Source: Hymenoscyphus infarciens (Eukaryota; Ascomycota; Leotiomycetes; Helotiales; Helotiaceae). Taken from it: a stretch of DNA of 64,000 nt. Within the stretch, counting starts at the first letter, position 1, and the number at the start of each line of letters is the position of its first letter. Of this stretch, positions 1 through 64,000 are shown in pieces. Position numbers and translations under genes: made by a program. The DNA is taken from positions 1 to 64,000 of the forward strand of contig LLCB01000226.1 of assembly GCA_001414345.1 (NCBI GenBank), in the 5' to 3' direction. Below the pieces are notes generated by a model. It had not been told where the DNA came from and did not search any database. It worked only from the letters and a program-made list of their open reading frames with translations.

Positions 1-840
1 CTTTTAAGCTTATTTAGTAGATAATACTAATATTAAATACTCTAGCTAGTAATATATATATATATATATATATATTATAAAAGTATTCTAGCTAGTAGAG
101 ATATAAGTAAATAAGAGATTTACTCTTAATTTAAGAGACTTTTAAGAGGCTCTTTTCTAGTACTTAAACAAGCACTTTTAAAAGAGGCGTAGCTGAAGAG
201 GCGTGGCTAAAGAGGCGTGGCTAGGTCGGTTAACAGTTTAGACCTAGGCGTCCTATAAAAGTAGACTATTAACCACCTACTCTAGGAGCGCTTCATATAC
301 GCTATATAGTAAAAATACTATAGGAGCCTATACTAATAGGAAGGGAGCTTCTAACCTGCTAGTTAATAGTTCAGAAGGCGGCGTTTTAGTAGAATAGATG
401 TTTTAGACATATATAAGACATAGTAGGTTTAGCGAGACCCTCTTAATCTAACAAAGTCGTAATTTTTAATAATTTATTACTTAACGCCACCACGCTTATT
501 TATCTTACTTTTTTTATTAAAATACTTCTTAAAGCTTAAATAATTAATATATCGATTTATCTTCTAATTTAAAGCTCTTTTAGAGGAGTAGTGTTAATAG
601 AGAGCTATCGCCGGCCTTAAGATATTAGTACATAAGTAGCTTCTCATAGATCGTATTTACACGTATTACTTTGGATTACGACAGCGCTACTAAAAAGAGT
701 CTAATTTAGATGATTTTAAGTATATTAGATATATAATTGCTCGCTCTTTAGATATATATAGATTAGTATATAATAGGGTAGTGTTGTTTTAATAGATTAT
801 ATATAAAAGGGAGTATATGTAAATAGGTGGTTTTAGGGTA
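1..840. repeat. AT-rich, RIP-like repeat debris
   Basis: This stretch is strongly AT-rich, with a TA dinucleotide run near 50-75 and many TA/AT steps. It has no coding frame. A short GC-richer tandem motif, GAGGCGTGGCTA-like, occurs about three times near 185-225. The composition changes sharply near 840 to ordinary genic DNA. Inference: an old transposon copy decayed by repeat-induced point mutation. The parent element cannot be named from the sequence. Confidence 0.6.
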
Positions 841-1413
841 GGGTTAGGGCTAAGACTTAGCGCTCTTAGCATGGGGCTAGGGCCGGATCGGGGCTAGCGC
901 CAGAGGCCCAAACTGTCAACCGCCGCCTCTTGCATCCTAATTCGGAAGGTGCCCGGCAACCGCCCAATGCAATGCACGTGAGTAAATTCTTGGCTGATCT
1001 TCGGCCAAGAGATCTCTCCCTTTTCGATCGGGTCGTATTGTTTCATGGTTTCATGGTTGAGAATCATTTGTCTTGGAATTACCTCAAGTTAGGAACTTTC
1101 AGTATGTATGCTATCTAAATCTAGCTTCTAAACACTAGTTTCTGGTAGCGGAAAGATTGCCGAGATTCTGCCAGGATAACTTTGATGGCTGGGAATGTAG
1201 GAAGAATAAAGATGGGCGGGATCGTGTTTATTTATTTCTCACAGAACTTATGCAAGCTAAAGAGACGCCACGTGGAACGACTTCCTTGCCCTCTTTTGTA
1301 ATGATATAAAAAACAAGAAAAACAAAAACTGCCATTTTGAAAGGCTCCGACACAATCCCAAAACAACCACCCCAGAACTCCAGTTCAAACCTACACATTT
1401 TACCCTCAATAAC
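841..1413. other. Intergenic DNA, no gene seen
   Basis: No convincing coding frame is present. The segment lies downstream of the Zn2Cys6 gene, which ends at 1414 on the minus strand, so its right part is that gene's 3' flank. Telomere-like TTAGGG words sit at the left border (833-849). Confidence 0.5.
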
Positions 1414-3949
1414 CTACATACCCGTCCCTCCCAATCCACCAGGGGCTCCCCCACCAACATCGACATTAAACCAATTCAACCAATCAAGTCCCAATCCCGT
1501 CCTATCCATACCCATCCCCAACCCCTCCAGAGACCCATCTTGTAACCCCACCCATTCAAGATCAAACTCCTCGCCCGCGTTATTGATAGCCTCATTAATC
1601 TGATTATCAGACATCGCAGAGAATTGAAGGAGTTCTGGTATCGAGGCTTGTTGTTGTTGTTGTTGAGGTGCATACATCAAAGGTTGAGTAGGTGTATGTG
1701 GAGGATTGTTATGCTGTGGATGGACATGCGGGAATCCAGCCGGCGCTTGCTGAACCTCCGAAGAATGAGAAGGCCGCGGAGCGGGGGTAGAGAGTAAGGA
1801 GCCGACGACTACGCTAAGATGTCTTCCATATAAAGCACTCGTTCCCTTTCGATGCGGAGTAATATTCCCTATCCTCTCCAAAACTCCAGCACTTTCTTCA
1901 ATTAAAACTCTTACACTAGGTGCTAAACTTCCTTTCCCGATGGTACTTAGGTAGACAGCGAAACAAGCGGCGAAGGAAATCATGATACAGGTGTTGTTGG
2001 GCATGGATTGGAGTTTGGATTCTCCTTGTACCGCTGCGCGCATGACGTTTAGGGATGAGGAAAGGCCTGCGGCGCGGAAGAAACGTTTTACGGCGAGAGG
2101 AGCGGTGGGGTGGTTTATTACTGAGCTGTAGATTGAGAGGCGGCCGTGGGTTACTAGGATTTCGACGTAGGGTGGGATAGAGGGGGAGTTTGTTGTGGTT
2201 GTTGGAGTGGTTGTGAAGGCCCATGTTGCGTACCACTGGTTGAAGAACCCGTCTATCATTTGTTGGAGTCTGAGAACATGTGAGGAGGTGTATGGTTACG
2301 ATTTTAGCAGGACCTACGATTGAACTATTATGCTTCCACTGATGTTTTGGGTACGCTCGTTGCCGCAGCTGTCTTTTACAGAGGTAATGAGGTTTACCAG
2401 ATCCCGTCGGAGAACCGTTGATGATATGATAGAGCCATCCCAGACGTCAGCGATGGAACTTCGATGCCAATCATCGCACGTCTCGATGAGAGGCGTGACT
2501 GGTACAATGAAGCTTCGACCTCTGGCTAAGCAGACGCTGTTTGTCGTTAGCTTGGTTTACAAATAAAATTTGAACAACTTACCCTCTATCAAGTACAAAC
2601 AAAGCAAGCCAAATTCTCTCTCTCCTCCTCAATAATCTCCTCCCATACTCCGAAGAAGGATCAACATCCGCAAACCCATCCATATCCAACGCCATCCTCG
2701 CAGTAATACACTCCGATTGAGCTCTTCCTTTTGAAACACCACCTTGGACATCACTTGGCGAAGGAACAATGAGTTTGTCCAATGAGCTGTCTAAAGCAAT
2801 GGTAAGAGCCATCGCCATATAGGAGCATGTCTCATCATCAGACCAATGTTTTCCCGGAGCCATCCAGGGTATGTTGATCATGAATGCCAAGACAATTTCC
2901 GGTGATCGGTTCCCGTTGGCAAAAATGAGACGAGCTAGGGATTTGCTGTGGGCGGAGAGACGTTTTGATAGTGCCCCTGCTGAGGATATGAAGAGAGCCG
3001 ATGCTGCGAGGATCGATGTGAATAAGAATGCCGATTGCTTCTGTACAAAGTGAGGGGTGTGGAGAATTGGATCGAGTCCCCATCGGGTGTGTGAGAGGTG
3101 TTTGTGAAAACTATAGCAAATTAGATCATTCAATAAAAGATTGAGGAAATGTATACTAATTGAAGAGATCCCTCGTCTCTTCTTGTGTGACAAGACCCAT
3201 CTCGATTGGATCTATTTCTTCTCCGTTGTCCAAACTTGGTCGGAAAGGACCAAAGAAATCTCGAAGATCTTTGGCTTCTACAATTCCCGGTCTTGAAATC
3301 ACCGGAAGAGATGATGATATTCTAGGAATATCAATTGAGGTATTTGTAGGTACTGATAAATCTGATGCTCTAGCAAGTAGTTGAAGAGGATTCTCGGCAT
3401 CATGAACAGAAAAGTCATCGGCATTCGAATCAGAAGCACTGGGCCCGGGAATAGACTGCACAATCAAATTAATACGAGGAAGTTGCTGAGATGACGAAGA
3501 GCTTTCTCCTTGGAAGTTATGCTCAATTTCTTGGGGCGATTTCTGAGGCAGGAATTGTTGCGCATCATTTAGAAGCCCCTCTAGTTGATGAAGTTGGCCG
3601 TCATCTGACTGATTCCCGCTTTTTTGCCGCTTGATAGCCTGTTCAATACGATAAACAGCTTTCTCCAATCCATCGCGTTTACTATGCTCATTAGTATTCC
3701 TCCTGTCTCAATTATAGAACCAAAGACTTACTTCTTAATGCCCTTTTTCCGACCAACGCGATACTCCGGGACAATACACTCTGCTTCAGTTTGCGAGCAT
3801 TTTTTGCACCGGGGTTCTCCAGCATCTCGAAGACATCTAGTCTTGCTCTTCCTACAGTTCAAACATGCTGCTTGTTTGCTTGAACTTTGTCCATCTCCCT
3901 TTTCAGCTGTGTTGGAGCTCGATGGGGACCTATATGCCTTGGAATCCAT
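1414..3949 (-). CDS. Zn2Cys6 transcription factor, PrtT-like
   Basis: This is a fungal zinc-cluster regulator. Exons on the minus strand are 3949-3732, 3681-3157, 3110-2583, 2536-2318 and 2269-1414, giving about 781 aa; phases agree at every junction. Exon 1 carries the binuclear cluster C-x2-C-x6-C-x8-C-x2-C-x6-C, starting CLNCRKSKTRC. A basic, probably coiled-coil linker follows (EKAVYRIEQAIKRQK). The middle is a fungal-specific transcription factor domain, with FVLDRGVCLARGRSF built across intron 3 and PPYVEILVTHGRLS further on. The C-terminus is rich in Gln, Asn and Gly. The overall layout resembles PrtT, the activator of secreted protease genes in Aspergillus; that assignment is from family memory and is moderate. 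The ATG at 3949 is chosen because the frame upstream opens only with GTG. The gene is divergent from the amidohydrolase. Confidence 0.85.
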
Positions 3950-4460
3950 GTAGCTAAAAAATCGGGGTATAAGGACAGGGAAGGCGTCCACATTGCCACG
4001 AAAGGAACATTGAGCTCTGGAAGCGATCTCTCTACTCCCAACTAGGCGCGAACATTACTCCAGAGAAAGGAACGATTTTAAATATACACGTCGATGGAGG
4101 TTGTTGCTGCAACATTGATGAAAAAGAGTCGAAGCTCCCGTCCAGTCGGGAACTCTATATCCACGTGACGATTAGCACTCGGGCCGGTTCGCTAGAGTAG
4201 CCAATGGACCTTGTATTTTGGAGTCATTTTATAAGTATTTATTTCAACTTTCAAATTGCTTCCTCACGCATGCACAATTAGAAAACTTTAATTGGGGGAC
4301 TTACAATAGCAATTCTAGCCCGTTATCTGTTCCTTATCTCGCATAACCAAACCCCGAGCCTCGGCTAAAGATAGGGGGACACCGCTGAAAAAAGGTACCC
4401 CCATTCCAGGGAAAATCCTTCATCACCACCTCAGCAATCTAACATTAACTCAACAACAAC
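3950..4460. promoter_or_regulatory. Shared divergent intergenic region
   Basis: These 511 bp separate the starts of the Zn2Cys6 factor (-) and the amidohydrolase (+). Both promoters must lie here, so co-regulation is possible. I see no operator that I can name. Confidence 0.45.
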
Positions 4461-6170
4461 ATGCCTTCCCAACCCCGCCTCATAACACCTTGGCTTCCTG
4501 CCCCTCGGCGAACATATATCTTCCTTAATGCCAACATAATAAGTCCAGTCTCCGGAACCACGATCCCCAACCAAACGGTGAAAATTTCCAAGGGCGTAAT
4601 CGAATCAATTGCGACAACAGAAAATGAATACACACTAGTCTCGCATCCCCACGAAACAACCATCGACCTGAAAGGAAAATTTCTCTGTCCAGGATTAATA
4701 GATAACCACGTCCATATTTCTGCTGTGCCCGGAGAAAAGAATTTAGGGGATTTGTGTCGACTATCTCACGATGTTGGGTTGTTGCGACAGCCATATATGT
4801 GTCGGCAAATGCTTGCGAGGGGATTTACGAGTGTAAGGGATTGCGGTGGTGCTACTTTGGCGTTGAAGCAAGCTATTGCTGATGGTCTGGTGGAGGGTCC
4901 GAGACTTTTTATTGCTGGTAAGGCTTTATCGCAGACGGGGGGTCATGGTGATACGAGAGGATCTTATAGTAATTCGTCTTGCGGGTATGTCTCTATTCCA
5001 TTTCATTTCTCTTTGCCGTTTCTTTTCGTGGGGTTATGAAATTCTCCACTCAATGTCGCATTTTACCCCTCTCAGTCCCATCTCGTATTCAGAGTCAATT
5101 AATTTGACTATTACTATTACTCGTAGCTTTTCTTGGCAGTTAGCGGATACGTTGTACTAAATTATCTTGAAGAATTACTGCTCGTTCTACACTATTTCGT
5201 ACAATATGCTCTAGAATATTCAGTATTTAGACTCTTGTCATTCTCCTCAATAGTTTGTACAAATGAGAAACTAATAATCCCTACGTATTTCTGCACCCCT
5301 TGGTATGATTATGTGGCTCGATTTGAGACACGTTTCCGCTGACTCGTTCTTTTATTTAGTTGTGGCATGATAGAATTATGTCGACTCTGCGATGGTGTTT
5401 CAGATTGCACCAAAACAGCCCGAGAAGAACTCCATGGCGGTGCCGATTTCATCAAGATAATGTCAGGAGGCGGTGTAGCAAGTCCAACAGATAAGTTGGA
5501 CTCGGTTCAATTCCTCTCCTCCGAGATCCAAGCAATATCTGAAGTCGCAAGAAACGCGGGGACGTATGTTACAGCTCACGCCTACACACCACGCTCAATA
5601 ATCCACGCAATTTCAAATGGTGTAACCGGAATCGAACACGGTAATCTCATAGACATTGAAACAGCACGATACATGGCCAAGAACAACATATTCCTCACAC
5701 CAACTCTAGTAACCTACGACGCAATGAAAAATCCCGAATTCAAAGGCTACATTCCCGCCGAATCCATGGACAAAAACCAAGGAGTCCTAGAGTCCGGTCT
5801 CAAAGCTCTACGTATTGCTAGCGATGCAGGTGTAACGATATGTTTTGGCACCGACCTTCTCGGTCCGATGACTATTCTCCAAACCCAGGAGTTTTCAATT
5901 CGTTCAGAAGTCCTCAGTCCGGTGGAAATTTTGAGGAGTGCAACGATAAGCACTGCAAAGAGGCTAGGAATGGAGGATTTCTTGGGTAATATCCAGGAAG
6001 GGTATGCAGCTGATTTGTTGATTTTGAACGAGAATCCTCTTGGTGATATTACGGTTTTAGATATGCCGGAAAAACACCTTTTAGCCGTCATTAAGGATGG
6101 GAGGGTATTTCATAGTCGTTGGAGTAAGTTACCTAAGGATACGGAAAGGGCGACTAGGCTTCTAGAGTAG
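4461..6170 (+). CDS. Metal-dependent amidohydrolase (imidazolonepropionase-like)
   Basis: Two exons, 4461-4984 and 5360-6170, give 444 aa. The junction restores SSCGCGMIELCRLCDGVSDC, which fits the family. Seen in the protein: the metal-binding HxH of strand 1 (DNHVHIS, residues about 81-87), FIKIMSGGGVASPTDK with the likely metal-bridging Lys, VTAHAY and GIEHGN His sites, and FGTDLLGP with the late Asp. These are the TIM-barrel ligands of the amidohydrolase superfamily; the closest known group is the imidazolonepropionase/prolidase-like enzymes that cleave cyclic amides or dipeptides. The exact substrate cannot be read from sequence. There is no signal peptide, so it is probably cytosolic. 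The intron, 375 nt, is several times longer than the others in the window. Confidence 0.88.
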
Positions 6171-6471
6171 TTTTGTTTCTTTCATCACCCACAAAAGAGG
6201 CTGATTGAGAACATATGGTTCGTAATTGGGTAATGGAAACAAAAAATAGATCATTGGAAATGGTTCAAAGGTCTTTGGGTTTTAGAATTCACCAACTAAT
6301 ACAGTGGAGTTTCAAAACCATTAAAGTGAAGTATGAATTGATCTGAATATAGTGTAGGCATTGCTATTTGACTACTTGCCCAAATTCACTTCCAGGTTGC
6401 TAGTACTTTTGGATTTAGGCCATGACATTCTATGAGTCATTCTCTGCTGCTCTCAAGTATTAATAAACGCC
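6171..6471. other. Short intergenic region
   Basis: No coding frame or recognisable element. It holds the 3' flank of the amidohydrolase and the 5' flank of the broken 2EXR gene. Confidence 0.5.
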
Positions 6472-7590
6472 ATGGCTCTTAACCTTTGCACCAGCCTAGC
6501 ACAAAACACATCTTGTCTTCAGACCTTCACGATAGGCAAGAGTCAACCAGATTGCGAGTCCATAGTGTCAAAGATGGTCAATGCCACTATAAAAACCTCG
6601 TCTATTATGGATATCCGCCGATTTAATCAAGAAGCCACCCCTGATCTAGCTCTTGTATCGCCACATGAGACTCCCAAATTAGCCGAGCCAAATTCGCCAT
6701 GCTTGCCCACGATGGACAACAACTATCAAAATAACATGGCAATCGACGAGAAAACCACGTCCCTTACAACATTTGCTTGTTTTCCGGCACTCCCAACAGA
6801 AATTAGACTAGCTATCTGGGCTCTTAGTTGTCAAAATCCCAGAAACGTCGACATTTGGGTCAGATCACCCCGCAACATCTCGTTCCACCACGGCGACGCC
6901 AAGAACAAGGCTACGACTGAACGATTCTTACTGACTCCGACTTCTGATGGAAGAAATGTTGTGTACAAATCTCATGCCTGAACGATTCCTCCAATATTAC
7001 ACGCTTCGAGGGAATCTCGCTTGGTTGGGCCTGAACACTATTCGCCTTTAGCTAATAGTGATAAGAAAGTCATTCTATTGGACCTAGAGGGCCACGATTA
7101 CGGGGAGTACACAGTCCCACCTCAGTTCTACTTCAACAGCGCAAACGATGTCCTCGTCGTGCCAACGTATATACAACAACCTGAGTCCCGAATTGTCATC
7201 AAGAAAGTCTTGCAATCGCAAGTACGCACGATTCGAATGGTGGTTTTAGAAGGGGGCTTCTCCAACGTTGATGTCTTCCGCCCCGAGAGCGGTTTGTCGG
7301 CGTTTGATTTTGGAGAGCTAATCATCTACTGGACGCCCGACTCTCACAGCTCTTTAATGCAAAACTTTGACGACGATAGCCCGAATGACTTTGAGCTTCG
7401 ACTCATCGACGACCCCACCATCGATTCCGTTGCGAGGAACAAATTAGAGAAGTCTGGGCGTTTAATTGATTCTCTCCTCAACTTGCTTAAGTCTATGTCT
7501 CATCAACTAAATGGTCAACCGTATCACAAACAACTGATTGTTAGGCCAATGGTACTTCTGGTTAAACCACGCGGGGAGCTAGCAGTGTGA
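6472..7590 (+). pseudogene. 2EXR-domain protein with an in-frame stop
   Basis: The frame from ATG 6472 to the stop at 7590 is 373 codons long and is broken only by a TGA at 6979-6981. Before the stop comes the 2EXR signature FACFPALPTEIRLAIWALS followed by an arginine-rich strand. Directly after it, in the same frame, come TIPPILHASRESRLVGPEHY and a conserved-looking C-terminal half. This is the usual order in the large fungal 2EXR family, whose function is unknown. The TGA could derive from CGA by one C-to-T change. No good splice pair removes it. Inference: a recently inactivated gene, or a truncated 169-aa protein. Confidence 0.7.
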
Positions 7591-7795
7591 GTTGTTTATT
7601 GAACTGGGCCAAGGGATGGGAAAAGAGTTTTGCCTGGCCTGTTTCACGATTTAGTTAATCCCCGGCTTGCCAAAACACTGGATATTGTAGCTTATGAATT
7701 GACTGCATTATCTATACCTTCAATTTCAGTGAATGTTGGTTTCAACTCGGCTTTTTTAGATCACTTCGGGTCGCCATCTAGAAAGGAAGACGTAA

Positions 7796-8365
7796 GAGGC
7801 GGAAGAGCGAGGGGTACAGGTGCTAGAGACCAGAAGGAGCATTTTGGGCAACGAGCACCCAGACACCTTGATTAGTATGCACAATTTGGCCTACACCTGG
7901 CAAAGTCAAGGGCAAAGGGAAAAGGCCATACCTTTGATGAAGGAGTGTGTACAGCTCCAGGAGAAAATCCTGGGTGCAAGTCATCCAGATACATTAGAAT
8001 CTCGTCGCTGTCTTGAATTATGGCTCGAAGAATCGCATGTTCAACCAGATATCGACTTGGAAGGACAGAGCCAACAAGATTCTGGCAATTCTGGGGTTTT
8101 GGAGGAAGACAATGACGAAGACGAAGACGAAGAGGAGAAAGTGGATGATGAAAGCAGCGTGGACTCAAATAATTCTGACGAGGAACAACACCAAGAGGAA
8201 CAACACCAAGAGGAACAACACCAAGAGGAACAACACCAAGAGGAACAAAACTCTGAGCAGCATGTGGATCCGGAAGCAGCGGATGAAACCCATTTAGGCA
8301 AGAGGAAACGGTCCTTGAGCGAGGCGGGAGACTACCATCTATCCCACCGGAGGAAGGACATGTAG
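7796..8365 (+). pseudogene. C-terminal fragment of a TPR (NLR-type) protein
   Basis: The open frame from about 7796 has no ATG start and follows a TAA at 7793. It encodes kinesin-light-chain-type TPR units: LETRRSILGNEHPDTL, then NLAYTWQSQGQREKAI, then a second unit with ILGASHPDTL. These are typical of the C-terminal arrays of fungal NB-ARC/NACHT (NLR-like) proteins. An acidic tail with the EEQHQ repeat and a basic end (KRKRS) follow. No NTPase domain lies upstream, so this is a remnant, possibly the far end of a decayed NLR gene. Confidence 0.6.
8180..8239 (+). repeat. 15-bp coding minisatellite (EEQHQ)x4
   Basis: Four perfect tandem copies of GAGGAACAACACCAA encode EEQHQ within the TPR fragment. 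A partial fifth copy follows. Perfect copies suggest recent slippage or recombination. Confidence 0.9.
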
Positions 8366-9503
8366 TTAAAGTGAAGAGGGCATGTGAGAACTATAATCAT
8401 GAAAAACTCTCTGGTTACACCTGAGCAAAACGAGATTATTTGAAACACCTCGAACAATGATGTTGAATATGCGAACGATTTAGATAACTCGAAATCCATT
8501 GTCCAAGTTTCCCACGCACAATTAATTCAAGTATACAAATACTTCTCGTACAATACACATTTCAGCGGGGGTATGTAGAAAGTTGACCAAGGCTCAGCCA
8601 AAGTCATGGCAATGCCACACCAACCTAAGCCTGGGAATTTAGAGCCTCTAAACTGAAAAGAAAAATTGTGCTTGACTTCATTTCATTGACCTCAACTCGA
8701 TATTTTGATTTTGATTCTGATTACATCTACCTCACACGCTCCTCCATCCCTCCCACTTCCCGCCTCACCTCATCCCTCCAAATGATTAGCCAGTCCCCAA
8801 AGACAAGTCCATCCCCAACCCCTGACCCGTCCCCGAAAACCAACCACCACAAGGAAAGAAGTCGGTTCAAAAACAACAAAGAGAACCGAGAGGGGGCATG
8901 ATTCTCAACGAATAATCCTCAATCAAGGTACAAAAAAAAAGAGAGAAAAAGGAACAAATGAAAATATCCTCTTTTATTTCTCCTCTCCCACCCCACATTC
9001 GCTATTTCTCGCTGTGGCTGCTTTCTTTCGCTATTCGCTCAGGATCGATCTTCTTTGCCAACAATAAAATTCATATCCTCATGGGTGAAATACATCATTT
9101 TCCCAACCTGCAGTAGGGGAAAAGAAAAAAGAAGAAAGCCAACATCACAATCCCATCCCCAATCCATCCGCCGAGATTTTTGATTTGCCCTCGTGATAAA
9201 AAAAAAGCATGAGAATCAAAGTTTAAACAAACAAAAAAGATATCTCTCTCAATGCTTCGAGATGAAATATTCCGTTTCCCTCCCATTTCCTTTGCACCGG
9301 CAACCCCGCTGCAAAAGAGTTCAGGAAAAAAACCACAAGATGATTCCGACCCTATAACGCCACATTTTTTCTCCCAATGTATGTAAATCCGGGTCAGTCC
9401 AGGACCCACCATCATCATTCAATTCCTTCAATAAGATTACCAACTCCAAACTTTCAACTATGCTTTCTTCACAGAAACGCCATTAATACACATGAAACAC
9501 ATT
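8366..9503. other. Intergenic DNA between the TPR fragment and the RhoGEF gene
   Basis: Short open frames here lack coding character. The right part contains A-rich and pyrimidine-rich runs and is the 3' flank of the minus-strand RhoGEF gene. Confidence 0.5.
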
Positions 9504-12500
9504 TTAGTCTGTCGCCAGACGCGCGAAATGTTTACTCCAGATCCAGCCAACTGAGTCGGAAGAATCATCTTGATTTTTAGCGAGCCAAAGCTCACCCTTT
9601 TCACCGATGACATCGAATATCTGAACATAATTAGTGGCGGAAGATACAAGAAAGAGTGATATAGCAAACCTCGCCAGCCTGATATGTCAGGTAAGGATAT
9701 CCGGCCTCGGATTTTGTGGCACTAATATTAAACTCGAACAAACTAGCCGCCAAGTAGAGCACATTATAACCACCAGAAACATTGCGATCACGGGAAGAGT
9801 TTCTTGAAGATCTCTGACTATCCTCCGGGCCGTCGGGTAAAGGCATTGCTGAGTGGAAGATGCCTGAATAGGGCCGTGTAGAAACAGGTGGTCCATCAAC
9901 ATGATACGAGGCCGAATTGTAAGTCGATCCCGACTCCCGTCGAAGAGGACTGTTGTAATCGTTACCACGCTGCATGCCGTTGTCGGAAGTGAAGCTTCTT
10001 CCTGTGTTGGGCCTTGCCAAACTTGATGCTGAAGGTCGGGCTGAGTTCATACCATCAGGGGTAGCTGGGGACCCTGAACCAGCACGTGAATGACCAGTTG
10101 TGTTTGGTTGATTCGAGTAAGCGAATTGAGGAACGTTCGGTGTTGGATGAATAGGCGACATGACGAATTGACCACTTAGACGGTTGGCAAAGTCGGGTGT
10201 AGGAAGACTTGGTGGTGCTCTCTCGCTGTTGATTGACAAGCCACGAGATCGACTGGACAGGTTCGATGGTCGGCCTTTCCTACTGCTTTCGGAATCAGAT
10301 GGTCTCCCGGCGCTGCTAACCTTCTCGAGTCCATTGAAATTGCCGTTGATGATACCCAATTCTTGAGCGCGACCTTCGACGAATTTGTAGTCGCGTGTAA
10401 ACATCATCATAATATCAGAAACTTCATTCGGAATTTGGCTTTCTTCCAACACGGTTCGGACCTTCTTCTGCCATATATCATACCACCCTTTTTGAATCAT
10501 TACAAAATTACCCAAACAAATGTTACCGAGCTTTTCAGTTAGGGCTGACAACTGCGGTAGTTCAATCTTCAAAGTCTCGTTCAAGGCTTCGTATTGGTCG
10601 ATTTTGGCCGCATCTTTCTCATGAAGCTTGGCTCCTGATGCCCTGGGCACAGAGAACTTTTCGTAGTCGATACGGCGCTTGGCACGCTTTTTCATGGCAA
10701 GGCCAGGAGGACCGTATGCTTCGATGACATGCTCGAAAGGCTCGATAACTCTGGTGCGAATGGAATTTACCTATAAATTTGTTAATATCCATCCATCGAA
10801 ACGACTCCGTCAATACTTACGTGCTCTTCCAACGCCACAGTCCCCATGTCTCTCATTGACATATTGAATCGTGCCCATTTACTTTCAATCTCAGGCCAAG
10901 GACTCGCGCTCAGTCGCATCACAAGTTCCATTGCAGAGAGATAGCGTAAGAAATCCTGTACGTAGGTGGCGGCCTGGCGAGTGTAGAATTCGACATCACG
11001 TAGAACAACCTGGAGTCGAAGATAGTCATCACAGTACTTTTCATGAAGTTTGAAATAAACATCATCATCCTGGATTCTGGTGGTGGGAATTTTGTCCGCC
11101 GTCTTTTCCTTGCCCCGGCCAAAAGCTTTTGCCAATCCTGTTCGAACGTCCGATTCTTTTCGCTTCCTACCACTAACGATCTTTCCGACCATATGTATAC
11201 GTTTCTTCAGGTCATCGATGTTTTTGAGCATGGCACCAATCTCACGGGCTGCTAGTTGCAAAGCAATGTAATCCGGGTGATCAGGATCCGTGACTTCAAG
11301 AATCTCCTTGAAGAGGAGTTGATAACGAGTGATTCTTTGAACAGGCTTTACAAGTAAAGCGTCGAGATCCCAGGCGGCCGTCAAGTCCTTTGCCACAATA
11401 TTGCACTCACCCAGCCAAACTTGCACCGAGCCATCAGTCTGCAACACAGCCAAACGAGCGCTAGCAACCTCGCTACCTTTCAAATAATCGGTATAAACCA
11501 GTTGCATTTTCTTCAGATGCTTGCCAAAGTTTTTCCCCACAAAGGTTTTGTAGTCTTTTTGCTCATCTGTCATTTCATCACTCAAAGTGGCTGCCATGGA
11601 AAATCTATCTTCACCACCAGGTGTACCAGGAGATATGGTTTGCACAGATCCCGATGTGGTGGTGGTAGCTTTGCTTTCCCTCGCCTTCTTTTGTGCCCGT
11701 GGGGAATAGATGGCCGCTGCTCCCGTTTTTATTTCATCGAGAAGGGTCGTTGTGAATGCCACAATATCGTCGGTATTTCTAAATATTGTCTTTACATCGC
11801 CAGAGTCGAGTTTTGGGCACGCTTCGGCAGTTCCTTTGTAAATTTCCTCTACCACGTTCATATCCTTGAGATATACCGATTCTGTATCGACGAGTTCCTT
11901 GATTAACATGCGCCTTTTGAACAAGCGGCTCATTTTGATTTTAGTAGCTGCCTTTTCTTCTTCGGTCTCAGGTTCGGCGGGCTGGCGATTCAAAGTTGAA
12001 TTGGCGATCGTTTCTTCAAGCGAAATCTGGGTACTTGATCGAGGAGTGGACACTGAAGCACGAGGAGAATATAATTCATCGCTAGCACGCCGAGATTCAG
12101 GATTGCGGCTGGCTTCATTGTGGCTGGATTGATACACACTTGACGGTGGGCGTTGAGTTTGAGGACCTGGAGGTGGTGGTGTCCGGGTAGGTGCAATTGG
12201 CGACTGCTCATTAACTTGAGTGGGTACCGGTGGAAGAGGAGGAGAGTAGTCCGGCCAGAGGGGCCCAGAAGTGGCACTCAATCGATGGTGATCAGCAAAA
12301 GTAGCGGCAAAAGCATCACCTGTAGAAAGTGGTGGTATATGGGGCTGGCTGGGGCTTGGAATACGAGGGGATTGTGCACCCATCCTAGGCGATGGCATTG
12401 GACTGTAGCCCTCCGGTTTCGGTGGGACTGGGGGATTTGGGAATGTAGAAGTTTCCCTCGAAAGCGGCGTGGCCTTCTTTTCAAAATCGTATGTACCAAT

Positions 12501-15500
12501 AACAGAAGATGGCTTGGAAAGGTTTCCTGGCTGGTAATCCAGTGCCGAGTCAACAGAACAATTGGTCCAGCGAGATTGATGACTCGTACGATTCATTGGG
12601 ATCTGGGGCTCATGGTTGACATTATAAGGGTCGTATATAGATTGTCGTCTCGAGATAGAGTTTCCCACAGAGCCTTCATCTTCCATATCAGTGACAGGCG
12701 TATTCAGGTAATCATTGTCGGGTTCGCTGACTGCCACTGACGGCGATCCTAAGGCTGTTCGTAAATTCGGCAGTTGCAAATGAGGACCATCGGGGGTATC
12801 TGGCGATACACTGTATTCATGATCGGTGAAAGATGTATCTTGGGTAGTTTCAAACATGTTCAGTGATGATGGGTCGGATTGGGAACTTGAAAGCTCGCCC
12901 TTGCTAGTGTCCTGGTCATCGTGGTGTGTGAATGATATCGGAGGACTCGACCTTTCGGGAGTTGACTCTATGGGGCTTGCCGTATATACGTTGGATGAAA
13001 GCAGATGGTGGTTTGAATCATCGATGTGTCTATCATGCTGGAAAGTAGTAGGTTGCAATACATCGTAGGCTCCTGCAGACAACTTCGCTTGTGAATCCTC
13101 AACAGGGGGTGCAAGCATAATATCAATAGATTCCTGGTGGTCCATGTTAAACCCGAACATGGCTTGCTCTGGGCTCAGTTCGTCCGAGGTGAAAATGATT
13201 TGGCTTGATAAATTACTTAAATTTCGAGTATGCGTAGAAGGCATGTGAGCCAATTGTGCCTCTTCCGTCTGTGGCTCATGATCGATCTCTGTGATTCCCG
13301 TCGCGCAGGATATTGCTGATTGTGGCTCATCGTCAACAAAGCTACCTGGCATTCCCAGAGTTGGTGAATCCTCTACCACCAAATTGCTAGTTTGAGAGGT
13401 AAACGGCTCGGGCTTGGAAAACGAGGTCATGATTTGTAGAGGTGGAGGACTTGAGTCTGGCTCTGGTTGAACCTCTACTGCAGGAAGTGGGGGCGTTTCT
13501 GGTGTTGTTCTCATTACTTCTGGTTCCTTGTTTGCAAGGGCAACATCTCGAGCATGCCTTTCACTTAACCTGCGCATGTTGGCAGCCCGAATCTCCTTTT
13601 GTTCGCTTTCATGTATTGATTTCGTATATGCTCTCTGAATCTTCGCTCTCCGAGCCGCAAAGTCAACAGGTCCAACATCGACAATCTTGCGAGGTTTCGG
13701 GTCCTCAAATCCACTGTTACGAGTAAGTTTCATGCCGGTTCGGAATTGCTGTGGTGTCGTGGAGCCCGAGGCCTCCGGATTTTTGCGTCTCGAGTTTGGA
13801 GTGGAATTTGGGGTGGTTGTGGAAGCGCTCGAGACGGGTTGTCGAGGTCGGGAGCTTCGTAAAGGGGGGGAGGCTTTGGGTAGAGGTGCTAAAATATGTG
13901 CATTAAGACTACTGCCGTTGGTTGGTGGTTCAACTTTCCTACCTCTAGCTCCTCGAGGGGTTTTCTGCGTCGGTGTCATGGTACGATTTGTGGGGGTTGT
14001 TGCTCGTGCAGCAGGACTCCACGGCCTTGGATCAGGCTTTCGCATCTTTCCATTTTGAAGTGTCTTCGCCGTAAAGGGGGAATTATTTCGCGAGGGTTGA
14101 CTTGACGACTCGGAAGAGTTACTCAATCGCTTGCTGGAAACTGGTAATCGAGACGTCGACCGAGAATATAAATTAGGCGTGTGTTGCGATGGTGGGGAAG
14201 TTGGTGATTGGAAGGAGGGGTTGACTCCGTTCATCGTATTGACTTTCGTATCTTGAAAATCACTGTGATTGCGGTTATGACCGGGCGAAGAGCGTTGGCA
14301 TTTATTGGGATCAACATCATCCAACTGTGGTGTAACTCCAAGATACCAGGCTGTTGGCGACGAAGGAGATACATCTACTTCTGATCGACTACGTTGATGT
14401 TGCCCTGACCATGTAGGACGTAAGCTCGAATCTGAGGTTCTCCGCGTGGCAGATTGCGGTATACCATAACCAATACTATGTGACCCTGCTCCGACAGGTA
14501 GAACTTCGCCAAAAAGAGGCCGTCTCGCAGATGATTGGGAGGAAGAATTTGAAGCTGGTGACGTTGGCGATAGATTGCTCATCGACTTGGAAGGCTGAGC
14601 AGAAACAGAATGCCGTGGCCGGTGTGTGCGAGCCACACTCGAGAGGGTGTTATTCGAATGCTGGTCTTCGGTTGCGAATCTGGTTCTCTGAGTGGTTCTC
14701 GACTTTTCTGGAGATTTTCGTCCTACCGCGTTGTCTCTGGTCGACGAACCTACTCTTGTGCTGGAAGCATGCTGAAGGCTGTTTGCTGTGCGAGCCATGT
14801 ATCCCGGCTGCTCACGCATATATCCTCGAGCGCCTGGTGCGCCCTCTTTGGTGGTTACACGGGGTGCGGGTCGGCGTACAGAGGAGCTCGACTGCTTGTT
14901 GTTGGAATCGAATCGCTTCAATAAATCCTTCACGCTCGGCTGCTGGCCTTTGGGGAGTCCGTTGAGTGCCGATGTCGATTTTGCAGAGCTTAGACCCATC
15001 CTGTTGTCATCCAGCGGGGAGGAGGCAGAACGATAAGACGGTTTCACGTTGCGAACTGGCACAGCGGGATGCCTCGGGGTGGTGCCATTGCCATTGGATC
15101 TCAACGAGGACGGTGCTGGCCTCGACTCGGACGCTGTCGCCGCCATTCCGTTGGTTGTATCTGTGTAGCCGTTGGCAGATTGTTGTACACCTCGATATTC
15201 TCTGTAGAATTCGGCCGGGTCACCTCCCTCGGTCAGACCTCCCGCGAACCCATCAGCCGTGATAGCCTGGAGGTTGGCGGTGGTCAAGAAGGGCAGCTTG
15301 GGGGGTAATTGAGGAAGACGGTGCGTGGATTGGGATCGATGTCGTGGTGACGTGGATTCGAAGTCTGGTAGCGGAGGGGGATCGTAGGTCGGTTGGCGAT
15401 GCGGCTCATGCAAGTGATGCTGGTGCTGGTGCTGGTGGTTCTGATTCTGATTCTGGTTCTGCGGTGGGTAGTGAGCGTGGTGGTGAATATGTCGAGCTTG

Positions 15501-15590
15501 ATGAGGGTCGTGGTGGTCGGCGAAATGGGGTTGGTCGTGTGGTGGGCGCCTATAATTAAAATTCTGGTCTGCGTTGATACCGCTTTCCAT
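9504..15590 (-). CDS. Rho guanine nucleotide exchange factor, DH-BAR-SH3
   Basis: Exons on the minus strand are 15590-10821, 10770-9670 and 9620-9504, giving 1995 aa. The first ~1200 residues are low-complexity, rich in Ser, Pro, His and Gln, with QNQNQNQNH-like and PPLPP stretches. The Dbl-homology domain runs from about 1220 to 1465 (KRRMLIKELVDTESVYLKDM, then KPVQRITRYQLLFKEIL); it exchanges GDP for GTP on Rho/Cdc42 GTPases. A BAR-type helical region follows at about 1500-1750 (EPFEHVIEAYGPPGLAMKK). A C-terminal SH3-like domain lies at about 1920-1995 (YLTYQAGEIFDVIGEKGELW), split by the last 49-nt intron. DH-BAR-SH3 is the order in the Tuba/DNMBP family, which links membrane curvature to polarity and cytokinesis. 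The introns restore frame exactly. Confidence 0.92.
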
Positions 15591-18170
15591 CTTCCTCGTG
15601 CCTGAACATCCGGCCAGTGCAGACAGACAGAGGCAGGCTCGATGGGACTACGACGGACCTTCCTAGGTAGCTCCTCCTGCTGCTGCCACCACCTTAGCTT
15701 GACAACCGACTACTACCTGACGACTGGGCTAGAGAGCACACGGTAGACGCTGGAGGCGGCGAGTGGTGTTTGGCGATGTTATATTTTCGTCGCGCTGGTG
15801 CTGTACAAGTAGGAGGTCAGTGATGATGATGGGCGAGAAATGGTGCTGCTGCGTTCTACGGATGCCAAATGCATGCATGCAAAGTGTTCGAGGTCGTGGT
15901 CGTGGGCAAAGCTGACTGGTCGTCGAGCCTGATTCGCGAGATGATTGTTTGAAGTCTCGCCGCGGTCCCTGCTAACACCAGTCGATGGGCCAGGGACGCT
16001 AGCAGGCTAGCACGGGACGGGGGAGAAGAGAAGGGGGGGCGACGCCGTTTGCCCGGGTTGGGTTGAGCAGTTACTAGTAAGAAGTCAAAAATAGTAAAAT
16101 ACACCAGCTAAAAGTCCCAGCTAAACTCGTAAGGGCCTCCGGGGCCTGTCAACCGACTTCAATGGAACCAATCCGTAGGGACAGGGACGGACGCTCGACG
16201 GGGCATACGGAATCACGGCAAAGGGGAGCGTGCGGGGAGAGGAGAGATAGGGTCACCCAAGAAGCTTTAAAATTCTCCGGGCAAACTTGGTCTTTCCATC
16301 CAATTGAAATGAGAAAGTCAAATAAGAGAGCGATACAATACGGGACTTGGTAAGGAAGAAGGTTGGAGTATGAGAGTTGTATACAAGTATCAACAGCCTC
16401 GCTCGGCTGAGTACAGTACAGTCGCTTCCCTTGCCTCGCCCACTAAGAGTAACCAGGGTGAAGATGGAAGAAGAAAAAAGAGTGACGCATGTTTTGAAAC
16501 TGTGAAATGATGATGTCGATGTTAACTTGCTTCATTAAATGTTCCAGTTTCCGACTTCATTTTCTTTTGGGGTTTTTTTCCAACTTTACTTTCTACTTCG
16601 AAGTAGTATGTACTCGAGTCTTTCTACACAATTGACGGTTCTCTACCTCGTATCGCATGCGCCTAAAATAGACTCTCACGCCCTAAAAAGAAAACAAGAC
16701 GACCTACCTACCTATGGAAATATTATCTATCTAAGCGAGGCCTGGTTTCGTCAAGTGCCAGTCAAGCTCTCCGTCTCGTTTATGAAATTGAAACCAGAGA
16801 AGAGATTTTATACATGTAGTAGACTGGCAAGTAGTAAGCTCCTGCTTGGTTTCCGATTATTTTCAATTTAAGAGGGGGCAGATCACGTTTTATATATCAC
16901 ATTTACCTATGGTGTAGTACCCCCTACAAACGTCACGAATACAAACTAATAAAGTTGAAATGCACTTAGAACTCCTTATTATCTTGTCAGCTGCCTACAC
17001 CCAATTGAAATCTACTTCAGTGTTATTGAAATACAAAAAGTGATTCAAGTTGCAATAGTTTTTGATGGGGTAACAGGGGGTAAAGGCGGTGAATCCTTTT
17101 TCTAATCGGGTAAAGTCCGAGGAGAAAGCCGAGGCAAGGGGGAAGCGAGAAATTCCACCAATAATTGTTGATCCTTTCATTGTTTCTTGATAGTAGGTCA
17201 TGCATTATATGCACACGGTTAAAGTTTTGCGTTCTTCAGAACCATGACCCGACGAGGGGGTGGACAGACATAGCGGCAGTCAAATCTCGCTGTTCTAACT
17301 TTCTAATACAATGTCCCGAGTTTGAAACACTGAAAGATTTCTCACAGTAGCTAGGGTAGTACTTCGAATTACACCAAATAGTTGGAGTAACGAGAGAAGG
17401 AACCACTTGAAAAGCTCTTCACAGTTCCTACAAACACCAAAAACAGCCAGTGCCCAAAGATCTACGGCGGACCGCTCTTTCTAATGTTGCTTTTGTCTTT
17501 CATAAGGCTTGAGCGCGGATCGCTCTCCAGAAATGTGGGTGCACATAATTGACCAAGAGTATAAGCAATACCTTGCTCTGCTTACCTCCATGTTCGACCA
17601 AGATCGGAAAAGCAACAAAATTATCCTTACCGCCTCGAGCAAGTAGATTTGTAATGACTTTCTGCTCCTAAAAGTGTTTGGGCAAAGAAAGCGCTAGAGG
17701 ATTACAGTCACGAACTCTTACAACCTCTAATGGGTGGAATGACTCTTTCCCTTGGCTGTGAGATTACTTCCTTCCTCGTTCCTTACCTAGGTAGTTTGCC
17801 CCCAGGCGGGTGCAGTTCATTCTTCATAAGGTGTTGAACTCGATTCTTGTGATCGCGCCTTCGTCATTTGCCTTTGATGGCAAGAGGCTAGACGCGCCCA
17901 TTGGGACGGAAGGCAGCAAATCCTATGGCCAAGAGGGGTTGACCTTCCCGTCCCCCCATATTTCCAGCGACTTCACCCAAGCATCAACATTGACACAAAC
18001 ACCAGTCCATTTATACAGTTCACCTCTTTTCTCTCACGGTGGTCGATGAGGTAGGCCAAAAACTTCTACTGGAGTTTGGCTTCATCGCGATGGCTGTAAA
18101 GCTGATGGCTTACTTAGCTCTTACGTGGTCTCTGATTCGGGAGGGTGTGGGAGTCTAGGTTGGGTCGAGA
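15591..18170. other. Gene-free region with the RhoGEF promoter
   Basis: The first ~600 bp are the 5' flank of the RhoGEF gene, with CT-rich and CTG-rich stretches. Beyond that I see only short frames without coding character. Confidence 0.5.
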
Positions 18171-18582
18171 ATGGAACGGGCGGCCTCCTTGCACATCCTT
18201 TATATATGCTTTTATAACCTAGTAGTTTATTCCATCTGGGCCGCTGCTACACTAACATTGGCTTCAGAGGCCTTCCCACCCTATCCTCGGGCAAATTACC
18301 CCAAGTGTCACAATTACAAATTAACAATTTCAGGAGCAAACTTCGGTTCAGCTTGTTGTCTACGCAAGTCTTCGTTTTATTCACTTTTATTCTGCACATA
18401 TTCTTTAGCTTAGGCCTCGCAAGCTATTTATCTGTGATTTTGGTTTCTACTTACGTCCCAAGACCATGGGTAACACGTTTGAAGATATGGAGGTTGTTTT
18501 TGAGGAGAAGCCAAGCCCGGAGCTCAAGGCTGATGATGAGATCGAAATGAGACCGCTTAGTGGTGATGATACTGAAATATAG
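18171..18582 (+). pseudogene. Decayed C-terminus of an MFS sugar transporter
   Basis: Three pieces in different frames resemble the last helices of sugar porters in the right order. First is LHILYICFYNLVVYSIW followed by EAFPPYPRA, like the helix and loop ending in the family's E-x-FP-x-x-x-RA motif. Next is a hydrophobic piece, LASYLSVILVSTY. Last, at 18466, is PKTMGNTFEDMEVVF, like the family's PETKG-x-x-x-EEM signature, ending at a stop at 18580-18582. The rest of the transporter is not visible upstream. Identification is by motif only. Confidence 0.45.
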
Positions 18583-21500
18583 TTGGTTTGATGTAATTTC
18601 TTTCTTTCTTTTTCTAGGGTGGTGTCTTGGGATGCAAATGGATATGGCTTTTGTTGTTAGGTTTAGAAGTAGTTGGCAATGACATTGCATTTGTAGGGAG
18701 TTTATGTTTACAGCGGAGAGGCTGCTGCTATTTTTACGTGATCTTTAGAAGAAATTCGTAACCGTTTTTCTCCATTCTGCTTTAATTGTCTTGTGATGTC
18801 CTATACTTGAAAACAAAATTGCGATTCTTACTCTTTTGAGCTACTTCACTCAAGAGCTGAGCTTTGTTTGGTCAATTCTTGGGGGAAAGTGGTATAAAAA
18901 GAAACGAACGTTTGAGTGAGAGCCTGTAATCTTATCCCAGAAGCTAATACAATGAAATTTGTCTGTCTTCCTACCTTTATTTTAGGCGGAACCGTAATAA
19001 TTTAAGCTCGTACTATGTAAAAGGGAGGGCTTTAGCGATATTTTTCCTTCTTGTAAGTTTGATATGATTTTGGAAACGTGGGTACTCTATCTACATAAAG
19101 TCATCTATTATAAGACTCGTTCCTCGTAGACTTAAAGGTTTATTTGAATGTAAAGTGGCTAAATTTGATCTCTTTGTCGACATTTGAGGTCTTATAATAA
19201 GTGGGATACTACGGAGCCGCCTTGGAAACTCTTTGGAGCATTCATAATTGCTCTTCTAGAACTACGTCGGTCGATTCTGGCTTCTGAGCTCTTTGGTAGT
19301 ATTTTTTTGCTGAGAGGGGGAGAATAGCTTTTTACCTTGTAGAGTGTGTCGAGAGGAAAAGTGAGCTATTAGCAGAGTAGTTTTGAGATACTTGGGGGTT
19401 TGACGAATTGCAAATTGTACTTTTTTAACAGTAAACCTGGATAGGTTTGCTTGTTTGAGTAATTATGGGGGAATTTACTTTTGGGTCATTCAACTTAGGA
19501 TAAACGGGGTCGTTTTATTCTTGAGAGAAGTGATAGCTTGACTACTGTTTTGAAAGTACCTTCTAGCTGATTACCAAGTTGAGGGTTGCTTGAGTATGTT
19601 CTTGTTTTGTTGGAGTGAGAATTCAGAACGAGGCAACACCGTACACATGATTCAAATAAATCCATGGATTATAGTGAGATTGAAGCACCAAGCCCTCTAC
19701 TTGCCAATTAATTTGGCCTCGAAAAGTGCTTACTTTGGACTGAAGGATTTTTTTTTCAGCGATCAAGCAAGTTCAACAAGTTTGAACCTTCTAAGGGTCT
19801 TTAGAATTCTCCATATTCATACGTGGGAGTTGAGAAGTTTAAAGCACCAGAACTACGCTCATAGGAATCGAAGCGGGAAACTGATTTTTTAAAAGAATGC
19901 TTAGATCGATTAGTAGCCTGATCATATATTTCCTTAAAGAGTACTCAGTCAGACGAGGTTTAACAGGAGGATTCAAGAACATGGCTAGTATTTTCTCACA
20001 ACCACTTTTTCCTTCTAACTTCTAAACTTGAAGCTTGCTATACTTTTGAGCTCTACACGTAGAAGGTCATACCATGGTTTTACAAACACCGAGCAAGATC
20101 TATTAACTTGAATTAAACTAATTATTTAGGAGAATTGAACTGTTGTCAGGTGAGGCGTTAAATAGTCAGGAGGAAAGAATATTGAGTGCTTTAGACTACT
20201 TCAGACAATTACTTTCATTGTCTAAGAGCACAGTGAACTATGACTAGAATAAATCGAAAAGACTCACTTTGAAAGTACTTCTATCGCATTGAAGATCAAT
20301 TCATGTAATCGAGTTGAGAGGGGGTGACACAAGTTTTAAGTTGAGAGTAGGTCTTTTTTTCTTCCAAATCGAATATATTTGCTTGAAAACTAACACCTAA
20401 GCCAGCTATCTCTCACAGTTTTACAAGTCAGGCATTCACGTTACCATTAAATGCGATAGCCAAAAAGCCCGGGATTTTCAACACATACTTCTCTCAAACC
20501 TTCACGAATATAGTTCTACTTATTCTAATTTCCATTCTATTTCAAACAATTCTTCGCAAGGCAGGCGGAATAAGATTCCAAGAACAACAAGCTAAATCTC
20601 TTTTCCGTTGTTTTAATACAAGTAATAAAATGAGGGAACGTACTCTTCTTCCCCGTACACCCCTTCTATCTATACATGACGAGAAATGAGAGAATGTTTT
20701 TGTCTACTACTCTTTCTTAGGTTTCTTTCTTAACTCTATGACTCTATTCTTTTATTTGACTTTAATTGGCCTACTAAGCATACTACCCATCTATAACCTC
20801 TATATTTTTATCTCTTCTGATGGCATAACCACGATTTCAGACGTGTTTCTTTATTTATTCTTACTTGCTTCACTTACATAGTTAGGCCGTATCAGGGTAA
20901 CAAAGCATTGACTCAAATACGCCAAGCTCCCCCCCGGCAAACTGGATGAGTGGAATTTCTCATTTTGCTCTCTTCCCCCTCTTGCTTTAGATTTAATTAC
21001 TATTTTACAGAAGACAACACTGATGTAACTTCCAATCTAGTATAGAGACCCGATCAAAACGACAATCAACAGCTGAGTTTCCCCCGTTTTTCCCACATTG
21101 TTTCCATGATGAAAGTGGCACAAAACGATAATGGGTCCAACTTTGCTTATTAAAAACCTAACCTGTCTTCTCCTACTCAATCAGAACCCCCCCAAAAACC
21201 TCCCTCTCTACATCCCCCTAACAGTCTCCACTCCCTCTCACACACACTCCTCTCCGCCTAAACCACCTGAGTAGCTGAAAAGAAAGCACCCATTCAGCGC
21301 TCCTAAAATCAAGCACCCCATAAACAACACCAAGAAGAAAAGAAACGAGAATAAGGAGAAAAAGAGGAAGAAAAGTAAAAGCTAGTAAAATGATGCTCTT
21401 AATAGATGCAACGCCTACTTCATACATTGTCATCATTATGGTTGAATCTTCCATGGTTAATCTCTGTGATTGGAAGTGGAGATGGCAGGAGGCGATGGGT

Positions 21501-24500
21501 GATATTTGGTGGCTGGTGGTGGCATGGTTGGGATGATTAGAATGTCTGAGAAAAGAGGTTCAAAGTAATGCGGAGTGGGGATAGAATAAATAGCAGAATG
21601 AACGAATTGTTGGTACTTAGAATAGTCAGTGGTTTTAGTGTGAGAATGGGCAGGAACTAGTTTTGGACTAGGAGACGAAATAGGAGCTTACAACATCGTT
21701 AATGTGTAATAGCAGTGGTAGCGTAGGAAAAGGGGAACCAACTATCAATTGTTGGGTAAAGAAGTTGTTGAAATTGTTGAAGTAGAAGAATCCAAGATCG
21801 CTGTTGAAGAGTGTTGTAGAGAGAGAAAAGAATGAAGATTAAATTTAGATTACATGTCCATTACTCTCACTCTCTACGAACTCCAGCAATTCCTCAGCTA
21901 AATATTGCCAGATATATAACCTCTTTCATTCTCAACGTATTCCACGATACTAGCAAAGCAAGCAAGAACAATTGGAACTAAAGTTCTTCAAGTGGTTCCT
22001 TCCTCGTTGGTCATGATTCAGGCGCTCAAGAAGAGGGAATTCCAAAACCGGCACCGTAAATGCAAATGATTCCGTTTAATGGCATATACCATCTCAACCT
22101 TGGGAACGTCCATGAGAGAGTTTTTAGAAAGAATTTCATACGAAAGGATGCATCGCGTGTTGAGATTGAAATTTGACATGATAATGAGATCCTGTGCCCT
22201 GAATAAAATTCTTCTTCAGACGCTGAGCTCAGTTGTAAGAACCAGAACCATGATTGACAAGGACGTGAGTCCCAAGTGAGTGTCATCGAACAGTTTAAAA
22301 AATAATTGTTCGAGGGATTTAAGAAATTAGAAGCTTGAATCCTCTGGAACAATGTTCACAATTGTTCGAGATCGACTCGAGAAATAAGGAAGAAGGTGTA
22401 AACAGGGCATTGGCCGAGTCTCTTACTTTCAGCCTTATTCCTTGGACTCGCCGCGGGTAATGGTTGAAGGATTTCTAGGGCTTCTCTTTCAAAATACTCG
22501 TAGCGAGATCTCAAAACCATGGAACCCCCCGAACTCGTTAGAACCACTTCTCCTCCACGGTCTTCAATCTCCAGAACTTTTCCCAATTTCTGCAAACGTG
22601 TAAACAAATCTCGTAGAAGCGAAAGTACAAATTTGCACAAAAGAAAGCCCCCGGGAAATTCGATTTCCCGATGAAATAATCCAGCCGGACACACCGAGAT
22701 CACCAGTTTCCTGAGGTTTGATGCGAGGCAGCCAATGAATTCAAGATCTTTCCCTCATTAGGTTGTTTCCAAGACCAAGAAGCCAGCATGAGCCGTGTTT
22801 TTCTTCAACATCCGGTAACACACCTTCCCACTTGGAACATATCTACCCCGTGCTGCACATGGTATCTGCCAGTCTCAAGTCTCAAGAGCGCAGCACCTCG
22901 TGGGGAAATTGAGTGGTAAACGCATTACTTGAAATTATCCTGATGCAAGACCAGCAAACTGTGCCGCACTCAAGAGGCAGTTTTTCTCTTCTCTTGCAAA
23001 CTTCGCCGTACACCACTCCGGTACATATGCAGCCGGAGAAAGCGGGCAGTTCTCTATAGGAAGATCATCGACGGCATCTCCCAGAAGAGATGGAAAAAAT
23101 CTCGATTGCCGTCTCTCGTCACCTACCTTGTAATTGTTATCGTCAAGGCCTCCCAGTCCAAACATGACGGGGGAGAGACGGGAGAGCAGGTTTACGTGCT
23201 CAATCAAATGTACGAAGACATATGCACGGCTACTGTAACACCAGCTAGCCCTCTTGCCACCGAGATTTAGCTGCATCTTCCCGTTCCCCAGCGAGGAAGG
23301 TGTCAGGTGTCAAGTGTCAAAATGCCGTGACCATGATCTTCTTTGGCAAGGCTGAAGGATTGTTTTTCCGTCGGAGATCACTAACCTAGAACCATCGACG
23401 GCCGCGATCTGTAAGTGAAGAACTTCCAAACCACGTTGTACCCCCGCTCGATTTTACGGGTTCCTGTGAGAAAGTACGGAGTGCGTGCGTTAGCGTACCT
23501 GCAGCCACCACCAGCTGGTTGAGCTAAAGTAGTTGAGGTTCCCTGAATGACTGATCACTCTTCACCGATGAAGCTTCAAGAACCCCTGGGGCCGTTATGG
23601 CGTTACCCTGTACGTGTGGATACGGACAGTTGGGGTTAAAAATAACCACAGCAGACTTCTCCACAGTGATGACAGTCGTTGAGCGACAGTGAGTGACGGT
23701 GAAGAACATCAATTCAGCCGTGGTGGAGCTTGAAATACTTTGGCAAGCCACCCGGCCTCTTCGTTAAACCAGGTAATTGATCTCCTTCACCCCTGAACGT
23801 TGAGGAGGAGGAAAAATGGGAAAAAACGTGGTGTGAGTGCTGCCGTTTCCTCTTTGGGTTCTCTAGGCATGGGCTCGAAAGAGATATGCGCTTCGGGTGA
23901 GAAGCATGAGATGATGTGCCCTGGGCCTGAGTGGGAATGGAAAAGCACCCAGAATGCGAAAAGTCGGGCTGATCGGGTCGGGGTAATCAGGGGTAATCAG
24001 GGGTAATCATGGTTAGACAGAGATGTTTGATGAGGTGTGCGGCGTTAGAAGCGGCGTTAGAAGGTGAAGAACATTGATGCCGTGGTAAAGTATGCTGATC
24101 CGAGAGGAGGTAATCTTGGTGTTGTTGAACAAATGCGATGCTGACTGACAGACGAGGTGGATAGTGTGGCTGGGACTACCTAGTCTAGTCTAGTCTAGTC
24201 TAGTCTAGCCTAGTGTACAGTTAGTGCTACACGCCCGTATCGCAAGCCTATCGTTGATCTTAGGCATGGTGGAGAACTGCCCAGGCAGGTGCCCAGGTGT
24301 GGTTGGGGTCACTCACTCAGGCTCGGGGAGGGTCGAAATAGAGGGTCTTTGAGCAATGAGTGCCCTGAAGCCTGTGCCTGTAGAATTTCAAGCCTGGCAC
24401 GGTGCACTTTTCCGGCACGGTTCATACTGTAAATTTGCTGTGCAGATGACGGGAAATCGATCAAGAACAAGCGGCGAGTATCGGAGATGGGCGGTTCAAC

Positions 24501-26031
24501 GCGTTGGTGTCTTACACAGAATGTCTTTGCTTTTCGTCTATTTCTCTGCTGGTGCAAGCCTGCGCCTCCAGTTTCTGTTTCATCTCTACAGTGGCGTTGC
24601 GGCATTACAGAGGCACAGGAGAACATCTTTAACAAATTGATTAGACTGCCGTCTGAAGACTGTTTGAGCACCTTTCTACAGGAGACTGCGCTAGCTGCAC
24701 TGCACTGCTGCAGTTTGGTAAAGATTAGGGCACAGTTTAACGTGCTTCGGGGTATTTGTTTGATACATCACGGGTATATCAACAACGACAACGAGCTACT
24801 CTAAAACAGATGTAACTCCATATTCTGCCGCTGCAGCACCCCCCTAACTCAATGATTCCATAACCATACCCACCACTGATCGTCTGTCAACCACTTCTCC
24901 GGTGATCACAAGCCGGTCATCATCATCATCATCATCATCATCAAGCCTCCCCGAAACTCCCCCCTCTCTCGATTATCTCGCGAAAGCCACGCGACGAGAC
25001 GTCCAACCCCTACACACTTCATTCAGCCGACATGCCCCCCTAACCACTGCTCGTCAATTTGTATGGCTCGTCCAGCAACGTCGTGCATCAGCGTTACATC
25101 TGCAACCCTCTCCGAGCATGGCACCAGGCACATCAACACACATCGGATGGAGAACACTCTGCGAACCCTCGAGTCCCATCCCAGTACTTGCAGCGCTTGT
25201 AGGGTACGGAGTATTGTAACCAAACCAAAAGAAGGTGAGGATGACAGGGGTTGCGATGCTGTACGAGCAGTGTGCCATTTTCCCAAGCGTGCCTGCTTGG
25301 TGTGCTATTTGTAAAGGGGCTATGCAGCAGCATGCCCTGTGTAAAAGCGACCACCTCAAGCGAGCGAACCACCACCTCAATAATTCTTGCGGCCTTGCAA
25401 TATTCAGCAGCGCCGCACTGCTTGCAGAAATTCTTTACTAAAATCTGCAGTCCTGAGGATACACTATGTGAAAACACATTCGTTTCTTATTTTGGATGAC
25501 CAATGAGAAGGCTCGGAGCTTTTTTCGACCCCACGTCTCAGAGTCGGACTCAAACCCGAGATCTCTCACTACACTTTCTCACTCAAAGCAAGTTTCTCAG
25601 CTCCCAAGATGGAAAGTTACACACCGTCTGATGCCATGATACACCCATGTGAAATGTTCAAGTTAACGAATAAACGAAATAATAAAGGAATAAATAAAGG
25701 AATTTTTGTGAAGGTTGTATAATGTATATCTCTTTTAAAATAAACTATGGTATAAACGACACTTCTAGAATGGAAGGGTATAATAGTAATATGCGTGCTC
25801 GTCAAACATAATGCGTCCCGCCCTATACACCTCCCCCGAGACGAAAATTTGAAATGCCCAACCCATGCTTGCTAACGAATGATTTTCTAAATGCCCCAAT
25901 ACTCCCGCCAAAACACAAGAATTTGCTGAACCGCCCCCTTCCCAAGACAAGAGAAAAACTGATTTGGTGTGACACTCCTACAAGTGCATGAAACCACCAC
26001 CCATCATGCTGATTAGATTTTTTCCCTCTCC
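18583..26031. other. Long gene-poor region
   Basis: About 7.4 kb hold no gene that I recognise. Composition is AT-rich to ~22 kb and more balanced after. A minus-strand frame at 21454-21218 encodes a short hydrophobic peptide (IILLAFTFLPLFLLILVSFL) that could be a small membrane protein, but nothing supports it further. Another minus-strand frame near 22700-22360 has some codon structure but no recognisable domain. UTRs, non-coding RNAs and relics too decayed to see cannot be excluded. Confidence 0.45.
24179..24213. repeat. (CTAGT)n microsatellite
   Basis: Six to seven tandem copies of the pentamer TAGTC, the last ones imperfect, lie in the gene-poor region. Confidence 0.85.
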
Positions 26032-27562
26032 TTAAGAGTTTCTCCGTTGCTTGCACTTCTCGTGTGCCATGTGGCCGTTTCGTGCGGTCGTTCTCGTAAA
26101 TTCGGCGCCACAATTTGGACAGCTGGATTTAGCCGCCGCCCCCGATTTCTCTCGCTGGTGGCGCAACAAGTTGCTAAATGTAGAAAATTGACGCCCGTTA
26201 CAACCATGCTCCCAACACTGTGGCTTCGGGCGGCTGTGAACTACCCGAACGTGATCACCATTATCTGAAGAGCCGACTTTGGAATTTGGGCTGGGGTGGT
26301 GGGAGTGAGAGTACATGTGTGGCTGATCCGATGCTGACGAGAGAGAATGTGGTCGTCCACTGAAAGGAAATTAGTGATTTGTCAGATTTATGACTGAGAT
26401 GATTGGTAGCTTACACATAGTTGTGGATACTACCCTCAGGCCCACTTTGAGAGTATGGCATTGGAGTAAATGTTGGGGAAGCAGAGAAATCGGCCGGGCT
26501 CATTGTGAAGACTGGACCGTACATATCTTGGTTGGAAGAGTCAGGAAGGGCAGGTGAGTATGGTGTGAGATATGATGAGCTGCTAAGTGCTGGAGATGGC
26601 TGTGCTTGTTGTGATGGTAGACTGTGGTTTGATGGGAGAGGACCGGGAGCAAGTAGAGGAGATGGAGTGAGGCTGCTGCTATATTCTGGAAGTGTTCGTG
26701 GCATGAGATCTGGTGAGGTTCGGTTTGAAACCACATATGGGTTGCTAACCGATCGCTCTCTTCGGGCACGAGTCTTGGAATCTCGTCTAGCATGATCTCG
26801 TTGTCTCTTCAACTCTCTTTGCTCTGGAGTGAGGGATGCCCGTGGGGGACTAGATGAAAGAGAACGAGCGTAAATGGGCATAAGTTTTGGGTCATCGTAT
26901 GCTGAAAGCATAGATGGGTTTAGAGGTGGGCTGGAAATGTATTGCTCTTCCATTTGAAAGTCTGTGAATGTTAGAATGGCCAAATACAAGAGCAAATATT
27001 TAAAACTTACGAGGCCAGGTGTAGGACTGTCGAATGCCGGCATCGAATCTAGCATCGTACTGTTGAATCCCGACGGTGCTATTATATGTGAGTGGGGATT
27101 TCTTGAATGGAAGAAGCATCTTTCATACCTCATATTTGCTGGAATAGAATTGGAACGAAGGATTGGTGGTTGATGTAAGGACTGTAAAGAATTGGATCTC
27201 TGAAAGGACTGTGATGGCTCTAGCCGTAGATAAGGTGTGCTGCCTGAACGTCCTCCTGTAGTTGGTTCTTCTAGATACGACCAGTCGGCATCCAATTCAC
27301 TGTCTGAAAAAAGAGGGAAAGGAGTGAGGTCCTGAGGGGCAGGCGATGATATATGTGAGTTGGATGGGTCCGGATCCTGCTCGATGAAGGATTGAGGTGA
27401 CGTCGTACGAAAGCCAACAGGTCCCAGGAGTTGTTGGTCAGGGTCGGATTCGAAGATGTTTAAGCCCTGAAACTGTAAGGCTGTTGATGATAGATGACTG
27501 TTGGCTCTTGATCTGGACTGACGTGAGTCTTCTGTACCCGGGTCTATATAGAGAGAGTCCAT
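26032..27562 (-). CDS. C2H2 zinc-finger transcription factor
   Basis: Exons on the minus strand are 27562-27129, 27078-27011, 26961-26415 and 26359-26032, giving about 458 aa. The spliced middle reads [20 protein letters not shown] and then PHFQMEEQY. The N-terminal two thirds are Ser/Pro-rich and disordered, with a basic stretch ([19 protein letters not shown]). The C-terminus has two C2H2-type fingers: the first starts [20 protein letters not shown], the second is [20 protein letters not shown]. This finger pair is common in fungal regulators, but I cannot assign an ortholog. The frame upstream of 27562 opens only with GTG; an extra 5' exon is possible. Confidence 0.8.
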
Positions 27563-30500
27563 GAATGCAGTAGGATGAGGGGCTGTGATGACTGTTGATT
27601 TCGGCACATACGCAGGATTTGATGAGATACTCGAAATAGATAGAGAGAGAGAGGCTTCAATCGGCAGGATCTTATAAAAAATCGTGGAGATCGTGTGGGC
27701 AGGGGGTAGCTATGAAGAAAGAAGGGAGATGAGATGAGATGAGACGAGACCTTTTCTACTTGTCGATGTTTCAGCGGATCCTCGAGGCACCAAAGTGGTT
27801 GATGGTACGGGTCTCCGCCTCCACCGGCACAGTCGACAAGGCTCTAAGTAGACAAGCTAGGGGGGTACCCATGCTGGGAGCCCCTGACCCCCTCGACGAG
27901 GTTGAAGGTGGAGTAGCGATTTGCGGGTTGAGTTCTTGAGCGAACATCAATTGCAAGCGTGCAAGCGTGCAAGCGTGTAAGCCGGGCCCTGTCAACACAC
28001 CACACGTCCACGACCGACACGCCTGTCATGATGCTGGGCTGGTCTCTTGGAGAACTGGGGTGGGCATTGGTCGATCGCCTTGCCTTGGCAGAGGATGCTC
28101 TCCCCCGTCTCTTCTTCTCTCGCAGCAACAGAAGCCGCGCCCTCAAGCAACAGCAAGCAACAGCAAGCAAGCAAGCAAGAAAGCAAGAAAGCGGGTTTTG
28201 GGTGGAGAGAACTCTGAATGATTTTCCCCTCTGCAAAAAATAGCTAAAATGGCACTGACATTGACAGGCAACTGGGGTGATCATTGATCAGGGTAGGGCA
28301 GGGCAGGGCAGGCTACAACGTGTCCGAACGAATGAATAGTTGTGGTTTCCACTTGGATGTACAGAACGCTCTTCGATCTCATCTCCTTGTGCGACGGCAA
28401 GGCGTTCTTTGCTCTTCGAGCACACGAAAAGAAGCCTCGCCGTGCCCGGGTAGCTCTGGTAGCCTCGAGCTCTCGAGTCGATGGCCTTGCTTGGATGGAG
28501 AATATCCAAATATAAAAATAAACATGGTGATTCCAAAGAGCCGTGATGTAGGGCCCTGGCTGTTGCCGTCGCACGATGATCTCTTCCGTCGGTACGGGAT
28601 GAAGTAGTACGGACGGACTGAACAGTGAACACTGATTGCTAGCTTAGCTTTTCGCTAGCTGGGAGAGAGCTGCTGAAGCTTTTCCTGTCGAGTCTCCTGT
28701 GATGTATGGCCGCATAGCACAGGTAGCACTACTACCTATTACACTACTGCAAAGCCATGTGTTGGAGATGGGTGACTGATCAATGGTGGCCTCGCAGTCG
28801 AATCGCCTGTAGTTACCGCTCCCCAAACAGACGCTGCTGACTGAACTGGCACCGTTCAAATTGATGTCGACCTACAGAGTGACCTCTCGTCAATAGTCTC
28901 TCCACTGTCCTGCTTCCAGACCACCTGCTGGCCATGTTTTCCCACGGTTTCCTCGCTGCATTTCCACTTGCGGTGCCTGCAGATGCCTGCCTGCCTGCAC
29001 TCAACTCTTTCCAAGCGGCCTTGGGTAACCGCCCGGCGTCTCTCTCTTGCTGCATTAGGCCCCTTCAGGCCCTCTTCATGGCCCCCAGATGGCCACTCTG
29101 CAGCGCTCTTCACCAGCTAATTAGCTGCTACGCCGCACGTCGGCAGCCTCATCTGACCGGCGAACCTCGCTGCGAAATTACCGACCGAGATTGTGTGAGA
29201 AAGTGGTGAGGGGAGAAGGAGAACGAGGCTGTGAATTTGGGAAAAAGAGGGGGAAGTTCCCAGAAGGAGAGCAAATCACTCAGCAGCTCGCGCGCTAAGC
29301 TTCGTTGAAACACGCTAGTCTCAGAAAACATGTGGCACAGTGACAGCAACCACCACTCTTCCGCGGCCCATGTTTTCTCCGGACCAAAAGTAAACAGTTC
29401 GGACTGTACCTAAATTTACCTTTGGCCTTTCCTAGGTAGGCTAGTTACGGGTGGCAGAGCAAAGTTGAGGTACGGATTACAGGTACAGGTACAGGTACAG
29501 TACAGTACCAAGCGACTTCCTACCTTAGACCTACCCACCCATCGTATAACGGCACTATACATTACGCATGACTAGCTCTTACTAGCCTTGCTAGCTCCGT
29601 GCTTCCGTACCTGTACTTAGATACAAATCCACAATCGTAACTGTATGCCGTGCCCCATCCACTGAAGCTTCTATCAAGATGTCGGCGACATGATAACGCC
29701 ATAACACCACCACCCATCTGCATCTGTCAGGTACGCAATCTGAATCTTTCCCGGTGCAAGCCAGAGGCGACTCGCTCCGTATTAAGCCCTCCGGCAATCT
29801 ACTCACATCTAAATAGGGAATGCGGAGAGTACAGCCTCCAAAGAGGGGGTCGGTTTTAGCCGGATCGAGCTCTTGTTGAGCCTCGAGTCTGCAGCAACTC
29901 ATCAAACAATGCAACCCATTGTTGTTCCCTCGAATCCTCGAAACCCCCAGATACGGATGATCTGGTGATCCGGGTCATTCCAGATCCAAAATTTCGAGGT
30001 ACCGGATAGAGAAGTGGCACGTTACTAGAACTAACAAACATACGGCAAAGCCGCCGTCTGGGGATTTGACCGTATCTAATTTGTTTTCTGGTCAGCAGGA
30101 AAGTACAAACCCCACCATGACTAAAACATTTTCTATTTAAACTTCAATTCTTGATCCTCTTCACAACTTTCCATAAAAATACAATGCAACTTGAATGGTT
30201 TTGATTACATCAGTTGTGAGAACGTGGGGGCTTCATGGCTGTGCTGGAAATGTATGTAACAGATTTCTTGTACTTCGTTTCAGTTGGAAGAAGCCTGCCA
30301 AATCTTCAACGGAAGTTGGAATTGTTTGATAAACTATCACAGCCACGGCCTCATTCAAGCACAAAGGCTATGGCGGCCGGCTTGAAGGGGATCCGATCTT
30401 TTTGGGCAGACCACGGTCGCATGAATGGAGAATGAGGCTGACTCTTTGAAAAGATAAGAACCTACAGAAGAAGGTAAATACAACGACTTGGAATCAAAAT

Positions 30501-31794
30501 CCAGTTCACGCCCGGGGATGTTTCGATAAAGGCGAGGAAGGGCACGAATCAAGACAATGTTCCTGTTGATGAAACCATAGTATGGAAGATCCGGAAGATC
30601 ATAAGAAAGGTGGCGAATAGTATACATAGTTTGAAACTGGGCGTTTTCCATGGCGAGTTCTACAGATTTCTGGTCTATCAGGTTATGAATTAATCGGAAT
30701 CTGAATCTGAAATCACCCGGGATGAGGTACAAAATCCAAATGAGGCAGTCTTAAAATGGATTGAATTAAACATTTAACAACTCAATAGAACCGAATCAAT
30801 CTCTTCACATCTTCCAAGTTATATTTCAACTGCTTTATGAGGAAGTGACGAATAGTTCAAGCGAGTGTATTTCACGTGCTCAAGGGGAGATTGGTCACGT
30901 GCAATTGTCAAAGTTTTCCAAGATTCGACCAATCAATTACGCGCATTCCTGTTCGCGATCATCACGAAACATACACCTCAATTTGCACGCAACCCGTTAT
31001 TGATTACTCGGAAACTCGAGTCTATGTTGACCATTCCCAACATTGGCTATTGATCCCAAACACTTCGCTTTCGGCATTCTCATTGCTCTTCACCTGCGTG
31101 TGCCCCTTTGTTTGGGTCGAGCAAGGGACTCGGCGTTTATGGCCCCTCTACATCTCGCCCCCTCTATCTCCACGTACAGTCCAACGTCCAACCATTATCT
31201 AACTTCTCATACTACGTAAAATCCCTCGACCCATCAAATGCAACATTTCACTCTAGCGTAGATCCGAAAAATCAAGGACACGTGGGATCCGAATTTTTTC
31301 AGCACAAGGCAATACGGGGGGTTTGAAGGGGGGGAAGTGTAACCGACTTTGAGAGATAACCAGTTTATGAACACGAGAAACAGAAGATCAACTTGAAACT
31401 TCCGCGTTGGAACTGTCAGATTTCAAACTACTTGTTCCGGGTGGTCATCAAGCTCGCTTTTCGCCTACTTGTGTGGCAAAAACCACACACACGCTGGATG
31501 ATCCTACGTATGACTGGTTGGCTCGCCATTCCTTCGCCGACTTCTAGAAGCAGAAACCCCGAAAAGGGACATTCGATTCGAGATCTCCTTCTTACCGGTA
31601 TATTGATTGTTACGGTCTCACTAAGCCGAATTATTCTTCGCTACTCGCAACAATCTTATTGTATGATCAGCCATCAGTAACTGGGTGAATGACAATTTAA
31701 CTTCATGCTAAGGTTACATTGAGTTTGGGTACAAAAGTTGCGGTTTCAGACAACGGGAACAATTAGATAATTGAGTGTGTGTCGTTGAGACAAG
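27563..31794. other. Gene-poor region between the C2H2 gene and TERT
   Basis: No recognisable gene. A minus-strand frame at about 30732-30450 (LPDLPYYGFINRNIVLIRAL) and another at about 29914-29591 look mildly coding, but no domain, start or intron pattern supports a model. The segment also has AGGTAC-type short repeats near 29480. The last few hundred bases are the TERT 5' flank. Confidence 0.4.
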
Positions 31795-34700
31795 ATGACC
31801 GGCAAAAGAAAGAGAAAGCGTCCTGGTAATGCAACCGAAAGCCATGAGAAACGGCAAAAAACAATTTCAAATACAAGTTTGGCGATCCCAAAGGATTCTG
31901 TTATCAAGCAAGCTTTGCTTACTCAGTTTTACTCCGAAGTGTTTACTCTTCGAGGGTACTTGCTTTCAAAGTTACCAAGCTCTTCCAAAATCAGAAGAAA
32001 GAAGATTTTGCATGTTGGTAATAGTAGAAATCCAGATGAAGATGGTAATCAAGATTTATCTTCATTTCTTGACCAAACTTTGGTTGGTGTCTTGCCTCAG
32101 AGTGATGGCTTGAAAGAAGATAGACGGCAGCAATGGGCAAGTTTGTCCCAGAAAGCTGATGACTCCACGTCAACTTTTATAGACTTAAATGCCGTGGGAA
32201 GATTTTCACAATCAGAGGTGAGTTTGATCTAGTGCAATGGAATTGGCATTTTATGGACACATCCTTCTTTGCTGTTTTGTGATCGCATCTAACTTATGGC
32301 CATTAGATTGTCAACAAATCAATTTGGATGCTTATCTTCTCAAAAAGTTCACCTTCGTACGGACGCGTTCAACATTTACTTTGCCAAGGATTCCAAAGAG
32401 AAATAAATTCAAGAATGATCAATCAAGGTCAAGGACATACTTCGGCGATTCCTGGTGTAGTCTCAACTTATCCAAATAGTCATGTCACAGCAATGAGATC
32501 AAGACCATGGCCCCAAGTTCTACTTCTTCTGGGAAAAGAAGGGGAGAATGTCATGGCTGATTTAATAATGGATTGTGGTATATTCATTGAGACTGAGGCA
32601 GGTCATGGTGTTTATCATCAACTAAGTGGTTAGTCTCAGAACTTGAACTGCGTACTGAATGTGAACTAACATTGGCAAGGTATACCTTTGGGTGAGCTTC
32701 GTACCTTGCCGAAGACTTGCGAGAGCGACCCCAAGACCCATTTACCTGTGTCGGAAAAGACCGGCGGCAGTGCTGTCAAGCCTTCGATCCACAATCCTTC
32801 GAGCATTGTGTTTGTCCGAAGTCGGATGCTCTACTCTCGTGCAGAATTGAATGCACAAGGAGGAGTTAGGTTTGGATTTAGGCATATTCGTATGTTTTCT
32901 ATCACCTCTTCTGTTCCACTGGCTAATAATACAGATGTTCTAAACCGTTATGCACTTGAACCAAACAAACCACATCGCAAAGAGGATTCTTCAGAGTCAT
33001 GGGGAGAACTACCCCTCGACCCCAGCACAATTCATATCATGATGTACCTATTCCCTCGCCAATTTGGACTTCACAATGTTTTTACTAGTGAAGTTGATCA
33101 TCGGCAAACTGTTCAACCATATAAGGATTATACTCTTCGGGAAGACGAGATTTATGACATATACTCCGGTCCAACAACACCCAAATTACCAAAGAGGTTG
33201 AGGGGAAAAATTGCCGAGCTGGTGAGGAACTTGCAAGTTCAACATAAGCGATGTGCTTACAAAAAGTTACTCGAACATTATTGTCCTGTAAGTATCGCAC
33301 AAACCATGCTATAAGTATACGCTAATCTTACAGGTTAACGCTGCCGCTTCGGTTTTCCAATTGCCCTTAACGCAATCACAGAAAAGCAAAGAATCGTCTG
33401 CCATTTTCAAGACCCAGAACACTATCAGTACAGCTACTATCGGTACAGCTACTGAAATTGCAAGCACTACGGGGACCAAAGATGTATCTCCACCGAAACC
33501 GTCTTCTATGATGGACTATGCAACACCTATCCCAATGGTGTCTGCTTTTTGCCGCTCTGTCTTATCAAATATCATCCCAAGGGAATTCTGGGGAACAGGC
33601 GAGACTCAGGCTAACAACAAGAAGAGATTTCTTTTGAATGTGGATCGCTTTATCGAGCTGCGTAGATTCGAGAGCTTCTCTCTTCATGAAGCTACACAAG
33701 GTTTGCAGGTGAGTCAGTTTACGAGTTCTTGAATTTGCATCACGATAAACTCTCAACAGACAACTTTCCTAACCCGCAACCAGATCTCACAAATTGAATG
33801 GCTCCAACCCCTCAATTGTGCCAACAACAAAGCCTCCCAATCAGACACAAAAAAGCGCCTAGAAATATTCCAAGAATTCCTCTACTACACCATAGACTCC
33901 CTCCTAATCCCCCTAATCCGCGCAAACTTCTACGTAACAGAATCCAACATCCATCGCTACCGCCTTTTTTACTTCCGTCATGACGTCTGGAAATCTCTCG
34001 CCGACCCAGCAATGACTTCCTTGAAACTCAACATGTTTGAAGAAGTAAAATTGGAACAAGCACAACAGCTGTTACAGCGTAGGACATTGGGATTCAGTCA
34101 AGTGAGGTTACTTCCCAAAGAAAGTGGGATAAGACCGATTATGAATTTGAAGAGGAGGGTGGTGAAGAAGGGGACGAAGAGTTTGGGGGCTAGTATTAAT
34201 AGTCTTCTTACACCGGTTTATAATGCGCTTTGCTATGAAAAGGTATTCCCCCCTCTCTACAATTTCTCTCCACAAACCCCGAATGATGAATACTAACAGA
34301 ACTCAAGCAAACGAACCCCGACCGTCTCGGCTCAGCAATGTTCTCAGTAGGCGACCTCTACACCCGCATGAAAACCTTTAAATCCCATCTCCTCACCCTC
34401 GACCTACTTAACAAACCCCTCTACTTTGTCAAAGTCGACGTCCAATCAGCATTCGACACCATCCCGCAATCCGCAATCCTAGATCTCATGGCCACCATCC
34501 CAACTGAAGAAGAATACCGTCTCACCAAACATGTAGAGATTAAACCCGGAGCAGGCTACCGCGATTCCCTTTCTCATTCAAAACACGAGCAATCAAAACC
34601 CATCCGTGCATGGAAAGCAACCGCCAAAGCTTCGGATGATTATACGACTTTCTCGGAGAATTTGAATGGGAGTTTGGGGAAGGAGAGAAGGAATACTGTT

Positions 34701-36467
34701 TTTGTGGAGAATGTGGTTGTGCAGACTAGGGGGACGAAGGGGCTTCTGGGGTTATTGGGGGAACATGTTCAGAGGAATATGGTAAAGATTGGGAAAAGGT
34801 ATTATCGCCAAAAAGAGGGGATACCACAAGGTTCCATCCTGTCCTCCCTTCTCTGCAATTACTTCTACGCTGATCTTGAAGCTAAACACTTGGGTTTCTT
34901 GAAGCAAGGGGAGGGAAAAAGTCTGCTGTTGAGGCTTATTGATGATTTTTTGCTGGTTACTACGGATAAAGAGCATGCGAAGAGGTTCCTGGAGAGGATG
35001 CATGAGGGTGTTGGGGAGTATGGGGTCAAATGTCATCCTGGGAAGAGTCTGGTTAATTTCGAGGTTTGGAGTCAGGGACAGAAGGTTAAGAGGGTTGTTG
35101 GGAAGAGGGACTTTCCATTTGTTGGGTGTATCGTTGACATGAAGGATTTGGGGATTTCTAGAGATAGAACACGGAGAAGGGAGTTGGGTGAGCTTTTTCT
35201 TATTTTCTCTGCTTTTCTGGATTTGATTTATTTGGGTTGTTTTATCCATGGGTGTATGAACAAGTCCTCGTTGAAGGCAGTAGGATTTTTCGGGTTTTCA
35301 TTTTCATTTTCATTTGGGTGGAGATGGTAGGATTCTGGATGGATCGTGGCTAACATCTAAAGTAGCAATTGTCGACTCGCTCACAGTCGAATTCTCGAAA
35401 ATGCCGGGAAGATCATTTCATCGGAAAGTCCTCAGTAAGCTCACCCCTCCTTATTTCCCCCTCTATTTGATTTTCGTTGTGGCGCGTCAAAAAAAATCCC
35501 GTTGCTCGTCATCCATCGCATCATCTCTGGTGGTGAAATCTGCAATGCACAGACCTGTTCATGGTGTCAATTACGTGAAAGACTGCCACATACGACCATA
35601 GACTGAGGAGAATTGGGCATCCCGTCCGCTCTGCCATACACAAGCCTCAGATCGGCAGATTAGTAGTTGGGTGGGTGACCACCAGCGAATACCTGCTGTT
35701 GTATGTTTTTGTCCTTTTTTTGCTCGATATTCCTAGACCCTCTCTTTCTCTCTACTTCTTATTCTCATGGTTCTATTCCCGGACCTTTGTTGTTCCTCTT
35801 TTTTTGTTTTTTGGCGAGGTTTGGTGTTTTGATGAGGGCAATACTAATTGTCACAGATGCATTCAAAATCCAATCCCACGCCATGTTCCTAGACACAGCA
35901 TTCAACTCCCTCCCAACCGTTCTCTCAAATGTGCATGCAGCGTTTATCGAAACAGCTACGAAAATGTGGACTTATGCCAAATGTTTACCTGTTGGGAAAC
36001 AACCTGGGATGAAGTTATTAATTAGTGAGTTTTCTCCCTCGTGAGGTGTGCGGGAAGAGTGGGGTAAGAGGGGAACGCACCGGGAGTTGAGATGCTGACG
36101 GGAATTAAAATAGAAACTATCTCTGATGTCATCGAACTCGCGTTCATCCTCATGAAAAGCAAGGAGAGGAATAAGAGGAATGCGGGGTTTAGATGTGTGG
36201 TTCGGAAGGTGTGGGTTGAGTGGTGAGTTTATTTTTCCTTTATCCTTTCCTGTTATTGTCCATCCATCTCTCACTCGGAGATGCAGAAGCGGAAACAAAT
36301 ACTGATGATAGCATAGGCTTGCGATGAATGCCTTCCGAGAGGTATTAAGTAAAAGACAAAGTCGGTACGGAAAGATAATTGAGTGGTTGGATGGAAAGAC
36401 TGAGGAACTAGAGAAGAAGGAAAAGAAGAGTTGTGAGTTTTTGAAGGGAGCTGTTGGGAGATTTTGA
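31795..36467 (+). CDS. TERT: Telomerase reverse transcriptase
   Basis: TERT copies the telomerase RNA template onto chromosome ends. Eleven exons give 1173 aa: 31795-32217, 32307-32628, 32680-32889, 32935-33287, 33334-33708, 33784-34242, 34308-35187, 35363-35434, 35857-36024, 36114-36222 and 36317-36467; all phases agree. The TEN region has VQHLLCQGFQR and RPWPQVLLLLGKEGENVM. The RNA-binding domain includes RHIHVLNRYALEP, QFGLHNVF and NIIPREFWG. RT motifs 1 and 2 are RYRLFYFRHDVWK and RLLPKESGIRPIMNL. Motif A is FVKVDVQSAFDTIPQ, motif B' is EGIPQGSILSSLLCN and motif C is LLRLIDDFLLVTT, so all three catalytic Asp are present. The C-terminal extension has SHAMFLDTAFNSLPTVLSN. Most introns are 45-90 nt; the intron at 35188-35362 is 175 nt, and that at 35435-35856 is 422 nt and contains a 5S rRNA gene. 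Confidence 0.95.
35588..35706 (+). rRNA. 5S ribosomal RNA gene within a TERT intron
   Basis: The 119-nt segment begins ACATACGACCATAG and ends CTGTTGTATGT; the two ends pair as the 5S helix I. The internal control region is intact (TAGTAGTTGGGTGGGTGACC, then ACCAGCGAAT). A T-run at 35706-35710 follows, as expected of a Pol III terminator. Helix II differs from the usual ascomycete sequence on both arms (CTGAGG with CCTCAG) but still pairs, which argues for a functional variant rather than a decayed copy. It lies on the same strand as TERT, wholly inside intron 35435-35856. Dispersed 5S genes are known in filamentous ascomycetes. Confidence 0.92.
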
Positions 36468-36719
36468 TTATTTTCGTCCGGGTAGTGCTTTTGATGTGTG
36501 TAAGATTCCTAGGTGTGTTTGTTGTGTGAAAAGTTTCAGGAGAATCAATATTGTTGCCCAAAAGGGTTGGGGGGGGATTGAGAATTGCGAAATGTACAGT
36601 ACTTGGTTCAACCTGTCGTCCTAGCCATAAATTCGGAGGCAGTATGGTCCGACAAACGTGGAATTCAAGTAGCATTTAGATGTAAAACTGGAACAGAAAG
36701 CTTCGAGGTAAGTATTCGA

Positions 36720-37180
36720 TCGGTTGGATAAAGACAATTTACAGAGTGTCCACTAACTCCGGCGAATATTTTTCGTGAGTTGGCTGGATTTACTCTCGGG
36801 TAACTCGTGGATAACCATCGACAACCCATGCCTTACTCACGAGTAACTCATAGCTTACTTGTAAATCACCTGTGAACAACCGAGGTAGCTCACGAACATT
36901 ACTCTAGCTTGGCGCACTCAAAGATAAAGCATGGCTTACTGGGAGCTTACTCGTAGCTTACTCGGAAATCCTTTTTGGCTCCCAATTATGAACTGTGGAT
37001 TACTCGTAGATAACTAGTAGCTTACCTGACAACTACTAGCTTACTTACTTCTAGCAGCTTACCTGAGAAAAACAAGCTTACCTACGACTTTCTTTGCAGC
37101 AGCTTACCTGACAATTGCAAGATTACGTGCAAATCTCTTTTAGTAGCTTACCTAACAGTAACAAGCTTACCCTTGACTCT
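36720..37180. repeat. Degenerate AGCTTAC repeat cluster
   Basis: Just downstream of TERT, words such as AGCTTACCTGAC, AGCTTACTCG and GAGTAACTC recur many times. From about 37020 to 37165 they form roughly three units of 57-60 bp, each starting AGCAGCTTACCT or a close variant. No coding frame. A related cluster, in reverse orientation, lies at 51280-51460. Confidence 0.65.
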
Positions 37181-39493
37181 CGTTCTAACCACCAAACGTA
37201 GAGAGCAGCGTACTAGTATTTGTCTAACCTACTCGTGGAGGCATTTCGTTGGTTTACTGGATACCCCCCAAATTCGAATGCGCGCTTTCATCGCTCACCG
37301 GATACCTCAACACCACGGAGTACTCGTACTATCCTCAAACGACTGCGTGTATCTCAGCTCTCCATCCAAATTTGTTATTGCCCCGGAAATTCTCCAACAA
37401 TCGTGGAAATTGTTCCACATGATTTAGAAGAATCAAAATATCCAACTTCTCATTCTCGAACACTTGCGCGCGCGCTTTCCAGAACCACACCTCACGATTC
37501 TCTACTTATCAAACTTTCCACCAACCCGCACTGCTAAATCTCGTCTCGTCTCGGCCAAGCTCCAATGTTTCGGGGGCATTCTATCACATTTATGTGGAAT
37601 GTACGAAACGGTACCACTTCTGAAACGTCCGATTTTAGGGTTTCTCCTTCTTCTGTCAGTCATTGTTTTGCACTGACGGAGGGGCAAGGCTGCCCTGTGT
37701 TGCACGCGGGCGGGTGTTTGAGAGCTTAAAATGTACGAACGTCCGAGTTTGAGGTTTGTAGGTAGGTGTAGGGCTGGGAAGCGAAAACAACGAAGATATT
37801 TTGCGATTTAGAAGAATGGGATTTTTACTTGATTGATGGATAGCGAAAGAGTTTGAGATTCTTGATGGCGATTGGAATCTTGGAAGATTACAAGTACCCC
37901 GCCAAAATTGATGGGGAAAGGCCTCTCTTTCGGTTAGTTTCCCCAACCTAGGGTTGGAATAAGTGAACCAGCCACAGTTGGATCAAAACACCGGGGGACG
38001 CCACAAACGGGATGTATTCAGACGGTTTGACGCCTCAACTGGTCATAGGTTGACCGGTTGCGAGGGGAAAGAAAGGGACTAATGATCGAAAGAGAGGCCG
38101 GGATGCGGGGAAGCTAGGTTTAGTTCTTGATAGAGTCAGTTGTACCATCTTAGTAGAAGGATTGCTGCTCCTCACGATGCTCGTAAATGGAATCTTGCCA
38201 ATGGAAGAAGTACCAGGAGACTCTCAGCGTTGTAGCCAGCACATCGCACATCATACCCTCCTTGCTATTTTCTAACCTTGCTGTCGCATCATCATCATCA
38301 TCATCATCCCCTCTTTTTCAGATGCAAATGCAGGTATGAACCTTACACAGAACCAACTCTCAAGCAGCCAAAGACCAACTTTGTAATCCCAACAGAAATC
38401 AATCATTTGCAATCTCTCTTGTTGTTCTTCATCTCGATCGTGCACCATTCATCCATTGTGCAGACGTTGGTGGCTTTATATTAGTCGACGAATCAGACTC
38501 CACTGCTTATTTAAAGGGAAGCAAAGGGGGAAAAGCCGCCGCAGTCTAATCCCATAATCTTAGCGTGCGAAGGCGATTCAGGGGTTCTGTTCTGACTTCG
38601 CTTCGTCTGGAGTCGGGACGGTCGGAATTTGGTCCTTTCCTGGAGACGAGGAAAACCGATGCTCCACGAAAGAAGCTTGGAATTGAGAGGAAAAGAACGA
38701 TAATTACGACGAGGGAGAGAGGGAGTTGATATCAATTATTACCAAGGTCGTTGTCGTTGAGGCTACCTCCGTTCACCGCTATTCCACTCCACTCTTCGTT
38801 GATCTCATAAAGCTTCGGTGTTCCAGGCCAGGACGTGGGGACCTTGAAGCCTGTATTTGGACGCTAGCACGTACCATTGCATCCCATCCGCGTCGCCCAT
38901 CATCCGAGCTGTGCACCTGCAGGCTGTCTTGTCCAGCCTGAAGTGTTCTGTCGCTTCGTCCTGCTACTGCTACTGCTACTCGAGTACTACTGCTACTGCT
39001 ACTGCTGCACCCACGACATCATCACCTCCACCACCATCACCACACCTTCACACTAGAAAATACACAGCTTCTGCAGCACTACCACTGGACTACCACTACC
39101 ACTACCACTACCCGCCCAACCCCTCTAATTCACCTTAAACCTAATTCGCCTGAATCGACTTCACTATACCACCACGCTCTCTTTACAGTCCTTCACTACG
39201 GTCGCTATAATTTTTACAACCACCACCTTCATTTCAACCTCCTAGAACCCCCTATTCATCCCAACCAGCTCTACCACCTCTACCACCTCTACCACCTCTA
39301 CCACCTCCAATCCTCCATCTAAAAACCAACATCCCTCTACAAATAGAAAACGACCATTTCAATACCGTAATACACCTTCAATCCCACCCGCAGACCGAAT
39401 TTTCCTACCTATAATCTCCCCCCAACCGCCAACATAGCTTCTTTACACAGACCCCTTACCTCGCACTCCCCATCCGTCTTTTCCAAAGATGCG
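37181..39493. other. Gene-free region and TBC gene 5' flank
   Basis: No gene is recognisable. From about 38940 to 39480 the DNA is rich in CTACTG and TACCACCTC tandem words and is strongly pyrimidine-biased. It directly precedes the TBC start codon, so it is probably a long 5' leader and promoter. A (CAT)n run lies at 38287-38308. Confidence 0.5.
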
Positions 39494-41731
39494 ATGAACT
39501 TCCTCGACTATGCGGCTTCGAATCATACTATGCCAGGCTCACCGCCCGAATTGACCGGCTCCAAGTCGTCCAAATCCTCCTCCTTCCACTCCTACCAATC
39601 CGACGACAACTCCATCCTCGAAGATGTGGGAAATTTCGAAGATATCGGGTTGGATGATGACTCCAGAGCGGATGCAGATATAGGAGATTTTGCGGTCAAG
39701 AAGACGATCAATCCATACGATGCGACATATACCAACGACCTACGGGCAACGGCCACGGCGAGGAAGCGCTCCCCCATGGCTCGTTCGTCCAGTAATCGTT
39801 CGCAGAGGTCGCAGAGAGAATTGACGCCGGGTCAGAAACCTTCATTTCCTAGTTCAAGGGGCCAAGTTAAGAGTGCGACGGATAATATGGGGTTAATGCC
39901 TAGTTCTAATGGTTCATCAATGTCACGAAGAGGAATTCCTAGCCCTCCGTCACCGAATATGTCAATGTTGAAACGAAATCGAAGTCAGAGTCCGAATATC
40001 CCTATTACAGCTAGACAAGCGGCGGTTAATGCGGGGCAAATGAAAGCCAGGAGGAGTAGTTGGCAGGCCAATAGAGAGAGAAAGACGGCTAAGGAGCTGG
40101 AACAGGAGTGTGATGATGACGATGGAGATGATGTGCCTGATGAATGTTTCCTCGAAAATGTACCGATATCCCCTCGACCATTCGGAGGTCGAGCAGCCAG
40201 TCGACCGGTCTCTGCTGCGACGAGTCCGGAGAGGCCGCCAAAGGAAAAGGTGAGGAGTGTTGGGAATGGAACTTCTCGATTTCCAGCAGAACAGGGAGAG
40301 TTGAGATCTCCAAGGTCTCCAAGATCACCATTACCCGGGAGTCGTGGGGCGAGTATGGGTCAATTTCCAATGCATCATGATTCCTTTCAAAAAGGGAGGG
40401 CGAGGAGTTGGGCATCTGCGTTGAGTCGGGAAGCCAAGGAATTGACGGAAGCTCTCGAAGCTCATGCGGAGGACGAGGAAGCCAAGGCAGCGGATCCAGA
40501 ATATCAGAAAAGCAAGAGTTCTTCAGCTCGGCATGTTGAAAAGCTGCGGGTCAAATCTGCAATCGCCGAACTGCCACCACTGCGAAGGACGGATATCATG
40601 ATTGATCCATTACCCATCTCCAAAGAAAAGGAAGCAGTTTTATCGAGAACACGACCTTCATGGCTACCCCCGAAAGATCCGGCAGAAGAGAAACGACACT
40701 TGAAGGAATACCAACGCATGATGGCATTATCTCTCAAGGCGGAACAAAAAAGGGAAGCTCAACAACAATCAAGATCCCAATGCAAAGACGATACCATCAA
40801 ATCGTTACTCAGAATCTGGGAAGATCATGTCCTTCCAAACTGGGACGTCACAACGCAACAAAAACGAACCAGAGAATTATGGTGGAGAGGTGTTGCACCA
40901 AGGAGTCGAGGCGCGGTATGGACCAAGGCGATTGGAAATGAACTTGGCCTATCCGCATCCTCATACTCGGCAGCTCTTCGACGAGCCCAAGCTCTGGAAA
41001 AGACGGTCAAAAGTGGTTCTCAATTAAATACGGAAGAGTTGAAGAAGAAGGGGTGGTTGGATAGGATTGAAGCTGACGTGAAAACGACATATCCCGATCT
41101 AAGGATCTTTCAACCAGATGGACCTTTGCACGAGGCTTTATTGGATGTTTTGAAGGCCTATGCTATGTATAGAAGTGACGTTGGATACGTGCATGGGACT
41201 AGTGTAAGTTTTGTCTCTCACAATTTCTCAAGCCTCACAACTAATAATTTACAGACTATCGCAGCAATCCTCCTTCTCAACCTCCCCACCCCCGCCGACT
41301 CCTTCCAAGCCCTTTCGAATATCCTCAACCGTCCCCTCCCCCTCTCCTTCCATACAAACGACAACGGCGGTACCTCGCGCGTCTACTCCCTCCTTCTCTC
41401 CACGCTCTCGCATAAATCCCCGAGACTCCATGCTACCCTTACGAATCCCGAGTTTAACCTTCAGCCTGATGTATACCTGAGAGACCTCTTCCAGGGCATG
41501 TTCACCGATTGTCTGAGCTTGGATAACGCCACGAGACTCTGGGATGTCCTAGTCTTTGAAGGGGATTCTTTATTGGTGCGGGCTGGTGTGGCATATTTGA
41601 TTGCTATTGAAGGCAAGCTTTTGGGTGCTAATGGGGCCAAGGAGGTGTGCGAGACGATTAGGGCGGGTCTGGATGTCAATCTTGGGGAGGAAGACTGGAT
41701 GAGGGGGTTGAGGAGTGCGGGGAAGTCGTGA
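39494..41731 (+). CDS. TBC (RabGAP-like) domain protein, TBC1D12/14-like
   Basis: Exons 39494-41203 and 41255-41731 give 728 aa. The 51-nt intron is in frame, so the unspliced frame also stays open. The N-terminal ~420 residues are disordered, rich in Ser, Arg and Pro. The TBC domain starts near 460 (RTRELWWRGVAPRSRGAVW) and runs to the C-terminus, with YLRDLFQGMFTDCLSLD and RLWDVLVFEGDSLLVR, as in TBC1D12/14-type proteins. TBC domains normally speed GTP hydrolysis by Rab GTPases using an Arg finger (IxxDxxR) and a Gln finger (YxQG). Here these read IEADVKTTYP and GYVHGT, so both catalytic residues are absent. A regulatory or Rab-binding role without GAP activity is likely. Confidence 0.88.
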   Translation: MNFLDYAASNHTMPGSPPELTGSKSSKSSSFHSYQSDDNSILEDVGNFEDIGLDDDSRADADIGDFAVKKTINPYDATYTNDLRATATARKRSPMARSSSNRSQRSQRELTPGQKPSFPSSRGQVKSATDNMGLMPSSNGSSMSRRGIPSPPSPNMSMLKRNRSQSPNIPITARQAAVNAGQMKARRSSWQANRERKTAKELEQECDDDDGDDVPDECFLENVPISPRPFGGRAASRPVSAATSPERPPKEKVRSVGNGTSRFPAEQGELRSPRSPRSPLPGSRGASMGQFPMHHDSFQKGRARSWASALSREAKELTEALEAHAEDEEAKAADPEYQKSKSSSARHVEKLRVKSAIAELPPLRRTDIMIDPLPISKEKEAVLSRTRPSWLPPKDPAEEKRHLKEYQRMMALSLKAEQKREAQQQSRSQCKDDTIKSLLRIWEDHVLPNWDVTTQQKRTRELWWRGVAPRSRGAVWTKAIGNELGLSASSYSAALRRAQALEKTVKSGSQLNTEELKKKGWLDRIEADVKTTYPDLRIFQPDGPLHEALLDVLKAYAMYRSDVGYVHGTSVSFVSHNFSSLTTNNLQTIAAILLLNLPTPADSFQALSNILNRPLPLSFHTNDNGGTSRVYSLLLSTLSHKSPRLHATLTNPEFNLQPDVYLRDLFQGMFTDCLSLDNATRLWDVLVFEGDSLLVRAGVAYLIAIEGKLLGANGAKEVCETIRAGLDVNLGEEDWMRGLRSAGKS

Positions 41732-43664
41732 GGGGAGAGATTTGAGTGGTTGATAGGGAAGGAAGGGGGTGTGAAGATAACATAATGATTGCTACTGGTT
41801 TTACTTTAATTCTCGAAACCTCTTTGTACATTTTTTTTCTCCTTGGGGATTCGGGATGGGGCGTTTCGAATTTCGATAACGGGTTTCCTTGACCCTTTCT
41901 TTTTCTTCTTTTCTTCTTTTTGTATATGGTGGGAGTGATGAAAATAGAGAAGACATTTTTGAACAGACATATACCTTATTAATTTGAGCGAAGTGGAGTG
42001 ATGTGTTTTTCTTTGAGACTGAACTACTTGCGCAACCAGTCGAACTCGCCAAAAGCGAAGTAAAAGTGAAGTAGACAAGTCGAGGAGATGAAGAAAGTAT
42101 ATATACAGGAACCATTGTGGCTTGGAGAAAAGGTCGGCATTGCATGATCCCCATCGTCCCATTGATGAGAGGTGCTAGTGCTGTCTTGGGGGAGATGGGA
42201 GAGGGGTCCCTCGGAAGGCAAAGGTGTGGAAGAGAGAAGGGTGAAGGGGGAAGTTGCTCTATATTCTCTAGGCATACCAGCTACAGTTCGTTTTTTAGAA
42301 AGAGGGGGATTAGAACTGGGCTTTGTCCTTGTTCGGGAAGAGGATTTACGAGGGAGAGGAGGAGTCTCTCATTAAAAAAAAGTTTCTCTCATAAAAAAAA
42401 AAGTTTCTCTCATAAATATGATAGAGTGCTCCGCCCGAAACATTGGACCCTGACCTGACCGGGAATTAGCAGTACAGGTGGAAAGAAGGTGGAAAGAAGG
42501 TGGAAAGAAGGTGGAAGGAAGGTTGATGATGAATCGATAAGCGGATTATGACGTGTGCGGATGGAGTGATGGAGTGTGTGAGATGATTTGGGAGAATGTA
42601 GATGTTGGAGGGCTAGCTTGATTGTTTTAACTCTTTTTATAATATACCACGACTACGATTGCTATAGGGTCTTTGGAGTATTTGGTGTATTGAGAAGTAC
42701 GGAGGGACGGGCGGAGAAATGTTCTGGGGCTAGAAAAATGGCGAGAGGAAGCCGTAGCATCGACATGGGAATGAGAGAAACTTTGTTTGGTTTTCGTCTT
42801 TTGGTGTCATAAGTGGAAGTATTAAGAGTTAATTATTTAATTAGGTAGTTAACTTCTTTTGTAACCCCACTGCACTTCTTGATACCTAACGTGTGGTTCA
42901 TACAATCTTGTTGGTGCAAAGTTCAAATGACGAAATACGACTACCTAATTCGATCTTCTGTCACTACTTCTGCATTTGGCGAGAAAAGTTGATGCCTGAC
43001 GTGTGGTTCGTTGTAGAAGCGAATGAATGAATGCTAAGTAGTAAGAACCATCAACCGTAAGAGAAACGTTTGCAAAGGGGTAAAAAGACCGTCTCTAATT
43101 AGGTTTGAAGTTCCTGTCTGAAGTTATATTAATCTTACGCTAAAGCTTGGAATTAATTATAAATGGAACTTTTAAAGAAATACTGTTTAGAAAAACTTTC
43201 TTCTAAGCTTTAAAATATGTACTTACTTTTCTTCTTTATTGATTATTATTAAAGAAAGAGAAGAGAAAAATAGTACTAGAATTAGAAAAAGAGCTAGAGA
43301 AAGAGAGAGAGTAGAGAATCTACCTAGTGGCTATAAATAGTAATTCTTAATTCCTACTCTAGCTATAGTATTTACGATTTAGTTGTTTTTGACCTTTAGT
43401 ATATCCGAAATACTATAGTAATTGAACTCTATGAGAATTGTCTAAAGCGGTGCAATTGAAAATATTGTTCGAGATCACTTGTAAGAATTAGAAAGATAAT
43501 TTCTTGATTCTTCTAAAACTTCTAGAATAATAACCGTAATTATCCTAACCCATTTGTAGAATGTTTACAGAAGTAGGTGACCGAGAGCAATGACTAGTTT
43601 TCTTATACTTAATTTCCCCAACCGCAACAAGTTCTCTGGCTTACACAAGTTACTCCTCTCCTAT
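41732..43664. other. Gene-free region, AT-rich to the right
   Basis: The left half is the TBC 3' flank with poly-purine and poly-pyrimidine runs and two AAGTTTCTCTCAT-type repeats near 42370-42415. From about 42820 to 43600 the DNA becomes AT-rich and RIP-like. No gene is seen. Confidence 0.5.
42475..42523. repeat. 11-bp minisatellite GGTGGAAAGAA
   Basis: About four tandem copies of an 11-bp unit (GGTGGAAAGAA), the last with a single change. Confidence 0.8.
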
Positions 43665-45450
43665 CTACAAAACCATCTTGAAATCTGGGTCTCGATCATC
43701 TGCATAACCAATATACTTATCGTACTTTCCACTTGCCTTATCTCTATTAATCTTGGCGCAATAAAGCACGTTGAGGAGCACCCTAATTTCGTTAGCCATC
43801 TTCTTTGGCTGGAGTGGAATACTTACATGAACCAAGCAAATACAAGCAATCCAAGAACAACGGTATGGCCCTTGTGAAATGCCGGGGAGTCTCTTTTTGG
43901 ATAAATAAAAGTTGCCACAAATCCGCCGCTATTCGCAATAGCGAGTTGAAGTGCCGTGGTAGTAGCTCTTTTGTAATGTCCAGCAGAATTATTCGAATTC
44001 CACACCAGTACACAAGGAACACTTGCATACATTCCGGTAGCCATCAGGAAAGTCATTCCATATTTCACTTTCGGGTGCGAGTCACTGATGTTTGCGATTA
44101 CCGCATAACCGACAATTGCTGGGATAAGAACGAACAGCATAATGACTCCACGCAGTTTAAGACGATCGGAAATGATAGACACACATACGGTGATTACAGA
44201 TGAAACAGCATATGGAATGACGGACCATAGCTGGGCTTCGTTTGCGGTATAACCCAGCTCAACGATTATGGTGGGGAGGAAAAGTCCGAAAGAATAGAGA
44301 CCAGCGAGAATACCGAAATATGCAGTTGCTGAGAGCCAAGTTGAGATGCTAAGAATTCCACGTCGAACCTCAGACCATTGAAAGCCTTCATGGTGGTGCT
44401 CACTACCATCTTGAGCTAATCTTGACGGCATGTCAAGATGGAGACGTGAGCGGGCGAAGACACGTTCCTCGGGGTGGAGGAAAGATGCTGTGTCCACAGA
44501 ATTTGGCAGAAGAAGGTAGGATATTGCCCCAACAACAATGGTCTATCAGAATTAGTAACTTATCTGAGAAACCCAGCTTAAACTCACAAGCAGTCCTTCA
44601 ATAATAAAAATCCAACTCCACTGTTCTTGTCCCCCTCTCTTTCCAATTGACGAAAGTCCTCGTGCCAGCAGCCCACCGAAAGCTCCACTGAGTGAGGCAG
44701 CGGTATAAAAAAGTCCAAGTCTAAGAGCCATTTCTCCTCGAGTATACATATTTGAAAGGTATAACACCTGGAAATATTAGAATATGATTGCCGGATGATT
44801 GTTTGCACTCACAATTCCAGGAAGAAGTCCACCCTCCGTGATCCCCAACACTGCCCTTACAACCACGAACCCAGTATAATTGTGAACGAAACCAAGACAC
44901 ATAGTAACAATCCCCCACAGTACAGTGAGAGCTGGAAGCCAAATTTTTGGCGATATCTTTTTCAAGATAAGATTACTTGGTATTTCACTATCTCACAAAA
45001 CTATATTAGCAACCTTCTCAAGCTGAGTAACGCTAGAAGATGAGAGGAAAACTTGCCTTGCGATATAAGTAGCATAATAAACAGCCAACCCAGTGTCATA
45101 CTGATAATCGGTCATTTTCAAATCTTTCTCTAAACCATACGTCTTCGCATTTCCAACATTTGTTCGGTCCAGGAACGAGCAGAGGAACAAAAGTGCCAGG
45201 ACTGGCAGAATTCTAGAAAAAATTTAAAATATCAGTAGGAGGTCAAATAAAAACAGCAGGCAGATCCCATTGAGCTACAGTACCTGAAATCGAGCTTCAG
45301 AAGGATTCTCTTTGTCGTTGCAGCATCTTCCGGTGACAACTCCGTTATCCCCGGCGCTTTCCTAACTTCTGCAACCTTTTCTTCCAGCATTTCATCTTGC
45401 GGCTTCTCGATAGAAGATTTAGAGACCATGCTTCTGAACTCAAAACTCAT
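43665..45450 (-). CDS. MFS transporter, allantoate permease (ACS) family
   Basis: Exons on the minus strand are 45450-45284, 45212-45057, 44987-44813, 44767-44588, 44542-43827 and 43782-43665, giving 503 aa. Recognisable family features are LCSFLDRTNVGNAK in helix 1, SEIPSNLILKKISPKIWLP, RAVLGITEGGLLPG, and the C-terminal KYDKYIGYADDRDPDFKMVL. These place it in the anion:cation symporter family (Dal5, Tna1 and Vht1 relatives), plasma-membrane importers of small organic anions such as allantoate, nicotinate or biotin; the substrate is not decidable. Intron 2 (45056-44988) begins GCAAGT, a GC-AG intron; the nearby GT alternative would enter a stop. An ATG at 45429 has better context (A at -3) and could be the true start. 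Confidence 0.88.
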
Positions 45451-45912
45451 AAGCTCAGAATTGCAATATAATATAACAAGTAAAAAATAGGAAAGAAAGA
45501 CGGCGGTCCAAAGAAAAGAAAGACATTTATAATCTGTGGAAATTGCGGGGTAACAAGCTTTCGTGTAAGCTCTCAACTCGCGTTCCCCAGATACCAACTA
45601 ATCCACCTACCGTATCCCTCGGATCTACACATCGCCACACTCCTCGTCGATGGTGGAGACGATCCCTTGCAAGAAACTTGTCCAGTTAATAATAGCAGTC
45701 AACGAAAGAGGGTCATTGTGGAGGCGCATTCGTGAGTTCCACAATGAGCTCCCTGGTTTCGGCAATTTATCTTTGACCGGCTTTCGGGCATTCTTTTTTC
45801 CTTGTCAGAACCTCGGTCTTTGACTTCCCTCCGACATCAACTGCTGCAACTTTTCCATCCTCTCGCGTCTCGTCATAGATATTCAGGTGTCAAAACGGAA
45901 AAGAGGAACAAC
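45451..45912. promoter_or_regulatory. Divergent promoter region, MFS and AhpD-like genes
   Basis: These 462 bp separate two divergent starts. The sequence just before the AhpD-like start is pyrimidine-rich, as in many fungal leaders. No specific site is identified. Confidence 0.4.
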
Positions 45913-46940
45913 ATGTCGAAGCTTTCATCCCCTCTCAAGGCTCTCATATCGGCTCCTTTCGCGAAACCACATACTCTCCCCACGAACCCTCAAATTTCTT
46001 CTGTGTACCAGCGATTGCGGCAAGATGCAGATGCAAAGAAAGTCGGGAGATCAGCATGGCTCACCATATCTGTATACTGTCTGCTCTGTTTTGGATGTAA
46101 TTGGACTGACAGGAAGGATAAATAGACAGCAGCAACAATGACGATGAATTCCCCCGCCTCTTTAACGGAATTATATCGCCTCGCCACAAGTCCATCCGTA
46201 GAAAAATCAGAAGCAGTTAAAACAGCAGAATTAATGAGAGAAGTGGGATTGAAATGTATTGGCTTCAATGGGGTATGTCCGTCTCATCTAATTTTTCAAG
46301 AAAAATCTGACCTCGTACCAGGTTCCACGAACAATTAATTGTCTGGGCGCATTCCGAGCTAGTCTACCTTCAGAAATCATAGACTCATTATCCACCACAC
46401 CCACCAGGTTCGTTTGCTTGAATGATTTCCATCCTTCCCTTTTATATTCACAAATTTCTAACCTTCCCCAGAATACCAAACGAACAAAATATCAACAGCA
46501 TAATCTCCCGTGGTGAAGGACTATGGAATTCCATATACCACCCCTTTTCCACAAAACTAGTAGCCAAACTAGCATCTTCCCACCCAGATCTTCCAGTCCA
46601 CATCTTAAATCACGAATACGGCGCTTTATTCGCGGATCCCTCTTCCCTTCCTGCTGGAGCAAAAGTAGGTCGAGTGTTGACGTCGATCGTGGCCATTTCA
46701 TGTCTGCGTTCCCAAACTGGTGTTGGCCCCCAAGTTACGAGTCACGTTTTCGGATTGAGGAAGGCCTACGAGGATGGCAGTGCTACTGCGGAAGGAGAGG
46801 TTCCTGTTGAAGGTGGGGAGTGGTTGGCGAGTGACGAGGGGAACTTGTGGGTTTTGGAGAGTGTGGATAGCATTGTTGAGGCATTGGGGGAGGGTAAAGG
46901 AAGTACATTTGCTCCAGGAATGACAAAATCGAAACTGTAA
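45913..46940 (+). CDS. AhpD-like (carboxymuconolactone decarboxylase-fold) protein
   Basis: Exons 45913-46071, 46126-46272, 46322-46407 and 46472-46940 give 286 aa in consistent phase. The spliced protein has [13 protein letters not shown], then [16 protein letters not shown], then a helical C-terminal half with [18 protein letters not shown] and [14 protein letters not shown]. This is the pattern of fungal AhpD-like superfamily proteins, related to peroxidatic alkylhydroperoxidases and carboxymuconolactone decarboxylases. The canonical CxxC peroxidase pair is not evident, so the activity is uncertain. The start gives a basic N-terminus that could target mitochondria. It converges with the SCOT gene, with stops about 160 bp apart. 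Confidence 0.72.
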
Positions 46941-47102
46941 ATCTGTAAATTTATATGACATAGATTAAGAAAACATATGTAAATATATATATAAAGAAAT
47001 ACCTTCGAACTTGCCAAAAAAATATTCATTCCACCTTGACATCGACGGTTATTTTTTAATATTCTTGAAAATCGTACACTTTATAACAATTTATAGCATC
47101 AT

Positions 47103-49009
47103 TTACTCCATAGATTTGATAACATCCGCTTCAGCGAACTTGGCTCCCGTTTTCTGTCGAATCGTCTCAACATCAACGCCAGGGGCCAACTCAGTGAGAG
47201 TCAACCCCCCCTTCGCTCTATCAACCTCGAAAACGCACTATTATCATGGTCAGTCAAATTTGAAACGCATTTGTCACGTATAAAACTTACCAGGTCTGTA
47301 ATGATTGTGCTAACACATCTTGCACCCGTCAATGGCAAGGTACACTGGTCCACAATCTTCGGACTTCCATTCTTTGCGACGTGATCTGTAGCCACCACAA
47401 TCTTGGTCTGATCCGGGTTGCCGACAAGATCCATAGCTCCACCCATACCTTTGAATACCTTGCCGGGGATCATAAAGTTGGCCAAGTCACCATTTGCGCT
47501 TACTTCGAGAGCCTAAAAGTATGTAAGCATTGGACTTGGAAGCAGAATATGACTACTTACACCCAGCACTGAAACATCAATATGACCACCACGGATCATG
47601 GCAAAAGATTCTGCACTATCAAATGTTGAAGCTCCGGGAACTAGAGTTACTGTTTCCTTTCCAGCATTGATGATATCCCTAGAAGATGTTAATGAAATCA
47701 CCAAGAATACTCTCGGGGTGACTTACGCATCAATCGTGTCTTCTGTTGGATACGCTCCCATTCCCAAAAGCCCGTTCTCAGATTGAATCCAAACTTTGCT
47801 TTCTGGAGACAAGTATGAAGGTGCTAGTGTTGGAATTCCAACTCCGAGATTGACATAATAACCGTGCTTGAGTTCCTTTGCAGTTCTCCTAGCTATTCTT
47901 TCTCTTCGCAATTGGGATTCCGATTTCTTTCCATCACCTTGGCCATCTACTTCTTTTAATTTCCGAATTTCAATAGCCTTTTCTATTGTTGACGGAACTA
48001 TGCGATCAACATAGATCCCGGGGAGATGAACATGGTCCGGGTGGATTTCTCCAACAGGAACAATATTCTCTGCCTCCACAATTGTGACCTTGGCAGCTTT
48101 TCCCATAACTTGTCCGAATGCTTTTGTGGTATATCGGAACTGAACATTTCCTGCCTCATCCACCTTGTGTGCTCGAAGAATCGCGACGTCGGCTTTGATT
48201 GCGGTTTCCATGCCATATATTTTCCCGTCAAAGACTCGAGTCTCTCTTGGTTTTCCGGCTTCGAGGATTGTTGCTTTGCCAGTTGCTTTGTCTACGGGTC
48301 CTAGACGTACGGGAATGTCTCCGGATTGCAATAGCGTGTCTGTCAAAATCAGTACTCAATTGCCAGAGATTTTCCAAGACTAGTCACTTACTAACACCCG
48401 TCGGTGTGAAGAAAGCAGGTATGCCAGCCCCTCCGGCACGAATTCTCTCTGCGATTGTTCCTTGCGGGCAAAGCTCGATTGCAATTTTCCCAGACAAGTA
48501 TTGTTTCTCCAATGATTTATTCGTGCCAATAAACGAAAGGATCAATCTTTCGATTTGGCCAGACTGCACCAGAGGTGAAAGCCCTCCACCACCTGCTGCT
48601 CCGGCATTGTTCGAGACCGCTGTGAGGGAATGAAGATTATCTGCTCCTCTTCGTGCAATGGCTGCAATTATCGTTTCTGTTGTTCCATATGAGTTAGAAT
48701 TGACTGAAAGAAAACAAAGGCATTTTGCATACCTGCTGTCCCGCATAATCCAAAACCAGCACTCAGAATGATTGAGCCACTCTTCAGATCTGCCACGGCT
48801 GCATCTGCATCTTTGAAAACTTTGGATTCCCCTCGTACAATCTTTGGAGCTGCATCTCGTTTTTTCCCTACATTTGCTTGCTGTTCATAAAGTTTTGGTG
48901 TGGTTTGAAGCTGTCGAATAGAGGGGTTTCTCGGGCGAGATGATGCCAAGCGAAATGCGCTTTGGCTACATCTCGAGAGACAGATTGAGGATATTCTTCT
49001 AGAAGCCAT
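47103..49009 (-). CDS. Succinyl-CoA:3-ketoacid CoA transferase, mitochondrial
   Basis: SCOT moves CoA between succinyl-CoA and acetoacetate (or acetate) in the mitochondrial matrix. Exons on the minus strand are 49009-48733, 48676-48392, 48339-47727, 47678-47561, 47512-47291 and 47237-47103, giving 549 aa in continuous phase. The N-terminus is Arg/Ser-rich with few acids ([20 protein letters not shown]), typical of a mitochondrial presequence. The alpha-type half has [32 protein letters not shown] and [14 protein letters not shown] hydrophilic linker follows. The beta-type half has [11 protein letters not shown] and [10 protein letters not shown], whose Glu is the family's catalytic residue that forms the CoA thioester, then [17 protein letters not shown]. 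Length is close to eukaryotic SCOT. An upstream in-frame ATG at 49066 would spoil the presequence and is not preferred. Confidence 0.95.
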
Positions 49010-49981
49010 TTTGATAACTTGAGAAACAACAGGAAAAAACAATGACAACAAAACCAAAACCTCCAAGCTGATGGATGACGATGATTGTTACTTAATTCAC
49101 ATTTAAGCCCGAAGCCGGATCTCTGATCCACTCTTAGTGGTGACGGGTATATTTTTATGCGCCGACCGAGGTCTTGCTGAGCTGACTCCCGTCCTGAACT
49201 CCTGACTGGGTAGAATTAAATCCACTTTTGTTGACGAATGAGAAATGAGTGTTGCCAACCTGGAAGAGGAGTTTCTAAAAGTCATGTGATCGTTCCTCCT
49301 CAGTTTTAACCGAGCAGCCCCGAGCCTCCCGAGTACGAGCCGAACGCACCCCTGACTCGAACTCTCGGGCACATCGGGTGGCTGCCGGAATGTGTGGGAG
49401 GTGACGAACGATGAAGGGAGAATTCAAATCTGTAAATGACTTTATAATGATTTATTTCCTCGTTCACTCATGTTCTTCCAGCAACCAATATCCTCTACTG
49501 AATATCTCACGCGTCTGATATTTTTCCACGTCGTGCGCCCGGAGCGCGTAGTTTTACTCGAGTAGTGTATTTTAACACCCCTGTGACACATCTTGGCGAT
49601 CGCTTTCCCAAACCACCTTCGTCTCACACGAAGCTTTTGCCGGATTTTAAAGAGCCTCATTTGCTATCCAAAAACTTTGCGTTTGTACCTTGCATATTCC
49701 TTGTTTCGCACATGCGAGGAGACTAGCACAAGGAGGAGGATGCACATATACCCAGGAGAAGATCTCGAACAGATCCTACTTGGACTTCCGTTAAGTAACT
49801 AGGCAATCCCTCGTGAACTTTCCTTCCTTCTTTTCCCTCTCTTATCTATCGATATTTTTTCCTTCGCAAAATCTCTCATTCCTTACTTTCTACTTCGTTG
49901 TGCTGGTCACTTTAGTTTCATTCAATTCTGGGAAAACAACTCAAAATCAGTCTTTCGTCCGCTCAATTTTAGTCACTCGCT
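49010..49981. promoter_or_regulatory. Divergent intergenic region, SCOT and LPMO-like genes
   Basis: No coding frame is convincing. The ~130 bp before the LPMO-like start are a pyrimidine-rich leader. Two start-proximal promoters must lie here, but no element can be named. Confidence 0.45.
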
Positions 49982-51023
49982 ATGTTGACTTCAATATTCT
50001 TGGTTGGCATGGCCACCTCTGTCGCCGCTCACGGAATCATTACCTCACCACCAGTCCGAGCCGTTGGTCCAGCAATGATCCAAAATTGTGGCGCATCAGT
50101 TGCAGCACTTGTCACTGCCGATAATACTTCTCACGTTGAGGATATGCCAGAAGCCGCTGCTTTGGAGACTGGATTTAATGCTACCGCTTGCCCACTCTTT
50201 TTATGCAAAGGCCTTCAGTTCGCCGATAATACCGCCAATGTTCAAGCTTTCACTCCCGGTCAGGTTGTCAACATGCGCGCTGTCCTTCCTATTCCTCACG
50301 AGGTAAGTCATTTGTATTCTCAATTGGAATGCAAGAATTTAACCCATCGACAGGGCCCAATGAACGTCAGCATCATCAACACCGCAACCAACACCGCCAT
50401 CGGAGACCCATTAATCTCATTCAAGAGCTACGCAGACGAGTCGCTCGCTACCCTCCCAGCTAATAATACCAACTTCGATGTCACTATTCCATCAACCTTG
50501 GGAACAGATTGTGCAGTTGCTGGTGCCTGTGTCATGCAATGTAAGTCTCATCCCACCTTTCCCTGTTGTTGCCTCACACAGTTTGAGACAACCATGTTAT
50601 TGCCCGAAAGGATTTGGAAGAATGAGCAACTAGCCCTCTTGCTTCTTCCGGACCTTTTCAGGCAATGTTTGCAAACGTCTCGGACTGTTTCATGTGTCCT
50701 TAGTGGTGTTTGTATGTGGAGAACATAGTGATTCCTTCCAAAGCTCCTGGGTCACACCACCTCAACCCCCTCGGTTCACCAACTTATTAGAAGTATATAT
50801 ACTGACTTTTATGCGTAAAAAGGGTTCTGGCTAGGCACGAGTTAGTGGTTTTTTCACACTTTTAAGCTCTCCTGGGCTTTCTGGATACTTTACTAACTTA
50901 TATATAGGTGCCAAACAAACCTACGAGTCCTGCGTCGATATGACAGTCAGCGGAGCAGCAGCAGCAGCCCCAGCCAAGGCAGTTGCAGCTAAGCCAGCAA
51001 AGGCCGTTGCATTCCGTGCTTAA
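49982..51023 (+). CDS. Secreted LPMO-like protein (chitin-binding type-4 fold)
   Basis: Exons 49982-50302, 50354-50540 and 50908-51023 give 207 aa. A signal peptide (MLTSIFLVGMATSVAA) should be cut just before HGIITSPPVRAVGPAM, leaving the N-terminal His that lytic polysaccharide monooxygenases use as the copper brace. Other features are CPLFLCKGLQFADNTANVQ, VNMRAVLPIPHEGPMNVSII and QTYESCVDMTV, ending in an Ala/Lys/Pro-rich tail. It resembles a widespread fungal family of small secreted proteins annotated with chitin-binding type-4 domains; catalytic activity is not proven for all. The last intron is 367 nt and the splice gives VMQCAKQTYESC, where relatives usually have aromatic residues after the Gln. 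A missed micro-exon or decay is possible. Confidence 0.72.
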
Positions 51024-52285
51024 TTTTAATACGTGAAGAGCTTTTTTTTTTCTCCTTTAAATCGTCTTAGAAGTATTCGCTTGATTTTTGATCTTTTGTT
51101 TATAATAATTTTAGACTTTATTCACTTTTCATTACTCACTTACTGCCTTTCCAATAAGGTTAGCAGCAGGCCGGCCGATAATCTTATAAACCAGTTCTCA
51201 CTTCTGTCTGTTTTTTTCTAAAAGAGAGAAATCTACTCTTTATATTTCAGATTCAAAAGAAGTCTAGAATAAGCTATTACTTGTTAAGTAAGTAAGCTGC
51301 GAAAAAGAAATTAGCGAGTAAGCTAGTAAAAGTCAAGTAAGCGCCGTTTATTCCAAAGTAAGAGGTCAAAAGTAAGTCACAAGTAAGCTATAGTTCATGA
51401 TTGAGAGAAAGAAACCTAGTTCTGAGTAAGTAGCGAGTAAGCTGTGAGTAAGCCTTGCTTTGGAGTTACGAGGTAGTTACATAATTAACTAGTAAAGATC
51501 GGAATAATTATTCGAGGTTTTCATACAGTAAGAGTGAAAACACTGTTTTTTGAACATAGAGCTTGTTTGTTTTTGAAAGAGTTAAGTAGTATAACTCCTT
51601 TCAGGAGGTGACCAAGCAGCTGGAGCCCAGTGGCAAGCAAGGGGTATACAAAGCCAACCGAGATGCAACAAAAGCGGATTTGGGCAAATAGGACACCAGG
51701 GGTTGCACTCATTCCTGGAACAGATTATGCCTGGTCCAGGAACACCAAACCACTGCAAAATTATTCTATTTACTTCAACTTTTTGCCCTTTCCAAATAGA
51801 ATATCTTTAGTAGGGTACTACCTAGAATTTTAAGTAAGTTGGTTAGGGTTTGCCCTAATTGTTTACTACTTGGGCGAGTTATGGTGTTCCTAAGCACTAG
51901 CCATAATCTGTCTCACGAATGAGCGCACCCCCCTCTGGTGGGAGACCTTCGCGAAGTATCAGAAACTTGTGCTATAGCTACAATTTGAGGAGACATAGAT
52001 GGAATGATAAATTAAATATTACATACACAATATTAAAAGAACCATCTGCATCACAAATTTTCTCAATTGACCCTCTTGTCTGTGTAACTTGATTGTTTCC
52101 TTTTTCCCAAAGAATGTGTGGAAAGGTGCCTTATAATTTTCCTCTCGGGTAACTCCAGCCTACCTTTTACAACGTCCGTCAACAAGCCAGATACTCGTCC
52201 ATCCACTGCGCCGCCACATCAAATCCACAACCTATCTATTAGGTTATAACGAAAGCTGACAAGCAGGAGAAACAAGCTGCGCACG
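51024..52285. other. Gene-free region entering the repeat block
   Basis: AT-rich DNA with no recognisable gene. It includes the GTAAGCT repeat cluster at 51280-51460. The last ~100 bp are the 5' flank of the interrupted gene at 52286. Confidence 0.5.
51280..51460. repeat. GTAAGCT repeat cluster, reverse of the 36.7-kb cluster
   Basis: GAGTAAGCT, AAGTAAGC and GTAAGCTGTGAGTAAGC words recur at least eight times. They are the reverse complement of the AGCTTACTC words at 36720-37180. No coding frame. Confidence 0.6.
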
Positions 52286-52404
52286 ATGCCTCCTTCCTTG
52301 GAATCCCTCCAGGTGGAGATTCAGTCGCAAATCTACAAATATCTCCTCTCGGCCGAAGCCTCACTCCAGTTCGAACCAATCACCCGACTACCACACCACC
52401 CTGG

Positions 52405-52560
52405 TGTAGCATAAGGGACAGATCACAGATTAGGAGCTTATGGCTGGGCCCGATGAAATACGTGAAAGTAATCTCTTATATGGTGTAGTAATAAACGTGC
52501 AGAGCACTCTCGTAACTATATACAGGTCCACTAGTGTGGTCACGTGTCCTTCCCGCAACA
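52405..52560. repeat. Left LTR of the 1.5-kb element
   Basis: 156 bp, TGTAGCATAAGGG to CCCGCAACA. It lacks a segment of about 22 bp ([24 protein letters not shown]) and a second of about 6 bp that are present in the right LTR. Confidence 0.85.
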
Positions 52561-52629
52561 TGCCCGTCCAAAAGAAAGGTCGGCTCCGAAGACCTAAAAA
52601 GGCAAAAGAAAGAAATAAATAAGGCTATA

Positions 52630-52810
52630 ACTCGTCTTCTAGTTCTTAAGTAAGCTTCCTCTAAGTTATAGCTAGCTTTAGAGGTCGCATACCCTAGCTA
52701 GCGTCTATATAGCTATATCCTATTAAGCTATAATATTACCTGACTTCTAGCTACAAGTAAGCTTCTCCTAAGTTATAGCTGGCTTTAGGGGTCGCACACC
52801 CTAGCTAGTA
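52630..52810. repeat. Internal ~105-bp duplicated unit
   Basis: Inside the LTR element two units share CTAAGTTATAGCTAGCTTTA and GGTCGCATACCCTAGCTAG with a few G/A and C/T differences. Confidence 0.7.
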
Positions 52811-53119
52811 TTATATATAATAGTATTCCTTCCCTCCTCTCCTTTAAGATACTTAAGAGCGCTTTAAACTATATATAACACTAGTATATATTCCTAGCCT
52901 ATACTACGTCTTAGAGGGGTATATCGATATAAAGAGTAAGAATTTAATAAGATATTACTAAACATATAGTTAGTAGATATATGAAATTATTAGGATAGCT
53001 GTTACTATAGTAATATAAGGAATGCTAAAAGAGAAGAGGAGATAAAACCGAGTCTCGGAGGTCGACATCGAGGTAGAGGCGTAAGTGGATAGAGCTAAAA
53101 AGAGGATCGAGGGCTCGGG

Positions 53120-53640
53120 ACTTAAGAGATCAAAGAGTATATATATATATATTAAGAGATCGAAGAGTATATATATATAAAGCGGAAAGGGCGTAAGAGA
53201 AGAAGAGTTACTCGAAAGATCGAAGAGTGTATATGTATAGAGCGGAAAGGGCGTAAGAGAAGAAGGGTTACTCGAAAGATCGAAGAGAGGTTACTCGGAA
53301 GATCGAAGAGAGTGTGTGTGTTAAGAGATCGAAGACGGTGTATATATAGAGCGAAAAGAGCGTAAGAGAGGTGTCCTTCGTCTTTCTTACTAACCCACTA
53401 GAGATCTAGGAGACAGTTGTACTTATTACTAAACAACGTATATACTAATAGCTAGATTCTAATTAAGTATTCGAATTATAAGATTAGGAAGTAGACGAGA
53501 GAGGGAGAGGGGTATCGGTTATAATATAGTTTAGTAGAAGGCGATTTATAAGAGTAGGAAACAGATAAGAGAGGGAGAGGATAAGAGAGGGAGAGGACAA
53601 GAGAGGGAGAGGACAAGAGAGGAAGAGGACGAGAGAGGGA
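53120..53640. repeat. GA-rich minisatellites inside the LTR element
   Basis: About 53130-53370 holds repeated GATCGAAGAG, AAAGGGCGTAAGAGAAGAAG and TATATATA blocks. About 53500-53640 holds repeated GAGAGGGAGAGGA units. Confidence 0.75.
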
Positions 53641-53722
53641 GAGGATAATATAGTTAGCGGAAGCGGTTTTAGTAAGCAGGGTTGATTTAGAAGGGTTACT
53701 AGATTTTAGAGCATTACTACTA

Positions 53723-53906
53723 TATAGTATAAGGGACAGATCACAGATTAGGAGCTTATAGCTAAGCCCGATGAAATACGTGAAAGTAATCTCTTATATA
53801 GTGTGGTAATAAACGTCTAAAGAGAGAAGGGGAGAGTGCAGAGCACTCGTAACTATCTACACCTACAGGTCCGCCACTAGTGTGGTCACGTGTCATTCCC
53901 GCAACA
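53723..53906. repeat. Right LTR of the 1.5-kb element
   Basis: 184 bp, aligned with the left LTR over its whole length. Its start reads TATAGTATAAGGG, differing from the left LTR's TGTAGCATAAGGG by one G-to-A and one C-to-T change, consistent with RIP. Confidence 0.85.
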
Positions 53907-54689
53907 CCTGGACACCGAGTTGAGGGGATTTTTAGGACCACCATGAAATTTACGGGCTTGGCCCTGTCGACCATAAGGAAACAAATATCTGGGGGAGCAA
54001 GAGATGTCTTCCAAGTCAATGGATGGATCGTTGTTTGCACCAACAGCAAGTTTTTACAAGCGAATTTGATACCCACCACTCTACACATCCTTTTCACAAG
54101 AGCAAGCAACCCAGATGCAGTGCTGGATATCGAGATCAAACCGACTCCTAACGGCGGTTACATTACAATATCAGCCGTCTTTCTACCACGTCTCGAGGAT
54201 ACTCTTTATGCATACGCCAATTTTTTTTTTGGAGGACACAAAATAAGCAGGGACTGTAAAGGATATATATTCAATTGGAGCACGCAGTACCACATACTCC
54301 AACAGTCCATATGCTTTATAAAACCTTCCGCACTGTCCTCTGCCCTTCATCCCCAACGCCAATAACACTGGACGACAATTTGTTGCGGGCAGAGGAGCTA
54401 TTCAATAATGCCACAAGCTTGGCTCTCCGTGGGGATTATGACGAGTGGGATGGATTACGCTTTGGCGGCATACATGACGGCACCGAATCTCACAACCAGA
54501 GGTCTTCTTGAAGTGATTGCTCCTTTCAAACAGTCAAAGGATGCCATGAAACTCGTGATTGGTATATTCAAAGGTGCAGCCTAACTTTACATTCGGCTTG
54601 GACGCTATAAGGCCGTGGTATCACAGGAATCGTATCGTATTCTGGAGTCACCCTAGTCGAGGATCGAAAAGAATCAATAGGATCAATAT

Positions 54690-54796
54690 GTGGTATGTAA
54701 AACGTCTAAAGAGAGAAGAGAGCACGAAGCGCTCGAAGCTATCTACATGTTCCTCCACTAGGTAGCGCCAAAGGTCACGTGGTGCACCCCACAACA
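54690..54796. repeat. Partial third LTR of the same family
   Basis: ACGTCTAAAGAGAGAAGAGA, then AGCTATCTACA and GGTCACGTG, ending CACAACA. This matches the right half of the 53723-53906 LTR with divergence. No left half is present. Confidence 0.6.
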
Positions 54797-54797
54797 C

Positions 54798-55079
54798 TGT
54801 TGGGGCAGGAACGACCCTTATGAGTATATAGCCAGGCTCTTGGGCATCACCCCTCCCTCTCTCCTACATAAATTTCATCATCATCATCATCATCAAGATC
54901 ACAACTTCATATCCACGGCGACTGCCATACAACACGTGGAGTGGGCTATTGAACCAGACAAATAGCTTTATCTACTAACTTATTGTCTTATTGTTATTAT
55001 TATCTCCCTTTCTCTTGAGTTTATAATATTCTTTCTCTTATCTTGTAATTTAAAAAAGAAGGGGGGGGGGGGTCCGACA
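54798..55079. repeat. Candidate LTR of a second element family
   Basis: 282 bp start TGTTGGGGCAGG and end TCCGACA, with a TATATAGCC word, CAT microsatellite and a long poly-G tract before the end. GTTGGAGCCGG follows and could be a primer-binding site. The flanking 5-mers do not match, so this is not a clean solo LTR. Family not identified. Confidence 0.45.
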
Positions 55080-57860
55080 GTTGGAGCCGGAGAAGAATAG
55101 TACAAATGGCGTTAAAATTGGACAAAACAGATGGATATTACCATGGAGAGGGTTTTGTATTAGTATATGTGTAATCTGTGGGTGTAAACCTCTTTTTGCT
55201 TGGGAATCACTAGGTATACTATAATAAATATTTCAAATTTTGAGATTTCAGATTTCAAATTTTAAATTTATCTCGGCGATAGAATAGATTTTGTTATTTG
55301 AAGCTGAAGCACTCTGAATCTACTACTAGGCGGGTTTAATCTTAAAACAGCTTTGATCTCTAGCCAGAAAAGTGCATATTGATTCTATCAATTCAACAAG
55401 TTTTGGGATTCAAAATTCGTAATCTTTAGGTATTTGCCATCCTGTTATAGCAGAAGAACTGCCAGGAGAATGAAGAGCTGTAATACAATGTCCTTAACTA
55501 CGTTTTGTTTAGTTTGTATAGTCTCTTACGAGCATTCTAAAATTTCCAACTACAGAAGAAGGGGGGTTTTTCCGCACAGTATCTAGAAAATGCAATATGT
55601 TCAAGTTCACTGAAACTAGGCAGAATCGGGCTAGTCTAACTCGTAATAATGGGATCGCATAAGCCAAAAGTCACATATCTATTAGTAGGTAGGTAAAGTT
55701 CAGTCCAAATCTTCGGAATAATTTGTTTCTACGATCAGTGGAATCTAGAATCAAGCTTTTTTTGGAATGTTTGAAACACCTACATGTACAATTTGTGAAT
55801 CTGCTTCTAAAAATGCACAAGAGCTATTCAATCTACCAAGAATAGAGTGTTTATAATAAGAAAAGTCATAGACACGAGGGGAAAGCATCTATAAGTTAAG
55901 CGAGAATAAGGGCTCTAAACTATATCCTCTACATTTATACAACTCTGGAATCCAAAACCACAATCTAGGCATGTAAAGTACAATCAAACTGCAGGGGTTA
56001 ATTGTTAGGGCTCTCTTGAGGAAACAATCGCAAAAAGCTAAATGGTCTCCCAGATCCTCTATCTTATAATTCACTAGGTCACAATTAACTTGATACTCGA
56101 TCAGGTGTAAACTTGTTCAAGATATCCAATGCCTAGAACCATGTATTCTCGCTATGCTGGTTCAAGAATGGGACAAATTGACAGCTTCGCATTAACTCAA
56201 ACCTCATTCATCCCTTCAGATAAAATCAGAATGCCACTTTCAGACAGGAATGATGGATTCTTATCTTCAATCCAGCCACATAAACAATATAAAAGCAATA
56301 GCCTTTAGTAATTCTGTTATCTTGGCTGTAATTCAATACCCCAGTTCTACTTTAGGCGAGTTTTCCAGGTCTCCGCACCTCCACTTAGACATCCTCTCTG
56401 TACCTGTTGTATAGCTCTTTTACCACTCCAAGCCTCCCATCCAGTTTCCAGGCTCCTTTACTTATTTTCACCCCTAGAGTCCTCACTCTCGCTCTTACGT
56501 TGCTGGAAAGTGATCGCGATCGCGAAAGTGAGAGATTACGTAGGGCGTTTACATCTTATGTAGGGGTTTTTCCTAGAAGAGGATAGACAGGCGATATACA
56601 ACGTCTAAAGAGGCTTGGTAACTACGAGGACCTAATACATTAGCTCCATTTTTCCCTTTTTACTTTTTATACTCTCCTCTGATGTTCTTCTTGTCTATTT
56701 CCCTATTCTATATTATTGAAATAGTAGAAGAGATTTAAGTAACGAGGAAGACGTACACTAGTAAGTAAGAAAGACTAGGTAGCTAACTAAAAAGGAGAGA
56801 AAGAAGAGGCGAAAGCAGAGAGTATAGCTAGAAACTAACTATTATCTGATTTGTATTCAAAAACTTGTGAAGCATAGCTCAATTCCCTGTTCTTATGTTC
56901 TGCGTTCCGTACAGGTCGAATTTACAACTAGACATAAAGCTGACTTGGTCATACTTGGGTTTCAAGTCGACATGGCCTCTTGTGTCGAGAACTGTTAGGG
57001 CAATGGTATGGGCGAAAGGGAAGTTTCAAGACTGATCTGATTGCATGGTCAGCGGGCTGAGCCATCAAATGAGTAGCGAGTGATATTTCGTGAATTGACA
57101 TATCAGCTACAAAGGTGATGACCCAGAAATTGGCTTGGCTTTTGAATATGAGTAAGAATACATAACTGATAGCAAAGTTGAACTTAAGAATTGTAGGGCG
57201 TGGGGAAACTTCCCTCATTTCGGGACGGCCTCCGAACCAACCCATGGCTGCCGCATCACTTCACTACCACACCACAACGCTTATACTTACTCAAATGATT
57301 CCTGATACAAGGGATCAAATAGGTAATGGAGCTTATATTTATGCACGGAAAAGTTGTTTGGTCTTATTTTACGGATTCCCGACCGGAGGAGTAATTGCGG
57401 TCTTGAATTTGCCAGCGCGCCCATAGTTATGCCCACAGCCACCACCAAGCCGGCATTACTCAACATATACTGGCTCCCACTAGATAGCAAACAGGAGATG
57501 TGTTTTTAGTCTTGGTGGTCGACTTTCTTATGTGGCGGCGTCCTGCCCGACCTGCAAGGCATTGGGGAATGCACGCCGAACCCCTGAGCTGCTTATCAAC
57601 CATTAGTTGGAATCTTGAAAGGGACAAAGAAAAAGTAGAGAGTAGGTTGGTAATAAATCAAGGATCATATCTCGTAGGAGGATGAATGGTTACGAGTCTA
57701 TGGAGGGGCGGGCTTACGTGTGTGTCGCAACCTTTGGTCCTCGGGCCTTCTACTACTTCCTTTCGCAACCCTCGTAACGTGCAAGTGTTAAATTTTTGAA
57801 ATATACAAATCTCCACGACACCAGGGGTATGCTTACCTACATGTCCACCAGGTCGGTTCG
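55080..57860. other. Repeat-derived DNA without recognisable genes
   Basis: AT-rich, with scattered short frames. Minus-strand frames at about 57490-56950 contain hydrophobic pieces (SQYMLSNAGLVVAVGITMGA) that could be transporter debris, but no family motif is clear. Confidence 0.45.
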
Positions 57861-57867
57861 GCTAAGG

Positions 57868-58840
57868 GTCTAGGTGGTGATGCACGCAAAATAACCCCCC
57901 CTCTCTTACTTTGAATTACACAACAACCGCTTTCTAGGATGGTTAGATAATTTATTCTATGGCTCTTTATATACTTAGGATTATGAATTTTAAATTATAT
58001 ACTTTATGGGGTAGACCTAAAAGTTGTAGATTCTTTTAGGCATATACGTAAAACCCCGTTTTCGCTAGTCGCTACGCTTACAAAACCCACCCTCTCTCTC
58101 AACCACAATTACTTAACAACAGCTTTTCAGAATCGTTAGGTAATTTATTCTGTGGCTCTTTCTATACTTCAGATCATAAGTTCTAAGTGCTATAGTTTTA
58201 AGAGCAGACTTAAAAGTTGTAGAGTGTTTTAGGGAGCTGTTCTTTCGCGATATATATTAGTGGTGCACGCAAAACCTCTCTCTTATACTCTCTCAACAAC
58301 CACTTTTCAAAATAGCTAGATAATTTATTCTAAGGTTCTTTATATACTTAGGATTATAAATTGTAAATTATACACTTTAAGGGGTGGACCCAAAAGCTGT
58401 AAAGCGTTGTGGGATGCCCTCTTTTCGTGAAAATTTATAGCGGTGGTGCACGCAAAACCCTCTCTCATACCCTCCCTCTCAACCACAATTACCCAACAAC
58501 GGCTTTTCAGAATCATTAGATAATTTATTCTATTGCTCTTTATATACTCAGGATTACAAATTTTAGATATTATACTTTAAGGGCTAGGCCCAAAAGTTGG
58601 AGTACGTTTTGAGGTACCCTCTTTTCGTATGGCGGTGGTGTACGCAAAACCCTCTCTTTTACTCTCTATCTTAAATTGAATTACTTAACAACCACACTTA
58701 AGAATGGTTAGATAATTAAGTATAAGCTTTTTTTATATACCTAAATCTATATTAAAGCACTTTTTATAAAAATGGGGCTATACTCAAAAGTCGTAGTATG
58801 TTTTGAGATGCTCCCTTTTCGCGAAGCTTCTTAGTAGTGC
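57868..58840. repeat. Tandem array of about five ~190-bp units
   Basis: Each unit contains GTGCACGCAAAACC, CTCTCAACCACAATTA, TTAGATAATTTATTCT, TCTTTATATACTTAGGATTA and AAAAGTTGTAG in the same order. Unit starts lie near 57870, 58070, 58260, 58443 and 58633, and a partial start word lies near 58833. Units differ by many C/T and G/A changes. No coding frame. The array ends about 150 bp from the stop of the first DUF3328 gene. Confidence 0.85.
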
Positions 58841-58993
58841 ATGTCCACCGTAGAACTCACTCACCTGCTTATTGTTGCTATTAGTGTCTGGGAGATTCTA
58901 CCACTACGATATATCGTTGAAAATATATCATACAACGTATAATTTTCAACCATAAACTATGTCTTCAAAGAAAGTAAAATGAAGCACATAAAA

Positions 58994-59972
58994 CTACTCT
59001 GGCCCGACGATGCTCTGAATATCATCCACTCTTCGGTCCTCAATCCATTTAACGGCCTCTGAACGATCACGACACATGTGAGCCTGGCCTTCACCCATAG
59101 CACCCAACCCACTCTGGCTCCCCTCCAATGTCATATCGCTCATACAGAGGAGCTGGTTTCTCAAATACTCAAAGCAATGCGCAGCGTGGTAATCATTTCG
59201 TTCCCCGTCAAATCCAAATTTAGTTCCGTTGGAAACGGTGAGTTGGTGATAAGAGTCCACGGTGTAGTAGAGACAGTGCAGTGCGTGCGTCCACGAAGCT
59301 TCGAAAATGGTACCGTTACGGGTAGGGTCGTCATCGACGGGCATTCCAAGTTTGGGATAGTTTGCGTAATCGGGGATATTAACAGTTCCGCTTCCGACTA
59401 CGTGAGATGTCAGTTGAGGGTTTATCTGTACACTCAGAAAGAGGGGGACAAACGTGGCATTAACATGTCCCAGTTCTTTCGGACTTCCATTCGATTGGCG
59501 TCAGTGGTCATATTTGGTACGAATTTTTCCTCCTGTGGTGTAAGGGTCATGTATGTATGCTTAGCTAAGTTGAGGTTAGAATGAGTGTGGGTCAAATTGA
59601 GGAGAAACCCATACTTGGAATGTATAAACCATTAACATCACCACCGGTTTCTGTCATCCACTCGTCCCACTTTGTACCACCCATCAAACCACTTCTAGGA
59701 ATCAACAAGACTATGATGACACATTGGAAGAAAAGAACCACACCCCATCTCAACCAGACGAACAGATTTTCTTTCCGACTGTTGAACTCCTCTCGCTGTT
59801 GAAGTCTCGATTTCGGCGAGAGTGACCGGGAAGGACGAGATTTGAGGAACGATGAAGACGCGAGAGTGGTATCGGAGTCATTTCCTTGGTCTTCGAGGTC
59901 CGTATCAAGGGATAAGTTGGGAACTCCGGAGAGTGTGCTATATTTCGATGCCTGGGGATTTGAGGGAGCCAT
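58994..59972 (-). CDS. UstYa-family (DUF3328) oxidase-like protein 1
   Basis: Exons on the minus strand are 59972-59615, 59564-59454 and 59397-58994, giving 290 aa in consistent phase. An N-terminal acidic/Ser-rich cytosolic part is followed by one membrane segment (WLRWGVVLFFQCVIIVLLIP, about 73-92). The luminal part carries both HxxHC motifs of the family: HALHC at 194-198 and HAAHC at 227-231, the latter in HAAHCFEYLRNQLLCMSD. UstYa-type proteins are proposed metal-dependent oxidases that cyclise the precursor in fungal dikaritin RiPP pathways (ustiloxin, asperipin, phomopsin). The pairing with a second DUF3328 gene and a repeat precursor within 4 kb supports such a role here; the product is unknown. 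Confidence 0.88.
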
Positions 59973-60734
59973 GACTGAGGAAATTGGATTTGAAAGTGTT
60001 CTGGGAAATCAACGAAAGTAAAGAGACTAGCAAATCAATTGCTCAAGAAAAGAATGGCAAGTCTATTGCAGAGGATGAAAGTAGCAAAAATTAGGTTACA
60101 GAAGCACGAAATGTAAAGGAGGGAGACTGCGACCCCAAGTTTTAACAAAGATCAGACCAAACTTCTCCTTGAAAATAATGAATCAGACGCCTGATCCTAT
60201 CCAAAGCAGACCTGGTTGCCCGTGTTAGCCTCATTTGGTTACAGATCGTTTCATCTTATTTACTGCAGGGTGGAAACGTCAGAGCAAAGATAGAGGGAAG
60301 GTGAAGGCGAGGTGGAGGATTGGCATCAAGTTGAGATCGGATTGTGCATCTGGGTAAGGGGCGGCTTGGCTACAGCGCTAACTTGAGACAAGGTTTGCTG
60401 CAGACATGCTTACGTGCATCAGGGGTTGATTCGCTTGGGGGTTGTTTTTCGGAGAGGGGTGTGGAGCCGATGTTTGAGGCTCGAGTAACGGTTGCAGGGG
60501 TGAAGATTCGATGGAAGGGAGATGGAGGCTGAATTGGTGATATCATTGTTATCAGATTAAAAGGGGCGTGTTGCTCTCATTGTTCAGTGTCGGTAATATT
60601 GTTACACGGAGGGCAATTTACGGTTATGTATTGACGAAAATATCGAAATGCATATAATTATCATAAAATTGATGTGCGAATCGCAACTTGATTTTCGCTC
60701 ACATAAATCTAAAAACTACCATGGGAAGAAAAAA
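59973..60734. other. Intergenic region within the RiPP-like cluster
   Basis: Lies between the promoter of DUF3328 gene 1 and the 3' end of gene 2, both on the minus strand. No gene seen. Confidence 0.5.
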
Positions 60735-61783
60735 TTAACGTCTTTGAGGATGGCTCATATCGGGTCTCTCCATATTTCCTACAGAATGCTCCGTCGCCCA
60801 ATCAACCACTCTGTCAAAGTTACGGCACTGGTGAAAACTGTTGAGTTCAGGCCAAGGCAATGGGTCACCTTCTTCCATGTAGAATGTGAAAAGGCCAATA
60901 TCGGCATTGCACTCAATATTCTTTCTCAAAATCTCAAGACAGTGATCTATTTCAGTTAGTTTGTGTAAAATGATCAAGGAAATGAAAACGTACCGGTGTG
61001 CATTTGAAGCTTTTCTGGTTCAGTGGCTATGTCTCCGTATCCCATTTCGGTGTAGTAATCTTTGTAAGTGACTTGTCGGAGAAGGTTGACACAGTGAAGT
61101 TGGTGGAATCTGGATGATGGGGGGGTTAGTATTTGCCTATCAAGAAATGTCTGGGGATATGGCACAGGAGAAATGCTCGCGTTCAGGAATGATTCAAGAG
61201 AAAGAAAGCTGGGGAACGGTGTCCCCATTACCTACACTTCTAGACCAACACGATATCCTTCCACGCCCGTTATCGGGTGCTTGACTTTCAGTGAGGATTC
61301 CGGCATCCCGATAACTTTGAGTTCCTCCGGAGTGATCATTTGGTCGCCCATGTCGTACGAAATCTTGTCCCACGCCTCGTCGACCGAAGGTCCTTTGCCA
61401 ACAAACGGTGATCCTTCCCCCATCGTCGCATTGAATTTTACTCTCTGATACTCAATTGCACTTGCTGCTGGGGCTGGTAAAAGTGTCAGTTGTTGTCTTG
61501 AATTTGTCGGAACATACTCACAGTATGCTGAAAACTTTCGGACATGCTCCAAGGTTGAAACTCTAGCAAACCACGAAGAAATGAACATTGTCAAAGACAG
61601 ACTCAGTAATGCTGCGTGTAACACCCAGATCCATCGTGAACCTCCCCTCCTCTCTGGTTGCATTCCCCTCTGTTCCTCTTCATCGAGTAAAGTTGAGTCC
61701 GAAAGCGAACTAGAGGCTCTCCTTGGTGGAAAAACGTCTTGGAACTTCTCATCGGCATCGTGCACTGGCTGATATTTGGACAT
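60735..61783 (-). CDS. UstYa-family (DUF3328) oxidase-like protein 2
   Basis: Exons on the minus strand are 61783-61522, 61473-61236, 61109-60994 and 60946-60735, giving 275 aa in consistent phase. A short N-terminal region is followed by one membrane segment (WIWVLHAALLSLSLTMFISS, about 51-70). The luminal part has EVFHQLHCVNLLRQ, with HQLHC at 169-173, and HTDHC at 204-208, followed by LEILRKNIECNADIG: the two HxxHC motifs of the family in a more canonical form than in gene 1. The 126-nt third-exon intron uses GTAGGT; splicing there is required to build EVFHQLHC. It lies 1.3 kb from, and divergent to, the repeat precursor. Expected location is the ER/Golgi membrane with the active part in the lumen, where a secreted precursor would pass. 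Confidence 0.92.
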
Positions 61784-63079
61784 TTTTGCTAAAAGAATGA
61801 AATAATTACACCTGGTAAGTCAAGAATTGAATAATTTGAAAGTGAACGAATTTGCTTGACCAGAAGCAGTTGGGGAGAACAGAAGCAGAATGGGGAGAAG
61901 ACCAAGTTGTGGAGGATATGATTGGCAGAAAGGGGCAACGACAAACGATTATCGCCTCCTCCCCGGTTCTGTCTGATCATCAAAATCCCTCGTGCCAAGT
62001 CTTAGATATCGGATGTCCTGAAACTAAGTGCTCGAACCCAGCGAGTTTGAGGTCACCGTAGCCGCAAACAATGGCGGTAAAGCTTCAATGCGGCTGGAAA
62101 TCCTTCTGTGTGGAAGAAATGGGGGGAAAGTGGACCCTTTCAATCACTGGCTAAACGTCAAAATGTCGTAAAATCCCGAGAAATTCAGTAATGGTAACTA
62201 GAAACATGCTGGTTTCAACAGCGATAAACATCACAATTTGATACATGCTTTTGGCTCATGACTCGGTGGAGAGGCCTATTTGTTGGAAACGGCCTCGTAA
62301 GTAAAGTGAAAATGTTCCCAGAGAAGAATTTTCACAAGGGCAGAATTAGAACAATGCTCACGAGTAAGAGCACAAAGCAGCTGCGGGATATCCGAAATTT
62401 CGGGTTCTCGAAACAAGGGGAAAAGAGGCACGTCCCGGGGGCTGTCGTCTGAAGTCTTAGAACAAGCTTCCCCGGCCACCCCCTACCTTGTAGTGTCAGC
62501 ATGTCAGCACCACGGGCATTCCCTATCGTGGCGTAGCGCCACCTTAACGAGGTAATGTTGGTAAGTGGAGCCGATTTCGATATGTTCTCGTCTCTTCCCC
62601 CCTTTTGGATCTTTAGCGTTTCCCCTCACTCACTCCTTCCCCAGAATGAGGAGGACCCGTTTAATCTAACCTTATTTGCTTGCATATCAAACACCTCCTC
62701 ATGTGCCAGAAAGTGTTCACGGCTGGTCTCTTCCTATGTCTATCGCCTGGGATATGTGAGACGACGATTGGTTTGCCAATTGTGCGGTTCGTCAATCAGG
62801 ATTTGTCGAGGATGTGCATGGTTACTCCCCATGGCCAATGATTTCCAACGGAGGTGTCCAGCAGCCCTGTGTACCTAGTCAGTACCTGTGCTGAGTCGAA
62901 AAAAGGGGAGGAATATTTCTGTTAGGGCGGGATTTTGATATAAAGTAACGGAATTCTCCCAAAATAATCAGCTCATTCCTTCTCATCTTCTCCATTTTAT
63001 TCCATTCTTTGATCTTCGGTATTCAACTTTATTCATTCTTTTTAACTGCCGGCCAGTCTTTATACTTTATATATTCATC
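61784..63079. promoter_or_regulatory. Divergent region between DUF3328 gene 2 and the precursor
   Basis: 1.3 kb without a convincing gene. A TATAAA word at about 62939 lies about 140 bp before the precursor ATG and is followed by a pyrimidine-rich leader, so it is a plausible promoter. No shared regulator site could be identified. Confidence 0.45.
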
Positions 63080-64000
63080 ATGCACTCCGTCTCCGTTTCT
63101 AAGGTTCTTGCCTTTGGCTTGTTGGTCGCAGCACCACTTGCATCCGCCCAACCTATCGACACTTCCTCCGACTTGAGCAAGAAGTGGGTTGGCGGACCAG
63201 CTGCTTGGATTAGATCCATTCTTCCAGTTGAAGCTAGACATCATACAAAAGCTCAGATAGCGGCCAAAACCAAGGGAGCTCGTGATATCGAAGTTGTCCA
63301 GTCCCGTGACCTCCAAGATAGACAGCCACATCATACCAAAGCGTAAGTTCTTCTCTTCCTGACAACCATGGGGCGCTTAGTCAATTGTATGATCTTCCCT
63401 GAACTTTAACTGACAATCCGTAGGCAGATAGCAGCCAAAGCTGGTGGCAAGGCCGCTCGTGATGTGGAGGAACGCCAGCCACATCATACTAAAGCGTTAG
63501 TCTTCCCTTAACCATTTGGATATCTAACTCCGTCCACTGACAAGTTCCACAGTCAAATTGCAGCCAAGGCCGGTGGCAAGGCTGCTCGTGATCTCACTGT
63601 TGAAGAACAAGAGGATCTTGAGGACGCCGAGGATGCTGAAGACGAACTTGAGACCCGTTCCCCTCATCGTTAGTATAAAGGACTTTCTATTTTTACGAAT
63701 CATCCAGCTGACTCCAAATATACACTAAAGCACAGATAGCTCAGAAGGCAGCTGGCAAATCTGCTCGTGATCTTACAATCGAAGAACAAGAGGATCTCGA
63801 GGATGCCGAAGATGCTGAAGACGAGCTCGAGACTCGTTCCCCTCATCGTTAGTATAAAGGACTTTCCAGTTTTACGAATCATCCAGCTGACTCCAAATAT
63901 ACACCAAAGCACAGATAGCGGCCAAATCTAGCGGGAAGGCTGCTCGTGATCTTACTATTGAAGAGCAAGAGGATCTTGAAGACGCTGAGGATGCTGAAGA
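63080..64000 (+). CDS. Secreted tandem-repeat precursor, RiPP-like (partial at window end)
   Basis: The start is ATG 63080. Exons are 63080-63342, 63424-63495, 63553-63668, 63731-63847 and 63910 to beyond 64000. A clear signal peptide ends at ...APLASA (residue 23). The repeats follow, each with R before (Q/S)PH, then QIAAKAGGKAARD, then an acidic spacer such as EEQEDLEDAEDAEDELETR. The first three repeats carry HHTKAQIAAK; later ones read SPH then QIAQK or QIAAK. At least five repeats are seen; the protein continues off the window. The layout (signal peptide, short basic segment, acidic spacer, repeated) is that of Kex2-processed repeat proteins, which include dikaritin precursors and alpha-type pheromone precursors. 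Classical KR sites are absent; single Arg sites bound the units. With two DUF3328 genes beside it, a RiPP precursor is the best inference. Confidence 0.78.

Follow-up and report, generated by a model that had tools for sequence, protein, structure and literature searches.

Dikaritins such as ustiloxin and phomopsin are made by pathways that combine a multi-core precursor with DUF3328 genes. Both have an N-terminal Tyr and an internal Ile, and in ustiloxin these two residues are linked (PMC9233826). Asperipin-2a also comes from a repeat precursor with a DUF3328 enzyme, encoded by one gene (PMC7329392), and its core is cross-linked through Tyr (PMC7329392, PMC9233826). In the literature examined, ribosomal peptides of the UstYa family are cross-linked via Tyr or Phe. 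The locus analysed here lies at the right end of a 64,000-nucleotide stretch of the Hymenoscyphus infarciens genome (the window, on contig C142), and it carries two DUF3328 (UstYa) genes and a precursor with six repeats. The full-length precursor of 243 aa, modelled past the window end, contains no Tyr. Thus, the N-terminal Tyr of ustiloxin and phomopsin is absent and His takes its place; in addition, introns lie inside the cores, and no tyrosinase, methyltransferase or peptidase was recognised nearby. The original prediction regarded the three genes as the core of a dikaritin pathway of the ustiloxin, asperipin or phomopsin type. The combination of a UstYa pair with a repeat precursor is retained, but the Tyr-free precursor indicates that the locus is not of these types by its core.

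Yeast alpha-factor type precursors have, ahead of each core, an Arg at which they are cleaved and then X-Ala dipeptides. Arg and X-Ala pairs are present ahead of the cores here too. However, no pheromone core was recognised by eye, and UstYa genes adjoin the precursor gene, whereas pheromone precursors are described as having no accompanying DUF3328 genes, with three exceptions (PMC7329392).

The UstYa gene pair

Both UstYa genes are located on the reverse strand. UstYa-1 is modelled with three exons: exon 1 (59615–59972) contains the start codon and the hydrophobic segment (six-frame match 1.0e-75), exon 2 occupies 59454–59564 (genome re-match 59446–59565, 93% identity), and exon 3 (58994–59397), which gives a PF11807 match and in which the splice model was corrected from homologues, contains both HxxHC motifs (HALHC and HAAHC) and the stop codon. 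UstYa-2 has four exons. The start codon and the hydrophobic segment are in exon 1 (61522–61783), followed by exon 2 (61236–61473), exon 3 with the first motif FHQLHC (60994–61109), and exon 4 (60735–60946; PF11807 match 5.7e-17), which completes HTDHC and contains the stop codon. The intron 61474–61521 was chosen because the homologues read FSAYSPAA across the site. All splice models in this report are predictions from sequence, and the membrane segments of the UstYa proteins, like the secretion of the precursor, are assigned from visible hydrophobic stretches.

The two proteins score 47.9 and 186.7 bits against PF11807 (UstYa/DUF3328; Pfam cut-off 25), where UstYa-1 was scored as an early model of two exons whose middle part was wrong. 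Each has two HxxHC motifs and one hydrophobic segment, in agreement with the original prediction. With the early model as the query, both motifs were found in 61 of 65 UstYa-1 relatives and one motif in 2. Among the 120 matches listed of 200 for UstYa-2, 84 have both motifs and 35 have one. The genome was searched with the three-exon model of UstYa-1, and both genes are apparently single-copy, the next matches by E-value being 39% and 33% identical.

According to the search for relatives, the pair is conserved across fungal classes. Consecutive locus tags, read by eye, were observed in six species (HYFRA_00010573/4, BP5553_00090/91, B7494_g276/277, AYO21_11106/7, PV09_09513/4 and MMC14_001555/6). 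Four adjacent DUF3328 pairs, which may or may not include this one, are reported in Sclerotinia sclerotiorum (PMC6941272). On prokaryote genome contigs, 55 pattern stretches were found, and no UstYa relative. AlphaFold2 models of orthologues from the two families (P0075 and P0010) have mean pLDDT values of 67.2 and 63.5; the best match of the P0075 model to the PDB has an E-value of 0.39, and a sequence comparison of UstYa-2 with the PDB gave no relative at E ≤ 1.

Precursor structure and predicted core processing

The precursor gene is divergent from the UstYa pair. Its ATG at 63080 is 1.3 kb from the UstYa-2 start, and the intergenic region is read directly as 61784–63079. The element CTGCCGGCCAGTC (63046–63058, forward strand) is located 21 bases 5' of this ATG. 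It has two exact copies in the 65.6-Mb genome, and the second is 24 bases 5' of the ATG of a paralogous precursor gene. The 9- to 12-mers common to the UstYa-1 upstream region and the divergent region were within the range of 100 shuffles.

Six exons on the forward strand are predicted for the precursor. Exon 1 (63080–63342) encodes the hydrophobic leader, repeat 1 (HHTKAQIAAK) and the first half of repeat 2; exon 2 (63424–63495) encodes the remainder of repeat 2 and the first half of repeat 3. The rest of repeat 3, an acidic spacer and the start of repeat 4 are in exon 3 (63553–63668). Exon 4 (63731–63847) contains the shortened repeat 4 (SPHPQIAQK), an acidic spacer and the start of repeat 5, and its splice boundaries align with the same intron of the paralogue. 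Exon 5 begins at 63910, reaches the window end at 64000 and runs on to C142:64036, and exon 6 (C142:64083–64119) ends the gene 119 bp past the window. Each of the five introns is within a core, three in full-length and two in shortened cores. The underlying tandem repeat (63566–64000) has a period of 179 bp and a TRF score of 667. The predicted nearby repeat protein with acidic spacers was thus confirmed, "secreted" denoting its hydrophobic N-terminus. A Pepsin-I3 match (21.4 bits, cut-off 21) at residues 118–136, the junction of a core tail and an acidic spacer, is taken as spurious because no stretch passes the cut-off alone.

The cores are HHTKAQIAAK, near variants or a shortened form. The core is kept in relatives from Lachnellula, Botryotinia and metagenomes, and the top two relatives by E-value (4.1e-31 and 2.7e-26) are from two named species. 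A lysine-rich repeat protein on contig C214 was rejected as a family member, as a weak match (E 0.0018) without the HHT core. We compared 45 cores, which are not independent since they are drawn from 11 proteins, some of them near-identical. In 44 of the 45, either nothing or a series of X-Ala/X-Pro pairs, (X-[A/P])n, stands between the preceding Arg and the core. This pattern implies kexin cleavage and then trimming by a dipeptidyl peptidase, which would leave His at the N-terminus. The cleavage site is a single Arg rather than a dibasic site in 39/45 cores and KR in 6/45. The predicted N-terminus is HH in 42/45, and Tyr replaces the first His in the other three, all in the protein P0008. Throughout the precursor family, the leader and spacers vary, whereas the core and its flanking cut sites are conserved. 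Codon pairs were compared among the nine intact cores of the two precursor genes of this genome, and 162 synonymous and 34 non-synonymous differences were obtained in 360 comparisons. The synonymous bias points to purifying selection rather than chance.

The di-histidine N-terminus also bears on another function. The cores could be secreted metal ligands, in which N-terminal His-His peptides bind copper and the UstYa proteins are copper-dependent modifiers or unrelated. A ribosomal peptide with His-to-butyrine links is made by bacteria. The title of PMC10206099 calls this peptide copper-binding, and the literature describes DUF3328 proteins as dicopper enzymes. The Tyr in place of the first His in P0008 argues against a metal ligand, and the 48 ORFs scanned around the locus yielded no recognisable transporter or regulator specific for metals. 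We consider this explanation quite improbable.

Relation to catalogued repeat proteins

The catalogue of Kex2-processed repeat proteins by Umemura (2020), whose types are groups formed by BlastP clustering, requires a signal peptide and at least three repeats of at least eight residues between KR, KK, RK or RR (PMC7329392). The window precursor shows a hydrophobic N-terminus but, with one dibasic site after residue 20, falls outside the dibasic rule, and the Lachnellula relative P0001 falls within it. Two catalogued types contain di-histidine: type G-3 (#6), in which 57 of 64 members have DUF3328 genes within 15 genes, and type G-8, in which 45 of 49 are near DUF3328 genes (PMC7329392). The genera of the UstYa-1 relatives were compared with the catalogued genera, apart from types G-1 and G-4 and one G-7 entry that is not a genus. 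The overlap was 11/20 for G-3, 7/35 for G-2, 2/19 for G-5, 3/19 for G-6, 2/17 for G-7, 0/18 for G-8, 2/14 for G-9 and 0/11 for G-10. The window precursor probably belongs to type G-3, an assignment made through the genus list and the di-histidine motif rather than by sequence comparison. As the genus range of UstYa-1 matches that of type G-3, the pathway has probably been catalogued already. Together with the conservation of the pair across classes, this makes the description "new cluster" in the original prediction too strong.

The core stated for a Trichoderma RiPP cluster is different (PMC7099791), although a second conserved Trichoderma clade in that paper could yet match, and SPPHKT, among the conserved motifs in PMC6339444, is not the HHT core. 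A text search of the literature for the letters of the core gave no match. To our knowledge, no product has been reported for this His-core pathway.

Surroundings, linkage and proposed pathway

The tailoring genes expected to the right of the window were not found. Pfam was scanned with 28 of the 49 ORFs listed to the right (at least 100 aa) and 20 of the 67 listed in the window (at least 120 aa), a coverage that small or split genes could escape, and no tyrosinase, P450, methyltransferase or peptidase was detected in these 48 ORFs. None of the 31 tyrosinase matches in the genome is on C142. Up to the contig end at 98,947, the region contains an unassigned ORF with weak coiled-coil-type matches, a short-chain dehydrogenase roughly 12 kb away from the precursor and, placed by inspection, an MFS transporter and a RecQ helicase.

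CctO, of cyclochlorotine biosynthesis, works in a non-ribosomal peptide pathway. In databases, this name is attached to several relatives of UstYa-2, but no synthetase of that kind was recognised among the 48 ORFs here. The pair might serve another pathway (polyketide, non-ribosomal peptide or housekeeping), with the repeat protein being an unprocessed cell-wall or surface protein. In favour of this, DUF3328 enzymes are known from polyketide and non-ribosomal peptide clusters as well (PMC12048977), and in our searches the UstYa pair occurred in more genera than the precursor. However, no polyketide or peptide synthetase was recognised in the 48 ORFs, where the sole KR-domain match is the short-chain dehydrogenase, and the conserved cores and cut sites between variable spacers are at odds with an unprocessed protein. 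We regard this explanation as highly unlikely.

Two precursor genes with the HHT core were found in the 65.6-Mb genome. The second is on contig C337 (272 kb), in which no UstYa match was detected even at E ≤ 10. The Lachnellula hyalina precursor, LHYA1_G007466, is on a different contig from the UstYa-1 gene of that species, LHYA1_G004311. The original prediction would be undermined by orthologues of the precursor consistently lying away from DUF3328 genes, and these two cases go part of the way. They also agree with a secreted peptide that stays linear and unmodified (a signal, an effector or a pheromone-like molecule) and whose gene is close to the UstYa genes only incidentally or for historical reasons. 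The alpha-factor-like signature of Arg and X-Ala/X-Pro and the lack of Tyr would fit such a peptide as well. On the other hand, the leader of the L. hyalina precursor is closer to that of the unlinked paralogue than to that of the window precursor, so this copy may belong to the unlinked lineage. Two apparently single-copy UstYa genes adjoin one of only two such precursors in the genome, about 0.32% of which is no more than 4 kb away from one of 30 UstYa groups (a proximity figure calculated post hoc). The genus match to a type whose members mostly lie near DUF3328 genes also argues against an unmodified peptide, which appears unlikely but deserves consideration.

Our preferred reading, which we consider fairly probable, is that the three genes form a pathway to a peptide of ribosomal origin with an oxidative modification. 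The trio seems to represent not a new peptide pathway but a widespread, chemically uncharacterised one that has probably been catalogued. Points against this reading are the unlinked precursors on C337 and in L. hyalina, the lack of Tyr, the mostly single-Arg cleavage sites, the existence of the second di-histidine type G-8 and the finding of no promoter motif in common beyond chance. The precursor would enter the secretory pathway, where a kexin-type protease would cut after the Arg ahead of each core. A Ste13-like dipeptidyl peptidase would then strip the X-Ala/X-Pro pairs, giving peptides that start with HHT(K/E/A)AQIAAK. UstYa-1 and UstYa-2, putative membrane-anchored copper oxidases by homology, would act on the core, and would also act in trans on the second precursor, which has the same core. 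By analogy with the Tyr-to-Ile link of ustiloxin, the oxidative step would most likely join the N-terminal His (Tyr in P0008) to the conserved Ile.

A more specific proposal is tentative, and we hold it to be possible rather than probable. His-centred UstYa chemistry, a link or a dehydrogenation involving the N-terminal His of HHT(K/E/A)AQI and the conserved Ile, may yield a Tyr-free, anciently conserved peptide, hormone-like or metal-binding, in several classes of Pezizomycotina. What the UstYa family does to His is a direct question raised by the presence of a conserved UstYa pair next to a Tyr-free precursor with strongly conserved HHT cores. Should the trio prove as broadly conserved as the genus overlap implies, the product may serve the biology of the fungus itself, not attack.

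The UstYa gene pair in this and other fungi

The 65.6 Mb genome of Hymenoscyphus infarciens has 41 exon matches to the UstYa/DUF3328 profile PF11807 at E ≤ 0.001, 39 of them above the Pfam cut-off. When matches less than 1.2 kb apart were merged, 30 groups over 19 contigs were formed. Two of the genes, which both pass the cut-off, are located on the minus strand of contig C142 (98,947 bases, the first 64,000 being the window). According to the predicted splice models, UstYa-1 has three exons (58994–59397, 59454–59564 and 59615–59972), and UstYa-2 has four (60735–60946, 60994–61109, 61236–61473 and 61522–61783). The model of UstYa-1 was chosen because homologues have the same stretch over both junctions. 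Hymenoscyphus fraxineus is the best named relative of both UstYa-1 (66% identity) and UstYa-2 (75%). The next-best matches in the genome by E-value show only 39 and 33% identity, respectively, and thus each gene appears to be single-copy.

Locus tags were read by eye for 65 UstYa-1 matches and for 120 of the 200 UstYa-2 matches listed. Among these, the two tags are consecutive in at least six species (H. fraxineus, Venustampulla echinocandica, Chlorociboria aeruginascens, Fonsecaea monophora, Verruconis gallopava and Varicellaria rhodocarpa), belonging to four classes. The tag distance is two in Trichoderma sp. CBMAI-0711, six in Venturia effusa, and four in Trichoderma gracile, where tags are not necessarily sequential. 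Contigs of equal size carry the two matches in Hyaloscypha variabilis, Microthyrium microscopicum, Bisporella, Talaromyces stipitatus, Xylogone and Trichoderma virens. Against pairing, Xylogone has an additional UstYa-2-type match on a different contig, and the two matches in Lachnellula cervina are on separate short contigs.

The precursor gene and its paralogue

The precursor, a divergent repeat-protein gene beside the pair, is predicted to run opposite to the UstYa genes from 63080 to position 64119 of C142, 119 bases past the window, with six exons encoding 243 residues. The hydrophobic start of the protein is followed by six repeats (HHTKAQIAAK three times, HHTKSQIAAK as the last, and the shortened form SPHPQIA twice), set apart by Arg-flanked, partly acidic spacers. 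A paralogous gene is predicted at 78245–79379 of contig C337. Codon pairs of the nine intact cores of both genes show 162 synonymous and 34 non-synonymous differences in 360 comparisons; therefore, the core peptide is under purifying selection. The leaders of the two proteins are largely diverged, yet the upstream 13-mer CTGCCGGCCAGTC is identical. Exactly two copies were found in the genome (window 63046–63058 and C337 78208–78220), one per gene, 21–24 bases upstream of the ATG.

Three of the five precursor introns split the codon directly preceding Gln in a full-length core, and the remaining two interrupt the shortened cores, each within the Pro codon. Of the paralogue's introns, 1–4 each split the second His codon, intron 5 is likewise within the Pro codon of a shortened core, and intron 6 splits the codon preceding Gln. 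Introns interrupt the cores at different points in the window (63343–64000) and in the paralogue (4547–5445 of its stretch, L022), as though intron boundaries slid during duplication of exon–intron units. The sequence of paralogue intron 5, boundaries included, can be aligned with the two such introns of the window gene. This closely similar intron of the PHPQIA repeats (L022 5196–5257; window 63669–63730 and 63848–63909) suggests either that the two genes exchanged repeat units or that the unit type was inherited.

Core conservation and predicted processing

In a search of 5.8 billion proteins, with scoring limited to the 7,994 candidates having most words in common, at least nine precursor relatives were found at E ≤ 0.01, including P0001 (Lachnellula hyalina) and P0002 (Botryotinia calthae). 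Nine relatives (P0001–P0009) and the genome's two proteins gave 45 cores, omitting three shortened cores without HHT; the cores are not independent, because several of the 11 proteins are near-identical. Positions 2 (His), 3 (Thr) and 6 (Gln) are constant in all 45, partly by construction, because all three belong to the core-finding pattern. At position 1, where the pattern admitted His or Tyr only, 42 cores have His and three have Tyr. The three Tyr-His cores are all among the five of P0008, and they alone have Tyr at the predicted reactive position. Position 7, free in the pattern, is Ile in 40 cores and Val in five. The Val cores are the last repeats of P0003–P0007, which look like read-through into an intron. 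Another secreted-looking repeat-protein gene, very Lys-Ala-rich, is located on contig C214 (stretch L024, 1741–2599, minus strand); its spacers are acidic and flanked by Arg, and it lacks the HHT core.

In the case of the alpha-factor, kexin-type cleavage is followed by dipeptidyl-peptidase trimming. Of the 45 cores, 20 directly follow the preceding Arg, 23 are separated from it by one X-Ala/X-Pro pair and one by two such pairs, and the remaining core has Glu-Leu in this place. This layout would be expected if a kexin-type cut were followed by such trimming. Lys precedes the cleavage Arg, as in the classical kexin site, in six cores; the other 39 have an unusual single Arg. From the Arg-plus-dipeptide signature, the mature core peptide is predicted to start with His-His-Thr.

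Linkage to UstYa genes and relation to known systems

Only 0.32% of the genome is within 4 kb of a UstYa group; the nearness of precursor and UstYa genes is worth little alone, because the locus was picked for it. Two results stand against coupling. On the 272-kb C337, no UstYa match was found even at E ≤ 10 with the window proteins, the best candidates being scored. In L. hyalina, the precursor and UstYa-1 are on separate contigs with distant tags. The P0001 leader is nearer to the unlinked paralogue than to the linked precursor (score 114 vs 74), as are those of P0009 (78 vs 29) and, slightly, P0003–P0005. The P0002 leader is nearer to the linked precursor (66 vs 38), likewise those of P0006 and P0007, and P0008 has no clear preference. 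Two precursor lineages, one UstYa-linked and one unlinked, are plausible from these scores. For processing of the unlinked paralogue in trans, co-expression would suffice.

The original prediction placed any tailoring genes to the right. The 48 ORFs scanned, 28 to the right and 20 in the window, contain no tyrosinase, P450, methyltransferase or peptidase, and none of the genome's 31 tyrosinase matches is on C142. An AT-rich repeat region, an ORF without assignment, a short-chain dehydrogenase, RecQ and an MFS transporter are present to the right. By eye, the AT-rich segment directly right of the precursor (about 1440–5100 of stretch L009) has repeated segments and resembles a repeat element that has mutated. 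Degenerate AT-rich tandem units of roughly 190–300 bp (by eye), containing TTAGATAATTTATTCTA, are located at about 57860–58850 of the window, one pair being found at a spacing of 192. Matches to Telomerase_RBD and RVT_1 among the scanned ORFs indicate a gene for telomerase reverse transcriptase, placed by inspection at about 31789–35330 of the window.

The catalogued repeat-protein type G-3 has 64 members in 20 genera and a di-histidine motif, and 57 of the 64 have DUF3328 genes at most 15 genes away (Umemura, 2020; PMC7329392). The words 'accompanied by P' there may cover all three types named, or another type alone. The UstYa-1 relatives (24 named genera) include 11 of the 20 G-3 genera; the overlap is 7 of 35 for the pheromone type G-2 and 0–3 genera for each of G-5 to G-10. 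G-8, also di-histidine, has zero genera in common. The survey's dibasic-repeat rule holds for P0001 and fails for the window precursor. Judging from genus overlap, the precursor family is probably G-3.

DUF3328 enzymes are described as dicopper oxidases making ether cross-links (PMC12186524), and in ustiloxins and phomopsins such enzymes connect the Tyr at the N-terminus with an internal Ile (PMC9233826). Here the predicted N-terminus is His, or Tyr in one relative, with a conserved internal Ile. By analogy, the core peptide is predicted to be modified by the UstYa enzymes, most simply through an oxidative link or a dehydrogenation that involves its N-terminal His. A text search for the core letters found no paper in the literature covered, and literature searches found no characterised product attributable to the HHT core. 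Systems of this kind are known, and this type has probably been catalogued already.
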